Assembly: GCA_030611315.1 (NCBI GenBank) | Contig: JAUWPZ010000021.1 | Coordinates: 1 to 37,509, forward strand | Source of the DNA: Sedimentisphaerales bacterium | GTDB lineage: Bacteria; Planctomycetota; Phycisphaerae; Sedimentisphaerales; Anaerobacaceae | Length of the DNA stretch: 37,509 nucleotides | Reading direction: 5' to 3' | Shown here: positions 1-37,509 of the stretch, in pieces | How positions within the stretch are numbered: position 1 is the first letter of the stretch | Layout: the number at the start of each line of letters is the position of its first letter | Made by a program: the position numbers and the translations under genes | The notes under the pieces: model-generated | The model's database searches: none | What the model saw: only the letters and a program-made list of their open reading frames with translations | Told to the model about the DNA's origin: nothing

Positions 1-109
1 ATTGGTCCGCCGTTCGGCATTTACGCGCATAGTACACTCCCATCCAAATCAGCACCCCCGAATACGCGAACAAAATCCCGATATCAACCCACTCAAGCCG
101 TCCCTGCAT
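1..109 (-). CDS. Sodium:solute symporter, N-terminus only (runs off the window)
   Basis: The minus strand is open from an ATG at 109 to the window edge (36 codons). It begins MQGRLEWVDIGILFAYSG and continues through one hydrophobic helix to YYARKCRTADQ. A short acidic start, a first helix and a basic loop with a T-x-(D/E)-(Q/Y) signature is how sodium:solute symporter (SSS) family proteins begin, just before their F-L-A-G-R motif. These inner-membrane carriers import sugars, amino acids or similar solutes with Na+. A GAAGGAAA ribosome site lies about 9 bases before the ATG. Only the first helix is visible, so the substrate cannot be judged and the family call rests on a short stretch. Confidence 0.6.
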   Translation of the reverse strand, partial: MQGRLEWVDIGILFAYSGVLIWMGVYYARKCRTADQ

Positions 110-308
110 AATCACGCTTTCCTTCTAAGCTTGCTAAAAAATCCATTTCCCAATCCAACCGTCTCGTTGGAGCATCCATACAAAATCCCGCCTCTAATTC
201 CTTTTCTTTTGGTTTTTAATCTGTGTCCATCCGTGCAAACTTGTGCCCCTGTGCCTTAGGTATTAGGTACTTGTGCCTGCCAACTGGGGCATCTGTGGTT
301 AATTTTGG

Positions 309-366
309 TCATTCGAACATTCGAATTTCGATATTGTTTAAGATTTAGTGCTTAGGATTTAGAGTT
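309..366 (+). repeat. Dispersed AT-rich word repeat, copy 1
   Basis: The segment contains GATATTGTTTAAGATTTAG followed by TTTAGTGCTTAGGATTT-type words. A close relative lies at 32826-32890 and a shorter one near 32292-32335. Copies share order as well as composition, so this is a dispersed repeat and not just AT-rich DNA. Confidence 0.6.
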
Positions 367-547
367 TCACCCAAATCCGTGTCCAAAAACCAAATCGGTC
401 AGTTTGAGTAACTACACAATAACCAACACCGCAGCCCCCGTCAACCATCCCCCAGCGCTGTAACATTTTGTCTTTGGTCTTGAGTCTTGGGTCTTTGGTC
501 TTTGGTCTTTACTACCCATTAACTCATCTACGCAAAAAAACGGTTCC

Positions 548-576
548 TTCAGAAAAGCAGGATTAAATAGTATAAT
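548..576 (+). promoter_or_regulatory. queG promoter, apparently leaderless
   Basis: TTCAGA (548-553), a 17-base spacer and a perfect TATAAT (571-576). The queG ATG follows only seven bases after the -10 box, so the predicted first base of the RNA coincides with the start codon. No Shine-Dalgarno sequence is present. Confidence 0.65.
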
Positions 577-583
577 CCTTTTT

Positions 584-1546
584 ATGAGTTTGACTGATGA
601 CATCAAGCACAAGGCCCTCTATCTTGGCTTCGACCTCGTCGGCGTAACCGATGCCTCGCCGATAAGTCCTCAGCACGTCGAATCACTCGCCAAATGGCTC
701 AAGGCCGGTTTCGCAGGCCGAATGGACTACATGCACCGCAATTTTGAAAAACGAATCGACCCTGCCAAACTCCTGCCCAATGCCCAATCGGTCATCGTCG
801 TCGTCCTGAACTACAAACCTGTAAGACATCCTTCATCCCCCATAGATACCGGACAAGGCAAAGTCGCCGCCTTTGCTCAATACGAGGATTACCACGCATT
901 CATAAAAAAGCTGCTGCGCCAATTAGCCGGCTTCATCGGTTCCATCGCCGGCCCTTCGCCGCGGTTCAAAATATGTGTCGATTCCGCCCCGCTCGCCGAA
1001 AGAGCTTTGGCCGCCAGAGCAGGTCTCGGATTCATCGCAAAAAATCACATGCTCATCAATCCCGCACTGGGTCCGCAAATTTTCCTCGGCGAAATTTTAA
1101 CGACCCTCAAATTACAACCCACCGAACAGATTCTCCCACCTTCCGAATCCGCCGAGGGCAAATGCTCCGCCTGCAATAAATGTATCGACGCCTGCCCGAC
1201 GGGCGCCCTGATGCCCGACGGCCGATTCGACGCCGGCAAGTGCATCAGCTATCTGACAATCGAATACAAAGGCAGCATCCCTCCTGACCTTGCGGAAAAA
1301 ATAGCCGACCGGCTCTTCGGATGCGATGAATGTGTCCTCGCCTGTCCCTTGCTGCAAAGTGCGCCACCCTGCAAAAATAAGCAGTTCAAATTCCACCCTG
1401 ACAGGGCCCGGCTTGACCTGCACGACGTCCTGAACTTGACCGCCGATTCTTTCGACGCTGCCTTCGGCGATTCGGTCATCAAGCGGCTCGGCCTCGAAAC
1501 CCTAAAAAGAAACGCCAACATCTGCCTCGCCAACGCCTACCATTAA
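584..1546 (+). CDS. queG: Epoxyqueuosine reductase QueG
   Basis: Catalyses the last step of queuosine synthesis: reduction of epoxyqueuosine to queuosine in the wobble position of GUN-anticodon tRNAs, using cobalamin and two 4Fe-4S clusters in the cytoplasm. The 320 residues hold the N-terminal DUF1730 region, the segment VDSAPLAERALAARAGLGF, then CSACNKCIDACP (first cysteine about residue 194) and CDECVLACP (about 247), the two iron-sulfur motifs. It lacks the C-terminal HEAT extension found in longer homologues (E. coli has 379 residues), which is common for short QueG proteins. The N-terminus MSLTDDIKHKALYLGFDLVG fits full-length relatives, supporting the ATG that lies directly behind a -10 box. 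It converges on the lipoprotein gene with a 6-base gap. Confidence 0.96.
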   Translation: MSLTDDIKHKALYLGFDLVGVTDASPISPQHVESLAKWLKAGFAGRMDYMHRNFEKRIDPAKLLPNAQSVIVVVLNYKPVRHPSSPIDTGQGKVAAFAQYEDYHAFIKKLLRQLAGFIGSIAGPSPRFKICVDSAPLAERALAARAGLGFIAKNHMLINPALGPQIFLGEILTTLKLQPTEQILPPSESAEGKCSACNKCIDACPTGALMPDGRFDAGKCISYLTIEYKGSIPPDLAEKIADRLFGCDECVLACPLLQSAPPCKNKQFKFHPDRARLDLHDVLNLTADSFDAAFGDSVIKRLGLETLKRNANICLANAYH

Positions 1547-1552
1547 AGGCGA

Positions 1553-2062
1553 TTAGTTGAAATAGTTTGATGTGAAAAGGTCGCCTTTGACCGCCGCATC
1601 TATCAAACGGGCATTAACAGTACTGGCGGCAGGTGGGACTTGCCGGCTGACACGGACGGTTTTTTGCTGACAAGGTCGCCACTGAAATCTGAACTCCTTT
1701 ATGTCTTCGAGCTTTATCCCTGAAAAGACCACCTCAGTAGAGCGGCATGTTCCGCCGAAATTCAATTTGACGGTCCTCTCGCCGAACTGTATTTGCCCCT
1801 CTCTATCCACGGCGACGACCCTGCATTCTTTGTCCTCGCACAGTGTGTCAACCATACGTATCAGGACCTGTCCGTCTTTTTCCCTTGGTTCCCCCACCAG
1901 GACAGTACCTATGGGGCAGCCGTCAACCCTCCCATTTTCTCTTATAGTGCTTGTGCTCCAGCCGTCAGCGTCCGGCGAAGACCCGCAACCTACGACAACA
2001 ACGGCCAGAATCGCCAGGACAACCGCCCTTTGGGATTTGCTTGCAATCGTTTCGTTCAACAT
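1553..2062 (-). CDS. Small secreted lipoprotein, unknown function
   Basis: A 169-residue protein with a hydrophobic N-terminal segment ending in VVVVGCGSS, a good lipobox, so the mature protein should start at that cysteine and sit on a membrane facing the periplasm. The body has several cysteines (GCPIG, LCEDKEC, GTC) that could form disulfides outside the cytoplasm, and a segment IKEFRFQWRPCQQ. That segment resembles a short stretch I associate with planctomycete regulator and secreted proteins, but I would not name a family from it. A GGAG sequence precedes the ATG. Function unknown. Confidence 0.7.
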   Translation of the reverse strand: MLNETIASKSQRAVVLAILAVVVVGCGSSPDADGWSTSTIRENGRVDGCPIGTVLVGEPREKDGQVLIRMVDTLCEDKECRVVAVDREGQIQFGERTVKLNFGGTCRSTEVVFSGIKLEDIKEFRFQWRPCQQKTVRVSRQVPPAASTVNARLIDAAVKGDLFTSNYFN

Positions 2063-2385
2063 TTTATTTGCTCCAATTCTCTTTCACACCCAAACTGTTC
2101 TAATTATTTTGTTCCATCTACACTATATAGACGAGGGAACGAGAAATCTGTTGACAAATAAATTGTAAAACTTGTGTAAAACGACTGAAAAAGGCGTTTT
2201 TATAACAAAAACGTACACATACAGGGACAAAAAGATAAAAAATACTCTCAGCAGCTTGGCTGGTTCACAACCTGACAAAAAAACGGTTCAGTTGCAGAGA
2301 CGACTGAAATTTGGCGTGCGCAAATCTTCCTCAAAAAATTCGCGTTTTTGACCGGCCGACCGTGAACAATCGGCGGTAATCAAGC
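2063..2385. other. Intergenic, AT-rich, no gene
   Basis: Upstream of the lipoprotein and downstream of the methyltransferase gene, both on the minus strand. I see an AT hairpin at 2195-2213 (CGTTTTT/AAAAACG) and a weak GCCGA/TCGGC hairpin near 2356-2376, just past the methyltransferase stop, but no clear uridine-tract terminator and no reading frame worth calling. Confidence 0.5.
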
Positions 2386-3309
2386 TTATTTTTTGGATTT
2401 TTTCTCCGGCTTTGTTACTTCGCCGGTCATCGGGACAAATCGGACCGGCATAACGTTCTTCTGAGTGATTTTGCCCTTTTTGTCCTTTGTGAGCACGACC
2501 AGATGCTGAAAGCCGAAGGCGCCCTCCACCGGCAGTATCATTTGCCCGCCCGGCTTCAACTGCTCGAGCAGCGGCGGCGGCACACGACCGGCGGCAGCCG
2601 TCCCGATGATTGCGTCATACGGGGCCTTCTCAGCCCAGCCGAAAAAGCCGTCGCCCGCACGGACGAATACGTTGGGATAGCCCAGTTTTTTCAGGCGCTT
2701 CCGGGCAGATTCGGCAAGGGCCTTGATAATCTCGATAGTATAGACCTCCCGTGCTATCTCGGCGCAGACGGCCGCCTGATACCCCGAGCCGGTACCAATC
2801 TCCAGCACTTTGGAATTGGGCCTCAACTTGAGTGTCTCGGTCATAAACGCCACGATATACGGCTGGCTGATGGTCTGGTCCTCGTCGATTGGCAGCGGAT
2901 AGTCGGCATAGGCATAACGCTGCTCTGAGAAACGGACGAAGGCGTGCCGGGGCACCGTACGCATTGCCTTGAGCACGTTCGGGTCGCGCACCTGTCGCCC
3001 CTTGATTTGCCGAACGACCATTCTCGCCCGCTCCTCGACCCTCTCGCCGAAGGCCGGGTGTTTATGGGTCGGGCGGGCTATTTTTTCGCCGTTCGGGTCG
3101 CGCGGGCCTTCGTTCGCATCGGCGGGCGGCTGATTGGATTCGGCGGCAGCCTGATTGGCATCGGCCCCCTCATCCTGCGATGCCAGAGTGAATACCGGCT
3201 TTGTTGCACTACTGCAGGCAAAAATAACCGCCAATACCACAACCACCGCCAACAAAGGTAAGCCCACATACATCCATTTTTTGAAGATTTCCGAGAATTT
3301 CGCAGCCAT
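2386..3309 (-). CDS. pcm: Protein-L-isoaspartate O-methyltransferase with N-terminal membrane anchor
   Basis: PIMT methylates isoaspartyl residues using S-adenosylmethionine so that age-damaged proteins can be repaired. The C-terminal ~200 residues carry the family core: AMRTVPRHAFVRFSEQRYAY, PLPIDEDQTISQPYIVAFMT, and SAM motif I VLEIGTGSGYQAAVC. Unusually, the protein begins with MAAKFSEIFKKWMYVGLPL, one membrane helix ending in VIFACSS, and an Ala/Asp/Glu/Pro-rich linker. The helix would anchor or export the enzyme. The start at 3309 is chosen because AAAGGGG precedes it; an ATG at 3339 is an alternative. The open frame extends to 3600, but that part looks like untranslated leader. Confidence 0.9.
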   Translation of the reverse strand: MAAKFSEIFKKWMYVGLPLLAVVVVLAVIFACSSATKPVFTLASQDEGADANQAAAESNQPPADANEGPRDPNGEKIARPTHKHPAFGERVEERARMVVRQIKGRQVRDPNVLKAMRTVPRHAFVRFSEQRYAYADYPLPIDEDQTISQPYIVAFMTETLKLRPNSKVLEIGTGSGYQAAVCAEIAREVYTIEIIKALAESARKRLKKLGYPNVFVRAGDGFFGWAEKAPYDAIIGTAAAGRVPPPLLEQLKPGGQMILPVEGAFGFQHLVVLTKDKKGKITQKNVMPVRFVPMTGEVTKPEKKSKK

Positions 3310-3656
3310 TTGTTTAACTACCCCTTTCTGAACTCGCATTAAAAAATCCAATTGATTATTATACCATATCCGCAAACAAGCACAGACCAATCTTTCCGCA
3401 AATCCTTTTTTTCGAACCTGCCGAACAACGCAAATCCCCTCCTCGACGGCCCAGGCGCTGCCGCTGTTGGCCGAATCCACCCCGCTACCCCCCTGCCTTG
3501 GATATATCCCGCAGCGATTTTGCAGATATAAATCGGAAATTTTTGCAAAAACTCCCTTGCATAGACGATAATACCCCCTATAATTATCTAATAGTATCAC
3601 GTTAATCGCGAAGCCAGGAGCGAGATACGAGATACGAACGACGAAATACGAAATTT

Positions 3657-3728
3657 GCGGGTGTAGCTCAGTGGTAGAGCGTCACGTTGCCAACGTGAAT
3701 GTCGTGAGTTCAAATCTCATCACCCGCT
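3657..3728 (+). tRNA. tRNA-Gly (anticodon GCC)
   Basis: A full cloverleaf can be drawn: acceptor stem GCGGGTG/CACCCGC, D arm GCTC-AGTGGTA-GAGC, anticodon stem TCACG/CGTGA with loop TTGCCAA (anticodon GCC), five-base variable loop, T arm with TTCAAAT loop, and discriminator T as usual for tRNA-Gly. The 3' CCA is not encoded and must be added. It is preceded by repeat-like words (GAGATACGAGATACGAA). Confidence 0.97.
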
Positions 3729-3729
3729 T

Positions 3730-3757
3730 TTGAGCAAATTCTATAAAGGATTATAAA
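3730..3757 (+). promoter_or_regulatory. Predicted promoter of a small RNA
   Basis: TTGAGC (3730-3735), 16-base spacer, TATAAA (3752-3757), starting immediately after the tRNA. It would begin transcription near 3764, upstream of the structured stretch that ends in a uridine-tract terminator. Confidence 0.45.
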
Positions 3758-3763
3758 AATTAT

Positions 3764-3895
3764 ATAGTATCGGCGAGCTACCGGCTAAGAATAGCTTGGC
3801 GTTGGTCTCTGATATGTTGGAAGCTCATTTTTGTTGGGCCGAAATCTACGAAGACTCAGGCTAAGGGACGAAGTATTTCCTGACGCCTTTTTTTT
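3764..3895 (+). ncRNA. Candidate structured small RNA of about 130 nt (6S-like?)
   Basis: No open frame lies here, but the stretch sits between a plausible promoter and a strong terminator. It can fold into a long rod: GGCGT near 3800 with ACGCC at 3883-3887, then GTCTC with GGGAC, then TGA with TCA, enclosing a large bubble. A small hairpin AGCTA/TAGCT lies at the 5' end. The words TCTCTGATATGTTGG and GGGCC recall the 5' half of 6S RNA, an RNA that mimics an open promoter to hold RNA polymerase. Resemblance by eye is weak evidence. It could instead be the 3' trailer of the tRNA transcript or a leader of tig. Confidence 0.35.
3859..3895 (+). terminator. Intrinsic terminator
   Basis: Hairpin from GGC (3859) through AGGGA/TTCCT to GCC (3887), directly followed by eight T residues. 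It separates the tRNA/small-RNA unit from tig. Confidence 0.65.
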
Positions 3896-3912
3896 GTTAG
3901 AAAAAGTGGGAC

Positions 3913-3936
3913 AAAGTGATTAAAGTGAGCTAAAGT
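3913..3936 (+). repeat. AAAGTGA-type repeat, copy 1
   Basis: This 24-base stretch, read on the plus strand, matches the minus strand of 37367-37390 at 23 of 24 positions. The unit is AAAGTGA(T/C)TAAAGTGAGC followed by TAAAGT. It is not coding here and lies just before the tig ribosome site. Confidence 0.7.
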
Positions 3937-3995
3937 TATGAGAATCGAGTTTTTTAGACTTTAGGCACTCGAAACATCTGTTCAGGAGCGTCGAA

Positions 3996-5447
3996 ATGGC
4001 AGAAGAAGAACAAGCAACGGAGGAATTGAAAAACACCGTAACCATCGAAGAAGCGGGGCCCTGCAAGAAGAAGGTCGTCATAGAGATACCGGAAGAGGCG
4101 ATAAAAAACGCAATCGACAAACAATATAACGACCTCCGCAAAGAAGCCCTCGTTCCGGGCTTTAGAAAAGGCCGGGCGCCGCGCAGACTTCTGGAGAAGA
4201 GGTTCGGCAAGGAAACGACCGAGCAGATTAAGCTGGCTTTGCTTGCCGATGCGAGCGACTCAGCCATCAAGGACAACGAGCTCCAGGCTCTCAACAAGCC
4301 CAACATCGACTACGAAAAAATAGAGCTGCCGGAGGAAGGCCCCCTCAAGTTTGATTTCGAGGTCGAAGTCCGGCCGGAGTTCGAGCTGCCGAAGCTCGAT
4401 GAAATCCCCGTTGAAAAAACAAAGCTCGAAGTTACGGAGGAGCAAATCGACCGGGAAATCGAACAGTTTCAAAAAAGGTCGGGTATATGGACGCCGCGAC
4501 AGGATGGCGCAATTGAGCCTGACGACCAGATAATCGCCGACGTGCTTCTCAAGGCCGAAGATGTCGAGGAGGAAGAGAAACTTGATAACATCGAGATATT
4601 TGTCAGGCCAAAAGGGTTTGTCGGGGCGATACCGGTCGAAAATCTCGATGAGATTCTTGTCGGCGCCAAGGCCGGCGACTCCAGACAAACCAGCGTCGAT
4701 GTCCCCAAAACGTATTTCAGGGAAGAATATCGCGGCAAGAAGGTGGAAATCAACATCGAAATCCAGGACATCAAATGGCTCAAGCCCGCTGAGCTAAATG
4801 AAGATTTCATTAAGAGACTGGGCGTCGAAGATGAAAACGAATTGCGGGAAAAGACCCGGGACGGCCTGCATAGCAGATTAGAGCAGCAGTCAAGGACCGA
4901 GATGACCGAGCAGATTTACAAGTTCCTGCTCGACAATACGACCTTTGACCTGCCGGTGAATATTGTGGCTGAACAGGCCACCGCCCTGCTGCAAAGGCAG
5001 TACAGCAACCTGATGATGAGGGGCCTGCCGCGAGAGAAGATTGATGAGCAGATGGAGCAGTTACGCGCCAGCAGCGAGCAGCAGGCCGAAGAGCAGCTCA
5101 AAACATTCTTCCTGATGGACAAAGTCGCCGAAAAACTCGATATCGACGTTACCGAAGAAGAGATTAACGGACATATCGCCCAATTAGCCATTCAGCAGGG
5201 CCAGCGTCCCGAAAGAATGAGAGAACAAATGCAGCGAGACGGCTCACTGGCCCAGTTCAGGCTGGAGGTGCGTCAAAGTAAGTGCATTGCAAAATTGCTC
5301 GAGTCGGCTAAGATAACCGAGAAAAAACCAAAGCCGGAAAAGAAAACCGGGAAAAACGCTAAAAAATCAGCGAAAAAAACGACCGATACAAAGAAAAAAC
5401 TGCCCCAAAAACGTAAAAGTGCCGCCAAAAAGGAAACTAAGGAGTAA
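3996..5447 (+). CDS. tig: Trigger factor (ribosome-associated chaperone)
   Basis: Binds the ribosome at the exit tunnel and shields emerging chains. The 483 residues show the ribosome-binding signature GFRKGRAPRRLLEKRFG at about residue 55, a divergent PPIase-like middle domain (roughly 155-240), and the helical C-terminal chaperone domain. The last ~45 residues are an added lysine-rich tail (KKPKPEKKTGKNAKK and similar), longer than in E. coli trigger factor (432 residues); it may strengthen contact with rRNA. CAGGAG lies eight bases before the ATG. It is followed by two clpP genes, the familiar tig-clpP linkage, although clpX is not in the window. Confidence 0.96.
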   Translation: MAEEEQATEELKNTVTIEEAGPCKKKVVIEIPEEAIKNAIDKQYNDLRKEALVPGFRKGRAPRRLLEKRFGKETTEQIKLALLADASDSAIKDNELQALNKPNIDYEKIELPEEGPLKFDFEVEVRPEFELPKLDEIPVEKTKLEVTEEQIDREIEQFQKRSGIWTPRQDGAIEPDDQIIADVLLKAEDVEEEEKLDNIEIFVRPKGFVGAIPVENLDEILVGAKAGDSRQTSVDVPKTYFREEYRGKKVEINIEIQDIKWLKPAELNEDFIKRLGVEDENELREKTRDGLHSRLEQQSRTEMTEQIYKFLLDNTTFDLPVNIVAEQATALLQRQYSNLMMRGLPREKIDEQMEQLRASSEQQAEEQLKTFFLMDKVAEKLDIDVTEEEINGHIAQLAIQQGQRPERMREQMQRDGSLAQFRLEVRQSKCIAKLLESAKITEKKPKPEKKTGKNAKKSAKKTTDTKKKLPQKRKSAAKKETKE

Positions 5448-5514
5448 AACCGGTCGATTAACAAGCAAAGACTAAAATACTCGATACAAAATATAACTGT
5501 AAAGGAAACCATAA

Positions 5515-6186
5515 ATGCTCCTCGAATATCCCGGAAATAACGTTATCAAACACATAGAGCCGCACGACCAGTACGGCCCGGGGCCATACCAGCGATACCG
5601 CCAGATGAGCCTGGATGACATGCTCCTGGACAACCGCATCGTCTTCCTCATAGGGGAAATATCTTATGCAAGGGCCGCTGAAGTCATTATGAAAATGCTC
5701 TATTTAGACAATCTCAAGGGCAACAGCGAGATAAGCTTATACATCAACTCCCCGGGCGGCAGCGTCGATGACACCATGGCCATCTACGATACGCTCTGCT
5801 TTGTCAACTCTCCCATTGCGACCTATTGCATCGGCAGAGCCCAGTCGGGCGCAGCAGTAATACTGGCAGCCGGCACGAAGGGCCGACGCTTTGCCCTGCC
5901 CCACGCGAAAGTGATGCTCCACCAACCCTGGGGAGGAGTCAGCGGCCAGGCAGCGGACATCAAGATACAGGCCGAAGAAATCCTGAAGGCCAAAGTTATG
6001 ATAAACGAGATTCTTGCAAAGCACTCGGGCCAGCCGGTTGAAAAAATCGCCGCCGAGACCGAAAGAGACCGTTATATGACCGCCGACGAGGCCCTTAAAT
6101 ACGGCCTGATTGACGAGGTCCTGCAAGAAGAAAAGAAAGAAAAAAAGAACAAAAAGGACAAAAAGGACAAAAAGGACAAAAAGTAA
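5515..6186 (+). CDS. clpP1: ATP-dependent Clp protease proteolytic subunit, ClpP1
   Basis: Serine protease barrel subunit that degrades substrates fed by a Clp ATPase. The complete triad is visible at Ser111 (CIGRAQSGAAV), His136 (ALPHAKVMLHQPWGG) and Asp185 (ETERDRYM), the same positions as in the E. coli precursor. The GxAxSG context GRAQSGA differs from the common GQAASMGA. The C-terminus ends in a repetitive tail of KKDKKDKKDKK encoded by a 9-base DNA repeat. AAAGGAAA precedes the ATG. It is probably co-transcribed with clpP2, 107 bases downstream. Confidence 0.95.
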   Translation: MLLEYPGNNVIKHIEPHDQYGPGPYQRYRQMSLDDMLLDNRIVFLIGEISYARAAEVIMKMLYLDNLKGNSEISLYINSPGGSVDDTMAIYDTLCFVNSPIATYCIGRAQSGAAVILAAGTKGRRFALPHAKVMLHQPWGGVSGQAADIKIQAEEILKAKVMINEILAKHSGQPVEKIAAETERDRYMTADEALKYGLIDEVLQEEKKEKKNKKDKKDKKDKK

Positions 6187-6293
6187 AAAGGAAAAAGTGA
6201 AAAGGAAAAAGAGCGTGGCGCGGGCAGCGAATAGCATAAAGAACTAAACGCTGTACGCTATACGCTATATGCTAATCAAACGGGATACGAAAT

Positions 6294-6923
6294 ATGAGTG
6301 TTAATCAGAATTTAGTGCCGATAGTAATTGAGAAAAGTGGCCGGACCGAACGGGCCTACGATATTTATTCAAGACTGCTCAAGGACAGAATAATCTTCCT
6401 CGGTGGGCCCCTTGATGATGCAGCCGCCAATTTAATTATTGCTCAGATGCTGTTCTTGAGCAATGAAGACACCAAAACAGATGTCCATTTTTACATCAAT
6501 TCGCCCGGCGGCTCAATCACGGCAGGACTGGCGGTCTATGACACGATGCAGTTTTTGCGATGTGATGTCGCTACCTACTGCATCGGCCAGGCGGCAAGTA
6601 TGGCAGCGCTGCTGCTGGCCGGCGGCAAAACAGACAAACGATTTCTCCTGGCGAACAACAGACTCCTTCTCCACCAGCCCTTAATAACAGGCCAGCTCAT
6701 CGGGCCGGCTACCGACCTGGACATCGAAGCCCAGGAGATACTGCGGCTACGCGCCAGGCTTTACCGTATATTGGCTCAACACACAGGCCAAACAGAAGAA
6801 AAAGTTGGAAAGGATTGTGACCGGAATCTCTGGCTCAATGCCGAAGAAGCAATCAATTATGGATTAGCCGACAGAATTCTCCAGAAAGCTCCCGAGATAG
6901 TCAAAGAGCACAAGAAGGAATAA
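6294..6923 (+). CDS. clpP2: ClpP2, Clp protease subunit with Asp-to-Asn triad change
   Basis: Second ClpP paralogue of 209 residues. Ser102 ([11 protein letters not shown]) and His127 (LLLHQPL) are present. The third triad position, aligned without gaps against ClpP1 (ETERDRYMTADEA against [13 protein letters not shown]), is Asn178 and not Asp. Listeria ClpP1 is a known case with Asn at this position that works as part of a mixed ClpP1/ClpP2 barrel, so a heteromeric barrel is a reasonable inference here. The ribosome site is weak (CGGGA). Upstream bases carry TACGCTATACGCTATATGC repeat words. Confidence 0.94.
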
Positions 6924-7004
6924 AAAAAATGCGATTTGAGATGTTCGATTTGAGATTTGAAATTGAGAAACCTCTGACTGCCGGCTTCGACATAAATAAA
7001 TGAG

Positions 7005-7019
7005 TCCGCCAGAGGCGGA
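7005..7019. repeat. TCCGCC-AGA-GGCGGA palindrome
   Basis: Perfect six-base-pair hairpin with an AGA loop in the gap between clpP2 and the lipoprotein gene. The same palindrome in reverse orientation (TCCGCC-TCT-GGCGGA) lies at 33689-33703. Confidence 0.7.
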
Positions 7020-7039
7020 TTGCTTTGAAAGGTGCACAA

Positions 7040-7666
7040 GTGAGAACCCAAACGATTAACTTGCTCAGGGCGCTTCTGGTAGTGTGCCTGGTTATCTTCG
7101 CGACAGGCTGTGGAAACGGCAACAAGATATCGCCGTTGGTGGGTGAAAACGAGGAATTGAGGCAGGCCAAAAGAGAGCTGACGCGCCAAATCGAGCAATC
7201 CAAAGCCGAAAACGAAGAACTAAGAAACCGCAACCAGACCCTCTCCGGACTGCCCGACAGAATCAAGGTCGAAGATTTCTATCCCCTAGAGCAAATCAAG
7301 ATTACCGGATATACAAACCTTTTCGACAAAGACAAAGACGGCAAATACGAAAAGCTGATTGTCTATATACAGCCGATTGACGAACAGGGCGATATAGTCA
7401 AGGCCGCTGGCTCCGTGGACGTACAGCTCATAAACACCAGCAAGGACGCAGACGGCGACAAGCTCAGGCTCGCCCAGTGGCACATAAGCCCCGACGAGCT
7501 GAAAAAGCTCTGGTTTGCCACGGTGGTAACCAGCAACTACAGATTCACTTTCGACATCGCTCGTCTTGTAAAAAATCCAAAAGACCCCATGGCCGTCACA
7601 GTCACCTTTATCGACTACGTATCCGGCAAAAAATTCGAAGAGCTGAAAGAAATCAAACCAAAATAA
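7040..7666 (+). CDS. Coiled-coil lipoprotein, unknown function
   Basis: Begins MRTQTINLLRALLVVCLV and reaches a lipobox IFATGC at about residue 24, so it should be lipid-anchored. Next comes a short coiled coil (ENEELRQAKRELTRQIEQSK), then a globular beta-rich domain of about 130 residues with YPLEQIKITGYTNLFDKDKDGKYEKLIVYIQ, which could be a calcium-tolerant C2-like or immunoglobulin-like fold. GTG at 7040 is preferred because AAAGGTG precedes it; a TTG at 7025 would make a longer form. I do not recognise the family. Confidence 0.75.
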   Translation: MRTQTINLLRALLVVCLVIFATGCGNGNKISPLVGENEELRQAKRELTRQIEQSKAENEELRNRNQTLSGLPDRIKVEDFYPLEQIKITGYTNLFDKDKDGKYEKLIVYIQPIDEQGDIVKAAGSVDVQLINTSKDADGDKLRLAQWHISPDELKKLWFATVVTSNYRFTFDIARLVKNPKDPMAVTVTFIDYVSGKKFEELKEIKPK

Positions 7667-7754
7667 CCCTCGCATATCGTATTGGATATTGCGTGAAAAA
7701 AACGGTGGATTCCAGGATAAAAGTTCGGATTGCCTGCCGCACTGCAAAATCATC

Positions 7755-7782
7755 TTGCAAATCAATCGCCAGCCTATAGAAT
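7755..7782 (+). promoter_or_regulatory. Promoter of the DNA methyltransferase gene, apparently leaderless
   Basis: TTGCAA (7755-7760), 16-base spacer, TAGAAT (7777-7782). The ATG at 7790 is again exactly seven bases past the -10 box, the same geometry as queG, and no Shine-Dalgarno sequence is visible. Confidence 0.5.
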
Positions 7783-7789
7783 TGTCAAA

Positions 7790-8746
7790 ATGGTTGAGCT
7801 GCTGAACAAGTTAATATGCGGTAACTGCATAGAGGTTTTGGGCAGGATTCGCGAGCCCTTCGCGGACCTTGTCTTTGCCGACCCGCCCTTCAATATCGGC
7901 TATAAATACGACAAATACTACGACAGGGTCAAAAAGAAAAACTACATTGCCTGGACGAAGGACTGGATGAGCGTATGCAAAAAGGTACTCAAGCCGAACG
8001 GCTCATTCTATATCGCCATAGGCGACGAATACGCCGCCAACGTCAAAATTATCGCCGACGAATTAGGGCTTTTTATGCGCAACTGGCTCATCTGGCATTA
8101 CACCTTCGGCCAGCAGTTGAAAAGAAAATTCGCCCGCTCACACACACATATTTTCTACTTCGTCAAAGACAAAAAGAATTTTACCTTCAACGACCACGCC
8201 GTCCGCGTCCCCTCGCTCCGGCAGTTAATTTATAACGACCGGCGCGCCAATCCGGCAGGCAAGATGCCGAATGACGTCTGGGATGGATACCCGCGCGTAT
8301 GCGGCACATTCAAAGAACGTGCCGGCTGGCATCCCTGCCAGATGCCGGAAAGCCTGCTAAAAAGAATCATAGCCGTAAGCTCCAACGCCGGCGATTGTGT
8401 CCTCGACCCATTCAGCGGCTCGGGCACTACCGCTGCCGCCGCATCTCAATTGGGCAGAAAATACGCCGGAATCGACATATCACAAAAATACGTTGAAAAT
8501 GCAAACGAGCGCCTGGCAGAATTGAAAAAGCAGTCTCTATCTCTCGATACCCATTTTAACTTCAATCCTGCTGAACTCAATGAGCTAAAACAGCTCTCAT
8601 CCGATATGAAAACGCCGCCCCAAAAAATTATCGCCGACAAGAACCTTTTGGAGTTGTTCACAAACCAATTATCTGTCAGAATGAACAACCATAAGCAATA
8701 CAACAAACAAGCCGTCGCAACGGCTTTGAAGGATTTGGCCGACTGA
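7790..8746 (+). CDS. Site-specific DNA methyltransferase (beta class, N4-cytosine/N6-adenine)
   Basis: Transfers a methyl group from S-adenosylmethionine to an exocyclic amino group of adenine or cytosine. Motif IV DPPFN lies at residues 31-35 and SAM motif I DPFSGSGTTA at 206-215, the order typical of the beta class. The segment between them should contain the target recognition region. No restriction endonuclease gene is next to it, so it is probably an orphan methyltransferase. ATG at 7790 is chosen over a TTG at 7730 because the protein then starts MVELLNKLICGNCIEVL, the usual beginning. The stop lies 5 bases before lnt. Confidence 0.88.
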   Translation: MVELLNKLICGNCIEVLGRIREPFADLVFADPPFNIGYKYDKYYDRVKKKNYIAWTKDWMSVCKKVLKPNGSFYIAIGDEYAANVKIIADELGLFMRNWLIWHYTFGQQLKRKFARSHTHIFYFVKDKKNFTFNDHAVRVPSLRQLIYNDRRANPAGKMPNDVWDGYPRVCGTFKERAGWHPCQMPESLLKRIIAVSSNAGDCVLDPFSGSGTTAAAASQLGRKYAGIDISQKYVENANERLAELKKQSLSLDTHFNFNPAELNELKQLSSDMKTPPQKIIADKNLLELFTNQLSVRMNNHKQYNKQAVATALKDLAD

Positions 8747-8751
8747 AAAAA

Positions 8752-10488
8752 ATGCGAGTAAAAAACGCCTTGTTATCTGCTTCGCCGTTTATTGCCACTG
8801 CTGTAATGCTGACGGTGATTCAGGCGCCTTTCAGCCTCTCGGCGCTGGCCTGGGTGGCGCTTGTGCCGTTTGTTTTGGCCTGCCTCCCGGACGCCAGACC
8901 TCGCCGTTTGGCCCTCGTAACCTTCGTCGTTTCCTTCTTCTACTGGTTCGGCAACATATACTGGATGAGGTACGTAACCATAGCCGGCTGGATCTCTTTC
9001 TGCCTCTACACAGCCCTGCTTTGGCCGATACTGGCCTTGTCTTTACGCTATTGCAGAAGAAAAAAACTGCCCCTCTTCCTGGCTGTGCCTGTCTTGTTCA
9101 TCGCAGTCGAGCGCCTGCAGGGCCTTTTTTTGGGCGGTTTTTACTGGCGGTTTCTCGGCCACAGCCAGTATCAGAATATCACCCTAATCCAGATATCGGA
9201 CATTTTCGGCGCAGGCGGCGTCTCGTTTCTCATAGGCATGGTCAACGGCCTGCTGGCCGAGCTGATAATCGCCTCCGGCCGCCGCACACACGCCTCCAAT
9301 CGCAAAAACCTCCTCAAGGCCGCCTTTGTATGCGCCGCCGTCGTCGCCGCCCTTATCTACGGGCGATGGCGGATAAGCCAGGCCGCTCAATTCATCAGGC
9401 CCGGCCCACTCGTCGCGTCGGTTCAGTCCAACGTACCGCAGTCAATCAAACAAAGCTGGGAATCTTCCGACGCTATTTTTGACGACTGCCTCGCCAAAAG
9501 CCGGGCAAGCTCGAAGCTCGGCGCCGAGCTTGTCATCTGGCCAGAAACTATGGTACAGGCAGTCCTCGACCCGGATGTTTTGAAAGTCCTCGACCCGAAC
9601 AGCTCTCACAACATTTACGACAAAATCCTCAGAGAACACTCGCGGGGCAATACTTTTGTGCTTGTCGGCGCCTATGGCGGAACCCCGCTGATTGGGGATG
9701 ATTCCATCGTTTCCCTCGCTGCAAGGCGAAATACTGCATTTTTATACCAGCCCGACGGGCAAAAATCCGACAAGCAATACAGTAAAATTCACCTCGTTCC
9801 TTTCGGGGAATTCATCCCTTTTCGCAAGCTGCCCCTGATTTCCCGTATCTTTGAGGTTTTTTCGCCGTACGACTCTGATTACTCGCTGGACCCGGGCGCC
9901 GAATACACAATTTTCGAGATGACCTCCGCCCAGCCCCCAGGCCGCGATTACAGGTTCGGTATAATGATATGCTACGAGGATGCCGTCCCCGCTATCGCCC
10001 GAAGATTCGCCCTGGACGGCCAGGGCAAAAAGCAAATCGACTGGCTCGTAAATATAAGCAACGACGGCTGGTTCGTAAAATTCAAGGATGATTCGAAAAG
10101 CGTCCTGCCAAGCACCGAGCTTCCTCAGCACGCCGCTATTTGCGCCTTCAGGGCAGTAGAGAACAGACTCGCCGTCATCCGGAGCGTAAATACAGGGATA
10201 AGCTGCCTCATCGACAGCCTCGGACGCATCAAAAACGGCTTTGTGCACGGCAATCTGCCCGAAGAAGCTATGGCACGAACCGGCATCGAAGGCTTTTTTA
10301 TCGACTACGTCCCGATAGACCAAAGGAGCACTTTTTTCAGTAAATATGGAGAATGGCTGGATTTTTGTTGTGTCCTATGCCTTGTTATGCTTATAATAGT
10401 GGGTCTTTCGCAAAGACTTTTGCTGCGTAAAAGATTTGGGACCCGTTTGTCAGGGAGGTCAAACAGTAAATATGCTCGAAAAAGATAA
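8752..10488 (+). CDS. lnt: Apolipoprotein N-acyltransferase
   Basis: Adds the third acyl chain to the N-terminal cysteine of lipoproteins in the inner membrane. The N-terminal ~200 residues are a run of membrane helices, followed by a nitrilase-type domain. The catalytic triad is present: Glu265 (VIWPETM), Lys345 (YSKIHLVPFGEF) and Cys407 (MICYEDAVP). At 578 residues it is slightly longer than the E. coli enzyme (512). The window encodes several lipoproteins, which fits three-acyl lipoprotein maturation in a diderm cell. It overlaps the next gene by 17 bases. Confidence 0.95.
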   Translation: MRVKNALLSASPFIATAVMLTVIQAPFSLSALAWVALVPFVLACLPDARPRRLALVTFVVSFFYWFGNIYWMRYVTIAGWISFCLYTALLWPILALSLRYCRRKKLPLFLAVPVLFIAVERLQGLFLGGFYWRFLGHSQYQNITLIQISDIFGAGGVSFLIGMVNGLLAELIIASGRRTHASNRKNLLKAAFVCAAVVAALIYGRWRISQAAQFIRPGPLVASVQSNVPQSIKQSWESSDAIFDDCLAKSRASSKLGAELVIWPETMVQAVLDPDVLKVLDPNSSHNIYDKILREHSRGNTFVLVGAYGGTPLIGDDSIVSLAARRNTAFLYQPDGQKSDKQYSKIHLVPFGEFIPFRKLPLISRIFEVFSPYDSDYSLDPGAEYTIFEMTSAQPPGRDYRFGIMICYEDAVPAIARRFALDGQGKKQIDWLVNISNDGWFVKFKDDSKSVLPSTELPQHAAICAFRAVENRLAVIRSVNTGISCLIDSLGRIKNGFVHGNLPEEAMARTGIEGFFIDYVPIDQRSTFFSKYGEWLDFCCVLCLVMLIIVGLSQRLLLRKRFGTRLSGRSNSKYARKR

Positions 10489-11512
10489 AACACAAAAAAA
10501 CACAAAAATAAATATTTTTCTCCTGCCGGCTTTGTTTCTTACCTGCTCGGCGATATGTTTCTTCGGATGCCTTGAAAAAACCGAAACACCCTCCGGCGCT
10601 CCAAAGGTCACGAAACTTACTATACCCGAACAGCAGGCTACTCAAATCGTCTTCGATGCCCTGGCAGACAAAGACCCCTCTATAAGAGTCAATGCCATCG
10701 AAGTCGCAGCAGACACCAGGCAAATCAGAATGATGCCAAGAGTCCGGCGATTGATGGTCGATGATTATGTGCCCGTCAGATTTGCTGCTATTTTGGCCGT
10801 AGGTGATATGCAGTATTCCTTTGCCGAAAAAATCGTAAAAGTATTATTGAAAGACAAAGAACAGAACGTCACAATCGCCGCCTGCTACGCAATGTATAAG
10901 CTGGGACACCCCGATTACATTAAGGTCATTCAAAAAGCGGCCATAACCGCCAAAAACCAGACCGTCAGGGCCAACGCGGCAATGCTCCTCGGCAAAACCG
11001 GCGATAAAAACTCCCTCAAATACATTTATCGGTGCATGCAGCGAGACGATTCGGATGACAAGGTCAAATATCAGTCCGTAGAATCAATAGCAATGCTCGG
11101 TGACGAGAGAGTATTTCCTGAACTCTTAAAAATGCTCATTAGTGCATACGCCGATGTCAAAATCGTGGGCATAAAGGCAACGGGCGCTCTCGGAACCACC
11201 GAAGCAAAAAATGAACTCATCAAGATGCTGGATGATGGGATTCCCGAGATTCGCATCGCCGCCGCTGAGCAGCTCGGAAAGCTAAAAGATAAATCCGGAG
11301 AAAGAGAAGTGCTGGACGTCTTCAAAATGGGTCTTGCCGTCGGTAAAAATAAGCAGGACCGCGAGCGTATTTACGTCCTCACGGCCCTGGCGATTGGGCA
11401 AATCGGAACTCCTAAGCTTAAAGAATATTTGCCCCAGCTTCTACAGGATGAATCAAAGCGTGTACGTCTCGCCGCAGCAAAGGCTGTTTTGCAGGGTAGA
11501 TTGAAAAAATGA
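10472..11512 (+). CDS. HEAT-repeat lipoprotein
   Basis: Begins MLEKDKTQKNTKINIFLLPA, with a signal segment ending in a lipobox-like FFGC. The rest is about seven HEAT/PBS-lyase type alpha-helical repeats, for example VRFAAILAVGDM, VRANAAMLLGKTGD, IRIAAAEQLGKLKD and VRLAAAKAVLQG. Such arrays are protein-protein interaction scaffolds; the partner is unknown. GGGAGG precedes the ATG and the start lies inside the 3' end of lnt, so translation is probably coupled to lnt. I infer an outer-surface or periplasmic scaffold role only from the signal. Confidence 0.82.
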   Translation: MLEKDKTQKNTKINIFLLPALFLTCSAICFFGCLEKTETPSGAPKVTKLTIPEQQATQIVFDALADKDPSIRVNAIEVAADTRQIRMMPRVRRLMVDDYVPVRFAAILAVGDMQYSFAEKIVKVLLKDKEQNVTIAACYAMYKLGHPDYIKVIQKAAITAKNQTVRANAAMLLGKTGDKNSLKYIYRCMQRDDSDDKVKYQSVESIAMLGDERVFPELLKMLISAYADVKIVGIKATGALGTTEAKNELIKMLDDGIPEIRIAAAEQLGKLKDKSGEREVLDVFKMGLAVGKNKQDRERIYVLTALAIGQIGTPKLKEYLPQLLQDESKRVRLAAAKAVLQGRLKK

Positions 11513-11598
11513 ATCCGCAAAGTTATTTGTTATCAGACCTGGCCTCGGCCGTAATACAAAGCCTTAGTTGGTTATTTGGCGTATTTGGCAAAAATAGC

Positions 11599-11627
11599 TT
11601 GACCTCCACGGCCCTATCCCGTAAAAT
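11599..11627 (+). promoter_or_regulatory. Promoter of the cell-shape region
   Basis: TTGACC (11599-11604), 17-base spacer, TAAAAT (11622-11627). Transcription would start near 11634 and leave a leader of about 147 bases before the GTG at 11781. Confidence 0.65.
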
Positions 11628-11664
11628 TATACTGTATAAGTGTAATATCAGGGCTCGGGTTTTT

Positions 11665-11748
11665 ATTTTGCGCCTTTGTGCAAAATACCCCCCAAACGCC
11701 TTTTATTGCGGCCGGGCTTGCCCCGGAAGCTCTATGGGGCGTATTGCA
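11665..11748 (+). promoter_or_regulatory. Structured 5' leader with two competing folds
   Basis: Fold A is ATTTTGCGC (11665-11673), loop CTTT, GTGCAAAAT (11678-11686): nine pairs with one G-U. Fold B pairs TGCA, ATAC and CCCC (within 11679-11693) with GGGG, GTAT and TGCA (11736-11748), enclosing a CCGGG/CCCGG hairpin (11712-11726). Both folds use bases 11679-11686, so they exclude each other. The ribosome site AAAGGAG lies about 20 bases further on. The pattern is that of a riboswitch, thermosensor or protein-bound leader; no known class is recognised. Confidence 0.4.
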
Positions 11749-11780
11749 GGAACGGCACGATTTACTGAAAGGAGCCTGTT

Positions 11781-12674
11781 GTGAGTACCCTTACAAAAGT
11801 CTTAATAGTTCTGCTGACGATATCGTCTCTTTTTCTCTGCGGGATTGTCGTAACTTACGTCGCCAATGCCAACAACTACAAAAAGCAATTTACTAGCCTG
11901 TACGACAATGAAAGGGCCGCAAGGGAAAACGAGAAAAATGCCAAGGAGCAGCTAAACGAGGCGAACAAACAAGCCGCACTGCGCGAAAATCAGTTAAACG
12001 CGGAAATTGCCTCGCTAAAACAACAACTCGATGCTCTCGACATCGAGCTGACGGACGTCGAAAGAGAAAAGGCGCAGTGGCTACAGCAGGTAAACAAGTG
12101 GATAAATATTACTGAGGGCTTCTATACAACCAACGATAAGCAGGGACAGCTATTAAAGAACACTCTCGATGAGCTCCATAGAGTCGAGGCCGAACTGATA
12201 AAGGAGCGAAGCCAGCACAAGGAAACGACTGCTGCTTTTGTCGAGAAAATGGCGATAATTTCCGACCAGGATGGCAAGCTCAAACAACTGCTTGAAGAAA
12301 AGACCGAGCTGCAAACAAAGCTGGACCAGTTCCTGCGACAATTCGGCAAAACGACATCCGTCTCAGTGCCCGTCACCACGAAAAAAGGACCTGTTAGAAT
12401 CGCGCCTCTTGCCGGAGATAAAGACATCAGTTTAAATGCGCTGGTTACCGCGGTGAATTTAACTAATAAGCTCGCCGGCATATCCATCGGCACAAATCAC
12501 GGCGTCAAGGAAGGAATGAAATTCCACGTTACTCGTGGCGATAAGTTTATTTGTGATATTCTGATTATTGATGTTGATGCTGAAGAGGCGGCCGGTATTA
12601 TCGAACTTATGGAAATTACGCAGGAACAGTTGAGAAAAGGAGATAAAGCAACGACCAACTTGCAGGGCTCCTGA
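11781..12674 (+). CDS. Membrane-anchored coiled-coil protein of the mre region
   Basis: A single N-terminal helix (VLIVLLTISSLFLCGIVVTYV) is followed by about 170 residues of coiled coil rich in Glu, Lys and Gln, and then a C-terminal small beta domain (SIGTNHGVKEGMKFHVTRGD). This is the same layout as MreC (helix, coiled coil, beta domain), although the sequence is not MreC and a true mreC lies downstream. GTG start at 11781 has AAAGGAG in front. Position before mreBCD suggests a periplasmic scaffold for wall growth. That role is inferred from context. Confidence 0.75.
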   Translation: MSTLTKVLIVLLTISSLFLCGIVVTYVANANNYKKQFTSLYDNERAARENEKNAKEQLNEANKQAALRENQLNAEIASLKQQLDALDIELTDVEREKAQWLQQVNKWINITEGFYTTNDKQGQLLKNTLDELHRVEAELIKERSQHKETTAAFVEKMAIISDQDGKLKQLLEEKTELQTKLDQFLRQFGKTTSVSVPVTTKKGPVRIAPLAGDKDISLNALVTAVNLTNKLAGISIGTNHGVKEGMKFHVTRGDKFICDILIIDVDAEEAAGIIELMEITQEQLRKGDKATTNLQGS

Positions 12675-12748
12675 AATCTCTTTGTCTCAGAGGTCCATTA
12701 CGTCCTGTCGGCAAAATTGCTGTCTTTCACACTATGCGAGGTTAATAT

Positions 12749-12904
12749 ATGAGCCCTAATGGCCAGACGCGCGGAAAAAAAATAAAACCATCCGACAACC
12801 TTTATACGGTTATACTTGCTGTGGCCTTTACCGCCGTGCTCGCGACAACCGTGTTCGTCGCCGTTATGTGTTACCTTCGATACGGCACTTTTACACCGCC
12901 GTAG
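12749..12904 (+). CDS. 51-residue single-pass membrane protein
   Basis: A short frame from ATG 12749 to TAG 12904 encodes a basic N-terminus (MSPNGQTRGKKIKPSDN), one hydrophobic helix (LYTVILAVAFTAVLATTVFV) and a short tail ending YGTFTPP. GAGG precedes the ATG at good distance. It sits between the coiled-coil protein and the mreB promoter. The clean amphipathic layout and ribosome site make it a likely gene; its function is unknown. Confidence 0.65.
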   Translation: MSPNGQTRGKKIKPSDNLYTVILAVAFTAVLATTVFVAVMCYLRYGTFTPP

Positions 12905-12916
12905 CCGATTTCACCA

Positions 12917-12947
12917 TTGACAATACCGCTCTTTATTATGTTAAAAT
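12917..12947 (+). promoter_or_regulatory. mreB promoter
   Basis: Perfect TTGACA (12917-12922), 19-base spacer, TAAAAT (12942-12947) with an extended -10 TG (12939-12940). The extended -10 would compensate for the long spacer. Gives mreBCD-mrdA its own start within the region. Confidence 0.6.
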
Positions 12948-12978
12948 AGCCAATTAGAAATTGAGAAAGGAGTCGAAA

Positions 12979-14034
12979 GTGCTGTTGGACACAATCTTAG
13001 GCTGGTTCAGTATGGATATGGGTATCGACCTTGGTACCTGCACAACCCTGGTTTGTGTCCGCAACAAAGGTATTGTCCTCAATGAACCTTCTGTAGTTGC
13101 GGTCCGCAAAGGAACCAACATCGTCCTGAACAATGGTGAAGCTGTCGGGCTGGTTGCGCGTGAGATGCTCGGCAAAACGCCGGGCTCTATCAGCGCGATA
13201 AGGCCCCTCAAAGACGGTGTAATCAGCGATTTTGAAATCACCGAGGCAATGTTAGGCTATTTCATACGCAAGGTTCACGGCCGCGGCGGCCTCGTCAGGC
13301 CCCGAGTCGTCATCGCCATACCAAGCGGAATAACCGCCGTCGAACGACGGGCCGTCATAGACAGCGCCGAGCGAGCAGGTGCTCGGAAGGTCTATCTCGT
13401 TGATGAGCCGATGGCCGCAGGAATAGGGGCCGGATTGCCAATCACTGACCCGACCGCCTCAATGATTGTGGATATTGGCGGCGGTACTACGGAAGTCGCT
13501 ATTATGTCTCTGGCCGATATCGCCACCTCAGAATCTATACGAATCGGCGGTGACGATATGGATGAAGCCGTTATAAATCACCTTAAAAAAACTTACAACC
13601 TGCTCATCGGCGAGGCAAGGGCCGAAAAAGTCAAGATACAAATCGGCTCCGCAGCTTCCCTGGAAGAGGAATTGACGATGGAAATCGCCGGCCGAGATAC
13701 CATCTCCGGTCTGCCAAGAAAAATTGTCATTACAAGTGAGGAAATCCGCGAATCCCTTAAAGACCCAATCGCTACAATCATAGATACCGTTACCGCAACG
13801 CTCGAAAAAGCGGAACCCGAACTCGCCGCGGACCTCATCGACAATGGAGTACACATTTGCGGAGGAGCCTCGTTGCTGAGGGGAATGGATACGGTATTGG
13901 CAAACGCCACCGGCCTGAAAGTCGAAAGAGTCGAGGACCCCCTAAGCTGTGTCGCAAGAGGAACCAGCGTTTACCTCGAAAACCTCGAGCTGTGGAAAGA
14001 CACAATGGACCATAGTGAATACGGATGGGAATAA
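12979..14034 (+). CDS. mreB: Rod shape-determining protein MreB
   Basis: Bacterial actin that forms membrane-bound filaments and directs lateral wall synthesis. Actin-fold nucleotide motifs are clear: DLGTCTTLVCVRNKGIVLNE (phosphate 1), VDEPMAAGIGAGL, VDIGGGTTEVAI (phosphate 2) and ICGGASLLRGMD (adenosine site). 351 residues, near the family length (347 in E. coli). GTG at 12979 is chosen because AAAGGAG precedes it; a TTG at 12961 would put the ribosome site inside the gene. First gene of mreB-mreC-mreD-mrdA. Confidence 0.96.
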   Translation: MLLDTILGWFSMDMGIDLGTCTTLVCVRNKGIVLNEPSVVAVRKGTNIVLNNGEAVGLVAREMLGKTPGSISAIRPLKDGVISDFEITEAMLGYFIRKVHGRGGLVRPRVVIAIPSGITAVERRAVIDSAERAGARKVYLVDEPMAAGIGAGLPITDPTASMIVDIGGGTTEVAIMSLADIATSESIRIGGDDMDEAVINHLKKTYNLLIGEARAEKVKIQIGSAASLEEELTMEIAGRDTISGLPRKIVITSEEIRESLKDPIATIIDTVTATLEKAEPELAADLIDNGVHICGGASLLRGMDTVLANATGLKVERVEDPLSCVARGTSVYLENLELWKDTMDHSEYGWE

Positions 14035-14090
14035 TTCGTCGTTCGTGAATCGTAAATAGTGAATCGAGCCATGGGCCGCGAGCCGCGATT

Positions 14091-14879
14091 ATGGCAAGGA
14101 AGAAAATCAAAGTCTCCAGACCGATGCTGTTTGTGTGGTTTATGTTAGCCGGTGTTATCTTCCTGCTCGCCCCCTATGAATACACCAAAGCTCTTCAACT
14201 TCGCGTACTAAGCATCTTCAGCTGGCCTTTGAGCATCGGCAACCGCATCTCACTTGCCGCAGCCAGAAACCGCCCCACTGCCGATGTCCCCGGATGCAGA
14301 AACTGCGAACTGCTGCGAAACCATTGTGCCAACCTTGAACAACAAAAACAAGAGCTCATACGACAAATCGAAAAGCTCTCCGGATTCCGGAAACAATTCC
14401 CGGAATTGCAAACCGCAAATCTAAGGCTTGCCTACGTCACAAGAACCTCCGTAAGCGACCCCGGCAGCCGGCTTGTTATCGACTGCGGACAGGACGCAGG
14501 CCTCAAAAAAGGCCAGTTCGTCCTCGCCGGCAACAGCATTATCGGAACCATATCCGACATCTCATCAGGCCAGGCATGGGTCAACCTGTTCACAAACTCC
14601 ACGTCCAGGATTCCCGTAAAGATTGACGGCATCGACACTGCCATGCTGATGCAGGGCAGCGGCGACAATTCTGCCGTCGTCCGGCTCTTAAAGCAAAAAG
14701 TCAAAATCGGCACCGAGGTCTTTGCAGACAGACAGGCCGGTCTTCTAAAAATACCAATGGTTATCGGCAGGGTAACCGAGTGCAAAAGAAACGAAAGTCC
14801 TCTGCTTTGGGACATAACCGTAAGGCCGGTTTGTAACCTCGAAAGTTTAGGCAGTGTCCACGTAATAATATTGAACTGA
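14091..14879 (+). CDS. mreC: Rod shape-determining protein MreC
   Basis: Periplasmic scaffold linking MreB, MreD and PBP2. The 262 residues show a basic start (MARKKIKVSRPM), one membrane helix, a coiled coil near residues 75-105 (NCELLRNHCANLEQQKQELI), and the beta-domain hallmarks VIDCGQDAGLKKGQFVLAGN and GTISDISSGQAWVNLFT. It is somewhat shorter than E. coli MreC (367), lacking the C-terminal disordered tail. The ribosome site is poor. The 56-base gap from mreB carries GAATCGTAAATAGTGAATCG repeat words. Confidence 0.9.
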   Translation: MARKKIKVSRPMLFVWFMLAGVIFLLAPYEYTKALQLRVLSIFSWPLSIGNRISLAAARNRPTADVPGCRNCELLRNHCANLEQQKQELIRQIEKLSGFRKQFPELQTANLRLAYVTRTSVSDPGSRLVIDCGQDAGLKKGQFVLAGNSIIGTISDISSGQAWVNLFTNSTSRIPVKIDGIDTAMLMQGSGDNSAVVRLLKQKVKIGTEVFADRQAGLLKIPMVIGRVTECKRNESPLLWDITVRPVCNLESLGSVHVIILN

Positions 14880-14933
14880 AAAAATTGGAAAATCCAGGTT
14901 TTCGTTTTTAACGTGTTATTGAAGGGCAAGATA

Positions 14934-15446
14934 ATGAGATGGCTCAGGTTTGCAGTTTTAATACTTTTTGCTGTCGTGCTGCAGGCCGGCACGCTGGAAA
15001 ATCTCAATATCAAGCCTGATTTACTTCTGGTCCTTCTGGTGTTTTTTGCCATTTACTGCAATACCGCCGAGGCGATTATTACCTCCTTCACAATCGGTTT
15101 CGCCGCGGATATTATCAGTTACCCGATGCCGATGGGCCCCCAAATGGTCAGCTTTGGCCTTCTCGGGACACTGCTCGCATACCTGCATCGCTACTTCGCA
15201 ATCAGAAAAATGCCATATCAATCCCTTGTCATATTCCTCACCACAATCCTGGCCGGCGCCCTGACGTATGGATTTACCTTCCTCAGGGCTTATTTCTCTG
15301 CCCCTCTTAGAGATGTGCTGACCGCTTCAAACATTTACTCAGGCCTTTTTTGGCCTGCACTGTACTCGAGTCTCATCGGCCCGTTTTTATTCTTGCCTTC
15401 TGCATGGTGGATGCGTATAAAAGTACATCGCTTCAGCCGACGCTGA
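14934..15446 (+). CDS. mreD: Rod shape-determining protein MreD
   Basis: Integral membrane partner of MreC, 170 residues with about five helices and the conserved beginning: a helix, then NLNIKPDLLLVLLVFFAIY (the usual P-D-L-x-L-x-x-x-x-F motif). The ATG at 14934 has AAGGGC seven bases upstream; a GTG at 14913 is an alternative. Overlap and position between mreC and mrdA support the call. Confidence 0.88.
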   Translation: MRWLRFAVLILFAVVLQAGTLENLNIKPDLLLVLLVFFAIYCNTAEAIITSFTIGFAADIISYPMPMGPQMVSFGLLGTLLAYLHRYFAIRKMPYQSLVIFLTTILAGALTYGFTFLRAYFSAPLRDVLTASNIYSGLFWPALYSSLIGPFLFLPSAWWMRIKVHRFSRR

Positions 15447-15507
15447 ACTTGTATCGCCTGAATTGCAAATCGATTCACGAAACTCGCAGGACGATACGCA
15501 AAATACG

Positions 15508-17646
15508 ATGTACGAAAAGCGAATCAAAATTTTTGTGGCCATAGGCGCACTGCTTCTAATCCTCTGCGTGCTCCGCCTGACGCAAATGCAGCTATTGCCC
15601 GACTCATCTCTCCCGGATGACATCGCTCGGCTAATGCGCCAACGCAGTAAATCGCGCCAGCTAAAGACCTTCAGGGGTACTATATTCGACAGAAACGGCC
15701 GCGTACTTGCCGCCGATGAACCACATTTTCATCTGTGCATAAGCTACGAGCTAAGCTCTTTTTCGGACAAGCGTGTTCTACGGGCCGAACTGCTAAAAGC
15801 CCGGCTCCAGTCAGACCCGAACGCGGCGGCAGACAAAGTAAACAGGAAATTCGAAAATGCTCTCGATGATACCCTGCACGTAATCGACAAATGCGAGCAA
15901 TTCGGCCTCCCGCGTCAAAAAACGGAAAACCGGATAAAGTCAATAAACGATAGTATATGGAACCTGTGCACCTTCATCGCATGGAGAAAGGATTACCTGG
16001 ACCCTGACATCCTGAAAAAATACGATAACCAGGTAATAAAAATCCCCCTCTCCGTCGCAATCGCCGACTTCAAAAAGAAAGAGCCCGACTCCGATGAGCG
16101 TATTAGGCTCGCCGCCAGGGTAAATATCCCCGAAATGAAAAAGGACTATCCCTTGTTTGAGCTGAAAACAGACGACGATTTTGCCGCCGCTCAGTTTGAA
16201 TTTATGGACGTCAACGGCGTCAAAATCATCCCCGAAGCACGAAGGCTCTATCCTTACAACTCCGTCGCCGCACAGACAATTGGCTGGGTCGGTCCCGTAC
16301 AGGATACGGATAAAGTACAATTCGACCCCAACGACAAACTCTCAAAATACCTCGGAGGTGAACTCTGCGGAAGAGAGGATGGCGTCGAGTATGTCTGCGA
16401 AGCAATACTTCGCGGCCGACGCGGCGAAGAAGTGTACGACATAGACCGCCGGCTCGTAAGTCAAACCCAAATACGAATCGGCAAAGACGTCCGCCTAACG
16501 CTGGATATCGAAATGCAGCAGAGGATTGAGGATTACCTGGCCAGCTACAACCACGACCCCAGCTGCGGTCCCGGAATGGCGGCCGTCGTCATCCAGGTCG
16601 GCTCCGGCGATATTCTCGCATTGGTCTCGCTTCCCGTTTACGACCTGAACTTTGTCCGGCAAAACTACAACGAACTGAACAAAAAACCCAAACCGCTCAT
16701 AAACCGGGCAATAAACCAGTGGTATCCGCCCGGCTCAGTGGTAAAGCCCGTCATTCTTATCGCCGCAATGGAAACCGGCAAAGTAACCGCGAACGAAATT
16801 ATCCACTGCCCTGCCGAAAAAAACCCAACAGGCCCCCCGAACTGCTGGATTTTCAACAGTTACTCCATAGGGCACGACAGTCAATGGCCCAACAACGCAC
16901 GCAACGCCCTCAAGGGTAGCTGCAACATATATTTCTCCCGGCTTGCAGAGAGAATTGAACCATTGGCCCTGCAGCAATGGCTCTTTCAGCTCGGATATGG
17001 CAGAAGCATCTTGCACGGCCCCACTCACATCGCCGAGAGCGTCCCGAACAGAAATTTCCGCCAGCTCTCAGGCAGAATCTCAAGTGGAACCCCGAAAGGC
17101 AAAATTTTACGTTTCGAGCAGGTACCCTCACTTACCGAACGCGAAAGAAGATGGTTCGGAATAGGCCAGGGCAAGCTCCTCGCCACGCCCCTGCAGGTGG
17201 CAAACGCCATGGCCGCCATCGCCAGGCGAGGAATATACAAACCGCCCCGCATCTTTATGGACGACCCCAACGACCCGAACTCCGCAGCTCCCGATGAGAG
17301 CATGGCCGACCTCGGCATCTCGCCGGCGACTTTGAACACAGTCTTTGAAGGAATGGCCGCCGTCGTCAACGAGTATCAAGGCACCGCCAACAAGCAATTC
17401 AAGGATTACCTCGCCTCTTTCGCCCGGCAGGATGTAAAAATCTACGGAAAGACCGGCTCTACCCAGCCCCCCAACGCCTGGTTCGCAGGCTTCGCCGAAG
17501 ACAGTTCCGGCCCCTCCCTCGCAATTGCCGTCGTCGTCGAGGGCGGACAGTCCGGAGCAAGCGACGCAGCACCTCTCGCAAGGCAGATTCTCCAGTTCTC
17601 CATCGACGCCGGATACCTCGGAAAACCCGCCCTTTCGGCAAACTAA
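15508..17646 (+). CDS. mrdA: Penicillin-binding protein 2 (MrdA), elongation transpeptidase
   Basis: Cross-links peptidoglycan in the elongation complex. N-terminal membrane helix, pedestal motif RGTIFDRNGRVLAADE, then a transpeptidase domain with active-site Ser410 (PPGSVVKP), Ser471-Cys-Asn (GSCNIYFSR) and Lys648-Thr-Gly (YGKTGSTQPP). At 712 residues it is longer than E. coli PBP2 (633) because of a charged helical insertion at about residues 80-240. The ATG at 15508 is chosen so that the helix starts near residue 6; a TTG at 15463 is possible. The gene closes the mre operon. Confidence 0.94.
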   Translation: MYEKRIKIFVAIGALLLILCVLRLTQMQLLPDSSLPDDIARLMRQRSKSRQLKTFRGTIFDRNGRVLAADEPHFHLCISYELSSFSDKRVLRAELLKARLQSDPNAAADKVNRKFENALDDTLHVIDKCEQFGLPRQKTENRIKSINDSIWNLCTFIAWRKDYLDPDILKKYDNQVIKIPLSVAIADFKKKEPDSDERIRLAARVNIPEMKKDYPLFELKTDDDFAAAQFEFMDVNGVKIIPEARRLYPYNSVAAQTIGWVGPVQDTDKVQFDPNDKLSKYLGGELCGREDGVEYVCEAILRGRRGEEVYDIDRRLVSQTQIRIGKDVRLTLDIEMQQRIEDYLASYNHDPSCGPGMAAVVIQVGSGDILALVSLPVYDLNFVRQNYNELNKKPKPLINRAINQWYPPGSVVKPVILIAAMETGKVTANEIIHCPAEKNPTGPPNCWIFNSYSIGHDSQWPNNARNALKGSCNIYFSRLAERIEPLALQQWLFQLGYGRSILHGPTHIAESVPNRNFRQLSGRISSGTPKGKILRFEQVPSLTERERRWFGIGQGKLLATPLQVANAMAAIARRGIYKPPRIFMDDPNDPNSAAPDESMADLGISPATLNTVFEGMAAVVNEYQGTANKQFKDYLASFARQDVKIYGKTGSTQPPNAWFAGFAEDSSGPSLAIAVVVEGGQSGASDAAPLARQILQFSIDAGYLGKPALSAN

Positions 17647-17690
17647 CGCCGTATTCCCCAAAAAAATACACGCAAATTACCGGGTTATTT

Positions 17691-17719
17691 CTGGCAATTC
17701 CGCCCCGATAACCTATAAT
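17691..17719 (+). promoter_or_regulatory. Promoter of the zinc-ribbon protein gene
   Basis: CTGGCA (17691-17696), 17-base spacer, perfect TATAAT (17714-17719). The short leader has a GAAGC-GGA-GCTTC hairpin at 17733-17745 before AAAGGAG and the ATG at 17777. Confidence 0.6.
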
Positions 17720-17776
17720 CTGTTCTGTGTGTGAAGCGGAGCTTCGCCATCGGCCTAAAATCGAAAGGAGTTCGTT

Positions 17777-18535
17777 ATGTATTGTCCAAAATGCGGAACA
17801 GAAAATCCACAAGGCGCCCAACTGTGCCTTTCCTGCGGCCAGAACCTCACAACCCCTGCCGTGGCTGTCGCAATTGTGCCCGGCAAAACCAGCGGTTTGG
17901 CAACCGCCTCGCTCATCCTCGCCATCCTCAGCCCGTTTACCTGTGGTATTACAGCACTGCCCGCAATCATCCTCGGCATCGTCGCCCTCGTTCAAATTTC
18001 AAAAGGTGCCGGACAACTAAAGGGAAGCGGTCAGGCAGTAGCGGGAATAGCCGTCCCCTTCGTAGCGCTGCCAATCGTGGCCCTGCTAATGGCAATCTTC
18101 ATGCCTGCGCTCGCAAGGACCCGGCAAACAGCCTTTCGGATGGTCTGCGCCACAAATCTGAAAGGGCTCGGCTCGGCAATGCTAATTTATGCCAATGACT
18201 ACGACGACAAGTATCCGACCCCTTCAGAGTGGTGCGAGCTATTAGTTGAACACGTCGAAGTAACCCCCAAATCGTTCCTTTGCAAGGGTGCGCCCGAAGG
18301 CCCCTGCAACTACGCTATGAACGAAAACGCAGCGAAACTGGGTCTAAAGGCCCCGCCCGATATGGTTCTGCTCTTCGAGAGCACACCAGGCTGGAACCAA
18401 TCCGGCGGACCAGAACTGCTCACCACGGAAAACCACCAGGGCGATGGCTGCAACATCCTCTTTATGGACGGCTACGTGGAATTCGTAAAAACACAACGGC
18501 TGAATGAATTGCTCTGGAAACTACCCGACCAATAG
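17777..18535 (+). CDS. Zinc-ribbon/DUF4190 protein with prepilin-like C-terminal domain
   Basis: Three parts in 252 residues: a zinc ribbon (CPKCG at 3-7, CLSCG at about 17-21), a DUF4190 double membrane hairpin (TSGLATASLILAIL, GIVALVQISKGAGQLKGSGQ), and a domain that begins FMPALARTRQTAFRMVCATN and ends ILFMDGYVEFV. The last part matches the body of planctomycete prepilin-like proteins (helix, NLKGLGSAMLIYANDYDDKYP, and a final M-D-G-x-V), here without a prepilin cleavage site. The zinc ribbon would be cytoplasmic and the C-terminal domain outside. Function unknown; strong promoter and ribosome site. Confidence 0.8.
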   Translation: MYCPKCGTENPQGAQLCLSCGQNLTTPAVAVAIVPGKTSGLATASLILAILSPFTCGITALPAIILGIVALVQISKGAGQLKGSGQAVAGIAVPFVALPIVALLMAIFMPALARTRQTAFRMVCATNLKGLGSAMLIYANDYDDKYPTPSEWCELLVEHVEVTPKSFLCKGAPEGPCNYAMNENAAKLGLKAPPDMVLLFESTPGWNQSGGPELLTTENHQGDGCNILFMDGYVEFVKTQRLNELLWKLPDQ

Positions 18536-18845
18536 AGCCGGTTATTCGACGGCCCCCTCTTATATCAAATACAGTTAATACGAGCCGATTGACCATTAGT
18601 GTCATTCCCGCGAAGCTTGTGCCCGCGAAAGCGGGTAGCGGGAATCCAGAAGATTCATTGTTTAGCCTGACTATCGGGGCATCGGCTCTTTTACTGAAAT
18701 TATTATTACATATTTCCACCCGAGCTCCATTGTGCCGCAACCCCCAATTCCATTCGCGATTCAGAAACTACAAACCACGAACAATGAACTAAACACTCAA
18801 AACTGAATTTCCTCTTCTGTCTCCTGACTCCTGTCTTCTCTATGG
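18536..18845. other. Convergent intergenic region with repeats
   Basis: Between two converging genes. It holds the palindrome at 18601-18649 and then word-like low-complexity sequence near 18770-18840 (CTGTCTCCTGACTCCTGTC). No gene is seen. Confidence 0.6.
18601..18649. repeat. REP-like palindrome
   Basis: Nested hairpin: TTCCCGC (18605-18611) pairs with GCGGGAA (18638-18644), enclosing CCCGC-GAAA-GCGGG (18622-18635). Short palindromes of the GTCATTCCCGC...GCGGGAATCCAG type are dispersed in many bacterial genomes. Between convergent genes it could also act as a two-way transcription stop. Confidence 0.65.
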
Positions 18846-19931
18846 TCAAATATCTCCAGGTGCTATGCTTACCGGATTGTCTAATTTCTCGAACACCCCC
18901 GCAAGTATCTCGAAGAATTTCTCATTATCCGGCCAGAGAATCCTCTCATCATCGGGCATCGGCTCATCAAGCTGGCCAAGAAATCTGCCCACCACCTCCT
19001 CATTCAATTCATCGGCCCAAATCCCCAACCCCAGCTTCTCTATGTAATGTGCATTGATTATCTGCTCATACTGCCCCGCAACAGGCAGCAGCAGAGTTTT
19101 TTTCCTCAGATAAAGGCACTCGCTTATCAACGAAAATCCCGCCGACGCAATAACTCCTCTCGCGCCGGCAAGGTCGGCCAGAAATCCTTCCGTCGAGCGC
19201 TCCTTGAAAACACAATTTCCCTCCTCGGAGCTTTTGGCGAATCCGTAAATATAGAACTTCCGAGGCGCAAATTTACCAAGAATCTCTCGCAATCTCTCTT
19301 CTCCCTCGCCCGTAGTCGAATACAAAAGTATATGCTCGCCATGCCTCGGCTCCAGCTCCCCGACCACAGGCCGAACTACAGGCCCCGCCAGAACCGCCGA
19401 ATCCATCCGCAAAGGCGCCTTGAAAAAATTGATGACCACGTATGCCGCCGCACCAACATAGTGACACTTCGTCACCACGGTGGCCGTCAGCCGGGAAAAC
19501 CAGTTCTCCGATGGGTGGTCCAGCTCACACAGCGTCAGAACGTGCTCGTGGTCGATACTGATAAACGGCACGCCCTTTCGCCAAGCCCACCACGCACTGA
19601 AAGGCTCAAAATCCGATATTACAAGCTCCGGACCAAAAGGCTCAAAATGCCGCTTGAAAAGCTCATCATTCTCCCGGTTCGCCTCGGGCAGCTTCAGGAG
19701 GTTTCTCTTGATGGTCTCCGATTTATCTATTCGCCCTCCTTCGAAGGCAAAGGACAGTCCGAAAATTTTCTTCACGCGCTCCCCGAAATACTGCTTGAGA
19801 TAAAGCAGTGACTTCTGCGACCCGACAAACATCACATCGTTGCCCGCATCGAGAAGTCTTTGTCCTATCAGGTGTGACCGGCTGCTGTGTCCGAACCCCT
19901 CCCCTGCTACGCCGTAGATTATCTTCGCCAT
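18846..19931 (-). CDS. Glycosyltransferase (MJ1255/UDP-glucuronosyltransferase-like, GT-B fold)
   Basis: Starts MAKIIYGVAGEGFGHSSRSH, the nucleotide-sugar transferase pattern in which G-x-G-F-G-H-x-x-R is the N-terminal glycine loop. It carries the donor-site region GARGVIASAGFSLISECLYL and LLLPVAGQYEQIINAHYIEKLG of the MurG/UGT superfamily. The family comprises predicted glycosyltransferases of the MJ1255/VC2487 type; acceptor unknown. Its start lies 21 bases after the ftsI stop, so it is probably the last gene of the division cluster, where murE and murF would usually be. A role in lipid or wall glycosylation is inference. Confidence 0.82.
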   Translation of the reverse strand: MAKIIYGVAGEGFGHSSRSHLIGQRLLDAGNDVMFVGSQKSLLYLKQYFGERVKKIFGLSFAFEGGRIDKSETIKRNLLKLPEANRENDELFKRHFEPFGPELVISDFEPFSAWWAWRKGVPFISIDHEHVLTLCELDHPSENWFSRLTATVVTKCHYVGAAAYVVINFFKAPLRMDSAVLAGPVVRPVVGELEPRHGEHILLYSTTGEGEERLREILGKFAPRKFYIYGFAKSSEEGNCVFKERSTEGFLADLAGARGVIASAGFSLISECLYLRKKTLLLPVAGQYEQIINAHYIEKLGLGIWADELNEEVVGRFLGQLDEPMPDDERILWPDNEKFFEILAGVFEKLDNPVSIAPGDI

Positions 19932-19952
19932 ACAAGCGTCTCTCGTTTTGTC

Positions 19953-21722
19953 TTACCCGCCTTGTCTTTCCAGGTAGTTCATCGTCTTTTCGATTATTTT
20001 CGCCGCCACCGGCGAGGCCACCACTCCGCCGGTATACCCCTTGCCCAGCCTCTTGTTTGGCTTACGAATCGAGACCAGAACAATCACTGCCGGCTCTTCC
20101 GCCGGTGCGCCGGCTACAAACGAAGCAATATAATCGTCCGTAGAATAACCCTTCCCGTCTTTAAGGGCAATGTTGGCGGTCCCCGTCTTGCCGAAAACCT
20201 GCCATTTTTCCAGCCTGGCCCTTTTGCCCGTCCCCTCGTTAACCACACCCACCATAGCATCCTTCACCCAGTTGGCAACATCAGGCCTGATGATATAACC
20301 CACCGGCGGCACCGGCCGTCTCACCTCGATTACATTGCCCTCGTTATCTAACATCGCCAGCACTAAGTGTGGATGGACCAATCGACCCCCGTTGGCAATA
20401 ACACAAAACGCCTGAACCAATTGCAAGGCCGTTACCGTAATCTCCTGTCCGAAAGGTATCCGCGTTTCGCTGTATCCCGTCCACTCCCCGACCGGACGCA
20501 GAAACCCATCGGCCTCACCCGACAGCTCAATTCCAACTCTTTTACCAAAGCCGAACTGCTCCAATCCATCATGAAGTCTTTTTCTGCCCAGTTTCTGTCC
20601 GACCTTGGCCATCCCTATATTGCTTGATTTAACCAGAATCATTCGCAGCGGCAGGTTGCCGAAACCATTACGATATTCACCTATCCGCCCGAATCCCTTG
20701 CCGGAATAGCTCCCGTTTTCGCAGAATATCGTATCATTTTTGCTCACGGCCACCGCTTCAAGCCCGATGGCCATTGCTATCGGTTTCATAATACTGCCCG
20801 GCTCAAACTCATCGCTAAGAGCCGTGTTGCGCCGGTCATTCGGGTCCACCGAGTGCGCCTCGGCAGGGTCATAGTCCGGCAGAGAAACCATAGCCAAAAT
20901 CTCTCCGGTCTGTGGGTCAGCCACCACTGCCAGCGCTGATTCGGCCTCGTAACTCTTGTATCGCTCCATAAGGGCGCTTCGTGTAAACTCCTGAATTGCC
21001 GAATCAATTGTCAGAATAAGCCCGTTGCCGTCCGTCAAAACGCCCTTGCGCTGCTTTAACCGAATAGGACGTCGCCCGGCATCAGCCAGGAATATACTGG
21101 ACGCCGAAGAACCGCTCAGTTCCTTGTTGTACTTGAACTCAATGCCCTCTAGCCCCTGTTTCTCATCTCTGCTCGTAAAACCAACAATGCTCGCAACCAG
21201 ACGCCCCAGCGGATAATGCCTTCGCCGGCCGGACTCCACCGCGATACCGCGATGAATCCTTTTTCTTTTCTTCTTGGCGATAATCTCGTCTTTAGCCGGC
21301 TCCTCGGCCTCTTCGCTCTCAGTCTCCCGGCCCATCACCCTATCACACTCATCCGCCTCGGCGTCCTCCTTGATTCTTACATACCCTGATTTCTTGTTTT
21401 TTGTGATAAGTTCGTATATTTCTCCAGCCTCCATATCAAGGACCTCCGCGAGCTTGGTCGAGACTTCCTCCGGGTTCTCTATAATTCTCGGTTCGGCTTT
21501 AATAACCAGAACCGTATTACTCGCCGCAAGGATCGTCCCGCGGCGGTCATAAATCGTGCCGCGCTGCGGACTAAAAGAGCTAAGCGACTGCTGCTGTACG
21601 AAACTTTTATCAATGTAAAATTTGCTCTTGAACTTCTGAAGATAGAAGCACCGCCCCGCAAGTCCCAAAAACACCGCCGCCACCAGCACAAGGAAAAATA
21701 TCGTAACCCGAACGTTCCTCAA
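19953..21722 (-). CDS. ftsI: Division transpeptidase FtsI (PBP3)
   Basis: Septal class B penicillin-binding protein. Signal-anchor helix, RGTIYDRRGTILAASN pedestal motif, then the transpeptidase triad: Ser in FEPGSIMKPIA, SSN in VKSSNIGMAKVG, and KTG in FGKTGTANIALKDGKG. 589 residues, close to E. coli FtsI (588). It carries a lysine/glutamate-rich insertion before KRKRIHRGIAVESGRRRHYP. It starts with TTG at 21722, supported by GAGGGG seven bases upstream. It belongs to the leftward mraZ-rsmH-LysM-ftsL-ftsI series. Confidence 0.93.
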   Translation of the reverse strand: MRNVRVTIFFLVLVAAVFLGLAGRCFYLQKFKSKFYIDKSFVQQQSLSSFSPQRGTIYDRRGTILAASNTVLVIKAEPRIIENPEEVSTKLAEVLDMEAGEIYELITKNKKSGYVRIKEDAEADECDRVMGRETESEEAEEPAKDEIIAKKKRKRIHRGIAVESGRRRHYPLGRLVASIVGFTSRDEKQGLEGIEFKYNKELSGSSASSIFLADAGRRPIRLKQRKGVLTDGNGLILTIDSAIQEFTRSALMERYKSYEAESALAVVADPQTGEILAMVSLPDYDPAEAHSVDPNDRRNTALSDEFEPGSIMKPIAMAIGLEAVAVSKNDTIFCENGSYSGKGFGRIGEYRNGFGNLPLRMILVKSSNIGMAKVGQKLGRKRLHDGLEQFGFGKRVGIELSGEADGFLRPVGEWTGYSETRIPFGQEITVTALQLVQAFCVIANGGRLVHPHLVLAMLDNEGNVIEVRRPVPPVGYIIRPDVANWVKDAMVGVVNEGTGKRARLEKWQVFGKTGTANIALKDGKGYSTDDYIASFVAGAPAEEPAVIVLVSIRKPNKRLGKGYTGGVVASPVAAKIIEKTMNYLERQGG

Positions 21723-21791
21723 ATCTTACCCCTCGAAACTGTGAAACTTTTTATACAAAATAAAATACTCAACTTGACTGACCTTTTGAGC

Positions 21792-21905
21792 TGTCATGCT
21801 GAGCGCAGCGAAGCATCTGGCCTTAACATAGGATTGGGGCCGATTGCGAGCGTGAGATTCTTCGCTTCGCTCAGACCTGTCCTTGAGCGAAGCGAAGGAA
21901 TGACA
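21792..21905. repeat. MITE-like palindromic element between ftsL and ftsI
   Basis: 114 bases bounded by TGTCAT and ATGACA inverted ends, with GAGCGCAGCGAAG and CTTCGCTTCGCTC inside. Short elements with TGTCAT...GCTGAGCGCAGCGAAGC text recur in many environmental genomes. It has no open frame of its own. It lies within the transcribed space of a division operon, so it will be part of the message unless processed. Confidence 0.65.
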
Positions 21906-21994
21906 AATTACGTATGTTCCTGCCAACACAATACTTATTCCAAACCCAGTCAAGTTGAACAAAATATTCTTCCGCCCCTTACATATCGACAAGC

Positions 21995-22213
21995 CTATTC
22001 TTCTTCAATTCGCTGCAAAACTGCCATGGGATTGATTAACTGTTCCACACGAAGTTGCTTTTCACGAAGCTCTCGTTCCAGCCGGTCCTGTTTGACCCCG
22101 TCCGCCCAGAGCTTGTAAAAAACACGATTGTTGGCACTGCGAAGGTAAACTGCGAGAATCAGAATGGCCGTAAAACAGAAAATGGCAAAAACAAAGCGAA
22201 ACTGGAATCTCAT
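21995..22213 (-). CDS. ftsL: FtsL-like division protein
   Basis: A 72-residue protein with a short basic start (MRFQFRF), one membrane helix (VFAIFCFTAILILAVYL) and a coiled coil (LERELREKQLRVEQLINPM). This is the layout of FtsL, which forms a trimeric complex with FtsB and FtsQ to switch on septal wall synthesis. Sequence conservation of FtsL is low, so the call relies on size, topology and location between rsmH and ftsI. ATG at 22213 is favoured over TTG 22252 because the helix then starts near residue 8 and AAAGAG lies ahead. Confidence 0.68.
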   Translation of the reverse strand: MRFQFRFVFAIFCFTAILILAVYLRSANNRVFYKLWADGVKQDRLERELREKQLRVEQLINPMAVLQRIEEE

Positions 22214-22327
22214 AACTCTTTTCAGCGAACAGCTTCCCGTATCCTCATTCAACTCTCAACAGAAACCTGTAACTTGATAATACAGGAATTTGTAATAGTA
22301 GCGAATATAGGCAATATAGCCAACAAT

Positions 22328-22368
22328 GTTTAGCCCCCAGGTTTATCCTGGGGGTCTCGCCGAAGGCG
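22328..22368 (+). repeat. TTTAG hairpin element, copy 1
   Basis: GTTTAG followed by CCCCCAGG (22334-22341), loop TTTAT, CCTGGGGG (22347-22354), then a small CGCC-GAA-GGCG hairpin (22358-22368). It lies antisense in the gap between the LysM gene and ftsL and belongs to the family at 25312, 32210, 34029, 34088 and 34156. Confidence 0.7.
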
Positions 22369-22385
22369 GATAAATTTTACCTCTG

Positions 22386-23267
22386 CTATTTGGCCGGAAT
22401 CTTCAGGGCGATACCAATCTTGAGACTATCATCGCTGGTCAAAACATCGGAATTGAGTTTGCTTATCTCCTTGTAGCGGCTGCCGTTGCCAAGCTGCTCG
22501 GCGGCAATCTTCCACAAGCTGTCGCCTTCCTTAATCACATATTTTTTCGTATTGGTCGCACCGCCTCCGACAACCGATATGCCTTTTCGCCCGATACTCT
22601 TGACCTTCTCAAATATCGAAGCCGAAAGGGCTCCGCTGCTTGTCTCTTTACTCGGCGTCGAGGCCGGAAGAGGCGGTATGATAAGTTTTTGCCCTTCATA
22701 AATCGCGTCAGGCGATTTCAACAGCTTGTTATTGGCCTGGAATATCCTCGTGATATTCACTCTCTTATTGCCCTCTTCAGGCCCATAAAACTTCTTGGCA
22801 ACAGTAGCAAGGTTATCACCCTTCAAAAGAACATAAGTCTTCGGCGCCGCCCGCTCGATTGGCTCGGGCTTATTGATTATGCCTTTGTCCTCAATACCTA
22901 CCCCGGGAACAATCGGCACAATTTTCTTTTCTGTAACTTCCACAAGCGAAATATCCGTCATAAACGAAGTATCTCTCGCGGCACCAAGGATATCGCTCGT
23001 TGGAATACGCCAGCGAATGTCATTCTCGCCCCCTAACAAAGACATATCTTCACCAGGCTGCCTTCTTATTGGCCCGGGCCGATTGAAAATGTCGCCTTTA
23101 GGCTCCTTGACCGTATTCTCAGGCGGGCCATTCTGCAATGTAACCATACCGTCCGTTGTCAGCTCATTTGTATCATTACGAAAACTCGGCAGGCCGTTAA
23201 TTATAAAGGCAATGATAAATATAAAGACCAAACCTAACAACAATCCTATCTTGGCGTCCGAAGTCAT
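22386..23267 (-). CDS. LysM-domain membrane protein
   Basis: N-terminal helix (IGLLLGLVFIFIIAFIINGL), a Pro/Glu-rich linker, and two LysM domains, one at about 143-200 (TYVLLKGDNLATVAKKFYG) and one at the end (KYVIKEGDSLWKIAAEQLGN). LysM binds N-acetylglucosamine in peptidoglycan. The protein is anchored in the inner membrane and reaches the wall. Its place between rsmH and ftsL points to a role in division, perhaps localising septal machinery. Ribosome site GGAG lies eight bases upstream of the ATG. Confidence 0.88.
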   Translation of the reverse strand: MTSDAKIGLLLGLVFIFIIAFIINGLPSFRNDTNELTTDGMVTLQNGPPENTVKEPKGDIFNRPGPIRRQPGEDMSLLGGENDIRWRIPTSDILGAARDTSFMTDISLVEVTEKKIVPIVPGVGIEDKGIINKPEPIERAAPKTYVLLKGDNLATVAKKFYGPEEGNKRVNITRIFQANNKLLKSPDAIYEGQKLIIPPLPASTPSKETSSGALSASIFEKVKSIGRKGISVVGGGATNTKKYVIKEGDSLWKIAAEQLGNGSRYKEISKLNSDVLTSDDSLKIGIALKIPAK

Positions 23268-23339
23268 AGCGAAACTCCATTATTCTTGCGTTATTATTTA
23301 CTCGTTGGTATTTGCCGCCTAATTTGGGCCCAATACCGT

Positions 23340-24260
23340 CTAACACGTCATCTTCTTTTGTGCGATTCTCAGCTTTGCGCTCCGTGCACGCGGATTCTCT
23401 GCAATCTCATCTCGGCTCGCAATTAAAGGTTTTTTGGTGAGAATCCTGTAAATGTTCTCCTTATCATTTTGCCTGAAGTTGTGTTTGACCAATCTATCTT
23501 CAAGGCTGTGATAGCTGATAACAGCTATATAACCATTCTTCTTCAGCACCTCCACCGCTGCTTCAAGCAGTTTGGCCAAATTATCCAACTCGTCATTGAC
23601 GGCAATCCTGAGCGCCTGAAAGGTCCTCGTGGCCGGATGTATCCTGCTTCTTCGTCCTTTCGCGGGCTGCCCGAGTGCCTTACAAACTAACGCCGCCAAC
23701 TGGCCGGTCGTGGTTATAGGCTCACCCCGGCGGTGCCGCACGATAAAACGTGCTATCCGCCGAGAAGCCCTATCCTGGCCGTATTTGTAAATCAAATCAG
23801 CCAGGCTGCTTTCGTCCGCTTGATTAACTATATCGGCAGCAGTGGTCTTTATTCTTTGGTCAATTCTCATATCCAGAGGCATATTTGTCTGGAAACTAAG
23901 ACCATACCCCTCATCCGCCAACTGCGCCGAGCAAAGGCCCAAATCCGCCAATATGAAATCGCACCTCTCAACCCCCTGTCCCCGAACCTGCTCCGCTATC
24001 TCGGAAAAATTTGAATTAAGCAGAACAACCTTACAAGCAAGCTCCTTTAACCTCGACCGGGCCCTCTGGATAGCCTTTTTATCGACATCCAGCCCAATAA
24101 TTACTCCTTCCGGGCCCAAAGTCTTTCCGAACAGTAAACTATGACCTCCGTATCCTATGGTCGCATCGACCATCACCCCATCCGGCGGTAAGTTTATCTG
24201 TTCGGCTAACGTACCTGCAAGAACGGGAATATGTGCCACTCTCGAACCATTCACTTCCAT
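23340..24260 (-). CDS. rsmH: 16S rRNA (cytosine1402-N4) methyltransferase RsmH
   Basis: Methylates C1402 of 16S rRNA with S-adenosylmethionine; historically MraW. Conserved landmarks: HIPVLAGTLAEQINL, SAM motif VDATIGYGGHSLLF, LADLGLCSAQL, GYGLSFQTNMPLDMRID, ATRTFQALRIAVNDELDNL and VISYHSLEDRLVKHNF. 306 residues, usual length. ATG 24260 is preferred; TTG 24278 would lengthen the protein by six residues. Second conserved gene of the mra region. Confidence 0.95.
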   Translation of the reverse strand: MEVNGSRVAHIPVLAGTLAEQINLPPDGVMVDATIGYGGHSLLFGKTLGPEGVIIGLDVDKKAIQRARSRLKELACKVVLLNSNFSEIAEQVRGQGVERCDFILADLGLCSAQLADEGYGLSFQTNMPLDMRIDQRIKTTAADIVNQADESSLADLIYKYGQDRASRRIARFIVRHRRGEPITTTGQLAALVCKALGQPAKGRRSRIHPATRTFQALRIAVNDELDNLAKLLEAAVEVLKKNGYIAVISYHSLEDRLVKHNFRQNDKENIYRILTKKPLIASRDEIAENPRARSAKLRIAQKKMTC

Positions 24261-24337
24261 CGTATCGCGTATCTCCAATTGCTAACCCGCAGCATCGGGA
24301 TTCCCCACAACTACAAATACGCACCAAAAACCGCCGC

Positions 24338-24547
24338 TCAACCTACGGCCACTGCGTTCTGCCGGCCCTGAAGCTTCTTAACGGCGGACGAAAACCTAAC
24401 GCCCGAATACGCCTTATCCAGACCCTTCAAGTGCTCCAGCCTCTCACTAAGAATCGCCAGCGAAGTAAACGTCTGCTCGTCAACCTCTCTTTCGCCCGCG
24501 AGACTTTCGGCAACATTCTGACAATGGTTCGAATACAATTCAGCCAT
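24338..24547 (-). CDS. 69-residue protein between mraZ and rsmH
   Basis: From ATG 24547, with a strong GGAGG four bases upstream, to the stop at 24338. The sequence is charged and helical (MAELYSNHCQNVAESLAGER, then LAILSERLEHLKGLDKAYSG), with no signal or membrane segment. A longer open frame reaches into mraZ, but the ribosome site fixes this start. Family not recognised; synteny with mra genes suggests a small accessory cytoplasmic protein. Confidence 0.7.
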   Translation of the reverse strand: MAELYSNHCQNVAESLAGEREVDEQTFTSLAILSERLEHLKGLDKAYSGVRFSSAVKKLQGRQNAVAVG

Positions 24548-24566
24548 TCTGCCTCCAATCCCAAAG

Positions 24567-25040
24567 TTAGCTATCTTCGTTCTGGTTCTGCAGGACTCTC
24601 TGGCGTGCCTGCGACATCTGTTTCTGGTACTGGGCCATGTTATCCGCCAAATACTGCTCCCAGTTCGCACTGTTCCAAAGCTCGATATGGTCTCTGACCC
24701 CTATCAGCGTTATTTGGTCCTTCAAGCCGGCCCTTTTTCGCAATCTATCGTTCAGAAGCAACCGCCCCTGCCTGTCAAGCTCCACCTTGCTCGCCAACGC
24801 AAAGCTGATTCGCTCGAACGCCACAGCCTCATCAGGGGCCGTCGCATCCGGCGCTACAGCAAGCTCTATTTGCTCGAAGTACTTCTCCGGATAAAGGCAA
24901 AGGATGCCGTTGGCCCCAAGAACAAGGTAGAAATTGCTGCCGTGCTCATCGGCGTCTATCTGGCTTCGAAGCTTTGTTGAGATAAGAACTCTGCTCTTAT
25001 CATCGACTACGTGCTGATATTCGCCTGTTAACAAAAGCAT
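24567..25040 (-). CDS. mraZ: Transcriptional regulator MraZ
   Basis: AbrB-like DNA-binding protein that represses its own cluster. Two MraZ repeats are visible, the first at LTGEYQHVVDDKSRVLISTKLR, the second at ASKVELDRQGRLLLNDRLRK, followed by IELWNSANWEQYL. 157 residues, similar to E. coli (152). AGTGGAG precedes the ATG. The leader and promoter region contains direct repeats that suit MraZ binding (see 25076-25103). Confidence 0.95.
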   Translation of the reverse strand: MLLLTGEYQHVVDDKSRVLISTKLRSQIDADEHGSNFYLVLGANGILCLYPEKYFEQIELAVAPDATAPDEAVAFERISFALASKVELDRQGRLLLNDRLRKRAGLKDQITLIGVRDHIELWNSANWEQYLADNMAQYQKQMSQARQRVLQNQNEDS

Positions 25041-25075
25041 GGCATCTACTCCACTTAGTATATCAATTCTGGGAG

Positions 25076-25103
25076 ATTATACCACATTTCCCCACCAAGT
25101 CAA
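25076..25103 (-). promoter_or_regulatory. mraZ (division cluster) promoter with likely MraZ boxes
   Basis: Read on the minus strand: TTGACT (25103-25098), 16-base spacer, perfect TATAAT (25081-25076). The spacer and -10 carry a 10-base direct repeat, GTGGGGAAAT then GTGGTATAAT, with GTTGACTTG-like sequence in the preceding phase. E. coli MraZ binds TGGGN repeats at ten-base spacing in the mra promoter, so repeats within the RNA polymerase site suggest autorepression. Confidence 0.75.
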
Positions 25104-25549
25104 CACGCAAAAATACTTTTTTCATTTTTTTTGAAAAATTTTCTTATAGGACGATTATACAAAGATGCTAATTCACTAAGACAAAAGCTCTTACGTCAAT
25201 CTCGCCCCCTTTTCGGACCAACGAACTTTTTTTAGTCCCAAGGCATCTTTTCACAACCCTCCGTGAAATCTGCTTTTCTGGCCGCCTATCCTTTTGCCCA
25301 ACAAAACCGATATTTAGCCCGGAGTCTCACGCCGGGTCCTCACCTGTGTAATCCCGAACTTCGCCGAATCCAGACAATAACATTTCTCTAAGCCCGAATT
25401 TCCCTGTGAGTGATGAAGAAAATAAAAAAGACTTGATAGCATAAAACAAAGAAGGTTTGCATGGCCAGGACGGTTGTGATACCTTGGAACGTTGGAAAAG
25501 TTCAGCAGTGGGACTGAGCGGCAACAAAAAGCCAGGAAGGACCGGTGTC
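25104..25549. other. Intergenic between mraZ promoter and accessory region
   Basis: AT-rich at the left, with no gene that I trust. It contains a TTTAG hairpin at 25312-25336. At 25461 a GAAGG-led ATG opens an 18-codon frame (MARTVVIPWNVGKVQQWD), too short to call. Confidence 0.5.
25312..25336 (+). repeat. TTTAG hairpin element, copy 2
   Basis: ATTTAG followed by CCCGG (25318-25322), loop AGTCTCACG and CCGGG (25332-25336). Same orientation as the other family members. Confidence 0.55.
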
Positions 25550-26092
25550 ATGCAACACACTAACTACAAATCGCACCTGCCGACAATGTCCCTCTGTATG
25601 GCAATGATGCTGTTTTCGGCTGCCGGTTCAATCTCGATTTCACAGGCTAAATCATACGACTTACACTTTTGCACATTCATGGGCGGCAGCAAATGGGAAA
25701 GGATACAGTCGGTCTTCGTCGATTCAGAAGGTTATGTTTACGTCGGCGGCTCCGGCGCCGAAGACTATTTTGGCTACGCCTGGGGCTCGGAGGCCCGTTT
25801 TGAAGCGCCGTTTCATGCTCAGCCCATCGGGGGCGCCAACAAGGGCCTGGGCCATACAACGAATACCCGGGTCAGGATGCTCGACAGGATTCCGTTTCAG
25901 AGCAGATTGAAGGTAAACATGGAAATCCTGTACTGGCAGTCTTCAACAACTATCGACTATGCGACAACCGCCTACTGGTACGTGTTTGATGGAGCCGAAA
26001 GTAACGGGCATGTGTCGCCTGATAGAGTGCAGCATAAAGTTGGCGAGTTAGCGGTAAATATCAAAGGCGAGGCTGGGGAGTCGAATCAGTGA
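25550..26092 (+). pseudogene. Chimera: SBBP beta-propeller start fused to GH172 (DUF2961) end
   Basis: The 180-residue frame begins with a signal peptide (LCMAMMLFSAAGSISISQA), continues with one SBBP-type propeller repeat (FMGGSKWERIQSVFVDSEGY), and at about residue 69 changes to GAEDYFGYAWGSEARFEAPF, which matches the C-terminal half of DUF2961/GH172 proteins (G-T-E-D-Y-F motif, then RVRMLDRIPFQSRLKVNMEI and YWYVF). GH172 enzymes act on difructose dianhydride and arabinan-type glycans, but this version lacks the first half of the catalytic domain. The join is in frame at GGCGGCTCCGGCGCCGAAG. I read it as a deletion between two neighbouring genes. Start has GGAAGGA ahead, so it may still be expressed. 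Confidence 0.65.
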
Positions 26093-26166
26093 CTGATGTC
26101 TTTGTAGATGTGCGGCATTGTAATTAGAGGGGTAATGTTCAAAATCCTTGTTATCCGCGTAATACC

Positions 26167-27999
26167 ATGAAGAAAGTCCTAATAACCTTACTAATGTTCC
26201 ACTTGACCTTCGCATCGGCTTGCGCGGCGGCGGAGACCGTTAGCGTGGCCGACTTCGGCGTGCATCCGAACAGCCGCCGCAACGCCGTTGCCGGTGTTCA
26301 GAAAGCCTTGGAGGCCTGTCGAAGGGCAGAGAACGCTCTGCTTGTGTTCCCCAAGGGGCGATACGACTTCTGGCCGCAGCACGCCCGGGAGAAGGTCTAT
26401 TACGAATCGAACAGCTACGACAACAATCCGAAGACGTGCGCGATTCTGATTGAGAACTTCAAAGGCCTGACCATCGATTGCTCGAACAGCGAGTTCGTTT
26501 TTCACGGGCGGATGCAGCCGTTCACCGTCGAGCGTTGCGAGCGAGTTACAATTCGCAACGTGACTATCGACTGGGACATTCCATTGACGGCACAGGGCGA
26601 AGTTGTCGAGACCGGCGACGACTACATCGACTTGAGGATAAATACCTTCGAGTCGCCCTATGTCATAGAGGACGGCAAGATTGCCTTCGTTGGCGAAGGC
26701 TGGAAGAGCCGCTGGTGGGGCTCCATTGAATTCGAGGCCCAAACCCACTTGATTCCCCCGGGCGGCGGGGACGGCTGCATGCGAGGCAACAGAGACTATC
26801 GCGCCGAGGAATTGAAGCGGGGGCTGGTCCGATTGCACAATGCCACCGGACGCAAGCCCGCCAGGGGTAATTTCCTGGTCATGCGCCACAGCTCACGCGA
26901 TCACGCGGGCATATTTCTGCTTCATAGCAAGGACCTCGTGCTGCGGAACATCGACATGTTTCATTGCGGAGGCCTGGGGGTCCTCGCCCAGTTTTCGGAG
27001 AACGTCCATCTGGACCGGTGCCACGTACGACCCAACCCGGCCAAGGGACGCTACCTCAGCGGCCATGACGATGGCGCGCAGATATCGAACTGCCGCGGAA
27101 TGGTCCGAATAGAGAATTGCGAGTTCGCCGCCCTGATGGACGATCCTATCAATGTGCACGGGACAAGTGTCCGTATCATCCGCAAGACGGCAAGCAACCA
27201 ACTGCTCTGTCGATTCATGCATTCAATGAGTGCAGGCATGCAGTGGGGCCGCAAGGGAGACAATATCGCATTCATCGAGAATGAGAACATGCACACTTTC
27301 GCGCATGGAACCGTGCATGCGTTCAGATTATTGAGCACCACCGATTTCGAGTTGACTCTCGACGCCCCCGTTCCCGAGGGTCTGGAGGAAGGCGACGCGA
27401 TTGAAAACCTCACCTGGTCCCCCGATGTGGAGATTCGTAACTGTAAGTTTGGGAGTTGTAGGGCGCGCGGGCTGCTCGTGACCACTCCCGGCAGGGTTGT
27501 TATCGAGGGCAACGTCTTCGAGTCGAGCGGCTCGGCAATCCTCATCTCGGGCGACGCAAACGGATGGTACGAGTCCGGCGCCGTGCGAGACATGTTGATT
27601 CGCGGCAATACGTTCAAGGCTCCCTGCATGACGAACATGTACCAGTTCTGTGATGGCATCATCAGTATATTCCCGATTATCCCCGCTCCGGAAAAAGCTC
27701 CGGAACCATTCCATCGAAATATCAGAATCGAGGAGAACGTCTTCCACGCATTTGACTATCCGGTGCTTTATGCAAAGTCCGTCAAAGGTTTGACGTTCAG
27801 TAACAACCATATCGTGCGGAGCACGCGCTACCAACCCTACCACCGACGCAAACACATGTTGAACCTGGAGTATTGTCAGCATGTGAAGGTTGTCGCAAAC
27901 CGGCTTGAAGGTGACGTTCTCGGGCGTGATGTTCACATCGAGAGAATGGAAACCACTGAAGTAACGGTTGCCCCCGGCCAGGGAATCTCGGGGCCTTAG
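26167..27999 (+). CDS. GH110 alpha-1,3-galactosidase (secreted beta-helix)
   Basis: Removes alpha-1,3-linked galactose from glycans (blood-group B type or linear caps) outside the cytoplasm. Signal peptide (LITLLMFHLTFASACAAA), then a right-handed parallel beta-helix with the GH110 pattern: FPKGRYDFW, FHGRMQPFTVERCERVTIRN, RHSSRDHAGIFLLHSKD, LMDDPINVHGTSV, RARGLLVTTPGRV and SSGSAILISGDANGWYESGA. 610 residues is the usual family size, and no frameshift is seen. Neighbours are other glycan-acting genes and gene fragments, suggesting acquisition or remodelling of a carbohydrate-use locus. No clear ribosome site before the ATG. Confidence 0.88.
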   Translation: MKKVLITLLMFHLTFASACAAAETVSVADFGVHPNSRRNAVAGVQKALEACRRAENALLVFPKGRYDFWPQHAREKVYYESNSYDNNPKTCAILIENFKGLTIDCSNSEFVFHGRMQPFTVERCERVTIRNVTIDWDIPLTAQGEVVETGDDYIDLRINTFESPYVIEDGKIAFVGEGWKSRWWGSIEFEAQTHLIPPGGGDGCMRGNRDYRAEELKRGLVRLHNATGRKPARGNFLVMRHSSRDHAGIFLLHSKDLVLRNIDMFHCGGLGVLAQFSENVHLDRCHVRPNPAKGRYLSGHDDGAQISNCRGMVRIENCEFAALMDDPINVHGTSVRIIRKTASNQLLCRFMHSMSAGMQWGRKGDNIAFIENENMHTFAHGTVHAFRLLSTTDFELTLDAPVPEGLEEGDAIENLTWSPDVEIRNCKFGSCRARGLLVTTPGRVVIEGNVFESSGSAILISGDANGWYESGAVRDMLIRGNTFKAPCMTNMYQFCDGIISIFPIIPAPEKAPEPFHRNIRIEENVFHAFDYPVLYAKSVKGLTFSNNHIVRSTRYQPYHRRKHMLNLEYCQHVKVVANRLEGDVLGRDVHIERMETTEVTVAPGQGISGP

Positions 28000-28043
28000 G
28001 ACCGAATATGGAAAACCCTAACACCAAAGAAGAAACCATTAAG

Positions 28044-28261
28044 ATGACTACCAGGGCTTTCGTGAAACAATTGTCCCTCTTGACAATCTTGGCCGTGACG
28101 GCCGGCGCATCCTTGGCGGCTGCGCAGAGGACTGTCGAACCGCCGCCGAAGTCGCCGGCGAGCAAGTCGAGTTGGCCAATCAAAAGGAGACCGCCGCCGT
28201 TCGCATTGTTCCGTCGGCTACCAAAACGGTGCACTGGCAGATGACCTTCGGGAAGCCATGA
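28044..28261 (+). pseudogene. Decayed secreted-protein N-terminus
   Basis: Begins with a good signal peptide (MTTRAFVKQLSLLTILAVTA GASLAAAQ). After about 28 codons the frame runs into implausible Pro/Arg-rich sequence, while the next frame reads DCRTAAEVAGEQVELANQK and continues KETAAVRIVPSATKTVHWQM before a stop at 28261. This indicates a frameshift inside about 28110-28160, followed by loss of the rest of the gene. It may be the start of another glycan-active enzyme, but the piece is too short to name. Confidence 0.5.
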
Positions 28262-28341
28262 GAATCGCGTAGGATGCTTGAACTCATCGGGACTTAACGT
28301 GAGCTTCAATGTATTTGCGTTGAAGTCTCTGCCCAAAATAG

Positions 28342-28647
28342 AGCAATAGGGGCTGTAGGCGACAACCTGAAGCCAAATCGGTGCTGCGCACCACCCCGTG
28401 TTTGTTGGGCCTGTTCAGTGTAGTGCGACTGATGTTTGCTGAGCACACACGGCGTCATCGTATCCGAGTACGACGGACGCAATGGCACATCAAAACTGAA
28501 CCAACCTTCTCGGATGCCATCGCAACCGTACGACGCTTGTTTTGGCAAAAAACTATTTTTGAAAAGGTTTCGTATCATAAAGGCCTTAAAAAATTACCAC
28601 CGAAATTGAGGGACATGCTGCTCGATTATCTCAGCCAGGCAGCGTAA
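28342..28647 (+). pseudogene. Transposase C-terminal remnant
   Basis: Open from just after a stop at 28339 to TAA 28647, reading QPEAKSVLRTTPCLLGLFSV, then RVRRTQWHIKTEPTFSDAIA and TVRRLFWQKTIFEKV. The RTTP-x-L-x-GLFS-x-V and K-x-E-P-T-F-S-D-A-I-A-x-V-R strings are typical of the last part of DDE transposases found in many environmental genomes. The catalytic core and the insertion ends are missing, so this is a dead fragment. It marks past mobile-element activity next to the GH genes. Confidence 0.7.
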
Positions 28648-28721
28648 TTATATAAAATGGCAAAAGTCGAGCTAAGAATAACAGCTCAAATCGGCCGGTT
28701 TGCAAATTTACATGTTGGCCT

Positions 28722-29561
28722 TCAATACCCCAACCTCCCCCAGCAGCCCCTCTGCATCCTTTGCAAATCCTCTTTGCCTTCAGGTGTTTTGGGAGTCCAT
28801 TGTGCCGAGGTGGAATCTTCGCGCGCTCTTCCCTCCTTTATTGTCTCGGTCGCCTTCCACTTCCAGTAATCGGCATGGCCGTCTGCAAATGCGACGATTG
28901 TTCCGTCGCCGTGCCTGACGGGAGGGTCGTCAAACCATTTGTCAAGATGATAATAAACAGCAAAAGCATCCGGCGTCATATAACCTTCGTCGATAAAGAC
29001 GAGTCTCAACGACGGCGCCGGATTATGAATCTCGCCCCTGTTCTTGATGTGTGTATTAGGTACTCCTTTAACCCAGTCATGTTCAACAGCGTTCATGGAA
29101 AACATTATAGCGTATGTCAGCGCCTGTCCGCGCCGACCCGTCGGGCACCTGTAAACATCTACATTCCCAAGATAAGGCCACAAGGCCCCGTTCCTTATTC
29201 CTCTTATCTGGATGTCCGTATCCGAGTTACTATACTCGTCCACCCAGGCCAGCTCATCTGTGTGATCGCCCCAAGACATGTTGCGATCGCTAAAGCCTGC
29301 CGCGCCGTTGACTATCTTCTCGTCGTTCTCACCCGCATATATATCCCAGGCCAGGATGAGCTGTTTGAGATTGCCGAAACAGACCGCCCGTTTACCCTGC
29401 TCTCTGACTCGGTTCAGGGCCGGCATCAATATCGCCATCAATACCGCGATAATAGCGATTACCACCAACAGTTCCACTAATGTGAATCCTCTCGATGTTT
29501 TTCCGTTTTCAAGATTGAACAAGCCCGCCCCCGGCTGGACTAAGACTTTCGGCTGGCTCAT
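28722..29561 (-). CDS. Prepilin-like secreted protein (type II/IV pilin N-terminus)
   Basis: The cleavage/methylation motif [20 protein letters not shown] sits at about residues 24-43, preceded by an unusually long leader for a prepilin. The body ([39 protein letters not shown]) is the type common in Planctomycetota and other PVC bacteria, where dozens of copies per genome carry H-x-x-G-x-x-x-x-x-F-x-D-G. GGAG precedes the ATG. Such proteins are processed by prepilin peptidase and held on the membrane or assembled into pseudopili; individual functions are unknown. Confidence 0.88.
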
Positions 29562-29973
29562 AGCAATACTCCATCACTAAAGAAGAAATGATATTAACCG
29601 CCAATAAGATGCACAAAACCTTACTTGTGTTCCACTGATTTTGCGTTTCGAGTATTATTGTCTGAGATTCCCATATACACCGCTTAATAACACAGACAAA
29701 AACGGCTAATACCTTTCAAGAAATATAATAGCACAAAAAAGCCGAAAAACAAAGTGAAAACAACAAAAGTAGTGTGAAATTTTCGCATCTCATACCAATA
29801 AAACACGAACAATGAACACCTAACCAACATTCGGTGAATTTTTTTGTATCTTTTATGCCTTTTCTCGGTTATCTTTTAACGCAATACGCAATACGATACT
29901 GTGCCTTAGTGGCAAAATAGGCATCAAAAACAAGGTTCGCTTAGTTTGAGTCACATTAAGAAAGGGAATTCTA
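29562..29973. other. Divergent intergenic region
   Basis: Between the prepilin-like gene (minus) and the GH32 gene (plus). AT-rich, with word-like repeats (AACACGAACAATGAACACC near 29806 and ACGCAATACGCAATACGATA near 29880). No open frame and no promoter good enough to call. Confidence 0.5.
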
Positions 29974-32124
29974 ATGAAAAAGTCGCTTTGTGTTATCCTA
30001 ATCGCATTGACCGGCTGCACCATTATTCACCGCGTAGTCCGCAATGACGTCCTCATCGCCGATTTTGAAGGCAAAGATTACGGCGACTGGAAAGTTACCG
30101 GCGAGGCCTTCGGCCCGGGCCCTGCCCGCGGCACTCTGGCCGGCCAGATGCAAGTCAGCGGCTACGAAGGCAAAGGCCTCGTCAATACCTACTTCAAAGG
30201 CGACGACACCACCGGCACCCTGACCTCTCCGGCTTTTGCAGTTCAGCGCAAATACAATAACTTCCTTCTCGGAGGCGGCCGGCACCCCGGCGAAACCTGC
30301 ATCAATCTCCTCGTGGACGGCAAAGTCGTCCGCACCGCCACCGGACCCAACGACAGGCCCGGCGGCACCGAGCAGCTCGACTGGAATTCCTGGGACGTCT
30401 CCGACCTGTTTGAAACGTCGGCTAGGATTCAAATTGTTGATACACAAAAAGGCGGTTGGGGCCATATTAATATCGACCATATCCTACAGAGCGACAAAAA
30501 GAAGATAGTCACGCAGGCCGAACTCAGCCGCACCTTTACCGCCAAAAAGAAATATCTCAACCTGCCCGTAAAGAACGGCGCACGAAAACGCCTCATCGAC
30601 GTAATGGTCGACGGCAAACGCGTTCGCCATTTCGATATCGAGCTGGCCGACGATGAGCCCGACTTCTGGGCCACTCTCGACGTCGCCCCCTTCAAAGGCA
30701 AAGAAATCACTCTCGAAGTCAACTCCCTCGGGCCAAACTCGAAGGGCCTGACCTCCATCGTCCAGTCCGACTCTATCAAGGACAGCAAAAACCTCTACAA
30801 AGAAAAACTCCGTCCGCAGTTCCATTTTACCTCGCGCCGCGGCTGGAACAACGACTCCAACGGACTCGTGTTTTACAAAGGCGAGTACCACTTATTCTAC
30901 CAGCACAATCCTTACGGCTGGAAATGGGGCAACATGACCTGGGGACACGCCGTCAGCAAAGACCTCGTCCACTGGAAAGAGCTGCCCGATGCGATTCATC
31001 CCGACGAATTGGGGACGATTTTCTCCGGCTCGGCCGTGGTCGATAACGGCAACACCGCCGGATTCCAGACCGGCGATGAAAAGGTCATCGTCTGCGTTTA
31101 TACCTCCGCCGGAGGCACGTCGCAAATGTCGAAAGACCAGCCCTTCACCCAGTCCATCGCCTACAGCAACGACCGCGGCCGGAGCTGGACCAAATACGCC
31201 GGAAATCCCATCATCGGCCACATAAAAGGCTCAAACCGCGACCCGAAAGTCCTATGGCACGAGCCGACAAACCAATGGGCAATGGTCCTCTACCTCGACA
31301 ACGGAGATATGGCATTCTTCACCTCCAAAGACCTCAAGACCTGGCAGCAGCACGGCACGCTGAAATGCTACCATGAGTGTCCCGAGTTGTTCGAATTGCC
31401 CGTTGATGGCGACGAAAAAAACAAAAAATGGATACTCTACGGCGGCAGCGGCGACTACCTCATCGGCGGTTTCAACGGCAGGGAGTTCACAAAGGAGACC
31501 GAGAGCATCCGCTTCCAGCGGGGCAACTGCTTCTACGCCTCCCAGACGTTTAACAACGTCCCCGAAGAAGACGGCCGACGCATCCAGATCGCCTGGGGAC
31601 GCGTCGCTATGAAATCAATGCCCTTCAACCAACAGATGTTGTTCCCCGTAAGCCTGACTCTCCGCACAACCGATGAAGGAATCAGAATGTTCGCCGAGCC
31701 GGTCAGGGAAATAGAAAATATCCACGGCAAAAAATATGCCTGGAAGGATACCGACCTGAAACCCGATGAGAACCTGCTCTCTAAAATCACCGGCGACCTC
31801 TTTCGCATCCGCGCAGACTTCAAGCCGGGCGCCGCAAGCGACTTCGGCTTTGTGATTCGCGGAGAAACAGTTAACTATAATCTTGAAAAACAGGAAATCT
31901 CCTGCAAAGGCAGGACCGCCAAACTCGCTCCCGCCAACGGTATCATTCGCCTCGAAATACTCGTGGACCGAACATCGATTGAAATCTTCGGCAACAATGG
32001 CCGGGTGTATATGCCCATCGGCGTGGTTCTCGCGGAAAATGTTGAATCGCTGGAGATTTTCACCAAAGGCGCCGAAACTAAGCTCGATTCTCTGGAAGTC
32101 TATAAATTACGTTCCGCCTGGTAA
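29974..32124 (+). CDS. GH32 fructan hydrolase lipoprotein (levanase/exo-fructosidase type)
   Basis: Releases fructose from levan, inulin or sucrose-like substrates at the cell surface. Lipoprotein signal ends at LIALTGC. Residues ~25-290 are an N-terminal accessory region (ADFEGKDYGDWKVTGEAFGP), then the five-bladed propeller: nucleophile Asp294 in GWNNDSNGLVF (a variant of WMNDPNG), Asp423 in the RDP motif (NRDPKV), and acid/base Glu468 in CYHECPELFEL. A C-terminal beta-sandwich finishes near VDRTSIEIFGNNGRVYMPIG. 716 residues. AAAGGGA precedes the ATG. Together with the GH172 remnant it suggests past use of fructose-containing glycans. Confidence 0.93.
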   Translation: MKKSLCVILIALTGCTIIHRVVRNDVLIADFEGKDYGDWKVTGEAFGPGPARGTLAGQMQVSGYEGKGLVNTYFKGDDTTGTLTSPAFAVQRKYNNFLLGGGRHPGETCINLLVDGKVVRTATGPNDRPGGTEQLDWNSWDVSDLFETSARIQIVDTQKGGWGHINIDHILQSDKKKIVTQAELSRTFTAKKKYLNLPVKNGARKRLIDVMVDGKRVRHFDIELADDEPDFWATLDVAPFKGKEITLEVNSLGPNSKGLTSIVQSDSIKDSKNLYKEKLRPQFHFTSRRGWNNDSNGLVFYKGEYHLFYQHNPYGWKWGNMTWGHAVSKDLVHWKELPDAIHPDELGTIFSGSAVVDNGNTAGFQTGDEKVIVCVYTSAGGTSQMSKDQPFTQSIAYSNDRGRSWTKYAGNPIIGHIKGSNRDPKVLWHEPTNQWAMVLYLDNGDMAFFTSKDLKTWQQHGTLKCYHECPELFELPVDGDEKNKKWILYGGSGDYLIGGFNGREFTKETESIRFQRGNCFYASQTFNNVPEEDGRRIQIAWGRVAMKSMPFNQQMLFPVSLTLRTTDEGIRMFAEPVREIENIHGKKYAWKDTDLKPDENLLSKITGDLFRIRADFKPGAASDFGFVIRGETVNYNLEKQEISCKGRTAKLAPANGIIRLEILVDRTSIEIFGNNGRVYMPIGVVLAENVESLEIFTKGAETKLDSLEVYKLRSAW

Positions 32125-32209
32125 TAACAGCCCAAACCTGTCCTGAGCACAGCCTGCTCTGAGCGGAGTCGAAGAGTCGAAGGATTCGACATTCTCTCAG
32201 TCCCGCCAT

Positions 32210-32234
32210 GTTTAGCCGTCGCCGGCACGGCGAT
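32210..32234 (+). repeat. TTTAG hairpin element, copy 3
   Basis: GTTTAGCC followed by GTCGCCG, loop GCA, CGGCGAT. Nearly identical to the copy at 34156-34180, including the preceding ATG. Confidence 0.7.
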
Positions 32235-32337
32235 GTTTCTCGCTATACCCCAAACGCTGTCTGTTACCCACATCTAATCATCAACGATTCATTTTGAACA
32301 TTCGAACATCTGGTATTGGTATTTGTTGAGGATTTCC

Positions 32338-32432
32338 CTCTTCGCCCTTCGCACTTCACCCTTCGCACTCTGCTCTTCGCCCTTCGTACTTCGCTCTTCG
32401 CTGTCTGTTTACTTCGAAATTCGACATTCCTT
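32338..32432 (+). repeat. CTTCG-word array
   Basis: About ten imperfect 9-12 base units of the form CTTCGCNCTTCG/TTCGCACTTCA. A similar shorter array is at 34329-34380, overlapping the 3' end of the ion-channel gene. Units differ from each other, unlike an ordinary microsatellite. Confidence 0.6.
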
Positions 32433-32825
32433 GCCTGCCCCGTTTTTATCGGGGTTCGATATTCGATATTCTTTCCCCTTTTGCCTTTTTACTTCTTACT
32501 TCTCCTGTCCTCTGTCTCTATGTCTGTTAAAATAGACAACCTCTTCAATCAAAAGTGACGGTAGCGCAGAGGAAAAATCGAAAATTTCAAAATTTTTTAA
32601 CTCCTTTTGTAACAACAACTTAATCCTGCCAATCCCGCCAAAATACAGGCTGTTTTCGCATCAAACGTGCAAGTTCGCCCAATTATAGAAGGGGCGTCTT
32701 TTTCGCCCTCGACAAAAAGAAGCCCAAATACGAAATACTAACAACGAAATCCTGAACAAGCACAAATAACCTGAATTCAAAAACCAAAAACGTCAGCTTC
32801 ACAACACCGCTCAGATGTGCTGTTT

Positions 32826-32890
32826 TGTATTTTGGTAATTTGAATTTTGATATTGTTTAGGATTTAGAATTTAGTGCTTAGGATTTCTAA
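32826..32890 (+). repeat. Dispersed AT-rich word repeat, copy 2
   Basis: Contains GATATTGTTTAGGATTTAG and TTTAGTGCTTAGGATTTC, matching 309-366 in order of words. Lies shortly before the HNH-AP2 gene. Confidence 0.6.
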
Positions 32891-32932
32891 CTGACCGCTT
32901 TCGGCAGACAGAAGGACGAGGGGCGAAGGACA

Positions 32933-33676
32933 ATGTCAAAAACCCGGGTCTCAAATCCTCGAAACGCTGGCTGCCGCAGTTGTTACTTCTCCGGCCGTAT
33001 CGCCCGGTCCCTGCATTGCCTGCTTAATCCACCCGTCCTCGCCCTCGATACCGACCGGGCTCGCTGGCCAATCGTCAAAAGCAACGATATCTGTGGCCGG
33101 TTCCGCCTCGCCCTTGCTCATCACATCGCCGACGACCCCGCCCCTAAGAACAGCCTCCCAATCCACACCGACCACCTCGGTGATTACTGCCTCATCCCGC
33201 TCACTCAGGGCCGGGCCGCAAAGGTTGACCCCGAAGACTATGCGCAGCTCGCGCAGTTCCGCTGGCACTGCAAAATCAACAGGACCGCCGCCTACGCCGT
33301 CCGCATAATCACACACAACAACAAGCCGAAAAGAATCTATATGCACCGGCAAATCGCCCGCACTCCCGACCATCTCGTCTGCGACCACATCAATCACGAT
33401 GGCCTGGAAAATAGAAAGAAAAACCTCCGGAATTGCACCCTCACCCAGAACAATGCAAACAGCCGCCCCTCGAAAAACTCCTCCTCGAAATACAAAGGCG
33501 TCTCCTGGAACAAATCCCGCCGAAAGTGGGCCGCCTTCATCAAAAAGAACGGCACCCAGTTCCACCTCGGCTACTTCCACGATGAATCCTCCGCCGCCCA
33601 CACTTACGATAATGCTGCCCGCAAATACCACCGCGAGTTTGCCGTTCTAAATTTCCCAATTTCGCCAGGCCGCTAA
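32933..33676 (+). CDS. HNH endonuclease with AP2 DNA-binding domain
   Basis: The middle carries an HNH_3-type nuclease segment (MHRQIARTPDHLVCDHINHD, GLENRKKNLRNCTLTQNNAN), and the C-terminus an AP2 domain (SKYKGVSWNKSRRKWAAFIK, YFHDESSAAHTYDNAARKYH, EFAVLNFP). HNH-AP2 proteins are homing-type or free-standing mobile endonucleases, often in phage and accessory DNA. The first ~80 residues do not match the usual start, and the true start could be internal. GAAGGACA precedes ATG 32933. The last ~15 residues recur five times downstream as relic copies, making this the living member of a local array. Confidence 0.85.
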   Translation: MSKTRVSNPRNAGCRSCYFSGRIARSLHCLLNPPVLALDTDRARWPIVKSNDICGRFRLALAHHIADDPAPKNSLPIHTDHLGDYCLIPLTQGRAAKVDPEDYAQLAQFRWHCKINRTAAYAVRIITHNNKPKRIYMHRQIARTPDHLVCDHINHDGLENRKKNLRNCTLTQNNANSRPSKNSSSKYKGVSWNKSRRKWAAFIKKNGTQFHLGYFHDESSAAHTYDNAARKYHREFAVLNFPISPGR

Positions 33677-34287
33677 AGCCGGAGTTTATCCGCCTCTGGC
33701 GGAACAGAGCCGCTAAAAAATTCCACGCAGAATTTGCAAACTTGAATTTCCCTGAGAACGCATAGCTGGAGCCTGACCGCCGAAGCCTTGGCGAAGGCGG
33801 AACAAAGCAGCTCGAAAATATCATGCAGAATTTGCTTCTCTAAACTTTCCAAAACCTCCGAAATGCAAACGTTTTACATTAAAATAGAACTTCCTTCGCG
33901 AAATACGCTTCACGCTTCACGAGATACGAGATTATCACGCCCAATTCGCAAACTTGAACTTTGAATCTGAAATCTGAAATCTGAAATCTGAAATTCCTCG
34001 CCCCCTGCATTGCAGGGGGTTCTTCTTCGTTTAGCCCCGCCACCTGTGGGCGGGGTCACCCTCAACCCGGCGGCCAACGCCGGGCATATTTAGCCCCCAC
34101 CCCTGTGGTGGGGGGCCTCTACATAATGTAATTCACGATTTATTGAGTGGGTTATGTTTAGCCGTCGCCGTCACGGCGACGAAATACGACATACGAAAAC
34201 GCCACGGCCAATTCGCCGCCTTAAACTTCCCAATCTGAAATCTGAAATTCCAGTTGCCACGGCCAATTCGCCTCCCTAAACTTCCCA
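33614..34287 (+). repeat. Array of six AP2 C-terminal tails (one intact, five relic)
   Basis: The coding sequence for AARKYHxEFAxLNFP occurs at 33614-33658 (inside the gene, AARKYHREFAVLNFP), 33709-33753 (AAKKFHAEFANLNFP, with its own stop at 33763), 33807-33851 (AARKYHAEFASLNFP), 33927-33962 (DYHAQFANLNF), 34185-34232 (YDIRKRHGQFAALNFP) and 34258-34287 (HGQFASLNFP). DNA differs mostly at synonymous positions. Copies 2 and 3 each begin just behind a hairpin and the bases GGCGGAACA; copies 4 to 6 are each followed by AATCTGAA-type units. Confidence 0.8.
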
Positions 34288-34357
34288 ATCTAAAATCTGA
34301 AATCGAAAATCGCAAATCGCAAATTCTTTCCGTCCTTCGCTCTTCGCTCTTCGTACT
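33677..34357. other. Non-genic mosaic of relic tails, hairpins and word repeats
   Basis: Between the converging HNH-AP2 and ion-channel genes. Contains the five relic tails, a TCCGCC-TCT-GGCGGA palindrome (33689-33703), a CCGCC...GGCGG palindrome (33777-33800), AATCTGAA units at 33963-33995, the hairpin cluster at 34001-34180, and CTTCG words after 34329. Confidence 0.7.
34001..34180 (+). repeat. Cluster of five GC-rich hairpins, three with TTTAG prefix
   Basis: CCCCCTGC-ATT-GCAGGGGG (34001-34019); GTTTAG plus CCCCGCC...GGCGGGG (34029-34055); CCCGGCG-GCCAA-CGCCGGG (34066-34084); ATTTAG plus CCCCCACC-CCTGT-GGTGGGGG (34088-34115); GTTTAGCC plus GTCGCCG-TCA-CGGCGAC (34156-34180). The stems differ in sequence yet keep the prefix and orientation. 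Confidence 0.75.
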
Positions 34358-35440
34358 TCATCCTTCGCTCTTCGCTGTCTTTTCCGTAAATTTGCCCGCA
34401 GGCCCACCGGCAGTAAACAAGACAGCAAACCGCGTCAACAACGCACCTAAAAGAACATAACCCAAAATCACCTGCAACATCAATAACGTCTGCCCGCCCC
34501 AACTATCAGGGTTCGCAGCGATATCGCCAAACCCTAATGTTGTCATTGTAACAACCGAGAAATATAATGCGTGCCAAAATCCTCGAATATCACCAACAAC
34601 GTTATTGACCATAACGCAACTCGGCCAAACCCAATAGACCACCGCAAATACAACCGCCAAACCAAAGAAAGTCAGTATAATTCGCCAAGTACTAAGCCCA
34701 TAATCACTAATCAACCAAAATGTCCAAATAAATAATCTTTTTAGAATACGTTGCCACCAGCAACCCTTTGTGTACCACTCCTCCCAATTCATTCGCCTTA
34801 TATTATATTCCAAAAGCTGTCTTTGACGAGGATGTATGCGTATGCTTCCCAAGCCAACACCTTCAAAATTTGTTTTTCTGTTAATGTTACAATCCCAAAT
34901 CAAGGTTTTGCCGTCAACAATAGCTCTTGAGAAATCTGCGCCTTGTATCGCCGCTCTGATAAGTCTGGCACCTTCCAGATGGGCTCCGGTAAGGTGGGCA
35001 TCTTCCAGATAGGCTTCGAGAAGGTGGGCATTTTCCAGATTGGCTCCGGGCAGGTCGGCACCTTGCAGATGGGCTCCGGAAAGGTCGGCACCTTGCAGAT
35101 TGGCTCCCTCAAGGTCGGCATTTTCCAGATGGGCTATGAGAAGGTCAGCATTTTCCAGATTGGCTCCCTCAAGGTAGGCATATTCCAGATGGGCTCTGAC
35201 AAGGTAGGCATTTTCCAGATGAGCTCTCTCAAGGTCGGCATTTTCCAGATGGGCTTTATAAAGGTCGGCGCCTCCCAACAAGACTTTCTCGTCGGGATGT
35301 TCTTCTTGCCATTTATTCCATTCGGTAATATCCTTCTTATCTGAGCAGCGTTTAAGAATTTTATACTGTTCTTCATTGTACTTGGGTTTGTCTTCCGGCT
35401 GCTCACGTTTGGGTTCAGACTTTTTCTTTTTTGCCATCAT
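34358..35440 (-). CDS. Pentapeptide-repeat ion channel (potassium-channel type pore)
   Basis: A 360-residue protein: a charged lysine/glutamate-rich start, about 24 pentapeptide repeats A(D/N/H)LxxA (from GGADLYKAHLENADL to IQGADFSRAIV) forming a right-handed quadrilateral helix, and a C-terminal two-helix ion channel with pore sequence FSVVTMTTLGFGDIA, where TLGFGD replaces the usual TVGYGD filter. The pentapeptide part is cytoplasmic and may sense or gate. ATG 35440 is chosen because AGAGG lies seven bases upstream; ATG 35503 would add 21 residues but has no ribosome site. The gene's end overlaps CTTCG repeat words. Confidence 0.88.
   Translation of the reverse strand: MMAKKKKSEPKREQPEDKPKYNEEQYKILKRCSDKKDITEWNKWQEEHPDEKVLLGGADLYKAHLENADLERAHLENAYLVRAHLEYAYLEGANLENADLLIAHLENADLEGANLQGADLSGAHLQGADLPGANLENAHLLEAYLEDAHLTGAHLEGARLIRAAIQGADFSRAIVDGKTLIWDCNINRKTNFEGVGLGSIRIHPRQRQLLEYNIRRMNWEEWYTKGCWWQRILKRLFIWTFWLISDYGLSTWRIILTFFGLAVVFAVVYWVWPSCVMVNNVVGDIRGFWHALYFSVVTMTTLGFGDIAANPDSWGGQTLLMLQVILGYVLLGALLTRFAVLFTAGGPAGKFTEKTAKSEG
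34960..35270 (-). repeat. 30-base tandem repeats inside the pentapeptide gene
   Basis: Period of 15/30 bases built on CTCCAGATGGGC- and AAGGTCGGCA-like units, corresponding to pairs of pentapeptides. Units are similar enough for recombination to change repeat number. Coding, not CRISPR. Confidence 0.75.
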
Positions 35441-35509
35441 TGTCCTACCTCTTTTCAATTCCTCATCCGCTGGCCGTCCCGATTTACTTATTGTTTTGGC
35501 CATTTTTGG

Positions 35510-35515
35510 ATTATA
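35510..35515 (-). promoter_or_regulatory. -10 box for the ion-channel gene
   Basis: Minus-strand TATAAT (35515-35510), six bases before ATG 35503, so transcription would start at or near 35503 and give a ~63-base leader before the preferred ATG 35440. No good -35 box is seen. Confidence 0.4.
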
Positions 35516-35545
35516 TTATCTTTTCTATTCAAAACAGGATTAAAA

Positions 35546-35761
35546 TTATTTATTAAATATTCTCCAAAGTATGACAACAAGGGGCAAAATTATAAAGATA
35601 ACACAAACGGTAACATATAATAATATACCAATTATTTTTTTTAAGTTAAATCTTAAAGGATTTGCTCTTTCCTGGTTCTTTATCTGCTCCCACTTTGCCT
35701 CATCAAAATACTGTCTGAAGAACCAATTCATAAACTTTTCCAATTTCATATTTAGCTTCAT
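35546..35761 (-). CDS. 71-residue membrane protein
   Basis: Basic, amphipathic start (MKLNMKLEKFMNWFFRQYFD), then KWEQIKNQERANPLRFNLKK and one long helix (IIGILLYVTVCVIFIILPLV) with a short tail WRIFNK. AAGGGG precedes the ATG. 105 bases upstream of the ion-channel gene in the same direction, so it could be an accessory subunit; that is context only. Confidence 0.7.
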   Translation of the reverse strand: MKLNMKLEKFMNWFFRQYFDEAKWEQIKNQERANPLRFNLKKIIGILLYVTVCVIFIILPLVVILWRIFNK

Positions 35762-35812
35762 TTTTCCCCTTTTAGAAAAGTATTCACCGCACCATTTTAA
35801 CGATTGCCTGTC

Positions 35813-35839
35813 TCAATTTCTCACAGCCAGTCTTTGCTC
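35813..35839 (-). repeat. Relic tail EQRLAVRN-stop, copy C
   Basis: Minus-strand codons GAG CAA AGA CTG GCT GTG AGA then AAT TGA, just after the stop of the four-repeat protein gene. Encodes QRLAVRN-stop with synonymous differences from copies A and B. Confidence 0.6.
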
Positions 35840-35847
35840 GATACATT

Positions 35848-36447
35848 TCATACTTTTCGTTTTGTTAGACCCAATCGGAATATATGTGTTCTTGTAGCTT
35901 GTACCGGTCTTCCTATTTGTTCAGCAATTTGCTCGGCAGTCCTGGTGGGATAGAGTTTCCTCAGCAAATTCAGCTCTTTCTTTGACCACGGAGGGGCCTC
36001 CTTTCTTAACCCCAATTTCTGTGCCCTCAGTAATACCGCCAGAGTAGACCTGCCAATTTGTCCTGCTATTTCCTGATAACTTTTGTGTAGGTAGCGTTTT
36101 CTAAGCAGGGCCTCCTCCTGCTTTGACCAGGGAACATTTGCGTTTTGATTTTTAAGGCCAAGCTTACGTGCTTTTTCGCTAACTGTATTAGTAGACCGTC
36201 CAAGTTTTTCCGCTATGACCTGCAGCTTCTCAGTGGGATATAGTTTTTTGAGAATACCGAGGTCTTTCTTTGACCAGAAACGCTTTTTTTGCAGCCCTAA
36301 TTTCCGAGCTTTTTCTCTCAATGAACCTATCGTCCTTCCCGTTTGTTCTGCGATATCCCTTGCCTTTGTATTCCGATAGAGCTTTTTGAGCAGCTTAAGC
36401 TCCTCTTCAGACCATAAAACCCAAGTGTTTTTCTTCTTCTTGACCAC
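35848..36447 (-). CDS. Protein of four tandem HTH/SANT-like repeats
   Basis: 199 residues built of four ~47-residue units, each of the form (P/L/F)WSxxELxLLKKLYP, then IAEQIGRS, then ARKLGL. Examples: LWSEEELKLLKKLYR, FWSKKDLGILKKLYP, PWSKQEEALLRKRYL, PWSKKELNLLRKLYP. Each unit looks like a Myb/SANT or sigma-region-4-like three-helix DNA-binding domain. Nothing else is present, so the protein is probably a DNA-binding factor reading a repeated or long site. GTG start at 36447 has AAGGG nine bases upstream. It lies among small membrane protein genes and relic tails in the accessory region. Confidence 0.82.
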   Translation of the reverse strand: MVKKKKNTWVLWSEEELKLLKKLYRNTKARDIAEQTGRTIGSLREKARKLGLQKKRFWSKKDLGILKKLYPTEKLQVIAEKLGRSTNTVSEKARKLGLKNQNANVPWSKQEEALLRKRYLHKSYQEIAGQIGRSTLAVLLRAQKLGLRKEAPPWSKKELNLLRKLYPTRTAEQIAEQIGRPVQATRTHIFRLGLTKRKV

Positions 36448-36603
36448 TGCACGTATCCCTTCAACAGAAGTCCATAGTCTCTAACTCCCTTGATTATGCT
36501 TCTGTCCATAATTTCAGGCCAAAAGGTGCGGGGTGGGAAAAATCGTGCCCTCAGAGGAAAATGAGGGTATGCGTGCTCCGCACCTAATTGTCATTCCTAT
36601 TTC

Positions 36604-36636
36604 TCAATTCCTCACAGCCAACCGCCGATTAAACAT
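36604..36636 (-). repeat. Relic tail RRLAVRN-stop, copy B
   Basis: Minus-strand CGG TTG GCT GTG AGG AAT TGA preceded by CGG, starting within the last codons of the gene at 36629-36943 in another frame. Same peptide as copies A and C. Confidence 0.6.
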
Positions 36637-36943
36637 GTTCGTCTTTCTTGCTCCTGAAAGTAATGATTAGTCCCACAGTTATTACGGCGATTATCGCCCA
36701 TTCGATACAAAGTAACAATGTGAATATCTGAGCTTGAGGTGGGTAAAAGTTGAGGCTGAGGTTCTTGTTCCGGAACTCATCATCAAGTTCGAGGCGTGTG
36801 GGGCCATATAATAGTGAACGATGTCCATAATAAAACTTAGGGGACATAAACGAATTGTTCGTATAGCACCAAGGAGGCCTAAGGCCTATTAGCACAAAAA
36901 GAATAATAAACGACCACAGGCAAATCTTTTGTTTCCGATTCAT
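36629..36943 (-). CDS. 104-residue two-helix membrane protein
   Basis: First helix at MNRKQKICLWSFIILFVLIG, a ~50-residue soluble loop (SPKFYYGHRSLLYGPTRLEL) and a second helix (FTLLLCIEWAIIAVITVGLI) with a basic tail. GGGATGGGATT precedes the ATG. Not recognised; the loop would lie on the outer side if the first helix acts as a signal anchor. Confidence 0.65.
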   Translation of the reverse strand: MNRKQKICLWSFIILFVLIGLRPPWCYTNNSFMSPKFYYGHRSLLYGPTRLELDDEFRNKNLSLNFYPPQAQIFTLLLCIEWAIIAVITVGLIITFRSKKDEHV

Positions 36944-36992
36944 AATCCCATCCCTAAATAGCCCCGGGTTTACTCTCTCTCATTTTTTTTCT

Positions 36993-37170
36993 ATTCCTCA
37001 CAGCCAACCGCTGCACCACCTCGAGTTCAAGAGCAGCGTAAACCAACAAATACTTATGTGACCAAAGGACCTGATAAATACACAACAGCCTGTCCCTTCG
37101 GCTCTTCAAGGACCTTCTTGAACTGTTCTATCTCGTCATTTCTGCCGACAAATATATTTTCTCCGGCCAT
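36993..37170 (-). pseudogene. P-loop ATPase remnant with N-terminus and C-terminus joined out of frame
   Basis: From ATG 37170 (GGGAG eight bases upstream): MAGENIFVGRNDEIEQFKKV, then LEEPKGQAVVYLSGPLVT and a stop at 37054. The string F-V-G-R-x-x-E-I-x-x-F-x-x-x-L is the start of AAA/STAND-type ATPases, in which a Walker A loop should follow Q-A-V-V-x-V-x-G. Here the loop is absent. In another frame the DNA continues KYLLVYAALELEVVQRLAVRN, plausibly the C-terminus of the same or a sister gene. The simplest reading is a large internal deletion. The tail QRLAVRN also appears in the two relics further left. Confidence 0.55.
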
Positions 37171-37215
37171 ATCTCAATCTCCCAATTACTTCATAATATC
37201 AGCCCACACAAAACT

Positions 37216-37392
37216 AAAAAACTCGCATCTACAAACAACGAACAACGAATAAAGAACCATGAACAACGAACAACCAACGATTAACAAATTAACCACTCAC
37301 CAATTAACCACTCACTCTCTTACAAGCATCCACTCATCCACCCATCCACTCACCCCACTTTAGCTCACTTTAGCTCACTTTAGTCACTTTTT
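37216..37392. repeat. Low-complexity word array and AAAGTGA-type repeat copy 2
   Basis: ACGAACAACGAATAAAGAACC, then AATTAACCACTCACC units and CATCCACTCATCCACCCATCC units, ending in ACTTTAGCTCACTTTAGTCA. The last part (37367-37390) is the reverse complement of 3913-3936 with one mismatch. Confidence 0.65.
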
Positions 37393-37509
37393 ATTATTCT
37401 ATGCCTGAACTTCTTCCCCTCCGCCCCGGAGTAATCCGCCGCGACCTGTCCGCTGCCTAAGAGCTTCCATTTATAAATCACAAGTCCCTCTAATCCCACC
37501 GGCCCGCGG
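37380..37509 (-). CDS. Unknown protein, C-terminus only (runs off the window)
   Basis: The minus strand is open from the window end to TAA at 37382-37380: 42 codons reading [20 protein letters not shown], then [20 protein letters not shown]. The composition looks protein-like, and the other minus frames are closed by stops. No family recognised. The stop codon lies inside the AAAGTGA-type repeat, so the end of the protein may have been set by that repeat. Confidence 0.35.

Follow-up and report, generated by a model that had tools for sequence, protein, structure and literature searches.

The window analysed here, a stretch of DNA of 37,509 nucleotides that constitutes contig C186 of a 3.7-Mb draft genome (labels beginning with L, C and G denote the loci, contigs and genomes compared), contains an HNH-AP2 gene behind which the codons for the end of an AP2 domain recur five times, always on the + strand, in changing frames, and each time without a body. 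The question is how five such ends came to lie in tandem behind a gene that has an end of its own.

The HNH-AP2 gene and its six ends

The gene (32933..33676, + strand) encodes a protein of 247 amino acids, and its stop codon TAA lies inside GCTAAAGC. The AP2 domain (PF00847, residues 185-233) scores 34.4 bits against a cut-off of 33.3; the HNH match (PF13392) is weak, with 15 bits under a cut-off of 24.8 and an E value of 0.02, and residues D151 H152, N160 R161, N164 and R166 are invariant in six genes from the genome of the window. A Pfam search of the protein returned nothing beyond these two matches, and no rhs identity. Nearly all named relatives of the gene come from MAGs of Phycisphaerae/Sedimentisphaerales (Planctomycetota), and since the genome of the window has 10 AP2 loci, the gene is multicopy. 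The repeated motif, AARKYHxEFAxLNFP, which an earlier note on this DNA had taken for a genuine AP2 C-terminus, is indeed the C-terminal part of PF00847 and is present in 148/148 AP2 genes with complete domain ends that were collected from genomes of the family and the order, for the most part draft MAGs that belong to different genera. What is called the "tail" here is thus the AP2 domain's own end and not an appendage.

Tail 1, AARKYHREFAVLNFP (33614..33658, +), is in frame and is followed by GGCCGCTAAAGC (33668..33679, +), by its sequence what is left, out of frame, of the AAKA codons found just before YD in intact AP2 genes; the remnant is placed alike in L209 (twice), in L237 and in the split gene L083. 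Palindromic repeat 1, GGAGTTTATCCGCCTCTGGCGGAAC (33681..33705, +), leads into displaced tail 2, (R)AAKKFHAEFANLNFP (33706..33753, +, with the motif proper at 33709-33753), which closes with ENA and a stop codon (33754..33765, +). Palindromic repeat 2, GGAGCCTGACCGCCGAAGCCTTGGCGAAGGCGGAAC (33768..33803, +), leads into displaced tail 3, consisting of KAARKYHAEFASLNFP and KPPKCKRFTLK with a stop codon (33804..33887, +; motif AARKYHAEFASLNFP at 33807-33851) and homologous to the 3' end of C125. The other copies are displaced tail 4, YHAQFANLNF (33933..33962, +), which is abutted on its 5' side by ATACGAG heptads; displaced tail 5, (R)HGQFAALNFP (34200..34232, +); and displaced tail 6, (C)HGQFASLNFP (34255..34287, +). 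Palindromes ending in GGCGGAAC thus stand directly 5' of copies 2 and 3, ATACGA(A/G) heptads 5' of copies 4-5, and AATCTGA units 3' of copies 4-6. The earlier note had reported six tandem tails, five of them without a gene, with hairpins on the 5' side of two copies and repeat units trailing three, all of which is borne out on the + strand; its 34185 is slightly early for copy 5.

Arrays of 7-nt units (AATCTGA, ATACGAA, CTTCGCT) fill the intergenic DNA at 33898-33996, 34170-34199 and 34232-34400, abut tails at codon YH and resemble arrays in related genomes. Dispersed hairpins, TTTAGCCCC(GCC)..GGGG and CCCCCTGCA..TGCAGGGGG, lie at 34001-34114 and recur through the genome; the same hairpins occur in G000:C175 (twice), C67, C6 and C134. 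On the - strand, 34358-35503 encodes a pentapeptide-repeat protein fused to an ion-channel domain (PF00805, PF07885).

Upstream of the gene, nhmmer identifies a conserved non-coding element of ~175 nt with two ~20-nt direct repeats (32521..32740, +), which is present 5' of 73/105 HNH-AP2 genes of the family (nhmmer; alignment A2). The repeats are ~110 nt apart and co-vary within each element, with a mean identity of 11.1 of 17 positions compared to 10.2 after shuffling (0/5000 shuffles reach 11.1); in one genome both are GTGAACAT. The element has no Rfam match and no consensus RNA fold, and is perhaps a DNA binding or promoter element.

The body has the same domain architecture as HNH-AP2 homing-endonuclease-like genes, with nuclease activity and homing putative for the gene studied here, but many HNH-AP2 copies occupy conserved positions, beside pgpA or ahead of polA. 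A gene labelled pgpA-like from its N-terminal sequence alone lies 3' of HNH-AP2 genes at L061, L080, L207, L030, L203 and others, a position kept in about eight genera and unusual for a selfish homing gene. In five genera (L001, L279, L296, L307 and L146, which are G000:C18, G027:C312, G009:C55, G016:C288 and G063:C42), the HNH-AP2 frame stays open across a linker of 53-154 codons and continues into a protein downstream that resembles DNA polymerase I (N-terminus IIDGHA), a candidate HNH-AP2::PolA fusion; its linker in G009 holds a further tail scrap, KFASLNFP.

Frequency and origin of the displaced ends

A profile of 14 residues built from 147 real gene tails has 20 sense matches (18 displaced tails with a score of at least 18) and 0 antisense matches in the same 138 kb of sequence 3' of the genes, compared to 1 match in 44 kb of sequence 5' of them, so the tails are not due to chance. 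Displaced ends are carried by 12/148 genes in seven genera of the family, one to five per gene, so that the window is the most extreme instance of something that recurs. One new case (L272) came from another set of named loci with 32 new genes, and the strict junction pattern described below was found in none of 392 other genomes of the phylum, among which there are few members of the family. Displaced HNH-AP2 ends occur, then, in a group of uncultured Planctomycetota.

The tandem, same-strand layout and the spacer sequence common to the units of L209 could be explained by local tandem or target-site duplication of the tail with subsequent divergence. Each displaced end has 8 to 22 mismatches over 42 nt with the tail of the gene it belongs to, however, and because none exceeds 34/42 nt identity with that tail, they are not local duplicates; a near-identical, recent local pair is not found among 18. 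The differences from the local gene are also codon-like, with a synonymous to nonsynonymous ratio of 139:140 where 58:221 is the neutral expectation, although the ratio is biased upward because the copies were found by protein similarity, and the lack of a near-identical local pair is the stronger argument. The displaced tail of L080 is identical to a sequence of another genus at 49/51 positions and to its own gene's tail at 37/51. Local duplication is accordingly improbable, in agreement with the earlier note, which held that the copies are not recent duplicates of the local gene: the relics are not closest to that gene with random substitutions. Its suggestion that they are 3' ends of different homologues also stands, as their kin differ (C175, C172, C125 and L265).

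That the tails persist without a gene might alternatively mean that they are kept as functional DNA or RNA sites and are not coding relics at all. This reading is very improbable: their codons vary at synonymous sites, the older copies are eroded, and the tail region has no Rfam match above threshold that would indicate a structured RNA. A hidden palindromic target site within the tail, GGCGAATTCGCC, was tried as a candidate and rejected, since it occurs 11 times where 8.5 are expected from the codons, which is no enrichment.

Bodies, tails and palindromic junctions

The body and the final part of the AP2 domain evolve separately. The HNH-AP2 genes of L194 and L209, from two genera, have bodies that are 93% identical and tails that are 56% identical, with an abrupt break near codon DExxAAKAYD; between L040 (on C175) and L133, identity is 90% for the body and 65% for the current tail, and the displaced tail of L040 is nearer to L133 (32/42 compared to 27/42). 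The difference between body and tail identity sets array-bearing pairs apart from other pairs (permutation 0.0007, the pairs being not fully independent). The bodies of C186 and C175 fall into different subfamilies, but the two loci have in common a block of 86 bp comprising tail and palindrome, from codon K of tail 1 (33623) to GGCGGAACA (about 33706), which is 83/86 identical with ~70% identity on both sides; it is for this block only that a candidate donor of the new tail is indicated, in either direction. The end of tail 2 and palindrome 2, but not the tail itself, are common to C186 and C172, and tail 3 with its KPPK extension has its kin in C125. An exact run of 26 nt links tail 5 to the tail of the gene in L265, which ranks second among relatives of the body; this is modest evidence, as ~0.6 such runs are expected by chance over all comparisons. 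To judge from these alignments, body and tail of HNH-AP2 genes are decoupled: the last ~15-25 codons are replaced and the body remains.

This bears on the mechanism that the earlier note offered as one reading, in which whole HNH-AP2 genes insert serially at one hot spot and decay to their 3' ends. Such turnover would be served by a multicopy gene with 10 AP2 loci in the genome of the window and would leave tails from different homologues, as observed, but between the tails there are no bodies, HNH remnants or upstream elements, and tail-to-tail spacing is frequently just ~95-98 bp. Moreover, bodies follow the locus (the pgpA-adjacent HNH-AP2 genes form a single clade with SH-aLRT 98) while tails change. 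The proposal finds no support and is improbable.

Where displaced ends are abutted by a palindrome, GGAGYYTRTCCGCC..GGCGGAAC, the contact is at one fixed codon position, AKA|YD|KAA. A palindrome of the form CCGCC..GGCGG stands directly 5' of 8/18 displaced tails with a score of 19 or higher, seven of these eight ending in GGCGGAAC and one in GGCGGAC; one further junction in L209 has a degenerate palindrome and one in L152 a different palindrome. Palindromic junctions are always at codons AYD|xAA, and scraps of AAKA codons lie 5' of the palindrome in C186, C175, L209 and L237. In L083 (G009:C276), the palindrome interrupts the AP2 body after AAAKA; the coding text picks up again as KAAKKYHGEFAALNFP, and there is no new tail. 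L142 is split likewise, with only GGCGGAAC left of the palindrome. The palindromic repeat thus splits AP2 genes at AKA|YD|KAA, and replaced ends stay downstream, in sense, often right behind the palindrome. With its flanks, the palindrome has 11 matches in 161 genomes of the order, of which 9 are at AP2 tail junctions, one is beside rRNA-like sequence (G016) and one is in an intergenic double palindrome (G019); the bare core occurs at about 20 further sites in the genome of the window. An ordinary terminator function in these genes was considered and rejected because CCGCC..GGCGG seldom trails the stop codon unless there is a displaced tail as well: it lies within 80 nt past the stop in 7/139 genes, with a displaced tail right behind it in 5. 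In a second class of junctions, heptads or other AT-rich sequence are joined to codon YH (copies 4-6, L081, L082, L134, L150).

The array is likely to be a record of successive 3'-end replacements in one HNH-AP2 gene, by which the old ends were displaced, with recombination with paralogues near the insertion of the palindrome as the probable route. A REP/RPE-like palindrome would enter the AP2 gene at AKA|YD|KAA and sever its tail, a state that matches G009:C276 and, with the palindrome collapsed, G028. A second HNH-AP2 gene would then serve, by recombination or template switching that the hairpin stalls or guides, as the source of a functional tail, which would be copied in front of the palindrome together with its stop codon and a few bases of flank; the reading frame would thereby be restored, and AAKA and the palindrome would separate the old tail from the gene. 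Repetition would stack the tails with the newest adjoining the body, and the older relics (copies 4-6) would be eroded further by heptad repeats up to codon YH. Some observations run against serial replacement. Junction palindromes are missing from 8/18 displaced tails, which have heptads or other sequence instead; the tails of the relatives of C172 are like its current tail and unlike its displaced one; and the current tail 1 of G009:C256 fits the clade of the body about equally well. The latter locus consists of body, tail 1, palindrome, tail 2 and flank, and G016:C145 of body, tail and flank; tail 2 and flank of the former are ~95% identical to the latter, compared to 75% for the body and 71% for pgpA, an exchange may therefore have affected the segment itself, which leaves the direction at the pgpA locus ambiguous.

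The constancy of the junction codons could also be produced by a mobile unit of ~86-150 bp (functional AP2 3' end, stop codon and palindrome) that inserts at AKA|YD|KAA and replaces the end that it displaces. As a miniature palindromic element with its own functional 3' end, it would repair each break that it makes and stack, possibly mobilized by the HNH-AP2 protein or a resident Y1 transposase; five Y1_Tnp genes in the genome of the window are a possible source of mobility. The discrete 86-bp block in C186 and C175, diverged on both flanks, and the tandem units of similar make-up in L209 are as expected of such a unit, but C186 and C172 have only the last codons and the palindrome in common, L083 and L142 have a palindrome without a new tail, palindrome cores vary widely, and no free copy away from AP2 sequence was found. 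The mobile unit is a doubtful explanation, if a less improbable one than local duplication or whole-gene insertion; it would correspond, in miniature, to elements that enter a gene and restore it.

Relation to known systems

Some elements integrate at the 3' end of a gene and restore the gene, such as e14 in icd; they are of kilobase size and carry an integrase. The HNH-AP2 gene also gains a new 3' end and has its old one displaced, but no kilobase element or integrase was found with the tails. Literature searches on HNH-AP2 in Planctomycetes or on heptad repeats found nothing relevant, and those on e14/icd and on gene conversion with REP elements found nothing useful.

Among palindromic repeats, REP elements with GTAG/CGTC tetranucleotide tags are described (PMC3733652), whereas the HNH-AP2 palindrome has a 5' foot of GGAGYYTR and no such tag. 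Rickettsia palindromic elements, which are small repeats, insert into many unrelated genes and are translated in frame with them (reviewed in PMC10969869). The HNH-AP2 palindrome is also a small repeat that enters coding sequence, but it is found at one site of one family (9 of 11 matches in 161 genomes), and the gene either ends before it or is broken by it. The HNH-AP2 arrays would connect palindromic repeats with the repair of broken genes.

By analogy, the closest known process is the C-terminal displacement described for rhs genes (Jackson et al. 2009, PMC2935791), in which a conserved body has a replaceable C-terminus and old C-termini lie in a silent downstream array on the same strand (PMC2935791). 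The earlier note's view that such tail replacement is undescribed does not hold in the face of this precedent, but no precedent for HNH-AP2 genes or for the junction palindromes was found in the literature searched. As in rhs, the C-terminus of HNH-AP2 genes is decoupled from the body, old ends are retained downstream on the same strand, and a piece of the body's 3' end stays attached to displaced units, in this case the AAKA codons; the tails would be a layered fossil record of gene ends from which an order can be read. HNH-AP2 differs from rhs in belonging to an unrelated protein family, in having palindromes at its junctions and units of ~100 bp, and in that its displaced ends are all homologous AP2 ends: where rhs acquires a new, unrelated tip, HNH-AP2 exchanges ~15-25 codons of a conserved domain for their equivalent. 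C-terminal displacement would thereby extend from rhs genes, in which it yields diversity, to a nuclease-like family in which the swapped piece is functionally equivalent, so that the recombination process could be told apart from selection for diversity.

Follow-up and report, generated by a model that had tools for sequence, protein, structure and literature searches.

Genes and repeated peptide ends in the window

The window, i.e., the whole stretch of 37,509 nucleotides of Sedimentisphaerales DNA that was analyzed, contains a series of minus-strand genes interspersed with short copies of one peptide end, QRLAVRN followed by a stop codon. A pentapeptide-repeat protein with an ion-channel domain is encoded at 34358–35440 (the start is probably at 35440; the listed open reading frame extends to 35503). 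A 71-aa gene without a Pfam match (35546–35761) starts 51 nt past the first tail copy. Next to it lies a Myb/SANT-repeat DNA-binding gene of 199 aa (35848–36447), whose best PHROG match is phrog_323, a D5-like regulator. The 104-aa gene at 36629–36943 looks membrane-like by eye, and searches of Pfam, NCBIfam, PADLOC, and PHROGs gave no accepted family match for it. The series continues with a 38-aa frame (37054–37170), which has no Pfam match and presumably resembles the start of a STAND-type ATPase.

Three copies of the peptide end (hereafter, tails) are present, all on the minus strand and at the positions of the original prediction. The 21-nt pattern MRGYTGGCTGTGAGRAATWGA, allowing up to three mismatches, matches three times in the window and in none of 100 shuffles, which excludes chance. 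Copy 1 (35813–35851) is a mini-frame MKCIEQRLAVRN-stop, a longer common peptide than first described, and its own ATG overlaps the stop codon of the Myb/SANT gene as ATGA. The common peptide of the best copies likewise extends further than predicted, to (K)(E/K)CIEQRLAVRN-stop. Copy 2 (36604–36632) reads RRLAVRN-stop; the 104-aa gene ends on it, the copy having its start within the stop region of that gene. Copy 3 (36990–37018) reads VQRLAVRN and carries AGA in place of the stop codon; upstream of it no more homology was found (479 of 1000 shuffles score equally well). The other two copies have the predicted TGA stop, and the codon differences were also found as described (AGA CTG … AGA in the copy at 35813 versus CGG TTG … AGG). 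The claim that each copy lies just past or overlaps the end of an unrelated gene holds for two of the three, but not for the copy near 37010, which is preceded only by the short fragment at 37054–37170.

A probable fourth, damaged tail (35450–35479, minus strand; 11.4 bits, E 0.0027 in 7.5 kb) is located directly before the pentapeptide-repeat channel gene. It is similar to the leader of a homologous channel gene on another contig of the same genome (C77), where a perfect tail copy directly precedes this relative of the window gene. A second short common sequence, approximately GACAGGCAATTGTTAGAATGGTG, is found at 35812–35784 of the window and at loci L022 and L089–L092, after some tails and before others.

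On the plus strand, an AP2/HNH gene (32933–33676) has HREFAVLNFP as its own end. Within 0.7 kb, five more AP2-type ends of the form H(A/G)(E/Q)FAxLNF are encoded on the same strand (33730, 33828, 33942, 34209, and 34264; region 33635–34290). This other predicted family of relic tails is therefore also real.

The parent gene encodes an 82-residue protein

The parent of the tails is a protein of 82 residues, MEKAEIK…KARRCKQCIEARLAVRN-stop. A protein family ending in the peptide thus exists, as had been anticipated, and the tails are its C-termini. The proposed owner, a STAND/AAA ATPase, was rejected since the family with this end is 82 aa long and has no match in Pfam, NCBIfam, PADLOC, or PHROGs. 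No relatives were found among phages, plasmids, viral contigs, or solved structures, and no literature on the gene or its remains was found, judged by titles.

Within the bacterial family of the window's genome, the tail pattern has 10 matches in eight of 89 genomes (reversed control, 0), and two of these loci (L013 and L016) are whole genes of 82 codons. Using the 82-aa protein as query, matches were obtained in 17 of the 89 genomes, and a profile of eight full-length members has matches in two families of the order, in 36 of 161 genomes. The 26 protein-level matches in the window's family, counted over the protein and profile searches together, comprise 11 full-length copies (one with an internal stop), 11 with the C-terminal part only, and four with the N-terminal part only (one of them at a contig edge). 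The intact gene occurs in several genomes of this family as well as in relatives in the order.

Neither the window nor the rest of its genome contains a full-length reading frame of the 82-aa gene, only relics. The family C-terminus, CIExRLAVRN plus a stop, is present in copy 1 (KCIEQRLAVRN-TGA); copies 2 and 3 retain only RLAVRN, without a stop in copy 3. The intact gene in genome G045 agrees with copy 1 in CIEQRLA(V/I)RN and in the sequence after the stop, GACAGRCAATCGTTAAAATGGTGCGGTGA. In the window the gene body is absent, and its place is taken by the Myb/SANT gene. Elsewhere in the same genome, tails occur on contig C77, and both gene ends surround a second Myb/SANT gene on contig C120. 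C77 also carries an older C-terminal relic of the 82-aa gene that contains a stop (locus L001, 266–337), before a ferritin-like gene; a shortened copy of the 82-aa gene on contig C174 of genome G069 precedes a gene similar to this ferritin-like one.

Searching the exact degenerate tail in the GTDB collection returned three matches (Brucella, Iodidimonas, and CP070728.1). Those in Brucella and Iodidimonas were judged to be chance, as the translation upstream shows nothing of the 82-aa family. The tail in CP070728.1 has the same context as in genome G030, which is also that of the public record Planctomycetota bacterium isolate bin43.

The tails vary as coding sequence

Thirteen tails without an intact parent, all from truncated or re-used copies, were compared codon by codon. 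Of their 254 codon differences, 113 are synonymous (fraction 0.445), compared to a mean of 0.215 after column shuffling; five of 300 shuffles reach the observed value. Seven tails from full-length or longer partial copies have a synonymous fraction of 0.433 versus 0.18. The outcome named beforehand as contrary to a relic origin, a non-coding element with third positions equally conserved, was not what we found. At the other end of the gene, 32 5′ ends followed by a short frame differ at codon positions 1, 2, and 3 by 852, 583, and 1227 changes, respectively, the third position being the most variable. That the tails are a non-coding repeat, or similar by chance, is scarcely credible. One locus (L104), in which the tail DNA is read in another frame, would suit such a repeat; the intact protein family, the synonymous excess, and the absence of matches in shuffled sequence all argue against it.

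The 5′ end of the gene as a separate module

The aligned starts of the family share TTGnnn, 17 nt, TAnnnT, 7–8 nt, and ATG, followed by the MEKAEIK codons. This 5′ end also survives alone, as a sigma70-like promoter sequence 7–8 nt before an ATG, which is followed by ATGGAAAAGGCCGAAATCAAG. Two models were built without structure, one of the sequence of this 5′ module (R1) and one of the tail (R2), both in part from loci that they afterwards find. At an E-value of 0.05, R1 matches 60 of the 89 family genomes, before varied genes; the weakest of these matches comprise the promoter part only. The 5′ end survives even more widely than the 3′ end. Across the phylum, at an E-value of 0.001, R1 matches one of 246 sampled genomes, namely that of the window.

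Among 41 module loci examined, 32 have a frame of less than 60 codons from the module start, and some frames continue from the module ATG into another gene. The −10-like hexamer lies 7 or 8 nt before the start in 27 of the 41 loci, a spacing that suggests a leaderless promoter with transcription from the start codon. Ten downstream genes, chosen by eye from 33 downstream frames, were scanned for domains. They include a release factor-like protein, a rubrerythrin, a Gp49-like protein, a sulfatase, a DUF1016 protein, and an NMT1-like binding protein; four of the ten have no Pfam match.

In the window's genome, the 5′ module is present on contigs C120 and C152. In the window itself, R1 did not find the module (promoter-like sequence, 7–8 nt, ATGGAAAAGGCC), and there is a weak protein-level match at 36509. 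It corresponds to the frame MDRSIIKGVRDYGLLLKGYVQW (36441–36509, minus strand) in front of the Myb/SANT gene. Its resemblance to the parent N-terminus is equaled by 11 of 2000 shuffles and is the second best of 1646 window starts, which is suggestive of a possible N-terminal relic of the 82-aa gene.

Myb/SANT genes between the two ends

Relatives of the window Myb/SANT gene are found in 52 of the 89 family genomes. We inspected 20 loci that were selected by this protein alone, some of which had contributed to R1 or R2. The 5′ module lies at the start of 12 and the 3′ module at an edge of 11, together accounting for 17 of the 20 loci, and six are flanked by both, with the 5′ module before the gene and the 3′ module after it. 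When only loci not used for model building are counted, eight of 11 have a module. In several genomes the Myb/SANT protein starts with codons of the parent (MEKAKIKKSGWVSWSEDE in G018, MEKAEIKKNSWVAWSEDE in G069), and several such proteins end in the parent tail (KKRRLAVRD, KKRRLAVKN). There are also several genomes in which the Myb/SANT gene uses the ATG of the parent and ends in RLAVRN-stop.

The pentapeptide channel gene served as a control, and none of its 28 loci from other genomes has either module. The link with the modules is therefore specific to the Myb/SANT genes, and a tail preceding the channel gene is a peculiarity of the window's genome; the idea that the tail is a general leader of this channel gene was rejected for the same reason. 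Among the longer Myb/SANT relatives, those of loci L086, L087, and L102 have a Cys-Cys zinc-finger end. The gene of L086, the one scanned (as L061), matches endonuclease VII-type phage families at this end.

Decay and re-use of the gene ends

Partial copies in other genomes illustrate how the middle of the gene may have been lost. On contig C193 of genome G084, the tail directly follows codons 1–28, the joint being CAAGGCCCGCC, a sequence found at both places in intact relatives. In G069, codon 44 is joined in frame to RLAVRN, and in G063 MERAKI is joined to ECIERQLAVRN. Judging from these sequences, the three joints represent deletions inside the gene. For 24 tails we examined the distance to the next frame of 60 codons or more: in 11 it starts within 25 nt of the tail end, and in the other 13, including all three window copies, it does not. 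The tail contains GTGAGGA and could possibly act as a ribosome site for the next gene at the 11 close tails, not at the three in the window.

These observations modify the picture of relics left behind unrelated genes. The tails are leftover C-termini, as proposed, but they are not simply dead, in that 5′ and 3′ ends often flank Myb/SANT genes as a pair or are fused to them and that nearly half of the tails lie close to the next start. The suggestion of a general process at the locus is supported in part, by the deleted or re-used copies of the 82-aa gene in many family genomes and by the five AP2-type tails after the AP2/HNH gene.

We consider it fairly probable that the QRLAVRN-stop repeats derive from one undescribed, family-dispersed 82-aa gene and represent the 3′ ends of its eroded copies, the middle being lost by deletion or replacement while the ends persist as re-usable parts. 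Broken copies retain the C-terminus, the N-terminus, or both, the middle having presumably been lost through deletion between short repeats and through replacement by other genes. The ends may outlast the middle because they have kept a function, the 5′ one that of a leaderless promoter with a start codon and the 3′ one that of a stop codon with a ribosome-binding region for the next gene. Other genes would then adopt the expression-competent ends of the decaying gene. Promoter activity, translation from the common ATG, and selection on the ends are all presumed. In the window, the three copies would have eroded to their last 7–12 codons, with one wrapped around the Myb/SANT gene. As the window's genome yielded no intact copy, erosion there is deduced from its relatives.

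The same ends could have been left by chance if the 82-aa gene had merely headed many small operons and had itself decayed neutrally, with no bookend role. An intact gene can indeed directly precede another (24 nt, G084 contig C96), a gene that lies downstream of an intact copy in G084 has a 6-codon relic before it in G039, and the tails before Myb/SANT starts in G066–G068 are consistent with this account. On its own, however, it leaves unexplained both the six loci in which a Myb/SANT gene lies between the 5′ and 3′ ends and the number of surviving ends, and we regard it as unlikely. Those six nested loci would fit Myb/SANT genes that are homing-type mobile genes inserted in the 82-aa gene. 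Such genes would also explain the PHROG matches to an HNH endonuclease and, for the longer relative L061, to endonuclease VII families, as well as the several Myb/SANT paralogues in some genomes. Yet Pfam detects no nuclease domain in the window Myb/SANT protein and the PHROG matches, part of them to phage HNH or endonuclease VII families, are partial only; moreover, the middle of the host gene is missing rather than split, and many 5′ and 3′ relics occur without a Myb/SANT gene. Insertion of this kind thus seems improbable to us.

It is equally improbable in our estimate that the two ends form a working pair of expression bookends between which whole genes are exchanged by recombination, a cassette system derived from a protein gene and not from recombination sites. 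A reading of the tail itself as a recombination or attachment site, with the 3′ end of the 82-aa gene acquiring genes as cassettes in the way that tRNA genes acquire elements at their 3′ ends, would account for the successive same-strand window genes bounded by tails. A tyrosine recombinase lies within 10 kb in seven of 37 module loci, with 2.1 expected (P 0.007, a post hoc comparison over ten chosen genomes). Still, neither the window's contig nor C77, C120, or C152 yielded a recombinase, the tails have ragged ends and a coding signature, and the partial copies begin at many different codon positions of the gene; we regard this reading as improbable too. Searches for empty sites in the genera g39 and g7 gave no clean before/after pair and returned only module-bearing orthologues, paralogues, or unrelated repeats, so that spread of the 82-aa gene was not observed.

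Erosion of the 82-aa gene with persistence of its ends would make sense of a puzzling repeat, which would be what is left of a lineage-specific gene unnamed in the family libraries searched. It would also offer a concrete route by which genes may acquire a promoter, a start codon, or a stop via the ends of a decaying neighbor. As one bacterial family displays many stages of decay, comparing close strains makes it possible to test in which order deletion, insertion, and fusion took place.

Comparison with known systems

Like other bacterial pseudogenes and gene remnants, the copies are broken protein genes with deletions, frameshifts, and stops; what sets them apart is that their ends are retained and serve unrelated genes in frame. 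Integron gene cassettes are successive same-strand genes, each followed by a short common site, and the successive same-strand genes of the window, each with a short common site after it, resemble them. However, the site here is the terminus of a protein gene and shows synonymous variation, and the contig has no match to the Phage_integrase family. Some elements integrate at the 3′ ends of genes and restore them, as at tRNA-type attachment sites. The repeated 3′ ends of one gene beside acquired genes recall such elements, whereas the ends in our case are ragged and neither an element nor a recombinase was found on the contig.

The phrog_323 D5-like regulators and the proteins linked to HNH or endonuclease VII share Myb-like repeats with the window gene, and relatives of the latter have the Cys-Cys zinc-finger end. 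The window gene differs from them in having no detected nuclease domain and in being set between the ends of the 82-aa gene. Correia elements are dispersed repeats that carry promoters, and the 5′ module is similar to them as short repeated DNA that brings a predicted promoter-like sequence to many genes; in contrast to Correia elements, it is the 5′ end of a protein gene and includes the start codon. Many short interspersed repeats of another kind, roughly 40–80 nt long and unrelated to the tail, are present in G070, G017, and other genomes of the family.
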